Positions 1 through 39,935 of a stretch of 39,935 nucleotides of DNA are shown here, one piece after another. Below the pieces are notes generated by a model, which ran no database searches, had not been told where the DNA came from, and saw nothing but the letters and a program-made list of their open reading frames with translations. Position 1 is the first letter of the stretch. Every line of letters starts with the position of its first letter. Source of the DNA: Candidatus Doudnabacteria bacterium (lineage in GTDB: Bacteria > Patescibacteriota > Doudnabacteria > UBA920); the NCBI GenBank assembly GCA_031291995.1, contig JARLHZ010000024.1, positions 1 to 39,935 of the forward strand. The letters run 5' to 3'. The position numbers and the translations under genes were made by a program.

Positions 1-147
1 CCGGACAGCCAGCTCCACGGCTATCCCACTTTGGATGTCTTTAACTCCTGGCACATCCCCAACGACTTCTCCAGGGTTGTCCCGGCCAATGCCGCCGACA
101 TGTCCCTGCCCGTGGGAGTTTTGGTACCGGCCAGGGTGCTGAGGTAA
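1..147 (+). CDS. C-terminal end of an unidentified protein (partial)
   Basis: Frame 1 is open from the window edge for 48 codons and ends in TAA at 145-147; the 5' part lies outside the window. The peptide (..HGYPTLDVFNSWHIPNDF.. ending LPVGVLVPARVLR) has no motif I recognise. Codon composition is GC-rich like its neighbours and a strong terminator hairpin follows 12 bases after the stop, which supports a real gene end. No function is proposed. Confidence 0.55.
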   Translation, partial: PDSQLHGYPTLDVFNSWHIPNDFSRVVPANAADMSLPVGVLVPARVLR

Positions 148-159
148 AAATAATCTCAA

Positions 160-197
160 TACAAAACCGCCATAAAGTTTAGGCGGTTTTGTATTAT
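160..197 (+). terminator. Bidirectional intrinsic terminator
   Basis: A perfect 12-bp stem (TACAAAACCGCC at 160-171 with GGCGGTTTTGTA at 182-193) closes a 10-base loop. T-rich stretches lie on both outer sides, so it can end the plus-strand partial gene and also valS, which arrives from the other side and stops at 220. Confidence 0.85.
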
Positions 198-219
198 TCT
201 TAATCGAAAATAGCTATGA

Positions 220-2442
220 CTATTCCGGCCACTCAGAGACCATTAGTAAATCATGTTTGGCCAAAAGTTCGGTTTGTCCCAAAATTCCCCAGAGTTCTTC
301 GGTAATAAAGGGCATAAACGGATGGAGGAGTTTTAGAATAGTGATGAGTGAATAGCTCAAAGTGATTAGCGTGTTGTGCTTGAGCTTGTCGTCGGTCAAT
401 TGTTTTTTGCTGGCCTCTACATATACATCCGCAAATTCATACCAGGTAAATTGATAAATATCCTGGGCGGCCTCGTGCAGGCGGAAAGCTTCCATGTGGC
501 CGGTTACGGATTTAATAGTACCCTTAAGTTTCGCCAATATTTCTTTATCGGCCAATGTAATCGGTTTTGGTTCCGCGTCAGATCCGCGTAGCCGATCCGC
601 GTGAGTATCCGCGGCAGCAAGAACAAACCTGGCAATATTCCAGAGTTTGTTCGCAAAATGCTTCATGCCTTTTATTTTATCTTCGGCCAGCGGAATGTCG
701 TTGCCCGCGGAGGTGGAAAATATTAGGGCAAAACGCAGGGCATCGCAGCCATAGGTATCTATTACCGCCAGCGGGTCTACCACATTGCCCTTGGATTTTG
801 ACATTTTTTGCCGGTCTTTGTCGCGCACCAGGCCGTGCAAATAAACTTTTTCAAACGGTTTTTTGCCGGTCCGATAGTAAGACATCATAACCATCCGAGC
901 CACCCAAAAAAACAATATATCCCAGCCTGTTTCCATGAGTTGTGTGGGGAAAAAGTTTTCAAAATCTTTGGTGCCACGCTTGATGTCATTTGCCATTAAA
1001 GTCGCGAACGGCCACTGTCCGCTACTAAACCAGGTATCAAAAGTATCCGGGTCGTTTACCAGTTCTCCCTGGCACCCGGGGCATTTATCAATATTATTTT
1101 CTATATCCACAACCGGCTCCTTACATTGCTGTTTGCTGTTTGCTGTTTGCTGATAAGCCGTTTTGCAATATTTAACCGGAATCGGGATTCCCCACCAAAT
1201 CTGGCGGCTCACCGGCCAGTCGCGCAGGGATTCCATCCAATGCATAAAGATTTTTTCAAATTTTTCCGTCACGATTTCCACCTCTTTATTTTTTATGGCG
1301 CTGGCCGCCATATCGCGCAACGAAGGGCGGCCGTCCGGCAGCGGCTTAGTCATAGCTACAAACCATTGCGGGATTATTTGCGGCTCAATAATTGTGCCGC
1401 ATTTATAGCAGACGTTCACATTGTGCTTGTAGTTTTCGTCTACCTTTACCAGCAAGCCTTTGGACTTTAACTTTTCCACTATTAACGGCCTGGCAATAGC
1501 CGTTTTCATTCCGGCAAATTCGCCGGCTATCGGTAAAAGCTTGCCAAACTTGTCGATTATTTGTTCTTTATCCAGTTTGTGCTTTTGGGCTAAATCAAAA
1601 TCTATCTGATCGTGCCACGGGGTAATGGTCATTACGCCGCTGCCAAATTCCATGTCCACAACTGAGTCTTTTATGATTGTGGCTTTTACGGGTCCGTTAA
1701 TCCATTCGGCTTCAAACGTATCGCCGTTTTTATATTGCGCGTATCGCTTATCATCCGGGTGCATTACCACATACTTGTCGCCGAACTTGGTTTCCGGACG
1801 AGACGTGCCAATGGTAAACGGGCCGTACTTAAAATAATAAAACGGCTCAGTGCGTTCTTCATATTTAGTTTCCAAATCGGACAGCGCGGTCTGGTGCTTA
1901 AAGCACCAGTTGCCAATGCGGTCGCCGCGGTACATTAAACCGTCATCGTGCATTTTTTTGAATGTCGCGTAGACAATTTTTATAATTTCCGGATCCAGGG
2001 TAAAAATATTCCGGTCCCAGTCGCAGGAAGCGCCTAAGCGACGCAGGCCGTTTTCCGTTATGTGTTTGTTGCTTTGCACGAAATCCCAAATCTCTTTGTA
2101 AAATTCTTCCCGCTGCATTTTAAAGCGCGACCGGCCTTCTTTTTCCAGTTTCTTTTCAAACACGACCTGGGTTTCAAATCCGGCATGGTCGGTTCCCGGC
2201 TGCCATAAAGCTTTGTAACCCCGCATCCTTTTATATCTGATGAGAATGTCCTCGATGGTTACAAAAAGCGCGTGCCCCAAATGCATGGGCGCGTTGGCGT
2301 TGGGCGGGGGCATAATTATGGTGTATGGCTGTTTGCGATCGCCGGGCAAGTTGTCGGGATTAAAAAATCCACTGTCTTCCCAGGTTTTATAAATTTTTTC
2401 TTCGACTTTGGTGTGATCGTAGGACGTGGTGAGTTCTGTCAT
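220..2442 (-). CDS. valS: Valyl-tRNA synthetase, short form
   Basis: Class Ia aminoacyl-tRNA synthetase that charges tRNA-Val in the cytoplasm. Visible signatures in order: HIGH motif as MHLGH (about residues 53-57); the editing (CP1) domain with GTSRPETKFGD and TPWHDQIDFDLA; a zinc-ribbon pair CYKC and, later, CPGC; KMSKS as KMSKSKGNVVDP; then an anticodon-binding domain ending in EELWGILGQ..SEWPE. At 740 residues it lacks the C-terminal coiled-coil tRNA-binding arm found in most bacterial ValRS (about 860-950 residues). ATG at 2442 is chosen because it follows the T-box leader and the N-terminus (TTSYDHTKVEEKIY) fits the family; no clear Shine-Dalgarno site precedes it. A 7-base tandem repeat lies inside the coding region between two Zn-binding cysteine groups. 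Confidence 0.95.
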   Translation of the reverse strand: MTELTTSYDHTKVEEKIYKTWEDSGFFNPDNLPGDRKQPYTIIMPPPNANAPMHLGHALFVTIEDILIRYKRMRGYKALWQPGTDHAGFETQVVFEKKLEKEGRSRFKMQREEFYKEIWDFVQSNKHITENGLRRLGASCDWDRNIFTLDPEIIKIVYATFKKMHDDGLMYRGDRIGNWCFKHQTALSDLETKYEERTEPFYYFKYGPFTIGTSRPETKFGDKYVVMHPDDKRYAQYKNGDTFEAEWINGPVKATIIKDSVVDMEFGSGVMTITPWHDQIDFDLAQKHKLDKEQIIDKFGKLLPIAGEFAGMKTAIARPLIVEKLKSKGLLVKVDENYKHNVNVCYKCGTIIEPQIIPQWFVAMTKPLPDGRPSLRDMAASAIKNKEVEIVTEKFEKIFMHWMESLRDWPVSRQIWWGIPIPVKYCKTAYQQTANSKQQCKEPVVDIENNIDKCPGCQGELVNDPDTFDTWFSSGQWPFATLMANDIKRGTKDFENFFPTQLMETGWDILFFWVARMVMMSYYRTGKKPFEKVYLHGLVRDKDRQKMSKSKGNVVDPLAVIDTYGCDALRFALIFSTSAGNDIPLAEDKIKGMKHFANKLWNIARFVLAAADTHADRLRGSDAEPKPITLADKEILAKLKGTIKSVTGHMEAFRLHEAAQDIYQFTWYEFADVYVEASKKQLTDDKLKHNTLITLSYSLITILKLLHPFMPFITEELWGILGQTELLAKHDLLMVSEWPE
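1126..1153. repeat. 7-bp tandem repeat inside valS
   Basis: Four tandem units TTGCTGT (last unit TTGCTGA) occupy 1126-1153. On the coding strand they give QQTANSKQQ in the loop leading into the second cysteine cluster. Since 7 is not a multiple of 3, gain or loss of one unit would frameshift an essential gene. Confidence 0.85.
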
Positions 2443-2443
2443 A

Positions 2444-2487
2444 AAGACGCTGAGTTAACGCTGATTAAGACGCTGAGTTAACGCTGA
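2444..2487. repeat. Two tandem copies of a 21-bp sequence in the valS leader
   Basis: AAGACGCTGAGTTAACGCTG plus A occurs at 2444-2464 and again at 2467-2487, separated by TT (period 23). The copies sit between the T-box terminator and the valS start codon, so they are transcribed only on readthrough. Each contains the palindrome GTTAAC. Function is not known. Confidence 0.85.
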
Positions 2488-2545
2488 GACTGAAAACCGT
2501 GGTATAGCGGCCAGTCCGTGCATTTATCAGCGGGATTTCCGCGAA

Positions 2546-2572
2546 TTAAAAAGCACTCCAAACAGAGTGCTC
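2546..2572 (-). terminator. T-box-controlled intrinsic terminator
   Basis: On the minus strand AGCACTC-TGTTTG-GAGTGCT (2571-2552) forms a 7-bp stem followed by a T-run. Its 5' arm overlaps the 3' arm of antiterminator helix A1, so the two structures exclude each other. It lies about 105 bases upstream of the valS start. Confidence 0.85.
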
Positions 2573-2744
2573 ACAAGCCCTCGCGGGCGGTACCATCGTG
2601 AATCTCCCGGTTTACGGGACTTAATTTAATTGCGGTAACGGGCAACACCGGCGGGGTCTACTCTTGATCGCCGATAAATCGGCACGCTACAAAACCAATT
2701 TCTTCCCGCGCTATTCCGGTGACGGCCGGAATATAAGCTTTGAC
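2546..2744 (-). promoter_or_regulatory. T-box riboswitch (tRNA-sensing leader) of valS
   Basis: Reading the minus strand, the core T-box bulge TGGTACC is at 2595-2589. It is flanked as in a canonical antiterminator: helix A1 pairs 2602-2596 (TTCACGA) with 2576-2570 (TTGTGAG), and helix A2 pairs GCCC (2588-2585) with GGGC (2580-2577) around a GCGA tetraloop. TGGT in the bulge can pair with the ACCA end of uncharged tRNA. Upstream are a small hairpin TCCCG-TAAAC-CGGGA (2619-2605, stem III position), an F-box-like CCGTTA (2641-2636) and AGAGTAG (2663-2657, S-turn-like). A terminator follows. Stem I is not classical: the only strong upstream hairpin is 2733-2712 with loop CCGTCA, which displays a GTC (Val) codon followed by A. 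The 5' end at 2744 is a guess from an extended -10 (TGGTATAAA) at about 2758-2750. Confidence 0.85.
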
Positions 2745-2956
2745 TACAATTTTATACCAACTTTTTCACTGACTTTTACGGCCCAAATTTTTAGTTTTTC
2801 CACTTCTTCTTTTTTGCTTCTGGATTCCGTGTTTGCCAAATCTTTTTTTGTCGCCACAGGCGCCAAGCCTTTATCCAATAGACCGGAAACAACATCCGCG
2901 ACTTTGTCCAAATCGCGATTAGTTAAAGTCCCTAATTGTTTTGCCGACTTTTTCAT
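2744..2956 (-). CDS. Small leaderless protein, unknown function
   Basis: A 70-residue ORF starting MKKSAKQLGTLTNRDLDKVA. I choose ATG 2956 rather than the upstream ATG at 3019 because a near-consensus promoter ends 6 bases before it, so the transcript would begin at or next to the ATG. The protein is charged, helical in appearance and has a segment (TKKDLANTESRSKKEEVEKL) compatible with a coiled coil. No signal peptide or membrane segment. The C-terminal codons overlap the putative promoter of the valS T-box leader. I do not recognise the family. Confidence 0.65.
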   Translation of the reverse strand: MKKSAKQLGTLTNRDLDKVADVVSGLLDKGLAPVATKKDLANTESRSKKEEVEKLKIWAVKVSEKVGIKL

Positions 2957-2991
2957 AACCAAAGTATATAATGTATTGTTTGACGGGTCAA
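2957..2991 (-). promoter_or_regulatory. Sigma-70-type promoter of the 70-residue ORF
   Basis: On the minus strand TTGACC (2991-2986) and TATACT (2968-2963) are separated by 17 bases. The -10 box ends 6 bases before ATG 2956, so the predicted start of transcription coincides with the start codon. Confidence 0.75.
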
Positions 2992-3045
2992 GGCGGCGGG
3001 AAACAAAAACAATCGGCATTTTGCCGCCTGTTTTAGATAATAATT

Positions 3046-3951
3046 TTACCAGGACCCGGGCGGTTTGCAGAGGTAGCCGTTTGCGGCGTAGTAAGCCCCC
3101 TGGCCCGATGTTTGGGCGGAAGATCCGGAACCTTGCGGTCCGTTAAGCACCGTGCCGTTGGCTAAATAGACCGGAGCCGGTGTATTGGTGGCACCAAACG
3201 CGCCGGAAGAGCCGCCGGTATTAACAGGGAAGGCGGTATTCATGGCGTTAGGTCCGGCGCCAAACGTGCCGGCGCTGGTTCCAATGTAATTGGAATTTCC
3301 GAAGGATCCGGATGAATTGCTGCCGTTGTTATTTGTACCGGTATTAACAGGGAAGGCGGTATTCATGGCGTTAGGTCCGGCGCCAAACGTGCCGGTACCG
3401 TTGCCGATATAGCTCGAATTGCCGATTGTCCCATTGGAATTGTTGGATTGCCCGGTCCCGTTCGTATTCCCGCAATTTTGGACATTTATGTTCAGGCTTT
3501 GGGTCTGGCCGCTAATGGTGGCCGTTTTAGTCCAGATTCCCACATCCGATGTAATCCAGGAATTGCCGGACGCCGACCAGGTGCCGCCGGAACCCAGGGT
3601 AAAACTAGTCTGGCTTGCCGCCGCGCCGTTGTGGGCGCTGGTCCAACTAATGGTTTGTCCGCCCCAGGAAGACGGCGCCGTAATAGTATAGACCGGAATC
3701 TGGCCGACGCAATAGCTGTTATTGGATGTTAGGCTGAAACTTCCTGAACTCCCTGTCGTAGTGCCGTTGTAATTATATGCGGTGGTATTGGCCGGGGCGT
3801 CCCCGTTAACGGCTCCGGTCTGCGTGCCGTAATAATCGGCCGACAATTTGTCCGCTGCCCTGGGCAATAAAATTAAGCCCGTTGCCAATAAGGCGGCGAA
3901 TAGCCATTTAAGTGTCGGGAATTTTTTAATTTTGTCTGTTATATTAGGCAT
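3046..3951 (-). CDS. Secreted Gly/Asn/Ser/Thr-rich repeat protein
   Basis: A 301-residue protein with an N-terminal signal or anchor (basic MPNITDKIKKF, then WLFAALLATGLILL). Residues about 70-155 form a compact beta-rich region bracketed by two cysteines (NSYCVGQIPVYTITAP ... LNINVQNC), perhaps an Ig-like fold with one disulfide. After it comes low-complexity sequence with two copies of a 41-residue unit containing TFGAGPNAMNTAFPVNTG. The C-terminus has one more cysteine (YLCKPPGSW). It starts 11 bases after tsaD ends and probably belongs to the same transcript. No enzymatic motif; a surface or extracellular role is inferred from composition. Confidence 0.75.
   Translation of the reverse strand: MPNITDKIKKFPTLKWLFAALLATGLILLPRAADKLSADYYGTQTGAVNGDAPANTTAYNYNGTTTGSSGSFSLTSNNSYCVGQIPVYTITAPSSWGGQTISWTSAHNGAAASQTSFTLGSGGTWSASGNSWITSDVGIWTKTATISGQTQSLNINVQNCGNTNGTGQSNNSNGTIGNSSYIGNGTGTFGAGPNAMNTAFPVNTGTNNNGSNSSGSFGNSNYIGTSAGTFGAGPNAMNTAFPVNTGGSSGAFGATNTPAPVYLANGTVLNGPQGSGSSAQTSGQGAYYAANGYLCKPPGSW
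3215..3395. repeat. 58-bp perfect direct repeat in the secreted protein gene
   Basis: 3215-3272 and 3338-3395 are identical over 58 bases at a 123-bp (41-codon) period. The lack of silent differences points to recent duplication or gene conversion. Confidence 0.9.
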
Positions 3952-3962
3952 ATATTTAAGTT

Positions 3963-5018
3963 TTATAAAATTAAATTCGGATCGGCTTTGATTTTTAGGG
4001 GGTTTTTTGGTTTAAAACCGTTGTAGAGCATAAAGGCGCCTGCTAATCCTATCATTTCCGCGTTATCCGTGCAAAGCCCAAGGACGGGAACAAAAAATTG
4101 TAAATTTTGCTCTTTACATATAGAACGCAAAGCGTCGCGCAGTGTTTCATTTGCCGCCACGCCGCCGGAGAGGCTGATTGAGCGCGCATTGTATTGTTTG
4201 GCCGCCCTGAGGGTTTTGGCGGCCAAAACTTCAACCGCCGCTTCCTGAAAACCTGCGCAAATGTCCGCTCTTAAAGTGGCATCCTTAATTTTTAATCCTT
4301 GATCTTTAATATAATATAAGACCGCGGTTTTTAGGCCGGAAAAAGAAAAATTATAATTTTTGGCGTTAATCATCGGCCGGGGAAAAATAACCGGATGTTT
4401 TGCCTGTTTCGCCAGCCTGCTGACTTCGGGCCCGCCGGGGTAGGGGAGGCCGAGAAGTTTGGCGACTTTGTCAAACGCTTCGCCGACCGCGTCATCAACC
4501 GTTTCCCCGAGAACTTTATATTCCTTGATGTTTTTCATCAGTACCAGCATGGTATGCCCGCCGCTGACAATCAGGGAAATCATGGGAAAGCTGGTCTGCA
4601 GACCTGCTGATTTGCCGATTTGCCCAAACGGAGAGTACAAGTGTCCCAGCAAATGGTTGACTGGAATTATTGGTTTGCCGGTAGCAAACGATAACGCTTT
4701 GGCAAATTCCACGCCGACAATCAGGGAAGGGACAAGCCCGGGGCCGGCGGTTATGGCAATGTAATCTATAGCTGACAGCTGACTGCCGGCATCTGACAGC
4801 GCTTTTGTTACCACGGGTAAAATATTTTTGACGTGAGCGCGCGCCGCTGCCTCGGGAACCACGCCGCCAAATTTGCTGTGAAGGGCGATTTGAGATTTTA
4901 CGACGGACGATAGGGTCGTTATTTTTGGTAATTTTTGAGTATTGGCAACAGACAAAACAGCCGCGGCGGTTTCGTCGCAGCTGGTCTCTATAGCGAGAAT
5001 CGTATACTTTTTTTCCAT
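3963..5018 (-). CDS. tsaD: tRNA N6-adenosine threonylcarbamoyltransferase
   Basis: TsaD/Kae1 transfers the threonylcarbamoyl group to A37 of ANN-decoding tRNAs (t6A pathway). Family landmarks: ETSCDETAAAVL near the N-terminus, GGVVPEAAARAH, metal-binding VNHLLGH, VSGGHT, DDAVGEAFDKVAKLLGLPYPGG, FSFSGLKTA, SGGVAANETLRD and CTDNAEMIG. ATG at 5018 (MEKKYTILAIETSCDE) gives 351 residues, the usual length; an in-frame start at 5090 would lie inside queF. The queF stop is at 5020-5022, one base upstream, so the genes are cotranscribed. Confidence 0.95.
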   Translation of the reverse strand: MEKKYTILAIETSCDETAAAVLSVANTQKLPKITTLSSVVKSQIALHSKFGGVVPEAAARAHVKNILPVVTKALSDAGSQLSAIDYIAITAGPGLVPSLIVGVEFAKALSFATGKPIIPVNHLLGHLYSPFGQIGKSAGLQTSFPMISLIVSGGHTMLVLMKNIKEYKVLGETVDDAVGEAFDKVAKLLGLPYPGGPEVSRLAKQAKHPVIFPRPMINAKNYNFSFSGLKTAVLYYIKDQGLKIKDATLRADICAGFQEAAVEVLAAKTLRAAKQYNARSISLSGGVAANETLRDALRSICKEQNLQFFVPVLGLCTDNAEMIGLAGAFMLYNGFKPKNPLKIKADPNLIL

Positions 5019-5019
5019 C

Positions 5020-5496
5020 TTATAAATTATTTTTTGCCGCGTCCCAGCCCGCCAGCATATCCAAAATTTCTTGGCGGCTTTTCCGGCCATGCGGCGAGAA
5101 TTTTTGCACCAGGGGTTTGATGGCTATGCCGCCGCGGACGTTAAAGTTGCCGATTACCCGCATAAATTTCGGCTGCGTTATTTTCCATAAATCTTTAAAA
5201 ATCCGGTTGGTCACGTCTTCGTGAAACGCCCCGTGGTTGCGGAAAGAAAACAAATATAGTTTTAAACTTTTGGACTCCACCATTTTAATATTGGGCGCGT
5301 AAACAATCTCAAAACTGCCAAAATCCGGCTGGCCGGTTATGGGGCAAATGGCGGTAAATTCCGTGCAGACCAAAGGCACCAAATACAATAGATCCGGGTG
5401 TTGGTTGTTAAAAGTTTCTAAAATATCCCGGCTAGGCGCTTGGGGAAAGCCCGGTAATTTAGTTCCTAACTGTTTAAATACAGGTTGTTTTGCCAT
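5020..5496 (-). CDS. queF: NADPH-dependent 7-cyano-7-deazaguanine reductase
   Basis: QueF reduces preQ0 to preQ1 in queuosine synthesis. The 158-residue single-domain (type I) form shows the catalytic cysteine region LVCTEFTAICPITGQPD and the family motif ESKSLKLYLFSFRNHGAFHED, followed by FNVRGGIAI. No other queuosine gene is seen here; cells with only late steps can work from imported preQ0 or preQ1. It sits 3 bases after the PAP2-like gene and 1 base before tsaD, another tRNA modification gene. Confidence 0.92.
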   Translation of the reverse strand: MAKQPVFKQLGTKLPGFPQAPSRDILETFNNQHPDLLYLVPLVCTEFTAICPITGQPDFGSFEIVYAPNIKMVESKSLKLYLFSFRNHGAFHEDVTNRIFKDLWKITQPKFMRVIGNFNVRGGIAIKPLVQKFSPHGRKSRQEILDMLAGWDAAKNNL

Positions 5497-5499
5497 AAA

Positions 5500-6153
5500 C
5501 TATTGCTTGCTTAACTGGTAATCGTTTGAGAAAAAATGTAACGCCAAATGGTAAATACCGAAGGAAATAAACATAGCTGAAAATACATCTATAGAGTAGT
5601 GCACGTGGCCCAACAAGGCGGCAGCACCGCCAATGGCCGAGGCCAAAAAGAAAAACCAGCGGAAAAATTTATGGTCCCAAAATATGAAACCCATTAAGAA
5701 CGGCAGGCCGGTGTGGCCGGAAAAGAACAGGTCATCGCCGGAGCCGGCCAGCAACCGCTCCAAAAAATTGTCCGGTGACAGCACCAGATCGTGGGCCGGG
5801 GGAGCGAGGTGGGTCAAAATCATAAACAGGGAGCGCACCACAATGAACAGGGCGATAGATTTTATGGTAAAGGGGATAAATTTAGGTTCCAGGAATAAGA
5901 TGGCAATGAGGATTATAATAAACAGTACCCCGCCCTCCAAAAATACGGCGCTGACGTTATAGACGGCAATGTTGTCTAAAATAATGTCATTAACCGAATT
6001 GCTGGCGTGGCTGGCGGAGAAGCCGTTGGCAAAATAATTTATGCCAAAGCTGAAAATCAGGAGCATTACGCCCATGCCGACACTGGAAATAAATGTCGGA
6101 GTTCGCCAAAAGGCTTTGTGTTTTTGAATATGTTTGGAAATTTTTTGAGGCAT
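5500..6153 (-). CDS. PAP2-like membrane lipid phosphatase/transferase
   Basis: A 217-residue protein with about six hydrophobic segments. Near the C-terminus, DDLFFSGHTGLPFLMG and HVHYSIDVFSAMF match the two catalytic histidine motifs of the PAP2 / sphingomyelin synthase-like branch (SGHT ... HYxxD). Such enzymes hydrolyse or transfer phosphate head groups on the outer face of the membrane; the substrate cannot be read from sequence. It directly follows the PIG-L gene (1-base gap) and precedes queF. Confidence 0.75.
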   Translation of the reverse strand: MPQKISKHIQKHKAFWRTPTFISSVGMGVMLLIFSFGINYFANGFSASHASNSVNDIILDNIAVYNVSAVFLEGGVLFIIILIAILFLEPKFIPFTIKSIALFIVVRSLFMILTHLAPPAHDLVLSPDNFLERLLAGSGDDLFFSGHTGLPFLMGFIFWDHKFFRWFFFLASAIGGAAALLGHVHYSIDVFSAMFISFGIYHLALHFFSNDYQLSKQ

Positions 6154-6154
6154 A

Positions 6155-6838
6155 TTAAATTATAAAGTATTCGTAATTTAGGAAGCTGTTTTTTACCGGC
6201 TTGGAGAAACTGCCCGCCAAAGTACTCGGTCCGGCCTGGGATTTGTGGAAGCCGAGAGTTTTTTGTTTAACTTGCGTGTTAACTTTAAGCTTTAAATTTG
6301 GGACGGCATGGCTGACATGGGTGGCGTATTTGCCGTGTTTGCGTCTGGCCTTGATATTGTCAAAGTTGTTGCGGATAGTGGGGGAGGCGGCAAAAGCCGC
6401 AAATGGTATATGGTATTTTTTGGCCAGGAGTTTGGTGATTTTGCCGGTAATAATGTGGTCCATGTGTCCGGAAATTCCATCCGGCCCGAAGCTTAATAAA
6501 TATTCCGGCTTTACTTGCTTGATAAGTTTTTCCGTTTTGGCGCTTAAAGTTTTTTTCTGTTCCTTAAGTTTGGTGTCGTTAAGATTTAAAAAGTACAGGC
6601 CGTCCACCTTAAGAAATTTTGCGGCTTTGGTAACTTCCTGTTTGCGGATTTTTTTTAGCGCCGCTTTGCTTATCGGCCGTTTTAGATGGGACTTACCTTG
6701 TTCGCCCAGCGTGGCGCAAACAATATAATTGGTGCCGCCGGCCAGGCGGTTTTGATGAATGGCGCCCGCGGCTAAAAAGCTTTCATCGTCCGGATGAGCC
6801 ACCACAAACATCAACTTTTTCCCTAAAAACGCAGTCAT
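6155..6838 (-). CDS. PIG-L/LmbE family deacetylase
   Basis: A 227-residue zinc-dependent N-deacetylase-like protein. The metal site motif VVAHPDDESFLAAGA lies at the N-terminus and the second ligand region GPDGISGHMDHI in the middle. Family members remove acetyl groups from GlcNAc-type substrates such as glycolipid or thiol precursors. The start at 6838 follows a -10-like TAAACT by 8 bases, so the mRNA may be nearly leaderless. It is the first gene of a tight minus-strand run PIG-L, PAP2-like, queF, tsaD and the repeat protein. Confidence 0.85.
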   Translation of the reverse strand: MTAFLGKKLMFVVAHPDDESFLAAGAIHQNRLAGGTNYIVCATLGEQGKSHLKRPISKAALKKIRKQEVTKAAKFLKVDGLYFLNLNDTKLKEQKKTLSAKTEKLIKQVKPEYLLSFGPDGISGHMDHIITGKITKLLAKKYHIPFAAFAASPTIRNNFDNIKARRKHGKYATHVSHAVPNLKLKVNTQVKQKTLGFHKSQAGPSTLAGSFSKPVKNSFLNYEYFII

Positions 6839-6904
6839 ATACCCTTAGTTTACCACAAATCTCCAGGCTTGAAAAATCCCAATATTTGTGGTAAAATATC
6901 AGAA
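6839..6904. promoter_or_regulatory. Divergent promoters sharing an inverted TTTGTGGTAA box
   Basis: Plus strand: TTGAAA (6869-6874), 17-base spacer, TAAAAT (6892-6897), aimed at the tRNA island. Minus strand: TGTGGTAAACT (extended -10) leads into the deacetylase gene. Because both directions use the same extended -10 word, an 11-bp inverted repeat results (6850-6860 and 6884-6894). Confidence 0.65.
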
Positions 6905-6940
6905 GTTCGCAATCTTTAATGCCAATTTTTAACTTAAGTC

Positions 6941-6967
6941 GGTTAAGGATTAAGGATTAAAGATTAA
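6941..6967. repeat. Short 7-bp tandem repeat upstream of the interrupted tRNA
   Basis: GGTTAA, GGATTAA, GGATTAA, AGATTAA follow in tandem at 6941-6967, between the plus-strand promoter and the tRNA 5' half. Confidence 0.7.
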
Positions 6968-6979
6968 TGATAACTATAA

Positions 6980-7010
6980 GGCGCTATCATCTAATGGTTA
7001 GGATAAGTGG
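6980..7010 (+). pseudogene. 5' half of an interrupted tRNA (probably tRNA-Glu-like)
   Basis: GGCGCTA (acceptor), TC, then a D-arm ATC-TAATGGTTAG-GAT and the anticodon-stem 5' strand AGTGG align base for base with the intact tRNA-Glu at 7309. At 7011, where the anticodon loop should start, the sequence enters a 37-bp palindromic repeat. The matching 3' half is 441 bases downstream at 7452-7486. Confidence 0.75.
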
Positions 7011-7047
7011 TTTTTCCGCCGGAGGCGGACCCGCCTCCGGCGGGCAT
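7011..7047 (+). repeat. Palindromic 37-bp repeat, copy 1
   Basis: Begins right after the anticodon-stem 5' strand. Its core is a perfect 13-bp hairpin: CCGCCGGAGGCGG pairs with CCGCCTCCGGCGG across AC. It is bounded by TTTTT and GGGCAT. The last bases (CAT + G) also provide an ATG for the GIY-YIG frame. The second copy at 7415-7451 differs at four positions, each G here and A there. Confidence 0.85.
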
Positions 7048-7054
7048 GACTAAT

Positions 7055-7294
7055 ATGTATTATTTGTATGTGCTAAAAAGTCTAATAAGGCCCTGGCATT
7101 ATATTGGCATTACCGATAATACCGAGAAGAGACTCGACCAGCATAATTCAGGAGTGACTAAGTCAACCAAAGCTTATAGGCCTTTCAACATTGTTTATAC
7201 TGAAATATTTGAAGATAAAACTTTAGCAAGAAAAAGAGAATTATTTTTAAAGAAAAATTTTAAGGCAAGAAAAGCTATATTCAAAAATTTATGA
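7055..7294 (+). CDS. Small GIY-YIG domain nuclease
   Basis: 79 residues, single GIY-YIG domain of the UPF0213/UvrC-N-like type: YYLYVLKS (GIY strand), HYIGITDN (YIG strand), EKRLDQHNSG with the active-site Arg, and RKRELFLKKNF with the conserved Glu. An alternative in-frame ATG at 7046 adds MTN. The frame stays open upstream through the palindrome, but that part (PPEADPPPAG) is the repeat read as protein and is probably not translated. Family members are putative endonucleases, and GIY-YIG domains also occur in homing enzymes. The gene lies inside an interrupted tRNA, between repeat copy 1 and an intact tRNA-Glu. Confidence 0.85.
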   Translation: MYYLYVLKSLIRPWHYIGITDNTEKRLDQHNSGVTKSTKAYRPFNIVYTEIFEDKTLARKRELFLKKNFKARKAIFKNL

Positions 7295-7308
7295 GCATTT
7301 TCTTTGGG

Positions 7309-7383
7309 GGCCTCATCGTCTAATGGTTAGGACAACAGCTTTTCAAGCTGTGAATCGGAGTCCGATTCTCCGTGAGGCTACCA
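7309..7383 (+). tRNA. tRNA-Glu (anticodon UUC)
   Basis: Full cloverleaf: acceptor GGCCTCA with TGAGGCT (first pair G-U), D-arm GTC-TAATGGTTAG-GAC, anticodon arm ACAGC-TTTTCAA-GCTGT with anticodon TTC at 7342-7344, T-arm CGGAG-TCCGATT-CTCCG, discriminator A and an encoded CCA (7381-7383). The T-loop reads TCC where TTC is usual, so position 55 is C instead of T. Confidence 0.93.
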
Positions 7384-7414
7384 AAGTAAGTGCTCATCTG
7401 TATTATTAGGGTTG

Positions 7415-7451
7415 TTTTTCCGCCAGAGGCGAACCCGCCTCCAACGGGCAT
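7415..7451 (+). repeat. Palindromic 37-bp repeat, copy 2
   Basis: 33 of 37 bases match copy 1 (7011-7047); the four differences are all G to A and break four positions of the hairpin stem. It ends exactly where the anticodon-stem 3' strand CCACT of the interrupted tRNA begins. Confidence 0.85.
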
Positions 7452-7486
7452 CCACTAAATCGGGGTTCGATTCCCCGTAGCTACCA
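7452..7486 (+). pseudogene. 3' half of the interrupted tRNA
   Basis: CCACT pairs with AGTGG of the 5' half (7006-7010). Then follow a 4-base variable loop, T-arm CGGGG-TTCGATT-CCCCG and TAGCT-A-CCA. The 5' acceptor GGCGCTA would need a 7-base partner such as TAGCGCT; only TAGCT is present, so two bases seem lost and even a spliced product would have a damaged acceptor stem. Confidence 0.75.
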
Positions 7487-7492
7487 AATTAA

Positions 7493-7522
7493 AATACCGC
7501 AATGCATGCGGTATTCTAATTT
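7493..7522 (+). terminator. Terminator of the tRNA island
   Basis: AATACCGC (7493-7500) pairs with GCGGTATT (7508-7515) around AATGCAT, followed by CTAATTT. It lies 6 bases after the encoded CCA of the 3' half, as expected for a tRNA transcript end. Confidence 0.75.
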
Positions 7523-7614
7523 GCCCTGAGTTTGTCGAAGGGTAATTATCCAATCGAATGGAATTTTTTTTATTGCCCTGAGCAAGTTACCCGAAGCGTG
7601 GCGGGTCAAAGGGT
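7523..7614. repeat. Two REP-like palindromes (CCCTGAG...GAAGGG type)
   Basis: GCCCTGAGTTTGTCGAAGGG at 7523-7542 is a repeat word seen widely in bacterial intergenic DNA. A second, altered copy at 7575-7614 starts GCCCTGAGCAAG and ends TCAAAGGG, and is split by a further small hairpin ACCCG-AAGCGTGG-CGGGT (7589-7606). Confidence 0.65.
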
Positions 7615-7650
7615 CTCTGCGAATAATAGCTCCTGGCCCCTTTTCCCTTA

Positions 7651-7818
7651 TTATGGAATACCCTGGAATATCCGCTTATACAATACTACGGTAAAAATGC
7701 CCAGCACTATAGCAATAATGCCTAAAATCTTTTGGTATTTCCTTGACCGGGTGGTTAAAAACGCACCTCCGCCAAGCAATATCACTGGTATAGAAAAAAT
7801 AATAATTATTCCGAGCAT
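7651..7818 (-). CDS. 55-residue two-helix membrane peptide
   Basis: MLGIIIIFSIPVILLGGGAF, a short basic loop (TTRSRKYQK), a second helix ILGIIAIVLGIFTVVLY and the tail KRIFQGIP, ending in TAA at 7651-7653. It starts 5 bases after the stop of the lipoprotein gene on the same strand. The two clean hydrophobic helices and tight coupling support a real gene despite its size. No Shine-Dalgarno site; function unknown. Confidence 0.6.
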   Translation of the reverse strand: MLGIIIIFSIPVILLGGGAFLTTRSRKYQKILGIIAIVLGIFTVVLYKRIFQGIP

Positions 7819-7823
7819 AAAAT

Positions 7824-9026
7824 TTATTGATGAGAGTGTAAATCAGGATTATTATTTTTTGCAATAGTCATAGTCGAGATAATGGTGTTTGTCAGTTTTA
7901 GATAGTCAAATTTGTCATTTGAATCAAACTCAATTTTAAAGGCAAAAACGGTTTGGCGCGGTTTTAGGTCATTAACTTCGAGCAGTATAAGGTTGTTACC
8001 GTTTTGGCAGGGCTGTGTATGATTTTTTAGCTGCTGTTCGCAATAACCCTTATCGTAATTAGCCACTATGACGGTGGCTGGGTAGCCACTGATTGTCGTT
8101 GGGGTTACAGAAACCACTTTCGCATACTCGTTTTGCAAGACATAGTCATTCAATCTTTGCCCTTCCATGCCCAATCCAGGATATATATAAACGTATGGCG
8201 GGGTATAAGGGAGTTGCTCGTCAAGGATACCACCCTCCTTTGCCGGGCTGGAATTATAATCATTGCGGACTAATTCGTAAACGCTCCAATCAAATGACTG
8301 GCTCGGGGGGTTAAATATTTCCCAGCACTTAGGGTATTTAAAAGTGATATTGAAGCCGTTTCTGACATCTGTTAAAATTTTCCAGTCAGCAGTGGAAACA
8401 AAGTTACACTTATTAGTAAAAGAGTCATAAAAAGATGATAATAACTCTTGCTGTAATTTGACGGCAGGATTTGTGTTTTGTTCAACCGGAGCCTGATTAT
8501 TTTCAACTGTTGGTGTTATGCCTATAAACTTGGCAAAAATCCAACTTTGCTTTATCGGCCCAAAAAGTCTTGAATCTACACTGGCGGATCTATTGTCGCC
8601 CATTACAAAGAACTCATCATTTTTCAAAGTTACGGACCCTGTTTTGCCCATTGTCTGAATATTTGAATTTAAATACGCGCTCTCATCTAATTTTTGTTGA
8701 TTAATAAAAACCGCACCATTTTTTATTTCTATCTGCTCACCGGGCAAACCGATAATTCTTTTCGTAAAAGTTTCTAGCTGCGGGGTATTAAACAGCACAA
8801 TATCGCCCCTTTGGAAATTTGTTGCGTTTTTATCAATATAAAATACCTGGTCTGGTTTCAATGTTGGCTCCATTGAAGAACCCGAAAACGTACTTGTCGC
8901 CGTACTGCTTTGTTTCTGGCTTATCTGTTGATTTTGTTGCGTTGGCTGTGTTGCTGATTCCGGATTTTTGTTACACGCCGCCGCCAAAAATAAAACCGGC
9001 ACAACTAACAAAAAATATTTTCTCAT
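7824..9026 (-). CDS. Lipoprotein with signal peptidase I (S26) domain fused to a PsbP-like domain
   Basis: 400 residues from ATG 9026. N-terminus MRKYFLLVVPVLFLAAAC is a lipoprotein signal with lipobox LAAAC (lipidated Cys18). After a Gln/Ser/Thr linker comes an S26 domain: catalytic serine in GSSMEPTL (about residue 51), RGDIVLFNTP, catalytic lysine in TKRIIGLPGE, and FFVMGDNRSASVDSRLFGP. Then a second domain with FNITFKYPKCWEIF resembles PsbP-like modules of exported lipoproteins and has extra cysteines. Ordinary signal peptidase I is held by transmembrane helices; here a lipid anchor replaces them. The substrate is unknown. An upstream TTG (9050) is possible but would spoil the signal peptide; AAGGAAG lies 14 bases before ATG 9026. 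Confidence 0.82.
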   Translation of the reverse strand: MRKYFLLVVPVLFLAAACNKNPESATQPTQQNQQISQKQSSTATSTFSGSSMEPTLKPDQVFYIDKNATNFQRGDIVLFNTPQLETFTKRIIGLPGEQIEIKNGAVFINQQKLDESAYLNSNIQTMGKTGSVTLKNDEFFVMGDNRSASVDSRLFGPIKQSWIFAKFIGITPTVENNQAPVEQNTNPAVKLQQELLSSFYDSFTNKCNFVSTADWKILTDVRNGFNITFKYPKCWEIFNPPSQSFDWSVYELVRNDYNSSPAKEGGILDEQLPYTPPYVYIYPGLGMEGQRLNDYVLQNEYAKVVSVTPTTISGYPATVIVANYDKGYCEQQLKNHTQPCQNGNNLILLEVNDLKPRQTVFAFKIEFDSNDKFDYLKLTNTIISTMTIAKNNNPDLHSHQ

Positions 9027-9122
9027 ATTAAATTTGTCTTCTTCCTTCAATTGATTTTTGACCTCTCAATTGAAAAATTAAAACTATAAAAAATATTCCC
9101 GAAAAAGCATCTCAATTAGAGC

Positions 9123-9449
9123 TTAGCTCTTTTTAACTGCTTTGATTAATTTAACAATAAAAACAATCAGAGCAATAACTGGAACCACGAATATCCACCC
9201 CAAATATCCTACAATTAGCAATAAATCCGAGGAAGTTATTGCTCCAGCTGAACCAATACTGCCGCCTGGCCCAGGGTTTTCCATTGCAGCTTCTCTCCAA
9301 GCCGTAACAAACATAAAACCAACCCAATAAATCAATGCAGAGAAAAAAATCCAGAGAAATGCGTTTCCCACTTTTTCCCCTCTGCTTTTCGGTTGTGTAG
9401 GGGTTGGTTGTTTATCATTATTAGGAAATTGAACGATAGGTTGGTTCAT
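9123..9449 (-). CDS. Small membrane protein, two predicted helices
   Basis: 108 residues. A polar Pro/Gln/Thr-rich N-terminus is followed by a hydrophobic segment (AFLWIFFSALIYWVGFMFVT), a Gly/Pro loop (ENPGPGGSIGSAGA) and a second long segment (LLLIVGYLGWIFVVPVIALI) with a Lys-rich tail. It starts 9 bases after the next upstream gene ends. No family recognised. Confidence 0.7.
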   Translation of the reverse strand: MNQPIVQFPNNDKQPTPTQPKSRGEKVGNAFLWIFFSALIYWVGFMFVTAWREAAMENPGPGGSIGSAGAITSSDLLLIVGYLGWIFVVPVIALIVFIVKLIKAVKKS

Positions 9450-9458
9450 AACCGTCTT

Positions 9459-9788
9459 TTATATTAGCCCAAATAATCCTGTTACATTTGGGGCAAAAAA
9501 AGTTAAAACAAAAGCGATAAAAACAAGAACCAGAGGTAGTAATGAAATTATCACAGCTGAATATTTTTTTGATCTTATGCCTAAAATTATCGAATAAATA
9601 CCGCTAAAAAATACAAAAGTTAGAATTATCTTTATGTAGAATGATTCAAGAAAAAATGCCAATACAACTGCTAGAATAGCGGTGAAGAATGATACAATTG
9701 ACCCACTTAGCGCCTTCTGTTGCTGCGCTATCATATTAGTGTCTCGTTTTAAAGGCTCCTTTTGATAAGTTGGTTCGTTCATATTCAT
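9459..9788 (-). CDS. Small membrane protein, about three helices
   Basis: 109 residues with a charged N-terminus (MNMNEPTYQKEPLKRD) and three hydrophobic stretches: IVSFFTAILAVVLAFFL, IILTFVFFSGIYSIILGI and AVIISLLPLVLVFIAFVLTFF. Its ATG overlaps the stop codon of the 858-residue gene by 4 bases, so it is translationally coupled to it. Unknown function; perhaps an accessory of the secreted protein. Confidence 0.72.
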   Translation of the reverse strand: MNMNEPTYQKEPLKRDTNMIAQQQKALSGSIVSFFTAILAVVLAFFLESFYIKIILTFVFFSGIYSIILGIRSKKYSAVIISLLPLVLVFIAFVLTFFAPNVTGLFGLI

Positions 9789-12361
9789 TTATAAATTCTG
9801 TTGTCATTTAATTGTAAAAATGGCAACGAATTACTTTGGATTACAGTAGCATCTGCTTTATTTGCCTTGACCACAAAATTGCTTTGGCCGCCGTTATTTA
9901 CAAAAATATCCCAAGAAGTAACCGGTATCATCCCTGCTTGTGTGGAATAATAAATTGTCCTTCCATATAACAACCAACTGCCCCAAGGATGTGCTTGGCT
10001 GGGCGAGCTAATAATATAAGATTGAGCCATATTATAACCTGAAGCATCACCAAAAACCACGTTTCTTAAAGAGTAACCGAGGCCGGTAAATGCTTGCATA
10101 CTGGTAAACGGAATTTTAACGCCGCCAGAGATAAGGTAAATAGTTCCAGACGAATCTACTAACAAGGTGCCATTGGGATAAGTGGAAAGATTAGCTGGCA
10201 TAATTAAGGATGGCGCGCTTGGAGCGGGGTTGTTTATTACAGGAGTTGGCGAGGGTGACGGGATTGCGATCGGTGTTGATGTTGGTGTAGGGGTTGATGT
10301 AGGTGTGGGGGCAACGGTAGTCGGACTACCTAATTTAAAATTCATAGGACTACCATTTAATAGAGTGGAGGCCGCGCTATTGCCGGTATCAACAGCATAA
10401 ATATATACACTATGGGATTGACCATCTTGATATTTGGCAGGAATTGCCCAAGCAAAACCATGTAGTTCACCCGCCGGACGTTTTAAAACTGTGTTCACAT
10501 CTTCACGATCTACCGTAGTTGTGGTTTGCCCCGCCAAATGGTTGCTGTCGGTTCCGTCAATATAAATTTGGACAGTTACGGGTTGGGTTGGAGTATCGGC
10601 GTCCATAGCCCAGCCACCAACCGCCCCATTATTGATATTATCAAAATTTCCGTTTGGTTTTGAAAGATTACTGGTGTCGGGAGAAAAGTAATTAACCAAC
10701 GATTGCAAGGACTGCGTAACTTCACTAAAAGTTCCTACCACCACATAACAATTATAGGTATAGGTTGTTGCGGTTAGATTATTTTCCCTAAAATAGCAGC
10801 CAACATCATTAGTGGGAGTCACAGATGTCGGAAAATTACCCATAAAATACCCAAGACCAAGTGAATCGGGCAGTTTTGGTGAATAAACCGCTATGGCGGA
10901 ATTATGATCAGGCGTTGTTAAAATTGGCACGTCGCCAGTTTCCGTAGAACCTTGGCTGGCGGCAGTTTGCGCTGTGGTCTTGGTTTTTATATTAAATTTC
11001 CAAAAATCGGAAAAGGTTAGCGGAGTGTAAATTACTGGCGTAAATTGTGCCGAGGAGTTAGAGCGTGGAAGCGTAAAAGCAGAAGTAAATTGAATGACAT
11101 TTGGCAAATTTTGTGCACCGATTATAATTTGTTTATTTAAAATATAATCGGAGACTTTAGTGGTGTTAGTCGCTGTTCCGTTGCCGCCTGCGCAATTTGG
11201 CGAAGTTTCCCCTGGTGCCAGCCAAAAAGCCATTTGGTTGGTTGATGTAATTGTATTGCCAGAAGCGCTAAAAGATTTTAATACACTACTACTGGATGGA
11301 CTTGTTCCGTCATCGCGCGAGCCACCCTCGGTTGGATTGTAACATTCCCCATTACCAAAAAAAGCTGCCGACTGCATTTCCCGGCCGTGGTCATAGCTGT
11401 TTATGTATTCCGTTCCACGATAATTTAACGAGGTAACAGCTCCCGCTACCCAGCCTGAAGTTTTTATTGTTAAAGGTGAGCCATTTACCGACGCTGTAAT
11501 ACTGCCATCGCCTAAAGTGCTGACATTATATTGTTTAGGACTGTAAGTTATCTGAATATCTTTACTATGATCGCCGCTGGTGTCCAGGGCAAAAATGTAC
11601 AGACTATGCGAGCCTTGAGTTAGAGGCGTGCCGTTAGCTAAGGATGAGGGCAGAGCAAAACTAAAGCCGTGCAATTCTCCGGCGGGTCTTTGTATTCCAG
11701 GATTAACATCTTCTCTGTCTACCGTAGTAGGTGTTTGCCCCGCTAAATGCGCGCTATCGGTGCCATCAACATAATATTGTAAAGTTACCGGTTGGCTTGG
11801 CGTGTCGGCATCATAAGCCCAACCTACCGCTTGACCGTTAAGTATGCCATCAAAATAAGCGATGGGCGAGCTGTTGATAAAACTAAAGTTCATTGGAGTA
11901 TTGGTAAGAAGCGTGTTTACGGAGCTGTCTCTTGGGTCAACCCCATAAATATACAGGCTGTGATTTTTGCCGTCGTGATAGGTACTTGGAATTGTCCAAT
12001 GGAAGCGGTGTTGGCCGGTTATTAACAAAACTTTATTCACGTCATCGCTGGGGTCGTTTGCCGTAACTGTCCCAGCTAATGTCCCACTACTCTGGACGCC
12101 ATCGACATAAAAATTAACCGTTAAAGATGTATTCGGTATGTCTGTATCTGCCGCCCACCCTGATACTATACCAAGACTTTGTTGGAAGCCATCCATGTAA
12201 CCAATGGGAAGGTTATTGGTAGTGCTATCGCCTAAAACTTTGCCAGTTTGTGCGGCAGCAATTTCGCTGTATGTTAAGGCTTTGGATTGTGAAGGAATAA
12301 ACGAAAAAGCCACTGCTAAAATGGCCAGCAGGGCAAAGAGTTTTTTTCTCAATATAGCCAT
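9785..12361 (-). CDS. Large secreted protein with three Ig-like repeats and a C-terminal CPR-type surface domain
   Basis: 858 residues. Signal peptide: MAILRKKLFALLAILAVAFS. Three related beta modules recur at about residues 53-165, 168-285 and 575-680; each has G.W..D.D.P, a YVDGTD-like strand, a VDREDVN..RPAGELHGF loop and HS.YIYA.D. Between the second and third lies a long beta-rich region (about 285-570) without a motif I know. A Pro/Thr linker (PTPTSTPTPTSTP) leads to a C-terminal domain (YPNGTLLVDSSGTIYLISGG..IPFTSMQAF), a repeat style common in exported proteins of CPR bacteria. It heads a minus-strand operon. Likely extracellular or wall bound; carbohydrate binding is possible but unproven. 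Confidence 0.8.
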   Translation of the reverse strand: MAILRKKLFALLAILAVAFSFIPSQSKALTYSEIAAAQTGKVLGDSTTNNLPIGYMDGFQQSLGIVSGWAADTDIPNTSLTVNFYVDGVQSSGTLAGTVTANDPSDDVNKVLLITGQHRFHWTIPSTYHDGKNHSLYIYGVDPRDSSVNTLLTNTPMNFSFINSSPIAYFDGILNGQAVGWAYDADTPSQPVTLQYYVDGTDSAHLAGQTPTTVDREDVNPGIQRPAGELHGFSFALPSSLANGTPLTQGSHSLYIFALDTSGDHSKDIQITYSPKQYNVSTLGDGSITASVNGSPLTIKTSGWVAGAVTSLNYRGTEYINSYDHGREMQSAAFFGNGECYNPTEGGSRDDGTSPSSSSVLKSFSASGNTITSTNQMAFWLAPGETSPNCAGGNGTATNTTKVSDYILNKQIIIGAQNLPNVIQFTSAFTLPRSNSSAQFTPVIYTPLTFSDFWKFNIKTKTTAQTAASQGSTETGDVPILTTPDHNSAIAVYSPKLPDSLGLGYFMGNFPTSVTPTNDVGCYFRENNLTATTYTYNCYVVVGTFSEVTQSLQSLVNYFSPDTSNLSKPNGNFDNINNGAVGGWAMDADTPTQPVTVQIYIDGTDSNHLAGQTTTTVDREDVNTVLKRPAGELHGFAWAIPAKYQDGQSHSVYIYAVDTGNSAASTLLNGSPMNFKLGSPTTVAPTPTSTPTPTSTPIAIPSPSPTPVINNPAPSAPSLIMPANLSTYPNGTLLVDSSGTIYLISGGVKIPFTSMQAFTGLGYSLRNVVFGDASGYNMAQSYIISSPSQAHPWGSWLLYGRTIYYSTQAGMIPVTSWDIFVNNGGQSNFVVKANKADATVIQSNSLPFLQLNDNRIYK

Positions 12362-12378
12362 ATATATAAAGGTTAGAT

Positions 12379-12394
12379 TTCCTTTATTATACCA
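12379..12394 (-). promoter_or_regulatory. Extended -10 promoter of the 858-residue gene
   Basis: On the minus strand TGGTATAAT occupies 12394-12386, about 25 bases before ATG 12361. The -35 region is weak. A small dyad CACTT-AA-AAGTG lies directly upstream of the box. Confidence 0.6.
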
Positions 12395-12444
12395 CTTTTA
12401 AGTGACAACTAACAAACCTCTAAAAATACTACTCTTTGACATTA

Positions 12445-12588
12445 TTATAACTTTTTTAACAGCTTATAAGGCCATAGCAACATGAACCTTGTGGCCGTGC
12501 TGACGCTGCGGTCTTGGATAAAGCGGGGTGGGTCGTGTAAGGCGTTACCGGGGCGGAAATCCCATAGCGCCAGGCCCTGGAACGGCAT
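12445..12588 (-). other. GC-rich 47-codon ORF, possible gene fragment
   Basis: Minus-strand frame starting MPFQGLALWDFRPGNALHDP and ending LLWPYKLLKKL. It is GC-rich like coding DNA here, while the AT-rich flanks are not. The frame may extend further upstream of ATG 12588. I do not recognise it; it could be the tail of a decayed gene. Confidence 0.3.
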
Positions 12589-12704
12589 TTTATTATTTCG
12601 CAAGTTTGTACTCAAGCAAGTGGCAAGTCGCTCAATCCGGACTAGACTATTCTAATTATAAAACATTTTTTCAAAATCATCGTCTCCATAATACAAACCA
12701 GCTT

Positions 12705-13073
12705 ATGTTTGGAAAACAATTTTCGGTTACCTTTACAATCGATACGCCAGAGGCAACCGCTACTCCGGGACAACTGGTTGAATTCAGCGGTAAAATTACC
12801 AATAACGCTGACAAACAAGGTGTCTATCTGAACGGAATTGTAGCAAATTCAACTAACCCAGATTTAACTACCGACCCCTCGGCATTTTTTCAGCTTCCGT
12901 CAAGATTAAATTTAGGAGAAAGTGAGGAAGGGAAAATATTTAGTGTGATGATCGCGAAAACAACATTGGCAGGGGATTATACAGGAATTGTGCAGATTCA
13001 AGGCGGGACCAACAAAGATTCCAACGATGATTTGGGTGACGCTATAACTTATATAGTCCATGTAATAAAATAA
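12705..13073 (+). CDS. Ig-like domain fragment of an exported protein
   Basis: 122 residues from ATG 12705 (MFGKQFSVTFTIDTPEATAT). The sequence looks like one beta-sandwich domain: PGQLVEFSGKITNNADKQGV, LGESEEGKIFSV, AGDYTGIVQIQGG, ending TYIVHVIK. There is no signal peptide or anchor, which a secreted domain would need. The frame is open back to a GTG at 12528, but that part reads as a shadow of the minus-strand GC-rich segment. Probably a remnant of a larger surface protein, or a gene with a lost 5' end. Confidence 0.5.
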   Translation: MFGKQFSVTFTIDTPEATATPGQLVEFSGKITNNADKQGVYLNGIVANSTNPDLTTDPSAFFQLPSRLNLGESEEGKIFSVMIAKTTLAGDYTGIVQIQGGTNKDSNDDLGDAITYIVHVIK

Positions 13074-13202
13074 AAATTATTTTGTCAGTTCTGGAGGGTA
13101 TCAATACCAACTAATCGATGGTAAACCTCGCTAACCTAAGCCAAAAAGGTTTCTTTGATATTTTTTCCGTTAAATTTGAATTCCAAAAAGAAGAAATCGA
13201 AC

Positions 13203-13991
13203 TCAAGCAGAAATAATTTTTAACAGTTGGCGGATAAATAATTTTACTTGTCCGGTGTTGCGGATGTAGTATTTTGCATTGCTATTTTGGCTGCGGCCAA
13301 CCCTTATAGTTATTCCGGTTTTTAGGGCGCGAAAGGCGTCTTCGTCGGTTGTGTCGTCTCCCGCGTACACGGGGACCAATTCACGCTTAAGATTTTTCTC
13401 GAAATATTTCCAAATGGCCAGAGCAAATTTGCCTTTGTCCCATTGGACTTTTGGCCTTAATTCCAGGGCTTTGTTGTCGTTTAGTATTTGCAAATCTTTT
13501 CCCTTAATCAGCTTGCCGATTAGGCGCCCGGCGTCTTTTTTAAATTGGGGAACCAGGGAAGGCCGGAGTTTGCGGTAATGGACAGCCAGGGACAGGCCTT
13601 TGTATTCCAGCAGTACGCCGGGATAGCTCCGCGGCAATTGTCGCAGCTCCCGGAATATTTTAGCCAGCGGTTTGGCCGCCCGTTCGGCGCCGGGCGCGCG
13701 GTTTATTTTTCCCCCAATTTGCCAGTCCAAACCGTGATTGCCGGAATATACCAAATTTTTTAAACCGACTTTGTTTTTTATGTCACTTAATTTTCTTCCG
13801 CTAATAACGCCAACCGGAAAAATCCGCGAATACTTTTTCAGCTCCAATTTTACGCCTTTAGGCAGCCGCGCTAGGGCCGGGCTGAGCTCGATGGGGGACA
13901 GGGTTCCGTCAAAATCCAGCAACAACAGGCAGCCGCGCGGCGCGCGCAGTCTATTTTTTATTTCCGGGAAATTATCAAACAAGTACTTCAT
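13203..13991 (-). CDS. otsB: Trehalose-6-phosphate phosphatase
   Basis: 262 residues, HAD superfamily. It removes phosphate from trehalose 6-phosphate, the last step of the OtsAB route. Motif I is LLLLDFDGTLSPI (nucleophile Asp), motif II is VGVISGR, and motif IV is YAGDDTTDEDAF. The segment VLLEYKGLSLAVHYR is typical of the OtsB cap. It starts 3 bases after the otsA-fusion stop and is therefore in the same operon and translated second. Confidence 0.93.
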   Translation of the reverse strand: MKYLFDNFPEIKNRLRAPRGCLLLLDFDGTLSPIELSPALARLPKGVKLELKKYSRIFPVGVISGRKLSDIKNKVGLKNLVYSGNHGLDWQIGGKINRAPGAERAAKPLAKIFRELRQLPRSYPGVLLEYKGLSLAVHYRKLRPSLVPQFKKDAGRLIGKLIKGKDLQILNDNKALELRPKVQWDKGKFALAIWKYFEKNLKRELVPVYAGDDTTDEDAFRALKTGITIRVGRSQNSNAKYYIRNTGQVKLFIRQLLKIISA

Positions 13992-13994
13992 AGA

Positions 13995-16217
13995 TTATAC
14001 CAGGCTGGTAATAGCTTTAAGGAATTCCGCGGCCCATCGGTAAATATTGTAGTTTTTTACCGCTTCGCGCATTTTTTTCATGCGCCGGTGCTGCTCGGCG
14101 GCCGGCATAACCAGCGCGCGGTAAATGGCTTCGGCAGTTTCTTCGGCGCTGTAAGGATTAATAACTATGGCATCTTTCAGGTCGCGCGCCGCGCCGGTAA
14201 ACTGGCTTAAAATCAGGACCCCGCTTTCGTCGCCGCGGGCGGACACGAATTCCTTGGCCACCAGATTCATGCCGTCACTGAGCGAAGTGACCAGGCAAAC
14301 ATTAGCCGCGCGGTAAAGCGGGTAAATTTCTTCGTGCGTGTAATTTTCCTTAAGCAGTACAATCGGTTTCCAAGAGTTGTTTTCGAATTTTTGGTTAATC
14401 CGTTCGGCTTCCTTGGTGACCTCGGCGTTAAATTGGCGGTATTTTTCCACCCCTTCGCGGCTCGGCGGCGCGATTTGCAGGAAAGTAAACTGTCCTTTGT
14501 AGGCCGGATATGAATCAAAAAAGAATTCCAGGCCTTTAAATCTTTCCAAAAGCCCTTTGGTGTAATCCAAACGGTCGATACCCACCCCGAGAATTTTGGG
14601 GTTAAGCCCCAGGGTTTCCAGGACAGAGGACTTGGGCGGTATATCATTATCGTCTTCCGCGGCAAATGCCACGCTTATTGGAAAAGGTTTAATATTGCTG
14701 ACATGGCCTTTGTGGGTAACGGCGAATTTTTCCAAATCTGCCACGGATTCGATTTCTTTGCCCACAGTTTCCAAAAAATTATTACAAAATTGCTGGGTAT
14801 GGAAACCTATCACGTCAGCCCCCAGGATGCCTTCCAAAATTTCCTTGCGGAACGGGCAAATACTGAAGATTTCGGCGTTGGGCCAGGGGATATGCCAAAA
14901 CAGCCCGACCTCGGCATCGGGCCGGCTGTTTTTAATCATTTCCGGCAGCAGGGCAAAGTGGTAATCCTGTATAAGTATAATCGGCCGTTGGACATCCTTT
15001 ATTTCCGAAAGCAGGGACTGGGCGAACTTGCCGTTTACTTTACGGTACTCGAGCCAGTCTTCCTTGCGGAAAATCGGCCTGGTATGCGATAAATGGCAAA
15101 GCGGCCACAGCGCCTCATTGGCAAAGCCGACATAATAACCCTTCACTTCCTTGTCCGTCAGCCACAGCCGCTTTAAAGTATATTTGGGATCGTCGGGAGG
15201 TACCTGGATTTTGTCGTTTTTATCTACGGTTAGCCTGTCGGCATCGCCGCTGCCGTGGGCCAGCCACAAGCCGCCACAGGCTTCCATAACCGGCTCCAGC
15301 GCCGTAACCATACCGCTTGGAGGGACCACCGCCTGGATTTCATTTTTGATTTTTTTATGGATGTACGGTTCGCGGTTGGACACAACAAAAATTTTACGGT
15401 CTTTTAAGTAGGCCTTAAAAAATTCTTTCAACCGTTCGGCAGTCCACGGGGAATCCAATTTTTCCAGGCGCATTCGGGCTTCCTCGCTGGCCGCGGTTCT
15501 GGCCAAAAACAGGCTTTGGGACATTTTGGCGATTTCCGCGGTTATGGGTTTAAAAAACGCGTGGCTTTGGATAGGGGATTTATGGCCATATTTGCCGGTG
15601 CGCGCCTGGCGGATGGCTTCGGCCAGGCGAATAATGGGCCGGTAAATTATCCAGCGCAAAATTAAGACGACAGCTATGGAAAACAATAATGCCTGGATCA
15701 GTAATTTAAGCAGGTTATTATTCCAGGTATGCCGGATGGCGGCGTCTATATAATCGGCGTGCTGGTAAACGACCAAAGCGCCGATAACGTTTTCATCCTG
15801 GTGCAGTGGCGTGGCAAAAACGTAAACATTGCCTTCGGTAAACTTCGCGAAATCGCCCTGCGCGTCGTCGCCGGCCATGGCTTTTTCCGCGGTGTCGATA
15901 TTATTGTTGTTGGTTAAGTCATTAGGCAATTCGGCAGATGTGGCAAACAGCACTCCCTTGCTGTCGTAAACAGCCAAGCCCAGCAGCTGTTCGCGGTTTT
16001 CAAACTTGTCCAGCAGGCTTTGCAGGGTCGCCGTGGAATTAGTTAAGTACGAGGGCCTGATGGACTCTTTAAAACTGTCGGCGAGCAGCGCCGTGCGGAG
16101 CTGCAGGTCGTCCGCCAATGAAGTTCGCTGGTCCTGGACCTGTCGGAATGTATAACCTATGACCACCAGACTGGTAATAATTACCACCGTGGAGATTATG
16201 GCAAGAAGTTGTTTCAT
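13995..16217 (-). CDS. otsA: Trehalose-6-phosphate synthase fused to a membrane sensor and HAMP region
   Basis: 740 residues. The N-terminal 260 are not part of normal OtsA: a first membrane helix ([19 protein letters not shown]), an extracellular domain of about 140 residues resembling a single Cache/dCache-like sensor ([35 protein letters not shown]), a second helix ([19 protein letters not shown]) and a HAMP-like linker ([19 protein letters not shown]) with an alpha-helical stretch. From about residue 270 a GT20 catalytic domain follows: [79 protein letters not shown] and [15 protein letters not shown]. It makes trehalose 6-phosphate from a nucleotide-glucose and glucose 6-phosphate. The layout implies that an outside signal could set the activity of the cytoplasmic enzyme. 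Confidence 0.9.
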
Positions 16218-16304
16218 AAATTATGGCAAAAGGCGTAAAAAATAGGCACCGTCAATTTTAGTTTTACTAAATCTTGAGCTGTGCCCGTGAGTCATTTATT
16301 TATA

Positions 16305-16321
16305 CTTATATTCATATTATA
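16305..16321 (-). promoter_or_regulatory. Predicted -10 box of the otsA-otsB operon
   Basis: Minus strand TATAAT at 16321-16316, preceded by GGTAG. It would give a leader of about 90 bases before ATG 16217. The -35 match is weak. The remainder of 16218-16450 holds no gene. Confidence 0.5.
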
Positions 16322-16435
16322 CTACCAAAACCCCGGTACTTTAAAGCAGTTACGGCATAAAATCTTAAAGTCCGCTTAAAAACAAGGAAAATAATCTTAT
16401 TCAATATGTCCGGAGCAGCTGCAATTTGCCGAATA

Positions 16436-16450
16436 TGGTAACATTATGCC
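16436..16450 (+). promoter_or_regulatory. Extended -10 promoter abutting the TreT start
   Basis: TGGTAACAT at 16436-16444 ends 6 bases before ATG 16451, so transcription would start at the ATG (leaderless mRNA). No good -35 box is visible. Confidence 0.5.
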
Positions 16451-17725
16451 ATGAAGCATTTTATGGTTCAATATCCCGCCAGGGAAGCATTCCGCCCGTA
16501 TGCTCGGTTCGGCGGAGGGATTTATAGCCGCTGCCTGGCATTGAGTAAATCGCTAAAAGGCCTGCGGGTTATTCATATAAATTCCACGGCGTCCGGCGGC
16601 GGCGTGGCGGAACTGCTCAAAAACCAAATTCCCCTGGAAAAAGATTTGGGGCTCGCCTCGCGCTGGCTGGCCCTGCGGGAACCGAAGCGATTCTTTTTTG
16701 TTACCAAAAAAATTCATAATTTGCTCCAGGGGCAGAAGGGATTTTTATCGGACCCGGAGAAAAATTATTACCTCAGCCGGCTGGACGAGCCCGGGCGCGA
16801 GCTCCGGAAAATTTTAAACACGCCCGGCAAACCGACGGTGGTGGTACTTCATGACCCGCAGGTTTTGCCGTTGATTAATTTTTTGTTCGCGGCTTCGGCC
16901 GTTATTGTCCGTTTACATATTGACCTTTCGTCCGCAAATAAATCCGCGCTCAAATTTTTAAGGCCGTTTTTGGAAAAGGCGGACAGGGTTATAATCAGCC
17001 ACCGGCTTTACCGTCCGGTTTGGCTCGACAAAAATAAAACCACAATCAGTTACCCCGCCATAAATCCATTTTCGGACAAAAATCGGGAAATAGCTTCGGG
17101 AAAAATCTCAGGGCTGTTTAAACATTTTGGCATCGACGAAACGCGCCCGATAGCAACCCAAATTTCCCGCTTTGACCCATGGAAAGATCCGGAAGGCGTT
17201 ATTCAGGCTTACTATCTGGCCAAAAAGGAACTACCCAAACTGCAGCTGGTACTGGAAGGAGCTATGGAAGCAAAAGACGATCCGCAAGCCGCGGCTATAT
17301 ATAACCAGCTTACAATGGAATATAAAAACGATCCGGACATTTTTTTGCACGGCGGAAAAACCCTGTCCGACCTTTCGTACCAAACCTGGATTAACGCTTT
17401 GCAACGGCGGGCCGATGTTGTTATCCAAAAATCCCTGCGCGAAGGTTTTGGCCTGACTGTAACCGAAGCTTTATGGAAGGGCAAAGCGGTAATTGGTGGC
17501 AACGCGGCCGGAATTAAAGTGCAAATTAAAAATGGCCGCAACGGTTTTATAGTCAAATCTCCTTCCGAGTGTGCCAAACGGATGGTTCAGCTGATTAACA
17601 ATCCGGGGCTGGCCCGAACCCTGGGCAAAAGTGGTAAAAATATTGTCCGTAAAAACTTCCTGTTTAACCGCCTGATCCTGGATTTTTTGGAAATTTACAC
17701 GGAAATTAGCCCAACTAAAGTCTGA
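16451..17725 (+). CDS. TreT-like trehalose glycosyltransferring synthase (GT4)
   Basis: 424 residues, GT-B fold retaining glycosyltransferase. The N-terminal IHINSTASGGGVAELL is close to the signature of TreT, which joins nucleotide-glucose and glucose into trehalose in one step. Other marks: VVVLHDPQVLPL, ISRFDPWKDPEGVI, VLEGAMEAKDDPQA, and the donor-site EX7E-like QKSLREGFGLTVTEALWKGK. It is divergent from the otsA-otsB operon, 233 bases away, so this short region carries two independent routes to trehalose. The substrate assignment rests on motif resemblance and context; a different disaccharide phosphorylase-like role is possible. Confidence 0.78.
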   Translation: MKHFMVQYPAREAFRPYARFGGGIYSRCLALSKSLKGLRVIHINSTASGGGVAELLKNQIPLEKDLGLASRWLALREPKRFFFVTKKIHNLLQGQKGFLSDPEKNYYLSRLDEPGRELRKILNTPGKPTVVVLHDPQVLPLINFLFAASAVIVRLHIDLSSANKSALKFLRPFLEKADRVIISHRLYRPVWLDKNKTTISYPAINPFSDKNREIASGKISGLFKHFGIDETRPIATQISRFDPWKDPEGVIQAYYLAKKELPKLQLVLEGAMEAKDDPQAAAIYNQLTMEYKNDPDIFLHGGKTLSDLSYQTWINALQRRADVVIQKSLREGFGLTVTEALWKGKAVIGGNAAGIKVQIKNGRNGFIVKSPSECAKRMVQLINNPGLARTLGKSGKNIVRKNFLFNRLILDFLEIYTEISPTKV

Positions 17726-17776
17726 ACTGAAGCAACCTGCCGACATGCTTGACCTCCCGGATCTACGTCATATATC

Positions 17777-19186
17777 TTAAACAAGCAGACTGACTGTCGT
17801 GCTTATACCGACTATTGATAGAGAGGATCCGACTATCCAGACGGGATGGCCAATAATATTGGAGTAAATAAACAACGGTACGCCGACTATAAAAGATATC
17901 AATACCCCCCAGAACACTCCGCGTTCGCTAAGGTTTTTATGGTATAAACTCAAAATAGTCGGAACCATAACGCAAGCGGCAATGGTGTTAAATATCCACC
18001 ATAGTTGCTCCAAGCCAAAATGGGGAATGTATAAAATACCAAGGCTAACCAACAGACCTATTAAAGTTATACCAACCATGGATTTTCTGGCCGCACTGAC
18101 TGAGTCGCGGTCATTTTTGGCATAAGAGACATCTGTGGCCCACAGCGAGCTGGCCGCGCATAAACCGGAATCAAATGCGGAACTTAGTATGGCCAAAAGT
18201 CCAATGGAAAACAGTACAATTACCCACTTGGGCAACAATTGGAAAATTGTCTGCACGCCTATCATGGACACATCAACCCCGGCCGGCAAGACAATGTGTA
18301 AAGCCGGATTCGCAGCCAAAAAACCTAAAGTTGAAAGAGCTAGCGGCACTATACCAAATAAAATGGAACCGAAAATAAAAGCTTTTACAATTTGGTCCTT
18401 TTTGACAGCAAAAGCCCGCTGCCAGTTGGATTGATCCGATATGGAACCGGCAATCAAACCAATAGCTGTAACAATGCCAAAAGAAAAAGCCACGCTTTTA
18501 TCTAAAATTCCCGAGACTCGATTAATGCCTAATAATCCAAGCCTGACTGACTGAAATCCGCCAGCCACATGTACGGCCCAGGGCAAAATTATTAGGCAAA
18601 TAATTAAAATTGTAGCTAATTGGATAAAATCCGTTACAATTGACGCTTTTAAACCTGAAATTAAAGTATAAGTTAAAACTACGGCCGCTAAAATTACCAT
18701 AACGATCGGCAGGGCAATTCCTGTAAGCAAAGATACCAAACTGCCTCCGGCGTACAGCTGAACCACCACGGCCATAAGCTGATAAAAAAAGTACGGGAAC
18801 AAATAGATTTTATGGACGCGGTTGCTGCCGAGCCGAAAACGGATATATTGCGGCAAAGTATATCCCGCCGGCAACAGCTGTCTGATTTTTGGCGCCAGAA
18901 TCGCGAATATGGTTAACGATAAAATGTTCGGCAGCGCAAACCAAAACACTCCGGCCGTGCCCATTTGATAAGCGACCTGCACGGACACAAACAACGCCGG
19001 CGCCCAAATCCAAGATGCGGCAATGCTAAAGCCGCCCCAAAACCAATTTACTTGCCTATCCGCGGCCAAAAAAGCTTCTTTTGTCCGCCAATTACCCCAA
19101 CGGCCGAATGCAAAAGTCATTAAAATCATTATGGCGCCAAAAATCGACAACATTAGATAACCCAAATTTGGTGAGATTAAATTCAT
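17777..19186 (-). CDS. Sodium:solute symporter family transporter
   Basis: 469 residues with about 12-13 hydrophobic helices and the SSS (LeuT-fold) layout. Characteristic pieces: FAFGRWGNWRTKEAFLAADR near the N-terminus, WGGFSIAASWIWAPALF in the first core helix, GLKASIVTDFIQ, and SISDQSNWQRAFAVKK. Substrates in this family include amino acids, sugars, urea and compatible solutes; none can be fixed from the sequence. It lies convergent to the TreT gene and divergent from the TrmB-like regulator, so osmolyte or sugar uptake is a plausible but unproven role. Confidence 0.85.
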   Translation of the reverse strand: MNLISPNLGYLMLSIFGAIMILMTFAFGRWGNWRTKEAFLAADRQVNWFWGGFSIAASWIWAPALFVSVQVAYQMGTAGVFWFALPNILSLTIFAILAPKIRQLLPAGYTLPQYIRFRLGSNRVHKIYLFPYFFYQLMAVVVQLYAGGSLVSLLTGIALPIVMVILAAVVLTYTLISGLKASIVTDFIQLATILIICLIILPWAVHVAGGFQSVRLGLLGINRVSGILDKSVAFSFGIVTAIGLIAGSISDQSNWQRAFAVKKDQIVKAFIFGSILFGIVPLALSTLGFLAANPALHIVLPAGVDVSMIGVQTIFQLLPKWVIVLFSIGLLAILSSAFDSGLCAASSLWATDVSYAKNDRDSVSAARKSMVGITLIGLLVSLGILYIPHFGLEQLWWIFNTIAACVMVPTILSLYHKNLSERGVFWGVLISFIVGVPLFIYSNIIGHPVWIVGSSLSIVGISTTVSLLV

Positions 19187-19211
19187 ACGATAAGCGTTAA
19201 ATATGAGCTAA

Positions 19212-19240
19212 TTGACTATTAACGGCTTATTGTATATAAT
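19212..19240 (+). promoter_or_regulatory. Consensus sigma-70 promoter of the TrmB-like gene
   Basis: TTGACT (19212-19217), exactly 17 bases, TATAAT (19235-19240). Start of transcription is expected near 19247. Confidence 0.85.
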
Positions 19241-19245
19241 TCTAA

Positions 19246-19266
19246 GTGAGTGGCAAACACCACCAC
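19246..19266. promoter_or_regulatory. Imperfect inverted repeat at the predicted transcription start
   Basis: GTGAGTGG, spacer CAAACA, then CCACCAC. The dyad covers the predicted start site of the regulator gene in the shared region with the symporter, so it is a candidate operator for autoregulation. Confidence 0.45.
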
Positions 19267-19281
19267 TTTAATTAAACATCT

Positions 19282-20019
19282 ATGTACCTAGAAACCCTGC
19301 AAGAGCTCGGTTTGTCGCTAAACGAATCAAAAATCTATGAGTCCCTGCTGGGCCACGGAATTTTGTCGGTGCCGGATATTTCCGAACGCACCCAGGTTCA
19401 CAAACGCAATATTTACGACGCCATCCCCCGGCTGCTTAATAAAGGGCTAATTTACCAGATAGCCGAAAGCAAGGAAGCCAGGTACGCGGCAGTTGCCCCG
19501 GATAAGTTATCCGATCTGGTTTGGGAAAAGGAGTCCAAATTGGAAAAAATTCTGCCCGGGTTAAACAAGCAATATAAAAAAACCGCCACAAGCGAGGCGG
19601 TCTATATATACAAAGGCAAGGAAGGGTTTAAAAATTACCTGCGCGATATTTTAAAAGTGGGGGAGGATGTGTATTTTGTCGGGGCTAAAGGCGGTTGGTT
19701 CGACCGGGACCTGCAGACTTTTATCCAAAAATTCTTGAATGCCGCCAAGAAAAAGAAAATTAAATACTACCATATTTTCGATCATGAAATTAAATCCAAA
19801 GCGCCGGAATTACTTCCCGTGCTCGGCAAGCCATATAAATTCCTGCCTCCGGCCTATTCAACGACCGGAGCCATAGACATTTTTGGTGACAGAATAGTTA
19901 CTTTTTCGGGGCTAACTTTAAAAAGCATAACCGAAGATGTAACTTTAACCGTCATAGTCAATCGCGAACTGGCTGACTGTTACCGGACATGGTTTCGGTT
20001 CATGTGGGACAGTCTATAG
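19282..20019 (+). CDS. TrmB-family transcriptional regulator
   Basis: 245 residues. Residues 1-75 form a winged helix (LQELGLSLNESKIYESLLGH, VPDISERTQVHKRNIYDAIP, LLNKGLIYQI) typical of TrmB. A helical linker follows, then a PLD-like C-terminal effector region (EAVYIYKGKEGFKNYLRDIL, VYFVGAKGGWF, IFGDRIVTFSG) without a catalytic HKD motif. In Thermococcales, TrmB controls trehalose/maltose uptake and treT, which makes the nearby TreT-like gene and symporter interesting; TrmB-like proteins are common in CPR, so the link is only suggestive. It converges on the RND pump gene with a 1-base gap. Confidence 0.85.
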   Translation: MYLETLQELGLSLNESKIYESLLGHGILSVPDISERTQVHKRNIYDAIPRLLNKGLIYQIAESKEARYAAVAPDKLSDLVWEKESKLEKILPGLNKQYKKTATSEAVYIYKGKEGFKNYLRDILKVGEDVYFVGAKGGWFDRDLQTFIQKFLNAAKKKKIKYYHIFDHEIKSKAPELLPVLGKPYKFLPPAYSTTGAIDIFGDRIVTFSGLTLKSITEDVTLTVIVNRELADCYRTWFRFMWDSL

Positions 20020-20020
20020 A

Positions 20021-23000
20021 CTAATGTTTGGCGTCTTCGGGGATCATCATGTAAAACAGGGTCGGGATAATGAACAGGGTTAGGAAGGAAGACAGCAGAA
20101 GACCGAAAATAACGGCGCTGCCCAAAGAGGTCCAGGTTTCGTTGGACAGGGTTATGGGCAAAATGCCGAAAATCGTGCAAATGGAAGTTATAAAAATCGC
20201 TTCCAGTCTTGATTTGCCCGCGTCGACAATGGAATCCAAAAATCCGATGCCGCTGCGCAGGTTAAGATTGATTTTGTCCATTAAAATAATGGCGTTTTTT
20301 ACCACAATGCCGAACAGGGCTAAAATACCTATCAATCCGGGAAAGCTAAGGCTTACGCCCAACAGCGCCATGCCGACGAACACGCCGATTAAAGCCAGCG
20401 GAATAGTTACCAGCACAATAAACGCCTTGCGGAAAGAATTGAATTGGACAATGAGCGTTGCCACAATCAAAAGTATGGCAATGGCCATGGCGTCTATTAT
20501 GGATTGCACCGACTGCTGGTTTTGCTCATTTTCTCCGCCGTAAGAAATGGAGTAGCCGGAAGGGAATTTATAATCCGCAATCTTTTTTTGGAACGCTGCC
20601 AAAACCAGGTTGGAATTGGTTTGTGTGGTCACGTTGGCCGTTAGCAGCACCGTTCGCTTTTGGTTTATGCGGGTAATGGCATCCACGCCGGGCGTTAGGG
20701 AAATAGTGGCCACGTCTTTTAAAAATACGGGCTGGCCCTGCGGGTTCACAATTTGTAAATTTTGGACCGAAGCCAGATCCGGAATGCTTTGCGGCGCGAA
20801 TGTGGCGATAATTTTTACCTCATTGTTTCCTTCCGCGATATCGCTGACCTCGGTTCCGGCAATGGCCATGCGAAGAATCGAGCCGACGTTGGCTGAAGTT
20901 AATTTATATTGGGCGAGCTTGGTCGGGTTTAGTTCGAAAGTATATTGCGGCGCCGCGTCTTTTAGGGAAATATCGGGACTGACCACCCCGGGAATTTGCA
21001 CCAAGCGGTTTTCCAGATCTCGCGCTATCGAGCTTAAGGTCGGCAGATCATCTCCGCTGATTTGCGCCTGAAATGCCGCGCCCGAAGGCGGGCCGCCGGA
21101 AGCGGTACTGACTTCGATTTTCGCGCCTGAAACATTGCTCAAATCTTGACGGATAATGTCCGCCAGTTGGTAAGATTTTAATTTTCTCTGGGATTTATCT
21201 TTTAGCGTTATGTCTATAGCCGCGGTATTGTCGCCCGCCCGGTTTTGCGACATGGGGCTGACACCGCCGGAAATGGTGGCGAAATTGGCGATTTCCGGAT
21301 ACTTTAACAGCCGCGATTCCACCGCCTGGGCTACCTTGTCCGTTTCGGTCAGTTTTAAACCGGTTGGCGCGGTAATGTCTATAAATACATAGTTGCTGTC
21401 CGCGGCCGGAAAGAACTCGCTTTTTACCAAGCCGAATACCGGCAGCAAAACGGCGCCGATAAATACCAGAACCGTAACGACAATAGTCCAAACGCGCCTT
21501 TTCTTGGTGGCCAATAGGTCCCGCAAATAGCGTTCATAAATTGGCAGGAAAATATCAAAATGCAAAATGCCGTGCATGAGCCGGCCGCCCAAGTTTGTGT
21601 CTTTGTGGCTGCTTTGATTGCGGAGTTTTTCTTTTATCAGTTCATCGTCTTTCCATTCGCGGTTGACCAATTCCTGGTTTGCCGCCAATGTTTCTTTGCC
21701 GCCTTTTTCATACCACCGGACCATAAATACGCCGCCAATCAGCCCGGCGCCGGCCAATATATAACCAAACCAGCCGCCAAAATAAATTCCCAAGGCGACA
21801 ACAAGCAGTACTAAAGCCTCCAGCAAATAAAAAAACTTTTTAGTCAATCGTACGCGTTCCAATACAGCGGCCAGCGGATGGTTGACCATCAGGGCAATCA
21901 GAAGGGAAGAGACCAGGGTAATGGACACGGTAACCGGAATGGATTTTATGTATTGGCCGATTATACCGGTAGAATACAGCAGGGGTAAAAATGCCCAGAC
22001 AGTTGTTAAGGTAGTGGTGGTTAAGACAACCTTAAAATCATTTAAAACCAGCAGCACGGCTTCTTCCGGCGTGTATTTGCCGGTACGCATGTATTGTTTG
22101 GTGGCGGAAACCACAACAATAGCATCGTCAACCAAAAGCCCCAAAGCTAAAATCAGGGAAAATAAAGATAAAAAATTCAGGGAGATGCCGAGTTGCAGGA
22201 GCGCCGTGAACGTCGCCAAAAAAACCAACGGGATGGCCAGACCCGCGACCAGCGCTTCTTTGAGCCCCACTATAATAAATAAAATACCAAAGACCAGCAG
22301 CAGGGTTATTATAAAATCCCGCTGAAGTTCGCTAAAGCTTTGGGTAATGTCGCTGGCACTATCCTGCGTAACGTCATAATGCACTCCCGGGCCGAATGTT
22401 TTGATGGTGGCATCCATGGAGGCTTTGGCCTGGGCAACGGTGTCCAAAACCGAGGAACCGGTGCGTTTGATAATACCGATGGTAATGGCCGCCTGGGGTT
22501 TTGAGCCGGCCGTGGATAAGCGCGCCAAAGTGGATTTGGTAATGGCAGTAACAGAAACGTTTGCAAGGTCGCCAATGGTTACTGTACTGCCGTCGGCGGC
22601 TTGCGTGACCGGGATAGCGGCAATATCGGACGTGGAAAAAACCCGGGAATCGGTGCGGACCGAATATTCAAAGCGCAGCGCGTCAAAGGTGCCGCTCGGT
22701 ATGGCTATGTTGGTATTGGCGATGGCGGCGTTGGCCTGGTCGGCTGAAATATTATAAGCGATTAATCGGTCGGGGTAGTAAGCAACCTGGTACTCTTTTT
22801 GGTCGCCGCCGGAAATATCGGCTTCTCTTACGCCGGGGACTTTTTCCAGTTCCTGCCGCAGAGTTTGCGCGTAGGAATACATGGTAAACCCGTCATACGG
22901 CCCGGTCACGGCGACTTCCAAAACGGGCTGGTCGTCCAGCGAGATTTGGTTGACTACCGGGGTCGAGGCCTGCTTGGGCAGGTCGGGTAGCGCGTTGTTC

Positions 23001-23437
23001 ACGTCGTCGCGCAAGTCGCGGATGGAGTTTGTTAAATCGGCATTGGCGTTAAACTGCACGGTAATCGCCGATACGGAATTTGAAGAGACCGAGGTAACTT
23101 TATCCAGGTCCGTAAGGCCGGCAATTTTTGTTTCTATTTTTTGGGTTATAAGCTGCTCCACGTCGCCGGGCGAGGCGCCGGGCAAGGTGGTTATGACTAC
23201 GGCGATGGGAATTTTTACTTCGGGGTTGGATTCCCGGGGCAGCTTGAAAAACGAATACAGGCCGACGCCGGTCAGCAGAATAATTATCAGCAGTACCACG
23301 CGGAAATTGCTGACAAAAAAATTCAACCAGCTCTCGCGAAGCTTCGGATTAAACTCCAGCTTATCCAAATACAGCTGGTCGGTAGTTCTGGGGGTTTGTG
23401 ATTCGGGCTGGTTATTATATAACGGTTCTTTGTCCAC
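20021..23437 (-). CDS. RND-family efflux transporter (AcrB/SwrC-like)
   Basis: 1138 residues, longer than the usual 1020-1060. Two repeats, each with one helix, a large porter domain and six helices. N-terminus FRVVLLIIILLTGVGLYSFF, then PRESNPEV and PGASPGDVEQLITQKIE. The proton relay shows as ALGLLVDDAIVVV in helix 4 (paired Asp near residue 420) and GIVVKNAIILMDK in helix 10. Between helices 6 and 7 there is an extra hydrophobic pair (LLEALVLLVVALGIYFGGWF, GYILAGAGLIGGVFMV) and a charged linker, which accounts for the extra length. It follows the HlyD-type gene by 25 bases. No outer-membrane channel gene is present. Confidence 0.93.
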   Translation of the reverse strand: MDKEPLYNNQPESQTPRTTDQLYLDKLEFNPKLRESWLNFFVSNFRVVLLIIILLTGVGLYSFFKLPRESNPEVKIPIAVVITTLPGASPGDVEQLITQKIETKIAGLTDLDKVTSVSSNSVSAITVQFNANADLTNSIRDLRDDVNNALPDLPKQASTPVVNQISLDDQPVLEVAVTGPYDGFTMYSYAQTLRQELEKVPGVREADISGGDQKEYQVAYYPDRLIAYNISADQANAAIANTNIAIPSGTFDALRFEYSVRTDSRVFSTSDIAAIPVTQAADGSTVTIGDLANVSVTAITKSTLARLSTAGSKPQAAITIGIIKRTGSSVLDTVAQAKASMDATIKTFGPGVHYDVTQDSASDITQSFSELQRDFIITLLLVFGILFIIVGLKEALVAGLAIPLVFLATFTALLQLGISLNFLSLFSLILALGLLVDDAIVVVSATKQYMRTGKYTPEEAVLLVLNDFKVVLTTTTLTTVWAFLPLLYSTGIIGQYIKSIPVTVSITLVSSLLIALMVNHPLAAVLERVRLTKKFFYLLEALVLLVVALGIYFGGWFGYILAGAGLIGGVFMVRWYEKGGKETLAANQELVNREWKDDELIKEKLRNQSSHKDTNLGGRLMHGILHFDIFLPIYERYLRDLLATKKRRVWTIVVTVLVFIGAVLLPVFGLVKSEFFPAADSNYVFIDITAPTGLKLTETDKVAQAVESRLLKYPEIANFATISGGVSPMSQNRAGDNTAAIDITLKDKSQRKLKSYQLADIIRQDLSNVSGAKIEVSTASGGPPSGAAFQAQISGDDLPTLSSIARDLENRLVQIPGVVSPDISLKDAAPQYTFELNPTKLAQYKLTSANVGSILRMAIAGTEVSDIAEGNNEVKIIATFAPQSIPDLASVQNLQIVNPQGQPVFLKDVATISLTPGVDAITRINQKRTVLLTANVTTQTNSNLVLAAFQKKIADYKFPSGYSISYGGENEQNQQSVQSIIDAMAIAILLIVATLIVQFNSFRKAFIVLVTIPLALIGVFVGMALLGVSLSFPGLIGILALFGIVVKNAIILMDKINLNLRSGIGFLDSIVDAGKSRLEAIFITSICTIFGILPITLSNETWTSLGSAVIFGLLLSSFLTLFIIPTLFYMMIPEDAKH

Positions 23438-23462
23438 GAATAAAAGAAATTAATGGCAATAC

Positions 23463-25034
23463 CTAATTTTGGATTTGTACCGCGTCGCCCGCGGAAACGT
23501 CGTAGGCATTGGATACTATTTTCATGTCGGCTGTCAGGCCGGAGGTGACTTCCACGCGCTCGCCGTCTACCGTGCCTATGGTCACGCTGACTTCCTGGGC
23601 TTTGCTGTTGTTATCCAAAGTGTAGACATAGGCTTTGTTGTCGGGAGTGAGTTTTACCGCCTGCAGCGGAAGAATAAAAATATTGTTTTGGGTGGACGAT
23701 GCCTGTCCTAAAATCGTGATTGAAACATTTTGTCCCACAGTCAGGCCGGAAGTTTGCGGGTTGGTTACGGCTATATCGACTTCCGCGGTTTTGGAAGTTG
23801 GATCAACGCTCGGCGCGAGATTGGTAACGGTACCGGTGGCGTGATTGTCGCCAATTTGCGCCATAGCTCCGGCTTTAATAAACGGCAAATCGTCGCCACT
23901 GACAAAAACTTTTACCTGCAAGCCGCCCTGGTTGACCAAAGTGGCGATTTTTTGTCCGGCCGAAATCAAATCAGCCAGCTTTACCGGCACCGCGGAAACT
24001 GTGCCATCAAAGGGGGCGGTAATAACGGTATTATTTACAGCGACCTGCGCGGCCTGAACTTGGCCTTGGGCAATCAGTATTTGCGCCTGTGCGGCCTGGA
24101 CATCGGCGGGGCGCGCCTGCGCCTGGAGCTGAACGAGTGCGGCTTGAGCGCTATCCAGCTGGCCCTGCGCGGCGGCAATTGTGGAATCTTTTGTTTTTAA
24201 GGCAGACTGATAGGCGTTATTATTTGGCCCGTAAGCGGGGGAGTAAGTATTGGGAATGGTTATGATCCAAGTATCGTTGGCGGCCGGAGCGGTGCCGAAT
24301 TGGAGGTAGAGTCCGAGTTTGCCCAAAGGAACGGGTTGGTTTTTAATATCTCCCGAAGCGGTTTCCAAGCCCGAGGCCTGAAATTGCAAACCTGATCCGG
24401 TCGCGTAAACATGTACGGAGTAAGACCCTTCCGACTGTCCGTTGTATGTTCCACTCAGGTTCGGCATTACGCTGTCCGTATTGCCGGATCCGGCGACGGC
24501 GGCCAAAGACGAACTTAACAAAGTTGAATAAGCATTTTGGATCAAGGTTGCCTGGCTGGTTTTGGTATTTGCCAATGCCGTAGCCGCGTTGGCTACCGCG
24601 ATTTTGGCGGCGTCAATCTGCTCGTTGCTCGCGCCCGCTAACAATTTGTTGTAATTAGCCTGTGCCTGAGCCAGACCGCCCTGGGCTGAAGTTAATGCGG
24701 CTTGCGCGCCTTGCTGATCTACAACCGCCAAAACCTGGCCGAGTCTCACAGTGTCTCCGACTTTGACGTTTATTCTGGTTAGCTTGCCGCCGCTTTGGCT
24801 TTTTAAATCCACCTGATGCTGCGATTCCACGGTGCCGTTGGCGGAAACGGAATGCGAATTCTGGGAATAGTTATGTAGGTCAAGCAACTGCTCAAGCGGT
24901 TTGGAATTATATACTGTCTCGCCGGCTTTTTTTTGGCTGGCCGCCCGCGCGGCCAGAGCGGCGACTATAATGATTATAGCGGCCGCGGCCGTCGCGACAA
25001 CGGAATGTTTTTTGAAATAAGCCATCGAAATCAT
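23463..25034 (-). CDS. HlyD/AcrA-type membrane fusion (adaptor) protein
   Basis: 523 residues. N-terminal helix VVATAAAAIIIIVAALAARA, then the first lipoyl half (GTVESQHQVDLKSQSGGKL, INVKVGDTVRLGQVLAVVD), a coiled-coil hairpin rich in Ala/Gln (AALTSAQGGLAQAQANYNKL) and its return arm (QAAQAQILIAQGQVQAAQVA), the second lipoyl half (ITAPFDGTVSAVPVKLADLI), a beta-barrel and a membrane-proximal domain. The hairpin is interrupted at its tip by about 110 residues (SGTYNGQSEGSYSVHVYATG ... WIITIPNTYSPAYGPNN) forming what looks like a separate beta domain. It links the RND pump to the envelope. ATG 25034 or 25025 may be used. Confidence 0.9.
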   Translation of the reverse strand: MISMAYFKKHSVVATAAAAIIIIVAALAARAASQKKAGETVYNSKPLEQLLDLHNYSQNSHSVSANGTVESQHQVDLKSQSGGKLTRINVKVGDTVRLGQVLAVVDQQGAQAALTSAQGGLAQAQANYNKLLAGASNEQIDAAKIAVANAATALANTKTSQATLIQNAYSTLLSSSLAAVAGSGNTDSVMPNLSGTYNGQSEGSYSVHVYATGSGLQFQASGLETASGDIKNQPVPLGKLGLYLQFGTAPAANDTWIITIPNTYSPAYGPNNNAYQSALKTKDSTIAAAQGQLDSAQAALVQLQAQARPADVQAAQAQILIAQGQVQAAQVAVNNTVITAPFDGTVSAVPVKLADLISAGQKIATLVNQGGLQVKVFVSGDDLPFIKAGAMAQIGDNHATGTVTNLAPSVDPTSKTAEVDIAVTNPQTSGLTVGQNVSITILGQASSTQNNIFILPLQAVKLTPDNKAYVYTLDNNSKAQEVSVTIGTVDGERVEVTSGLTADMKIVSNAYDVSAGDAVQIQN

Positions 25035-25076
25035 ATTGGTAATTTTAATTATCTCCCGGGGCTGCGGTTAATAATG

Positions 25077-25096
25077 CACTATATATTATTATAGTG
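25077..25096. promoter_or_regulatory. Perfect dyad over the hlyD-RND promoter
   Basis: CACTATA-TATTAT-TATAGTG. On the minus strand the -10 box TATAAT (25095-25090) forms part of the dyad. A repressor bound here would block the pump operon, as with TetR-type regulators of efflux genes. Confidence 0.6.
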
Positions 25097-25151
25097 TTGA
25101 TTGAATAAAGTAATATTACGTTAGCCCAATAGGCCCGTTTTGTCAAGATAT

Positions 25152-25186
25152 TTTTGCTTTATTTATAAGCAAAAGGGTGTATAATA
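25152..25186 (+). promoter_or_regulatory. Promoter with dyad upstream of the DUF3160 gene
   Basis: -10 TATAAT at 25181-25186 (preceded by GTG). An inverted repeat TTTTGCTT (25152-25159) and AAGCAAAA (25167-25174) covers the -35 region. Confidence 0.5.
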
Positions 25187-25239
25187 TAGATAACTAATTG
25201 ATTTCTTTCGCATGATTGAAATCGAGAAAAAATATTTCC

Positions 25240-27669
25240 ATGGAAACAAACAACGAACCGGCACCGGATAAAATAAACCAGCCTTTGCCTCGGCAAAACC
25301 CGCCAAAATTTAATAGGCCCACTAAATATATTTTAATGGCGGCCATAGCGGTAGTTTTAATAATCGGCGCGGCTTTGGCGTTTAAATTTTTACCGTTTCG
25401 GCCCGCGTCGCAAACGCAAAACCAGGCGGCCACCCAGCAACCGACTACAGATATATCCGATTTAACATCTACGACCACCATCCAATACCCGATTGATAAT
25501 GCCTTGCAAGCTATTCCCAATTACTCTGATGTCGCGCAAAAATTGAAGCTTAACCTGTCCCCGGCCCAGCAAAAATATTTGGAAAATAACCATTTTGTGC
25601 TGGTTAATACCGCGGACACGGCTTTTGCCTCCAACTACGGCTATAATTTTGACGAAATGCTTACCGATTTTGATTATTTAACTGGCTCGGCTTCCCAGTA
25701 CTACCGCACCCCGGATAACACTAAATTAGTCACCCCGGATGTTGTTCTTCATACTTACCACAAGTTTTTTGACATGACCCTGGAGCAACTGGAACAAAAA
25801 GAACTGGCGCAATCGCTGGGCGATTTCTTAAACAGCCTGTACGGCAACCTGCTGGGGGCCGAGCAGAACAGTACCGGTTATACCCAAACGCGCTACCAAA
25901 ACTTGCTGGCGCAGATGACCGTTGCCCGGGTGTTGTTTGAAAATAAAAATGGGCCCAAACCCGACTCATTTAATACTCCGGACCAGGAAAACGCGTACAA
26001 CCAGCAGGACCAAACCGTTGACAGCTATGACAACGCCAAAACCATCTTAGCCAAATATACCGCCGGGCTGACCCCGGATTTAATAAGCGCCGCCCAATCG
26101 GAACTGGGAAATATTTACCAGGCAAGCAAAGTGGGCACATCCCCCTTGTTTGGCCAATACTCCGCCACGCAAAAGACCGATTACACCCAGTTTACCCCGC
26201 GCAGCCACTACACCAAAAATTCCGCGTTTCGGGCCTACTTTAGGACCATGATGTATTTGGGCCGCAGCAGTTATTTTTTACAAACCGATAATGGCATAGC
26301 CGACGCCAGTTTATTGGTTAAGCAATTTCAAATCAAAAACCAGTCCGGCATTACTCCGGTTAACCCCTGGCAAAAAATTATGACGGTCACAGCCTTTTAC
26401 GCAGGCCAGAGCGACGATTTAACCTACAACGAATGGCAGAGTTATGAAAAGTCGGTCCTGGGCACGGCTCAGCCGGCGGATGCCGATTTAACATCCCAAA
26501 CCGGCATTCAAAAAATGGCCACGAATTTAAACCAGGTGCGCTTGCCGAAAATTTTGTCCGATGTTGTGGTGGACGAAAACATTAGTTCCGAAACCAAAAG
26601 CGATTTACTCAGACAGTCTTTGGCTTTTCGGGTTTTTGGCCAGAGTTTCAGCTTTGATGCCTGGGTGCTTAACGACTTAACGGCGGGCCAGGAAAAAACC
26701 GATGTTAAGCTTCCGTCCACGCCTTCGGCCCTGTTTATTCCGGCCGCCATGGGCAGCGTCCAGGCCAAAACTTACTCCGGCCAGTTCCTGCAAAAAGACG
26801 CCGGGTTTTCCGACAGCGACGTGCAGGGATTTTTAACCAAGCTTAGCCAAAAACAATCCGACATCGGCAAGGTTACCCAAAATGAATGGTTCGCTTCCAT
26901 GGGCAGCGCGTGGCTGTATGTCCTCGGGTCTTTAACCCACAGTTACGACTCAACTTATCCGGCCTATATGCAGGCCACGCCGTTTTTAGACAAACAACTT
27001 CAGACTTTTTTAGGCTCCTACACCGAGCTTAAACACGACACCCTGCTATATGCCAAGCAAAGCTACGCGGAAAAGGGCGGAGGCGGGGACGAAAATCCCG
27101 CTTTGCCGCCGGTAGTTAAAGGCTATGTGGAGCCGAACCTGGATTTTTGGAACCGCTTTAATTCGTTAATCAGCCAAACCAAACAGGTCTTTAGCCAAAA
27201 CAATTTGTTCAGCAACACTGACGTTTCGGCCCGGTTGCAAAACTTCCAGGATATTGTGACATTTTACACTTCCATAGCCAACCAGGAAATGCAGGGCAAA
27301 GCCATTAGCGAAAAAGATTATGAGAAACTCCGAACCACGCAATTATCCTTTATGGTTCAGCCGTTTGATGCCGCAACCCAGGCGGATGAAAACAGCGGCA
27401 AGGTGGCGCTGATTGCCGACATTGCCACGGACGCGATAAAAAACCAGGTTCTGTACGAAGCTGATGCCCGGCCGTATTTAATGCTGGCAATTGTTAATAA
27501 CGAAAATTCGCCGCGTGTCGTTACGGGGCTGACTTACAACCAATACGAATTTACCAACCCGCTCGGCGGCCAGCGGCTGACCGACGATGACTGGAAAACC
27601 TGGGTTTACGACCAGACAAATAAACTGCCGGCAAAGAATTTTTGGTACAACTCGCTTGAAGCCAAATAA
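25240..27669 (+). CDS. Membrane-anchored DUF3160 protein
   Basis: 809 residues from ATG 25240 (METNNEPAPDKINQP); the frame is open upstream to a TTG at 25216, but the ATG fits better. A proline-rich cytoplasmic tail precedes one helix (YILMAAIAVVLIIGAALAF); the rest is outside. DUF3160 hallmarks: FVTPDVVLHTYHKFFD-like stretch (here VTPDVVLHTYHKFFDMTLEQ), DYTQFTPRSHYTKNSAFRAYF, RTMMYLGRSSYFL, AYMQATPFLDKQLQTFLGSY and VKGYVEPNLDFWNRF. The family has no assigned function. The stop codon shares one base with the next ATG (TAATG), so the two are translationally coupled. Confidence 0.85.
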   Translation: METNNEPAPDKINQPLPRQNPPKFNRPTKYILMAAIAVVLIIGAALAFKFLPFRPASQTQNQAATQQPTTDISDLTSTTTIQYPIDNALQAIPNYSDVAQKLKLNLSPAQQKYLENNHFVLVNTADTAFASNYGYNFDEMLTDFDYLTGSASQYYRTPDNTKLVTPDVVLHTYHKFFDMTLEQLEQKELAQSLGDFLNSLYGNLLGAEQNSTGYTQTRYQNLLAQMTVARVLFENKNGPKPDSFNTPDQENAYNQQDQTVDSYDNAKTILAKYTAGLTPDLISAAQSELGNIYQASKVGTSPLFGQYSATQKTDYTQFTPRSHYTKNSAFRAYFRTMMYLGRSSYFLQTDNGIADASLLVKQFQIKNQSGITPVNPWQKIMTVTAFYAGQSDDLTYNEWQSYEKSVLGTAQPADADLTSQTGIQKMATNLNQVRLPKILSDVVVDENISSETKSDLLRQSLAFRVFGQSFSFDAWVLNDLTAGQEKTDVKLPSTPSALFIPAAMGSVQAKTYSGQFLQKDAGFSDSDVQGFLTKLSQKQSDIGKVTQNEWFASMGSAWLYVLGSLTHSYDSTYPAYMQATPFLDKQLQTFLGSYTELKHDTLLYAKQSYAEKGGGGDENPALPPVVKGYVEPNLDFWNRFNSLISQTKQVFSQNNLFSNTDVSARLQNFQDIVTFYTSIANQEMQGKAISEKDYEKLRTTQLSFMVQPFDAATQADENSGKVALIADIATDAIKNQVLYEADARPYLMLAIVNNENSPRVVTGLTYNQYEFTNPLGGQRLTDDDWKTWVYDQTNKLPAKNFWYNSLEAK

Positions 27670-28568
27670 TGAGGTATAAATTTGTCTTAATTATTGTTTT
27701 AATTTTACTGGCGGCTTTAACCGGAGTGTTTTGGCTTCGGGTTACGCGGCGGCCCGAGGTTGCCAAAGAAACCAACTTAAGCCCTCTTCAGGCCATGACG
27801 GTGCCGCCGCAGTTTGACGACGAGTCGGTATTTTTAACGCCAATCAAGTTTAGCACCACAACGCCAACCGCACAAAAAGTTACCGGCATTAGCGTACCGC
27901 ACCATTTATTGGCCACAGACATTATTGCAAACGCTTTTAAGTTTGCCTCACTAAGCCGCCCGGACCAAATTTTACTAATGAGTCCCGACCATTTTAGCTT
28001 GGGCCAAACTGATGTCTCGGTTTCTTTAAGCAATTTCTCCACGGTTTTTGGCCTGCTGAATAACGACAGCCGTGCGTCGGAAAAATTATTAAACCTGCCG
28101 TTTGTCAGCGTTCAGGATTTCTATTATCGCGAACACGGCCTGGGAGCCGAACTGCCCTTTATAAAATATTATTTTCCCAACGCGAAGATTATCGCGATAA
28201 CAATTAAGGAGTCCGCGCCGCAAGACAAACTGAACCAATTGGTGGATGCATTAAAAAAAGTTTTGGATAAAAATTCTTTTGTCATTCAAAGCACGGATTT
28301 TTCGCATTACCTTACGCCGCAAAATGCCGAAACGCACGACGAGCAAACCATAAAGGCTTTGCAAACCGGAAACCCAAAACAGTTGTTTACTTTAAACCAG
28401 CCGGACAATATAGATTCCATTGCCGCGCAATATATCCAAATGAGGCTGCAAAATGAATTTTATTCCGCAAAGCTTAACATTTTGGCTCATAAAAATTCCC
28501 AGGACTATACCACTGAGCCCTTAACTTCCACTACCAGTTATATTGTGCAGGCTTATACTAAAAATTAA
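27669..28568 (+). CDS. MEMO-like protein (AmmeMemoRadiSam system B type), membrane anchored
   Basis: 299 residues with one N-terminal helix (FVLIIVLILLAALTGVFWL). MEMO1/AmmeMemoRadiSam-B features: GISVPHHLL with paired His, ILLMSPDHFS, the YREHGLGAELPFIKYYFP motif and IQSTDFSHYLTP. MEMO proteins resemble non-haem iron dioxygenases such as LigB and keep metal-ligand histidines, but bacterial roles are unsettled. The usual form is cytoplasmic; here the domain is placed outside next to its DUF3160 partner. Confidence 0.82.
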   Translation: MRYKFVLIIVLILLAALTGVFWLRVTRRPEVAKETNLSPLQAMTVPPQFDDESVFLTPIKFSTTTPTAQKVTGISVPHHLLATDIIANAFKFASLSRPDQILLMSPDHFSLGQTDVSVSLSNFSTVFGLLNNDSRASEKLLNLPFVSVQDFYYREHGLGAELPFIKYYFPNAKIIAITIKESAPQDKLNQLVDALKKVLDKNSFVIQSTDFSHYLTPQNAETHDEQTIKALQTGNPKQLFTLNQPDNIDSIAAQYIQMRLQNEFYSAKLNILAHKNSQDYTTEPLTSTTSYIVQAYTKN

Positions 28569-28571
28569 ATA

Positions 28572-28653
28572 GGGCTTACGCCTCGCAAAATCCGCGGAAA
28601 ATGCCTCGTATTCGGCCAAGCGCGTAAGTCCTGCTATCATTAACCCAATACAT
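28572..28653 (+). promoter_or_regulatory. Leader of the SDR gene with a spaced inverted repeat
   Basis: GGGCTTACGC (28572-28581) faces GCGTAAGTCC (28622-28631), 9 of 10 bases complementary across 40 bases. TATCAT at 28635-28640 may be the -10 box, 13 bases before ATG 28654. The -35 region is poor. Confidence 0.4.
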
Positions 28654-29448
28654 ATGAATTTACCTAAGTTGTCCGAACTCATTAGTTTAAAAAACAAGAC
28701 GGCCATTGTTACCGGCGGGGCCATGGGAATTGGTTTTGGTATAGCTTACCGGCTGGCGGAAGCCGGAGCCAATGTGGTAATTGCGGATTTAAATGAAGAC
28801 GCGGGTCGGGCGTCGGTTAAGCAATTGGCCGATTTGGGATGGAAATCGGATTTTGTAAAAACCGATGTGTCCCGGCAATCCGATGTGGACGCGGCCGTGG
28901 CTTTTGCCGTGGAAAAATTTGGCGGCCTGAATATTTTGGTTAACAATGCCGGCATATACCCGACCATCCCGGTTATGCAAATGAAACCCGAGACATTCGA
29001 AAAAATTCTTTCCGTAAATTTAGAAAGCGTATTCTTTTTTACCAAAGCCGCGGCCGAACAAATGATAAAGCAAAACCTGGGCGGTAAGATAATTAATATT
29101 ACATCCATAGACGCGCTGCATCCCTCATCCGTCGGCCTGGCGGTTTATGATGCCAGCAAACACGGGCTGTGGGGATTTACCAAAAATACCGCGCTGGAAC
29201 TGGCACCGCATAATATTTCCGTAAACGCCGTAGCCCCCGGCGGAATTTCCACCCCGGGAGCAGGGGCGGACGTGGGAAAAACTCCGGAGATGGAAAAAAT
29301 TATGGTTACTTTTTTACAAAAAATTCCGCAAAAGCGCATGGGCGTGCCGGACGACATTGGCAAAGCTGTATTATTTTTAGCATCCGACCTTTCCAGCTAT
29401 ATGACCGGCTCCCAAATTGTGGTGGACGGCGGAGTGTTGCTTTCGTAG
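28654..29448 (+). CDS. Short-chain dehydrogenase/reductase (FabG-like)
   Basis: 264 residues, classical SDR. NAD(P)-binding TGGAMGIGFGIAYRLAEAGA, acidic residue after the second strand (VVIADLNED) suggesting NAD(H) preference, NNAGIYP, catalytic Ser in NITSID and YDASKHGLWGF (YxxxK), and the C-terminal SSYMTGSQIVVDGG. Oxidoreductase for an alcohol or keto group; the substrate (3-oxoacyl-ACP, sugar or other) cannot be fixed. Confidence 0.9.
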   Translation: MNLPKLSELISLKNKTAIVTGGAMGIGFGIAYRLAEAGANVVIADLNEDAGRASVKQLADLGWKSDFVKTDVSRQSDVDAAVAFAVEKFGGLNILVNNAGIYPTIPVMQMKPETFEKILSVNLESVFFFTKAAAEQMIKQNLGGKIINITSIDALHPSSVGLAVYDASKHGLWGFTKNTALELAPHNISVNAVAPGGISTPGAGADVGKTPEMEKIMVTFLQKIPQKRMGVPDDIGKAVLFLASDLSSYMTGSQIVVDGGVLLS

Positions 29449-29460
29449 ATATTGTCACAT

Positions 29461-29488
29461 TTGACAAACATATCTTATATGATATACT
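29461..29488 (+). promoter_or_regulatory. Consensus promoter before the small ORF/Xre pair
   Basis: TTGACA (29461-29466), 16-base spacer, TATACT (29483-29488). The next ATG is 12 bases downstream at 29501, so the leader is only about 6 bases. Confidence 0.8.
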
Positions 29489-29500
29489 AAAGTAAGCCAT

Positions 29501-29617
29501 ATGTCTGGATATATACTAAGTTTCTATAAAAATCCAGAGTCCGAGATTAATAAAGCTTTAAATAATTATTTAGTTACAATCAAAAACTTTAATACTTATG
29601 AAGAAGAAATTAGTTAA
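29501..29617 (+). CDS. 38-residue ORF overlapping the Xre regulator
   Basis: MSGYILSFYKNPESEINKAL, then NNYLVTIKNFNTYEEEIS and TAA. It is the first ATG behind a consensus promoter and overlaps the following regulator by 20 bases in another frame, a coupling typical of two-gene operons. Size and position recall a toxin slot in toxin-antitoxin pairs, but the peptide has no RelE/HigB features and may be a remnant or leader peptide. Confidence 0.4.
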   Translation: MSGYILSFYKNPESEINKALNNYLVTIKNFNTYEEEIS

Positions 29618-29894
29618 ACCGTTTGTTGACTTCCAACCTTATTTGGACGCGCATTTAAAAAATCCACAATTCAAGAAATATTACGATGAGTTTGGCAAGC
29701 AGTTGGAAATCGCCTACAAAATTAACCAGCTCCGGAAAAAGCAGGGGATGTCGCAATTGGAATTGGCCAAAAAAATCGGCACCACCCAAAGTAATGTTGC
29801 GCGTTTGGAAGCGGGAAACCAAAATTTTACCACCGCGACTCTCCATAAAATCGCCAAAGTTTTCAACCGCGAATTAAAAATTGAATTTGTGTAG
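29598..29894 (+). CDS. Xre-family (HigA-like) DNA-binding protein
   Basis: 98 residues. C-terminal half is a Cro/CI-type helix-turn-helix: INQLRKKQGMSQLELAKKIG, TTQSNVARLEAGNQNFTTAT, LHKIAKVFNRELKIEF. The N-terminal part (FVDFQPYLDAHLKNPQFKKY) is typical of antitoxins paired with RelE/HigB toxins. No complete toxin is adjacent. It probably represses its own promoter at 29461-29488. Confidence 0.85.
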   Translation: MKKKLVKPFVDFQPYLDAHLKNPQFKKYYDEFGKQLEIAYKINQLRKKQGMSQLELAKKIGTTQSNVARLEAGNQNFTTATLHKIAKVFNRELKIEFV

Positions 29895-29912
29895 CTCATA
29901 TCCAGTTATAGA

Positions 29913-30590
29913 ATGAACAAGGTTAACAAAAAAGCTTGGGAAGGATTAATATTTTTTTTGGCGGCGCTGCTTTTGCTGCTGTTTTTGCCGGCTTGGACAA
30001 TTAACTATTGGCAGGCCTGGGCGTTTTGGGCGGTATTTAGCATTTTGGTAATTGCCATTACTGTATATTTAATGCAAAAAGATCCGGAGCTGCTGAAGCG
30101 GCGCCTAAGCGCCGGGCCGGCCGCGGAACGGCAAGCCAGCCAAAAACTTATCCAATTTGTGGCGCAGTTCGCTTTTGTTGCCGTAATTATATTGCCTCCG
30201 CTGGACCACCGGTTCGGCTGGTCGGTTGTGCCGCTATACCTAAGTATAGCGGGCAACATATTAGTCGCGCTGGGGTTATATATAGTGTTCCTGGTATTTA
30301 AGCAAAACACCTACACCTCGGCAATTGTGGAAGTCGCACCCGAACAAAAAGTTATTTCCACCGGCCCGTACGCCTTAGTAAGGCATCCGATGTATTCCGG
30401 AGCCATAATTATGCTGCTCGGCATTCCGCTGGCTCTTGGATCCTGGTGGGGGATAGTAGCAGTCATCATGTTATCCGCCGCCATAATCTGGCGCCTGCTG
30501 GACGAAGAAAAATACCTCTCCAAAAACCTGCCCGGCTATCCCGCTTACCAATCCAAAGTCCTCTCCCGCTTGGTGCCGTTTATTTGGTAA
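29913..30590 (+). CDS. ICMT/phospholipid-methyltransferase-like membrane protein
   Basis: 225 residues with about five helices. The C-terminal signature STGPYALVRHPMYSGAIIML and LLDEEKYLSKNLPGYPAYQS with KVLSRLVPFIW matches isoprenylcysteine O-methyltransferase-like (PEMT/NnrU-related) enzymes that methylate membrane-embedded substrates using S-adenosylmethionine. Bacterial substrates are mostly unknown. Confidence 0.8.
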   Translation: MNKVNKKAWEGLIFFLAALLLLLFLPAWTINYWQAWAFWAVFSILVIAITVYLMQKDPELLKRRLSAGPAAERQASQKLIQFVAQFAFVAVIILPPLDHRFGWSVVPLYLSIAGNILVALGLYIVFLVFKQNTYTSAIVEVAPEQKVISTGPYALVRHPMYSGAIIMLLGIPLALGSWWGIVAVIMLSAAIIWRLLDEEKYLSKNLPGYPAYQSKVLSRLVPFIW

Positions 30591-30629
30591 ATTTATCCAC
30601 AGAGTGAACTTTATTTGTGGTGAACGATA

Positions 30630-30648
30630 GTATACTATAAAGGTATAC
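30630..30648 (+). promoter_or_regulatory. Promoter and GTATAC palindrome pair upstream of the BRO gene
   Basis: Two GTATAC palindromes at 30630-30635 and 30643-30648, 13 bases apart centre to centre. The first overlaps a -10-like TATACT (30631-30636). Candidate operator for the downstream regulator-like gene. Confidence 0.45.
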
Positions 30649-30655
30649 AATTAGC

Positions 30656-31495
30656 ATGAAATTTATGGAAACAAATAATATTGCACTGTTTAAAGGTAAA
30701 GAAATCAGAAGAATAATTTATAACAACGAATGGTGGTTTTCTGTGGTAGATGTAGTCGCGGCTTTAACCGATAGCGCAAATGCCAATGATTACTGGTACA
30801 AAATGAAGATTCGCGTTAAAGACGAGGATGGTTTTGAACTATCGACAATTTGTCGATGGTTGAAATTACAGGCACCTGATGGCAAAATGCGCGAAACCGA
30901 CTGTGCCAATACAGAAGGAATCTTCCGTATTATCCAGTCCATTCCTTCTCCCAAAGCCGAACCTTTTAAACGCTGGCTTGCCAAAGTCGGTTATGAAAGG
31001 GTAAAGGAAATTGAAGATCCGGAATTGGGAACGCGCCGTACCCGGATGCTTTATAAGTTGAAAGGCTATCCGGATTCATGGATAGAACTCCGCATGCGCG
31101 GAATAGATGTCCGGGAAAACCTGACGAATGAGTGGCAAAAGCGCGGCGCGCGGGAACAAAAAGACTACGAAATTTTGACAGCAGAAATTGCAAAGGCAAC
31201 TTTTGATTTGACGCCAAGCCAGCATAAAAAAATTAAGGGGCTAAAGCGGGAAAACCTGCGCGATCATATGGACAGCCTCGAATTGATTTTTAATATGCTC
31301 GGTGAAGCCTCGACAGCCGAAATTCACCGTACTGAAAATTCTCGAGGGCTGCCAAAGTTAAAAAACGATGCCAAATCCGGAGGCGACATTGCCGGCGGAG
31401 CCAGAAAAAAATTGGAAAACCGCCTTGGCCGGAGTATTGTTTCCAGGAAGAATTATCTAAAACAATCAGAGCGCAAAAAACGTTTAAGCCGGTAA
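30656..31495 (+). CDS. BRO-N / DinD-like protein
   Basis: 279 residues. The N-terminal 110 match the BRO-N antirepressor fold: IALFKGKEIRRIIYNNEWWF, SVVDVVAALTDSANANDYWY, then EGIFRIIQSIPSPKAEPFKR and WLAKVGYERVKEIEDPEL. The C-terminal half (RMRGIDVRENLTNEWQKRGA, SQHKKIKGLKRENLRDHMDS, LELIFNMLGEASTAEIHRT) resembles DinD, a DNA-damage-inducible family. Such genes are frequent mobile cargo. ATG 30656 or 30665 may start it; no Shine-Dalgarno site. The same frame stays open beyond its stop to 31684. Confidence 0.85.
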   Translation: MKFMETNNIALFKGKEIRRIIYNNEWWFSVVDVVAALTDSANANDYWYKMKIRVKDEDGFELSTICRWLKLQAPDGKMRETDCANTEGIFRIIQSIPSPKAEPFKRWLAKVGYERVKEIEDPELGTRRTRMLYKLKGYPDSWIELRMRGIDVRENLTNEWQKRGAREQKDYEILTAEIAKATFDLTPSQHKKIKGLKRENLRDHMDSLELIFNMLGEASTAEIHRTENSRGLPKLKNDAKSGGDIAGGARKKLENRLGRSIVSRKNYLKQSERKKRLSR

Positions 31496-31618
31496 ATAAC
31501 CGCCATTCATGCCTTCCGCTACGACTTCATGGAATACGCCCGCCGGGTTGGGTTGAAAGAACTTTTGCGGAGCCAATCCTTCCCCCAGATGGCAGTCTTC
31601 TGGGGACTCCAAAAATTA

Positions 31619-31672
31619 TGGTATAATTACATTACTAAAGAAGCTCGCGAAGTTCTAACTTTCGCGAGTTTT
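31619..31672 (+). promoter_or_regulatory. Extended -10 promoter and terminator-like hairpin before the PemK-like gene
   Basis: TGGTATAAT at 31619-31627 predicts a start near 31634. The leader then forms CTCGCGAA (31644-31651) with TTCGCGAG (31661-31668), loop 9, followed directly by TTTTGTTT and the ATG at 31677. This is the form of an intrinsic terminator, placed between promoter and gene. Confidence 0.65.
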
Positions 31673-31676
31673 GTTT

Positions 31677-32072
31677 ATGCTAAATGACTTTGACAAATGG
31701 AATGAAGTAAAAAAGAGTTTAGACGCAAAGTCGGACAATAAAAAATTATTCCCTAATACCGGGGAAGTTTGGATGTGTTCGCTGGGCAAGAATATTGGCT
31801 TTGAACAAAATGGAGGCGGTAGCAACTTTTCAAGGCCAGTCTTAGTTGTTAAGAAGTTCAACAATCAGATGTTTTGGACTATTCCGCTTTCAACCAAGCA
31901 GAAAAAATTAGATTTTTACTTTAATTTTTCCGACCCCGCCGGCCAAAAAGTTTCCGGAATTTTGGCTCAAATGCGCCTGCTTAGTTTAAAAAGATTTAAC
32001 AGAAAAATGTATAATTTAACTGCGGAAGATTTTAAACACATCGTCAAAAAATTAAAAAACTTTCTGCCATAA
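31677..32072 (+). CDS. PemK/MazF-like protein (possible mRNA-cleaving toxin)
   Basis: 131 residues from ATG 31677 (MLNDFDKWNEVKKSLD). The core matches PemK/MazF: PNTGEVWMCSLGKNIGFEQN, FSRPVLVVKKFNNQMFWTIP, LSTKQKK, and SGILAQMRLLSLKRF with the conserved Arg and Ser/Gln positions. An N-terminal charged helix of 25 residues precedes the fold. MazF-type toxins cut mRNA at short motifs. No antitoxin gene is adjacent, as often seen for CPR members of the family. A terminator-like hairpin sits just before its start codon. Confidence 0.82.
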   Translation: MLNDFDKWNEVKKSLDAKSDNKKLFPNTGEVWMCSLGKNIGFEQNGGGSNFSRPVLVVKKFNNQMFWTIPLSTKQKKLDFYFNFSDPAGQKVSGILAQMRLLSLKRFNRKMYNLTAEDFKHIVKKLKNFLP

Positions 32073-32082
32073 CAAATCGAAA

Positions 32083-32102
32083 CCCCCGGTGTTAACCGGG
32101 GG
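32083..32102 (+). terminator. Strong GC hairpin after the PemK-like gene
   Basis: CCCCCGGT-GTTA-ACCGGGGG, a perfect 8-bp stem 10 bases after the stop codon. No T-run follows; the next bases hold a second small hairpin (TCGG-AGC-CCGA, 32106-32116), so it may be a transcript-end or stability element. Confidence 0.55.
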
Positions 32103-32184
32103 AATCTCGGAGCCCGAAGGCACTTTATGTATATATAATAGCATAGCCCGGATATTTGTCAATCTTCAAAAACGTACTATCTAC

Positions 32185-32206
32185 CCCCTGCCAGCGGGGC
32201 TTTTTT
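32185..32206 (+). terminator. Intrinsic terminator
   Basis: A GC-rich hairpin built from CCCCTG and CAGCGGGG is followed by CTTTTTTG. It closes the accessory region before the intergenic stretch. The 32207-32410 segment holds no gene that I can support. Confidence 0.6.
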
Positions 32207-32417
32207 GTTTTATTTGAGGGGGTATAAATATAGGCGATGGGAATATAGGTATGTTAATAGGTAAATTTATGTCAGAAAGACATGATTTCAGTGAGTCAAA
32301 ATCGGCACTCGAGCATTTAATGCTTCAATACTAATATTATTCTATCAAATATTTATTTTACGGACAAAAATCCGGAACTATCGAAGGCTGGCGCGGTATT
32401 TAGCCGTAAAGGTGTGC

Positions 32418-32423
32418 TATAAT
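32418..32423 (+). promoter_or_regulatory. -10 box of the EGF-like surface protein gene
   Basis: TGTGCTATAAT ends at 32423, 39 bases before the ATG at 32463. The -35 region is weak. Confidence 0.5.
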
Positions 32424-32462
32424 AAAATTATAATAAATTTTTTTGAGAGCCTTTGAGTTCCA

Positions 32463-34358
32463 ATGAAACCGAACAAAATCTCTAAATACTACGGATATTC
32501 CAGCATACTAGCCGGGATTTTTATTTTGGTTTTTGCTTTTACCGCCAGAGCCGCGGTATTTAACCGGAATTTATCGCAGGGGTCGACCGGAACTGATGTT
32601 AAGCAGTTACAGCAGTATTTAAACGGGCATAATTTTCCTTTGGCACAATCCGGCCCCGGTTCACCCGGCCGCGAAACCTCCTATTTTGGGCCGTTGCTTA
32701 AAGCGGCCTTAATTAAATTCCAGGATTTTTTTGCCGCGGAAATATTACAGCCGCTCGGATTAACCCAAGGGACGGGGATATTCAGTAACTCCACCAGAAA
32801 CTTTATTAATTTGCGATTAGCATCTCCGACCACAACTCCAGCCGTCACTCCGCTAACACTGAAATTTGGAGGCTACCCCCAAACATTTAGATTGCCTGCC
32901 ACGACCTGGCAAAACAATGTCTACGGTGATTTGGGCGGCGGCGGAGGAGGCGGGGTAGTGCCGGCAACTCAAGCCCCGTTAATTTCTTTTAACGATATTT
33001 TTAAAACTTTCGGCGACGCCGCTTTTTCACCAAGCCCGACATCTAACAGCGGCGGATTATTTAGTTACACCAGCAGTAACCCGGCCGTGGCCGCGGCCAG
33101 CGGCGGAACAATAACCATTGCGGGCGCGGGCACGACCACTATTACCGCAATTGAAGCATCGTCAGGACAATTTGCCTCGGGTTCAGCTACCGCGACTCTG
33201 ACAGTAAATAAAAAAGTGCCAAATTTAACCTGGAGTAATTTTAATTTGCCAATGATTACCGTGGCCGAAGAGGAGACCGGCAACCCTTTTCCGCTGACAT
33301 TTTCGGTTAATCCAACGTCGGACAGTCCGGGCGCTTATTTTTTATACGCCGGTGACCCGGCTTTATTTTCCGTCGATCCGGCTTCGGGTAACGGTACCGC
33401 ACTGCAGGACTTAAATCCGAATATCACGCCCAGTTATACTATAACTATTGCCCAAAATGCCACGGCTAATTTTACCGCGGCTTCCACAACGGCGGTAGTT
33501 ACGCCGGTTGATCCAAATGATTGTTCCCCAAATCCCTGCCAATATGGCGGAACCTGCGCCAGTCCCAAGACGGGCTATTCCTTTGGCGGCTTTACCTGCA
33601 CCTGCGCGGCCGGTATGCAGGGTTTGACCTGCAATTCGGCTATAGATGCCTGCTCCGACTTTCCCTGCCAAAACGGCGGCACCTGTACTAGGGTAAGTAC
33701 TTTGGGAGGAGTTAATCCGCCGCTCAACAGTTACACCTGTAGTTGCACTTCGGGATTCGGCGGAACAAACTGCGAAACAGTCCTTAATCCGCCGACCATA
33801 AATTTCAGCGTGGCTACCACCACTACCGACGCCGCGCCATTTACGATTTCCGCAAGCTCGACCAGCAGCGGCAGTTTTACCTTTACCAGCAGTTCAAGCT
33901 CCGTGGCCACCATAAGCGGCAATACGGTAACCGTACATGGTGTTGGCCTGACTACAATAACGGCAACCCAGGCTCCCGACGGGATATACAGCACCGGTAC
34001 CCAAACTACAACCCTGGCCGTTGGGTTAGATGTCTGCACTATTGAAGCGCCATGTGAAAATGGCGGCGCCTGCACAAATATTTATCCCGAAGATTACACC
34101 TGTTCGTGCTCCTCCCCCTACTCGGGCACGTTATGCGAAAAAAGCGATACAATCTGCAACGCCGATTATGGCACCGCGCCATGCCTTAATTTAGGAACAT
34201 GCACGCCCACAACCTTTGGCGGCGAGTGTTCCTGCCAAGGGGGCTGGATCGGCCCGCAGTGCGAGGATCCGACAGTAAACGCATCGGCTTATATTCCGCC
34301 TCAATTTATCCCGGCCTCCGCCTCTTCCTGCCAGATTCCCGCCGGCGAATCAATATAA
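32463..34358 (+). CDS. Secreted protein with peptidoglycan-binding, Ig-like and four EGF-like modules
   Basis: 631 residues. Signal peptide with core SSILAGIFILVFAFTARA. Residues about 35-125 form a PG_binding_1-like domain (LSQGSTGTDVKQLQQYLNGH, YFGPLLKAALIKFQDFF). After a Gly-rich linker comes a Big/Ig-like segment (SYTSSNPAVAAASGGTITIA). Then four EGF-like modules: CSPNPCQYGGTC..CTCAAGMQGLTC, CSDFPCQNGGTC..CSCTSGFGGTNC, CTIEAPCENGGAC..CSCSSPYSGTLC and CNADYGTAPCLNLGTC..CSCQGGWIGPQC, with another Ig-like stretch between the second and third. Each EGF module has the six-cysteine pattern for three disulfides. It is probably attached to the cell wall by the N-terminal module and exposes the EGF array for binding. 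Confidence 0.85.
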   Translation: MKPNKISKYYGYSSILAGIFILVFAFTARAAVFNRNLSQGSTGTDVKQLQQYLNGHNFPLAQSGPGSPGRETSYFGPLLKAALIKFQDFFAAEILQPLGLTQGTGIFSNSTRNFINLRLASPTTTPAVTPLTLKFGGYPQTFRLPATTWQNNVYGDLGGGGGGGVVPATQAPLISFNDIFKTFGDAAFSPSPTSNSGGLFSYTSSNPAVAAASGGTITIAGAGTTTITAIEASSGQFASGSATATLTVNKKVPNLTWSNFNLPMITVAEEETGNPFPLTFSVNPTSDSPGAYFLYAGDPALFSVDPASGNGTALQDLNPNITPSYTITIAQNATANFTAASTTAVVTPVDPNDCSPNPCQYGGTCASPKTGYSFGGFTCTCAAGMQGLTCNSAIDACSDFPCQNGGTCTRVSTLGGVNPPLNSYTCSCTSGFGGTNCETVLNPPTINFSVATTTTDAAPFTISASSTSSGSFTFTSSSSSVATISGNTVTVHGVGLTTITATQAPDGIYSTGTQTTTLAVGLDVCTIEAPCENGGACTNIYPEDYTCSCSSPYSGTLCEKSDTICNADYGTAPCLNLGTCTPTTFGGECSCQGGWIGPQCEDPTVNASAYIPPQFIPASASSCQIPAGESI

Positions 34359-34360
34359 CC

Positions 34361-34396
34361 AAAACCGGCGCCTCCCCTGCGGAAGGCGCCGGTTTT
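34361..34396. terminator. Convergent bidirectional terminator
   Basis: Perfect 12-bp stem AAAACCGGCGCC (34361-34372) with GGCGCCGGTTTT (34385-34396), placed between the EGF gene stop and the stop of the ABC gene from the other strand. Confidence 0.9.
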
Positions 34397-34411
34397 ATAT
34401 TTCAAAATATT

Positions 34412-36172
34412 TTAACTTTCCCTTTTTCCATGCAGCAGCATGTCTACCGCGTGCTCCATAGAGCCGGCCTGGGTAACGGTTCCCGAATTGACGAAATAAA
34501 TTTCATCGGCTTCGGCAATGGTATTTAAACGGTGGGCGATAATAACGCGGGTTGTGGCCGCGGGGAGTTTTTTTAAAATATCCTCGAGCAACACTTCGGT
34601 CACCGTGTCGATATTGGCCGTGGCTTCGTCCAGGATTAATAATTCCGGCTTGCGCAGAACCGCCCGGATAAAAGCAATTAATTGCTTTTGCCCGAGGCTC
34701 AACGCGTCGCCGCTGCCGGTAATCGGAGTATCCAGGCCTTTGTCAAAACGGGCCAAAAGTTTTTCCAGGCCGTTGTCCAAAATAGCCCGCTCCAGCTGCT
34801 CTTTGCTGTAATGCTCCAGTTCATCGTTACCATACAAAATATTGTCGCGGATAGTGCCGCTAAATAAAAAGGGCTCCTGCAAAATAAATCCGATTTTTTT
34901 GGTACGTTCATTTTCTTCGTAAGAACGGATATCACTGCCGTCCAGCAACACCTGTCCGCCAGTCGGGTCGTACAGCCTGGCCATCAGTGAAGCCGTGGTG
35001 GTCTTGCCACCGCCGGTCGGGCCGACTAACGCGTATGTTTTGCCCCGTTGGAGTTTTAAATTTATGCCATGAAGTACTTCCTTGCCGTCGGGGTACTTAA
35101 AATGAACATCCACAAAATCCAGAACATCTCCGGATTGCCGTTTTGTGCCCGTAATTTCCGTTTGCAAATCGCTTTCCAAAACTAAAATTTCATGAACCCG
35201 GTCCCAGCTGGCCAGCGCGGCCTGGAAGTTGGCCCACAACGCCGCCAATTGCCTCAAAGGATTGTAAAAATTGTTGACATAGGCGATAAAACTAATTAAT
35301 AAACCGATCGTAAAGTTGCCGACGGATATTAAGTAGATGCCGTAAGCCAGCACTATTAACTGGCCAAGATTGGAGCAAAGTCCATAAATGGGGGTAAAAA
35401 TGTTGTTGGCCAAACCGGCGGTAATGGAAGCGGAATAATTATTTTCATTAACTTCCTGGAAGCGATTTTTAAAATAATCGCGGCGGTTAAAGGCGATAAT
35501 CACTTTAAAATTATTCAGGCTTTCCTGGATTTCCGAGCTCATCCCGCCTAATGATTGCATGCTCACCAAGTTTTTCCGCTTGACCCACGGCGAAATGGCC
35601 TGGGTAAAAATAAGCAATAACACGGATGGAGCCAGCGCGGCCGCGCCGAGGCGAATATTCAGGCTGAGTAAAAATATCGCGGCGCCGGCCATTAAGAAAA
35701 TACTGCCAATGAATTGGATTAATGACTGGGAGAAAAATTGGTTGATTTTGTCGGTGTCGTTGTTAATACGCGAAATCAGATCGCCGGCTTTGTTTTGATT
35801 AAAAAACGCCACAGGCAGTTCCTGGAGTTTGGTAAATACGGAACCGCGCAAGCGGAACAAGACGCGCTGGCCGACCCCGCCCATTAGCCAGGTTTGCAGG
35901 TAGCTGGTTACCAGCGCGAACAAATACATAATTAAGATGTAGCCCGCGTAAACCAAAAGCCCGTGGTAATTTTTGGCCGGCACGAATACGTTAATTACGT
36001 GGGCAATCAGCAGCGGCGCCAGGAGGTTGAGCGCGGCGTTGACGACCACGGCACCGAGCGCCACAAACAATATCGCCTTCTCCGGAGCAATCAACGGCCA
36101 AAGCTTCTTCATCGCGTCCGCAATGGAAGTTTTTTGGGTTTGGGATGAAGTTGTATTAAGGGTGTAGTTCAT
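34412..36172 (-). CDS. ABC exporter half-transporter, subunit with catalytic Walker B
   Basis: 586 residues: six-helix membrane domain followed by an ATPase domain. Walker A is GPTGGGKTT, Walker B is LLILDEATANID with the catalytic Glu, and the H-loop is RVIIAHRLNTI with its His. The signature is degenerate, DALSLGQKQLIAF instead of LSGGQ. Together with the neighbour (36267-38000) this is the pattern of heterodimeric exporters with one consensus and one degenerate ATP site (BmrCD, TM287/288 type). Substrate (drug, lipid or peptide) unknown. It is second in the pair, 94 bases behind its partner. Confidence 0.93.
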   Translation of the reverse strand: MNYTLNTTSSQTQKTSIADAMKKLWPLIAPEKAILFVALGAVVVNAALNLLAPLLIAHVINVFVPAKNYHGLLVYAGYILIMYLFALVTSYLQTWLMGGVGQRVLFRLRGSVFTKLQELPVAFFNQNKAGDLISRINNDTDKINQFFSQSLIQFIGSIFLMAGAAIFLLSLNIRLGAAALAPSVLLLIFTQAISPWVKRKNLVSMQSLGGMSSEIQESLNNFKVIIAFNRRDYFKNRFQEVNENNYSASITAGLANNIFTPIYGLCSNLGQLIVLAYGIYLISVGNFTIGLLISFIAYVNNFYNPLRQLAALWANFQAALASWDRVHEILVLESDLQTEITGTKRQSGDVLDFVDVHFKYPDGKEVLHGINLKLQRGKTYALVGPTGGGKTTTASLMARLYDPTGGQVLLDGSDIRSYEENERTKKIGFILQEPFLFSGTIRDNILYGNDELEHYSKEQLERAILDNGLEKLLARFDKGLDTPITGSGDALSLGQKQLIAFIRAVLRKPELLILDEATANIDTVTEVLLEDILKKLPAATTRVIIAHRLNTIAEADEIYFVNSGTVTQAGSMEHAVDMLLHGKRES

Positions 36173-36266
36173 AGGGGATTGACAAAAGTGACATAATTGA
36201 CAAAATTGAACAAAAATTACTGCAGTAAAATTATGTCAATTTTGTTCAATTTTTTAAATTTTGTCA
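36173..36266. promoter_or_regulatory. AT-rich dyad cluster between the two ABC genes
   Basis: Several inverted repeats overlap here: TGACATAATT against AATTATGTCA, AATTGAACAAAA against TTTTGTTCAATT, and a perfect 12-bp palindrome TTACTGCAGTAA at 36217-36228. The words TTGACA and TTGAAC recur on both strands, so it may hold a promoter or operator for the second gene, or a transcript hairpin that tunes the subunit ratio. Confidence 0.45.
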
Positions 36267-38000
36267 TTATTCATAATTACTCGTGCTCTTTTGTGATTCG
36301 AAAATTTGCGCGTATTCGGGAGAGGATGTGAGCAGGGCGTCGTGCGTGCCGGTCGCAATAAGTTCGCCTTCCATAAGCAGGACAATTTGGTCGTAGTGCT
36401 CTACGGCCGCTATTTTTTGGGTAACGGAAATTAGAGTCAGCCCCGGGTAATTTTTAGAAATATTTTCCAAAATTTTCCGTTCGGTGCTCGTATCCACCCG
36501 GGCGGTAAAATCATCCAGCAATAAAATTTTCGGATTAAGCGCTAAGGCCCGCGCCAGCATGACGCGCTGTTTTTGGCCGCCGGATAAACTGGCGCCGCGT
36601 TCGGAAACAATGGTGTCCAGGCCTTCGGGTAAAGTATGGATAAAATCGTCCAGTTCCGCTGTGGCTACCGCTTTGTCCATATTCCCCTTGGAAGCCTCGG
36701 TGTTAAAGCCAATGTTTTCCCGAAGGCTCATGTTAAATATAATGCTGTCCTGAAAAACAAACCCTACCTGTTTATGCAGCGAGACCCGGCTGTAATTATG
36801 AATGTTCTGTCCATCGTATTCCACACTGCCGGAATCCGGCTCAATTAGTCCGATTAATAAGTAGAGAAGTTGGGTTTTGCCGGCGGCAGTGGGGCCGATA
36901 ACCGCGGTTTTGCTTCCCGGGGTAAAACTTAAACTAATATCTTTTAATGCCGGTTTTTGCCCGTATTGTAAATTAATACCGCTAACCGACACCCCGCCTT
37001 TAAGCGGGACATTCAGCGTGCCGGTTTCGGGCGCGTCAACAGCGTCCAAAACTTCCGCGACACGGCCGTAAGACGCCTGGGCCTGGGCGATAATATTGCT
37101 CATAAAACCGATAATCAATATGGGGAAAATTAAAATTATCAGATAGCTGTTAAACGCCGCGTAATTTCCCAAACTCATGCTGCCCTGGATGACAAAGTGG
37201 CCGCCCAAAGTTAAAATAGCCAGCACGGCCAGATTGGTGGAAAAGGTGATTACCGGAATCATGCTGGCGAACAGTTTTAAAATTTGCAGGCCCAAATCCC
37301 GGGCTTCGGCATTGGCGGAACCGAATTTTTGGTCTTCCGGTTTGCGGGAGTTTAAGACCCGGATTAAAGCCGCGCCCAATATACTTTCGTTTATTACTTT
37401 ATTCAACCGGTCAATAACTTCACGGGTTCGTAAAAAAAGCTTTCTGACTTTGCCCAGCACAAAAAAGAACGTGCCGCCGATTATCGGGATAATGGCTAAA
37501 ACCACCAGGCCAAGTTTCCAATTTAAGGTCAACAGCAGGAAGCTGGCGCCAATAATTATAAAGACAGACGAGGCGATGTTGACAATGGCCTGCGCCACAA
37601 AAGTTTTTACCGAGTCTATGTCCGAGGTTAAGTTGGTCAAAAGTTTGCCCGGCGTGGCTTTTTCCACAAAGGCATAACTGTGGCCGGCAATTTTTTCCGA
37701 CAATTTTTTCCGCAAGTCCCTGGCCACCCGCTCGGAGGCAAAGGTTTGGGCAATGCTTTGCAGGTAAGTAAAAATAAATATCAAAGCCGCCGCAATGGCA
37801 AATTCCCAAACGACGCTGCCCAAAAGAGCGTGGCTTTTTAAAAATCCGTCTATGCCGTGGGCAATAATAAGCGGCACCCATAACGTCAATCCATTGCTTA
37901 GCAAAGCCAGGAAAATAAGCACGAATAAAATCGTGCGGTAAGGGTTTAGTACCGCAAACAGGTTGGCCTGGGTTGGCTTATTTTCGATTTTTTTATCCAT
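36267..38000 (-). CDS. ABC exporter half-transporter, subunit with degenerate Walker B and H-loop
   Basis: 577 residues with six-helix membrane domain and ATPase domain. Walker A GPTAAGKTQ, signature SLSGGQKQRVMLARAL (consensus), Walker B ILLLDDFTARVD where Asp replaces the catalytic Glu, and SVTQKIAAV where Gln replaces the H-loop His. Its defects sit at exactly the positions that are intact in the neighbour and vice versa, so the two should assemble with one hydrolysing and one non-hydrolysing site. Preceded on the minus strand by an extended -10 TGGTAGAAT near 38033-38025. Confidence 0.93.
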   Translation of the reverse strand: MDKKIENKPTQANLFAVLNPYRTILFVLIFLALLSNGLTLWVPLIIAHGIDGFLKSHALLGSVVWEFAIAAALIFIFTYLQSIAQTFASERVARDLRKKLSEKIAGHSYAFVEKATPGKLLTNLTSDIDSVKTFVAQAIVNIASSVFIIIGASFLLLTLNWKLGLVVLAIIPIIGGTFFFVLGKVRKLFLRTREVIDRLNKVINESILGAALIRVLNSRKPEDQKFGSANAEARDLGLQILKLFASMIPVITFSTNLAVLAILTLGGHFVIQGSMSLGNYAAFNSYLIILIFPILIIGFMSNIIAQAQASYGRVAEVLDAVDAPETGTLNVPLKGGVSVSGINLQYGQKPALKDISLSFTPGSKTAVIGPTAAGKTQLLYLLIGLIEPDSGSVEYDGQNIHNYSRVSLHKQVGFVFQDSIIFNMSLRENIGFNTEASKGNMDKAVATAELDDFIHTLPEGLDTIVSERGASLSGGQKQRVMLARALALNPKILLLDDFTARVDTSTERKILENISKNYPGLTLISVTQKIAAVEHYDQIVLLMEGELIATGTHDALLTSSPEYAQIFESQKSTSNYE

Positions 38001-38135
38001 AATTTATTATCGCAGATAAAAATAATTCTACCATAAATACGGGTTGAGGTCTATAAATTATAATCAAAGAAAATTTCCGCATAGCCGCCATTTTGCTATA
38101 CTACAAATAGTAATAATTAACTAAAGGAGATTGTC

Positions 38136-38636
38136 ATGAACAACATTACTTTGGGGCAGTTATATTTAAACGAGCTGGAGGCCGAGGCGCGGGCCAGCCG
38201 CAAATGTTTGGAACGGATTCCCGCAAACTTGTTTAGCTATAAGCCCCACGAGAAATCGCTGGACATGGGATATTTTGGACTTTTGGTGGCCGAAGTGCCG
38301 TTATGGATTAAGGCCATGGCCTCGGGGGAGGGGATAGACTTTGCCACCTGGAAACATAGCGATTACAAATCCGCCGAGGATCTGGTAAAACAATTTGACG
38401 ACAACATGGCGGCGGCAAAAAAAGCTCTGGAAAAAATTTCCGACGAAGATATGGCCAAAACATTTGAACTTAAAGCCGGCGGCAAGGTGATTATGAGCAT
38501 GCCCATAAAAGATTTTATCGGCTCGTCCATTAACCACCAGATCCACCATCGCGGCCAGCTTACGGTTTACCTGCGGCTGAATAACATTCCCGTGCCGTCA
38601 ATTTACGGTCCGAGCGCGGATGAGAAAGATTTTTAA
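38136..38636 (+). CDS. DinB/YfiT-like four-helix protein with an incomplete metal site
   Basis: 166 residues. Helical bundle pattern with LYLNELEAEARASRKCLERI, AEVPLWIKAM, and the C-terminal INHQIHHRGQLTVYLRLNNI, the usual H-x3-H pair of DinB-like proteins. The first metal ligand, a His just before the AE.P.W motif, is Leu here (FGLLVAEVPLW), so metal binding may be lost or altered. A strong Shine-Dalgarno site AAAGGAG lies 7 bases before the ATG and a TATACT box 38 bases before it. Family members include thiol-dependent transferases; role unknown. The next gene starts 5 bases later. Confidence 0.8.
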   Translation: MNNITLGQLYLNELEAEARASRKCLERIPANLFSYKPHEKSLDMGYFGLLVAEVPLWIKAMASGEGIDFATWKHSDYKSAEDLVKQFDDNMAAAKKALEKISDEDMAKTFELKAGGKVIMSMPIKDFIGSSINHQIHHRGQLTVYLRLNNIPVPSIYGPSADEKDF

Positions 38637-38641
38637 AATTT

Positions 38642-39196
38642 ATGGATAAGTTTATCCTGTTTGCCCGGCCCTGGTGGGTAAATTTACTTATATTGATACC
38701 AATCATCGGTTACCGGGCATTCCGTAAAGGATTGATAATCAGCAAAACTCAACTATTGGCAGCCGCCGCGTTCGGAGTTGCTTTTGGCTATGTGGAAGCC
38801 GCGGTCGTGGTGTATTTAAGGATCGCCACCGGACTTTTACCGTCGCCCTTGGGTATTTATCAGCCGGCTTTAATGTTAAACGGCGGCGTCCGGAGTTTAT
38901 TAGCGATTGAATTTTTTAGGAACGTCGCCACCATTGTCATGATAGCCGCCGTGGCGGCGCTTTCGGCCGGCAAATTTAAGGAAAGGGCGGCTATATTTTT
39001 ATGGGTCTTCGGTTTTTGGGACTTGGTTTATTATCTCGGATTGTGGCTGATGATAAAATGGCCGGCATCCCTGACCACTCCAGACGTACTGTTTTTGGTT
39101 CCCGTGCCGTGGCTATCCCAGGTCTGGTTTCCTTATTTAATCAGCGGCGCCTGTCTGGCCGTTGTTGCCGCATGTAGCTTCCGAAGTCGCGCTTAG
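38642..39196 (+). CDS. Uncharacterised membrane protein, about five helices
   Basis: 184 residues. Helices around WWVNLLILIPIIGYRAF, LLAAAAFGVAFGYVEAAVVV, ATIVMIAAVAALSAG, IFLWVFGFWDLVYYLGLWLM and YLISGACLAVVAAC. The motifs EFFRNVATIVM, FGFWDLVYY and FLVPVPWLSQVW look conserved-family-like, and I associate them with an unnamed membrane family, but no function is known. It is cotranscribed with the DinB-like gene and ends before a strong terminator. Confidence 0.75.
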   Translation: MDKFILFARPWWVNLLILIPIIGYRAFRKGLIISKTQLLAAAAFGVAFGYVEAAVVVYLRIATGLLPSPLGIYQPALMLNGGVRSLLAIEFFRNVATIVMIAAVAALSAGKFKERAAIFLWVFGFWDLVYYLGLWLMIKWPASLTTPDVLFLVPVPWLSQVWFPYLISGACLAVVAACSFRSRA

Positions 39197-39217
39197 ACTC
39201 CAAATTTGCGCCAACAT

Positions 39218-39246
39218 AAAACCCCCTAAAAAAATTAGGGGGTTTT
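39218..39246. terminator. Convergent bidirectional terminator
   Basis: AAAACCCCCTAA (39218-39229) pairs perfectly with TTAGGGGGTTTT (39235-39246), loop of five A, between two converging genes. Confidence 0.92.
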
Positions 39247-39260
39247 AAAATCCTGGATAA

Positions 39261-39635
39261 TTACTTTGTCGGAGCCTGCGTGGTCGTCTGTGGAACCATC
39301 ATTGGTACGGATCCGGCGGCTCCAGACGCACCCCAGCTTTGGTACATTTGGGGTTGGACGCCGTAATTATAGTAGTAGGGCATCATGCGGTGCATTTGGC
39401 CGTAGCCGCCACCGTAGTTACCATAATAACCGCCGTTAATTTCACCTTTAAATTCACCAATCTTTAATCCGATGGCGAAAACAATCGCTAAAATTAACAA
39501 GCCTAAAACCCATCTGAGTACAAAAAAACGGTGATGTCCGTGTCCGCAGCAGCAGCCGTGGTGCATCATCCCCGGTTGGCATGAGCCGCATTGGCAGTTC
39601 TGTCCATGCTGTATTCCTGCTTGATTATTGTCCAT
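39261..39635 (-). CDS. Small membrane protein with Cys/His-rich N-terminus
   Basis: 124 residues. The N-terminal 35 residues hold a dense Cys/His cluster (CQCGSCQPGMMHHGCCCGHG, then HH), followed by one helix (VLRWVLGLLILAIVFAIGL) and a Gly/Tyr/Met-rich tail (GGYYGNYGGGYGQMHRMMPY). The cluster could bind a soft metal such as copper or zinc; this is inference from composition. A purine-rich AAAGGAAA lies 12 bases before the ATG. The leader holds a small hairpin and a good promoter. Confidence 0.75.
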   Translation of the reverse strand: MDNNQAGIQHGQNCQCGSCQPGMMHHGCCCGHGHHRFFVLRWVLGLLILAIVFAIGLKIGEFKGEINGGYYGNYGGGYGQMHRMMPYYYNYGVQPQMYQSWGASGAAGSVPMMVPQTTTQAPTK

Positions 39636-39653
39636 TTTGTTTTGGTTTCCTTT

Positions 39654-39714
39654 TTCTGCCGACGCAGAAGATATTAATTTATTATATTATAGCATAATTT
39701 TATAATATTGTCTA
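39654..39714 (-). promoter_or_regulatory. Promoter and leader hairpin of the Cys/His-rich gene
   Basis: Minus strand TAGACA (39714-39709), 17-base spacer, TATAAT (39691-39686). In the leader, TTCTGC-GTCG-GCAGAA (39669-39654) forms a perfect 6-bp stem with a tetraloop just ahead of the ribosome-binding purines. Confidence 0.7.
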
Positions 39715-39743
39715 TTTATTGTACGGCGATGTCATTTAAAATT

Positions 39744-39778
39744 CAAAACTGGACTGGTTTAAAGTCCAAAACTGGACT
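39744..39778. promoter_or_regulatory. Array of TGGACT/AGTCCA half-sites
   Basis: CAAAACTGGACT occurs at 39744-39755 and 39767-39778 (23 bases apart) and an inverted AGTCCA sits between at 39763-39768. The alternating half-sites give two overlapping dyads, a plausible operator in the space between divergent genes. Confidence 0.5.
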
Positions 39779-39846
39779 TTTAGCTTAATTCCGGCGCTTT
39801 AGGTAACATATACGGTTAGCCTTAATTAATAGAAAGGAACTGTATT

Positions 39847-39935
39847 ATGTCCCAGGTTCACAAACGTCTGGATGATGAAATCGTCCGCCGAATCTTAAGC
39901 CAGTATGATTTAAAACAATTAACTCTGCCGGTGGC
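39847..39935 (+). CDS. N-terminus of a possible transposase (partial)
   Basis: MSQVHKRLDDEIVRRILSQY, then DLKQLTLPVA to the window edge. AAAGGAA lies 9 bases before the ATG. The opening (QVHKRL.DE.V..IL..Y) resembles the helix-turn-helix start of IS481-like transposases in CPR genomes, from memory of the family only. Thirty residues are too few for a firm call. Confidence 0.4.
   Translation, partial: MSQVHKRLDDEIVRRILSQYDLKQLTLPV

Follow-up and report, generated by a model that had tools for sequence, protein, structure and literature searches.

A tRNA gene that is cut open within its own anticodon, with a nuclease gene and a complete second tRNA lying in the gap, raises the question of what kind of genetic unit creates such an arrangement and how the cell survives it. 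The gene lies in the window (the whole stretch of DNA analysed, 39,935 nucleotides), which forms contig 39 of the draft genome (1.49 Mb, 39 contigs, 94% complete) of Candidatus Doudnabacteria bacterium. Here, a 434-bp insert (7015-7448) separates anticodon bases 35 and 36 of the tRNA-Glu gene at 6980-7486; it harbors, in this order, a double hairpin, a GIY-YIG ORF of 82 aa, an intact tRNA-Glu(UUC), and a second double hairpin (Table 1). This unit is probably a selfish, homing-like mobile element, one that disrupts a tRNA gene while bringing along a rescue copy of it.

Anatomy of the interrupted tRNA-Glu locus

The initial annotation had recognized a tRNA split exactly in the anticodon loop by repeats around a GIY-YIG gene and a second tRNA, and the halves, the anticodon stem, the T-arm, the repeats, and the ORF are all present as it had described them. 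It had noted that a repeat copy without its 30-base palindrome would leave a valid loop with UUC; once 7015-7448 is removed in a script, ARAGORN recognizes a tRNA-Glu(UUC). The two 37-bp repeat copies, at 7011-7047 and 7415-7451, agree at 88% over 41 bp, and each contains one of the 30-nt double hairpins. The GIY-YIG gene is the one protein ORF of at least 60 aa in the insert, which holds neither a tyrosine or serine integrase nor a Y1 (TnpA_REP) transposase. An Rfam scan of the window returned tRNA as the sole match, with no group I intron or ribozyme core and no other RNA family, so that a group I intron or another known RNA was rejected. The promoter-like site upstream, a weak consensus match, is a candidate for transcribing the resident tRNA and, since the insertion, the entire unit.

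Table 1. Features of the interrupted tRNA-Glu locus (positions in the window)
Feature	Positions	Strand	Basis
Promoter-like site TTGAAA-17-TAAAAT	6869-6897	+	Consensus scan, weak
Resident tRNA-Glu 5' half, last base = anticodon base 35	6980-7014	+	Contiguous with 3' half in relatives G001, G002, G004, G005, G015, G017, and others
Double hairpin copy 1: two 15-nt hairpins, each 6 bp with 3-nt loop	7015-7044	+	Direct reading; 21 such elements covary
Short sequence similar to the beginning of the 3' half (CATgACTAAtat vs CATccACTAAatc); overlaps the ORF start	7045-7056	+	Direct reading; clearer in relatives, e.g., L113, L131
GIY-YIG nuclease ORF, 82 aa	7046-7294	+	Pfam PF01541, E=4.4e-16
Inverted repeat around cargo tRNA, 5' arm (leader)	7291-7307	+	Fold z = -7.7; present in other units too
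Intact cargo tRNA-Glu(UUC)	7309-7383	+	ARAGORN; Rfam 60.4 bits
Inverted repeat around cargo tRNA, 3' arm (CCA end and trailer)	7381-7397	+	Fold z = -7.7
Copy of 5' anticodon arm (GTTGTTTT) preceding double hairpin 2, end of spacer	7411-7418	+	Direct reading
Double hairpin copy 2	7419-7448	+	Within repeat copy 7415-7451
Resident tRNA-Glu 3' half, first base = anticodon base 36; 2 nt fewer in the acceptor strand than relatives have	7449-7486	+	Relatives
Terminator-like inverted repeat directly after resident tRNA	7485-7523	+	Flank common to tRNA-Glu of G001, G005, G015

The GIY-YIG domain spans residues 4-75 of the ORF and is accompanied by no separate DNA-binding domain that could confer site specificity, as found in homing endonucleases. 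The catalytic domain itself has the intact active site of such enzymes: Y8, Y19, G21, R29, H33, and E65 are invariant at active-site positions in 25 aligned sequences. An AlphaFold model (pLDDT 94) places Slx1 and UPF0213 (1ywl, 1zg2), also the closest solved relatives, as the nearest folds, with I-TevI more distant. NCBIfam assigns no family to the protein. A phage origin of the unit was rejected, as no relative was found in viral contigs and the matches in Rhizobium phages were only partial.

The inverted repeat formed by leader and trailer encloses the intact tRNA not only in the window but also in several other Glu and Gln units, and may stand in for the native terminator that was lost, or assist processing. 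Long GC-rich leader and trailer repeats (CTTGCCCTGC...GCAGGGGCC and CCACTCGACTCGC...) are shared by two further loci of the host genome, L063 and L066 (G000:C4, C25), which comprise tRNA-Ala and, near tRNA-Pro and tRNA-Ala, a GIY-YIG remnant; this may be another family of repeats associated with tRNAs.

The broken gene, its uninterrupted counterparts, and the carried tRNA

In relatives of the same genus or family, the matches to 6980-7014 and 7449-7486 lie directly adjacent and form an intact tRNA-Glu, and in G001, G005, and G015 the similarity to the window extends into the terminator-like flank. Because the relatives carry both halves as one intact tRNA-Glu, a chance match is ruled out and the halves belong to one tRNA, as had been proposed. 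The 3' acceptor strand of the broken gene reads TAGCTACCA, that of the relatives TAGCGCTACCA; since it is two bases shorter, the acceptor stem of the joined halves is decayed and mismatched, and the broken tRNA-Glu is therefore a pseudogene. This bears on the notion of a split or intron-containing tRNA whose parts are rejoined at the RNA level. Although the halves exactly restore the anticodon stem and loop, they do not yield a functional tRNA, given the decayed acceptor stem and the lack of a 3' half in most related units; in addition, an intact tRNA is present, and the window contains no group I intron or other Rfam match beyond tRNA. Rejoining at the RNA level is thus highly improbable.

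The neighbor genes of the window are not kept at the tRNA-Glu loci of G001, G004, G015, and others in a synteny comparison, while G006 keeps two of them (a PIG-L gene and orf3963) with no tRNA at that place. The window's own synteny being unusable, presence and absence were demonstrated on a pair of genomes of genus g4: the tRNA-Glu(UUC) locus on contig 41 of G010 is occupied, whereas the collinear contig 6 of G017 carries one uninterrupted tRNA. The empty tRNA locus, which the initial annotation had named for comparison, thus exists both in syntenic position and as contiguous tRNA in relatives, and the unit, like a homing endonuclease gene, is absent from otherwise matching alleles. At the occupied locus of G010, the intact tRNA is followed by two successive remnants consisting of a hairpin and a 3' half, the last of them with an extra palindrome in the T-loop. 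Contig 46 of G010 against G017 and G020 was dropped as a further pair of occupied and empty sites because the orientation of the tRNA relative to the flanks differs, and a search for syntenic empty sites of L113 gave mostly tRNA-level matches and no clear empty site. Downstream of position 2337 in L111, a tRNA 3' half occurs in tandem repeats with a hairpin between the anticodon halves, which resembles a record of repeated insertion.

The cargo tRNA is the only tRNA-Glu that ARAGORN found in the draft host genome. Judging from its structure, it would restore tRNA function, as does the tRNA copy supplied by integrative elements. It differs from the resident halves and is 97% identical to the plain tRNA-Glu of a genome from another genus (G008, g2); as a different allele with this affinity, it apparently came in with the unit and looks like a foreign allele. 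A tRNA-Glu(CUC) was not found in the host genome, although relatives have one and most comparable codon boxes here carry both anticodons; it has either been lost or lies in the absent 6% of the genome.

A second unit of the host genome occupies a tRNA-His gene (L059, G000:C37, about 97100-97900, minus strand). A long double hairpin divides the tRNA at its anticodon loop and is followed by a GIY-YIG ORF of another subfamily, an intact tRNA-His, and a second hairpin copy. The 3' halves are repeated, the locus is more rearranged than that of tRNA-Glu, and ARAGORN reports no rejoined tRNA from the His halves. At this locus, too, the cargo tRNA is the only one of its isotype found in the genome, which argues for a homing-like element. 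In the same genome, a comparable arrangement at L064 (G000:C12, about 19400-20000, minus strand) shows a GIY-YIG ORF between two copies of an Asn-like 5' tRNA fragment with palindromes in the D and anticodon arms, and then a 5' tRNA half running into an apparent group I intron.

Recurrence of the unit and its double hairpins

For a survey across bacteria, GIY-YIG sites were chosen by protein similarity alone, through an alignment search of GTDB genomes and a profile survey of one order; most of the sites found were fetched, and 137 remained after removal of duplicates. In 73 of the 137, a tRNA starts -10 to +163 nt after the ORF match on the same strand, against a chance expectation of about 0.7 sites (own arithmetic, at about 45 tRNAs per megabase genome); none was found on the opposite strand. 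The other 64 relatives, which have no tRNA just downstream, mostly form separate clades and provide an internal contrast. The units are hosted by many lineages of Patescibacteria and, in single cases, by Bacteroidota, Elusimicrobiota, Margulisbacteria, and Deferribacterota, and their isotypes include Glu, Gly, Ser, Gln, Leu, Asn, Asp, His, Val, Cys, Pro, Lys, Trp, Thr, and Arg. The protein clades track the tRNA isotype (29 changes compared with 66.7 in shuffles, on a quick tree built from few columns). The suggestion of a new kind of small mobile unit, put forward from the window alone, is upheld to the extent that a recurrent unit of mobile type occurs in many tRNA genes of several phyla. An assembly artefact, for which the fragmentation of the draft into 39 contigs might speak, is contradicted by the same architecture in many independent assemblies and phyla and is hardly conceivable. 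About 20 nt spanning the anticodon loop are tandemly duplicated in L099 (1943-2035), in a tRNA-Glu-like gene that lies beside a GIY-YIG ORF and is called tRNA-Gln by ARAGORN.

Upstream of the ORF, 50 of the 73 units retain a 5' remnant of the downstream tRNA (with a score above all shuffles), and 43 of these remnants start at tRNA base 1 or 2. A hairpin breaks the remnant in the anticodon loop in 25 of the 50 and in the D-arm in 18. The anticodon-loop breaks fall after base 35 in 19 cases, after base 34 in three, after base 36 in one, and after base 37 in two. A 3' remnant downstream is found in 10 of the 73 units, and in six of the 10 it starts at base 35-37 directly after the hairpin. The two-copy palindrome unit assumed in the initial annotation is accordingly present in the window but represents the minority form. 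Glu remnants match the local intact tRNA at 742 of 761 positions (97%), whereas the intact tRNAs of different Glu units share about 80% over their first 35 bases, and for this reason the insertions look recent and repeated. The similarity between remnant and tRNA may reflect either repeated recent insertion or gene conversion that keeps the copies alike.

The 30-base palindrome of the initial annotation is placed in the anticodon loop as precisely as had been claimed, but it is actually a double hairpin, and palindromes occur in remnants also in the D-loop and sometimes in the T-loop. In 21 double hairpins, 98.4% of the pair cells hold standard pairs, compared with 75% after shuffling, a percentage that is partly due to choice since the elements were selected by eye as 30-nt double hairpins; covariation amounts to 0.63 versus 0.19. 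The hairpin sequences vary among units while the shape is kept, and the break point is constant at base 35. Near-copies of the 28-mer palindrome are dispersed at generic sites of the host genome (L031, L033-L040), mostly preceded by a T-run, and the flanks of the nine inspected contain no evident tRNA or GIY-YIG gene. Such dispersed repetition is that of REP elements. Because near-copies sit at generic places, the palindrome is REP-like as a sequence, and of its earlier proposed link to GIY-YIG genes and tRNAs it is the placement that stands.

These observations invite an alternative, namely that the double hairpins represent a mobile palindrome of REP type in its own right, with a preference for hairpin loops or T-rich sites, and that it broke the tRNA first, with the GIY-YIG gene and the tRNA copy as passengers or later arrivals. 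The near-copies after T-runs and the palindromes in D, anticodon, and T loops alike would fit such an element. However, a search of 380 genomes for the Glu-anticodon hairpin pattern gave only three palindromic matches, all beside GIY-YIG units, and the break at base 35 recurs in units whose tRNAs differ by 20%, which makes an independent palindrome unlikely. A similar order of events had been proposed at the outset, with the palindrome entering the loop and the unit then expanding between two copies; the palindrome in the loop and the gene and intact tRNA between the copies were verified, and the precedence of the palindrome is conjecture. Most likely, the hairpins belong to the unit, either as marks of its ends for a structure-specific, Slx1-like nuclease or as a block against re-cutting of the dead halves; the hairpin may also serve the nuclease as substrate, as supposed at the outset.

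The position of the hairpins immediately upstream of the start codon, and of the tRNA within a leader-trailer helix in several units, could also be understood at the RNA level. The remnant and hairpins would then constitute a structured 5' leader controlling the ORF, the protein would act on tRNAs or their precursors, and the tRNA would be its resistant partner, as in toxin-antitoxin systems. Such a system is improbable, since empty alleles and 3' remnants make DNA insertion evident, D-loop hairpins lie far upstream of the ORF, and the nearest solved relatives of the protein are DNA nucleases.

A probable homing-like element and its known counterparts

The homing-like mobile element favored here is directly supported by the anatomy of the unit, its recurrence and site preference, the presence/absence pair, the decay of the broken tRNA, and the uniqueness of the rescue tRNA in the host genome; the repetition of the architecture at tRNA-His and the invariable orientation of the tRNA on the strand of the ORF also count in its favor. 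In the proposed sequence of events, the nuclease would cut an uninterrupted tRNA gene at or near bases 35|36, and repair from a copy bearing the unit would insert ORF, tRNA, and hairpins. The carried tRNA would replace the destroyed one and the cell would come to depend on it, so that the insertion could be survived and losing the unit would come at a cost. The hairpins would serve as ends of the unit or as shields of the dead halves. Against this reading count the bare catalytic domain, unlike known homing endonucleases with their DNA-binding domain, the double hairpins of the same type elsewhere in the genome without a tRNA, and the GIY-YIG relatives without an adjacent downstream tRNA. Its weak point is self-protection, as the anticodon loop of the carried tRNA equals that of the broken one in many units (e.g., on contig 41 of G010 and in L113); recognition of structure or flanking sequence, and not of the loop alone, is a possible solution.

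A more far-reaching idea, advanced tentatively and with less conviction than the homing-like reading itself, is that minimal mobile elements form a new class, in which a GIY-YIG nuclease that is structure-specific and stands alone would transfer its own gene together with a spare tRNA and double hairpins into the hairpin loops of tRNA genes (anticodon, D, or T). Nucleic-acid hairpins would act as a recognition code instead of a DNA-binding domain, and the element would persist through dependence on its tRNA. tRNA genes being essential, a unit that splits the anticodon and brings the replacement would, if the reading is true, be an addictive selfish gene. It could swap tRNA alleles between lineages and would account for many small GIY-YIG orphan genes and tRNA fragments of Patescibacteria. 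A widespread single-domain GIY-YIG family of unknown role is thereby offered a testable function. A literature search on GIY-YIG proteins, tRNA, palindromes, and Patescibacteria yielded no earlier description of the unit among open-licence papers, and an element of this kind appears undescribed. It is filed provisionally with the homing-type elements, short of proven membership, since the protein lacks the DNA-binding domain and cleavage is putative.

Several known systems share individual features with the unit. Integrative elements with attachment sites in tRNA genes supply a copy that keeps the tRNA functional, and a fragment stays behind as a repeat. They resemble the unit in the supplied copy and the leftover fragment; the unit differs in having no integrase, a length of only 434 bp, a break inside the anticodon, and displaced halves that contain hairpins. 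Anticodon loops of tRNAs are also the site of group I introns that encode GIY-YIG endonucleases and spread recurrently. The insertion site, the ORF, and the recurrent spread are alike, but the unit has no ribozyme and leaves the broken tRNA unrestored, supplying a second copy instead. In Allomyces mitochondria, a mobile insertion in atp6 replaces part of the gene, and double-hairpin elements occur in the same mtDNA. The similarities are a nuclease ORF with a replacement gene piece that displaces the resident one, and small mobile double hairpins; the target, in contrast, is an organellar protein gene instead of a tRNA, and hairpins and nuclease are not known to constitute one unit there. REP elements with RAYT transposases combine short GC-rich palindromes with a nuclease gene, but the enzyme belongs to a different class and there is no tRNA cargo. 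With regard to the closest structural relatives of the protein, Slx1 works together with Slx4, and neither UPF0213 nor Slx1 is known to be mobile or linked to tRNAs.

SegB of T-even phages is a free-standing GIY-YIG homing endonuclease whose cleavage sites lie within tRNA genes. According to the available parts of PMC13096335 and the 2008 study cited there, its gene accompanies tRNAs of many isotypes, and it spreads the tRNA region or amplifies it as a tRNA-segB segment. An arrangement recalling such amplification was observed in Litoribacter ruber (L127), where four serial tRNA-Asp genes lie immediately upstream of a related GIY-YIG ORF. Unlike SegB, which phages encode, the family described here consists of a bare domain of about 80 aa that bacterial chromosomes carry and that a search of viral contigs did not recover. 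Those parts of the SegB description mention neither tRNA genes split into remnants nor hairpins in the tRNA loops nor a substitute tRNA lying within the target gene. Like the family described here, SegB is a GIY-YIG enzyme encoded next to tRNA genes of many isotypes, and it represents the nearest functional parallel.
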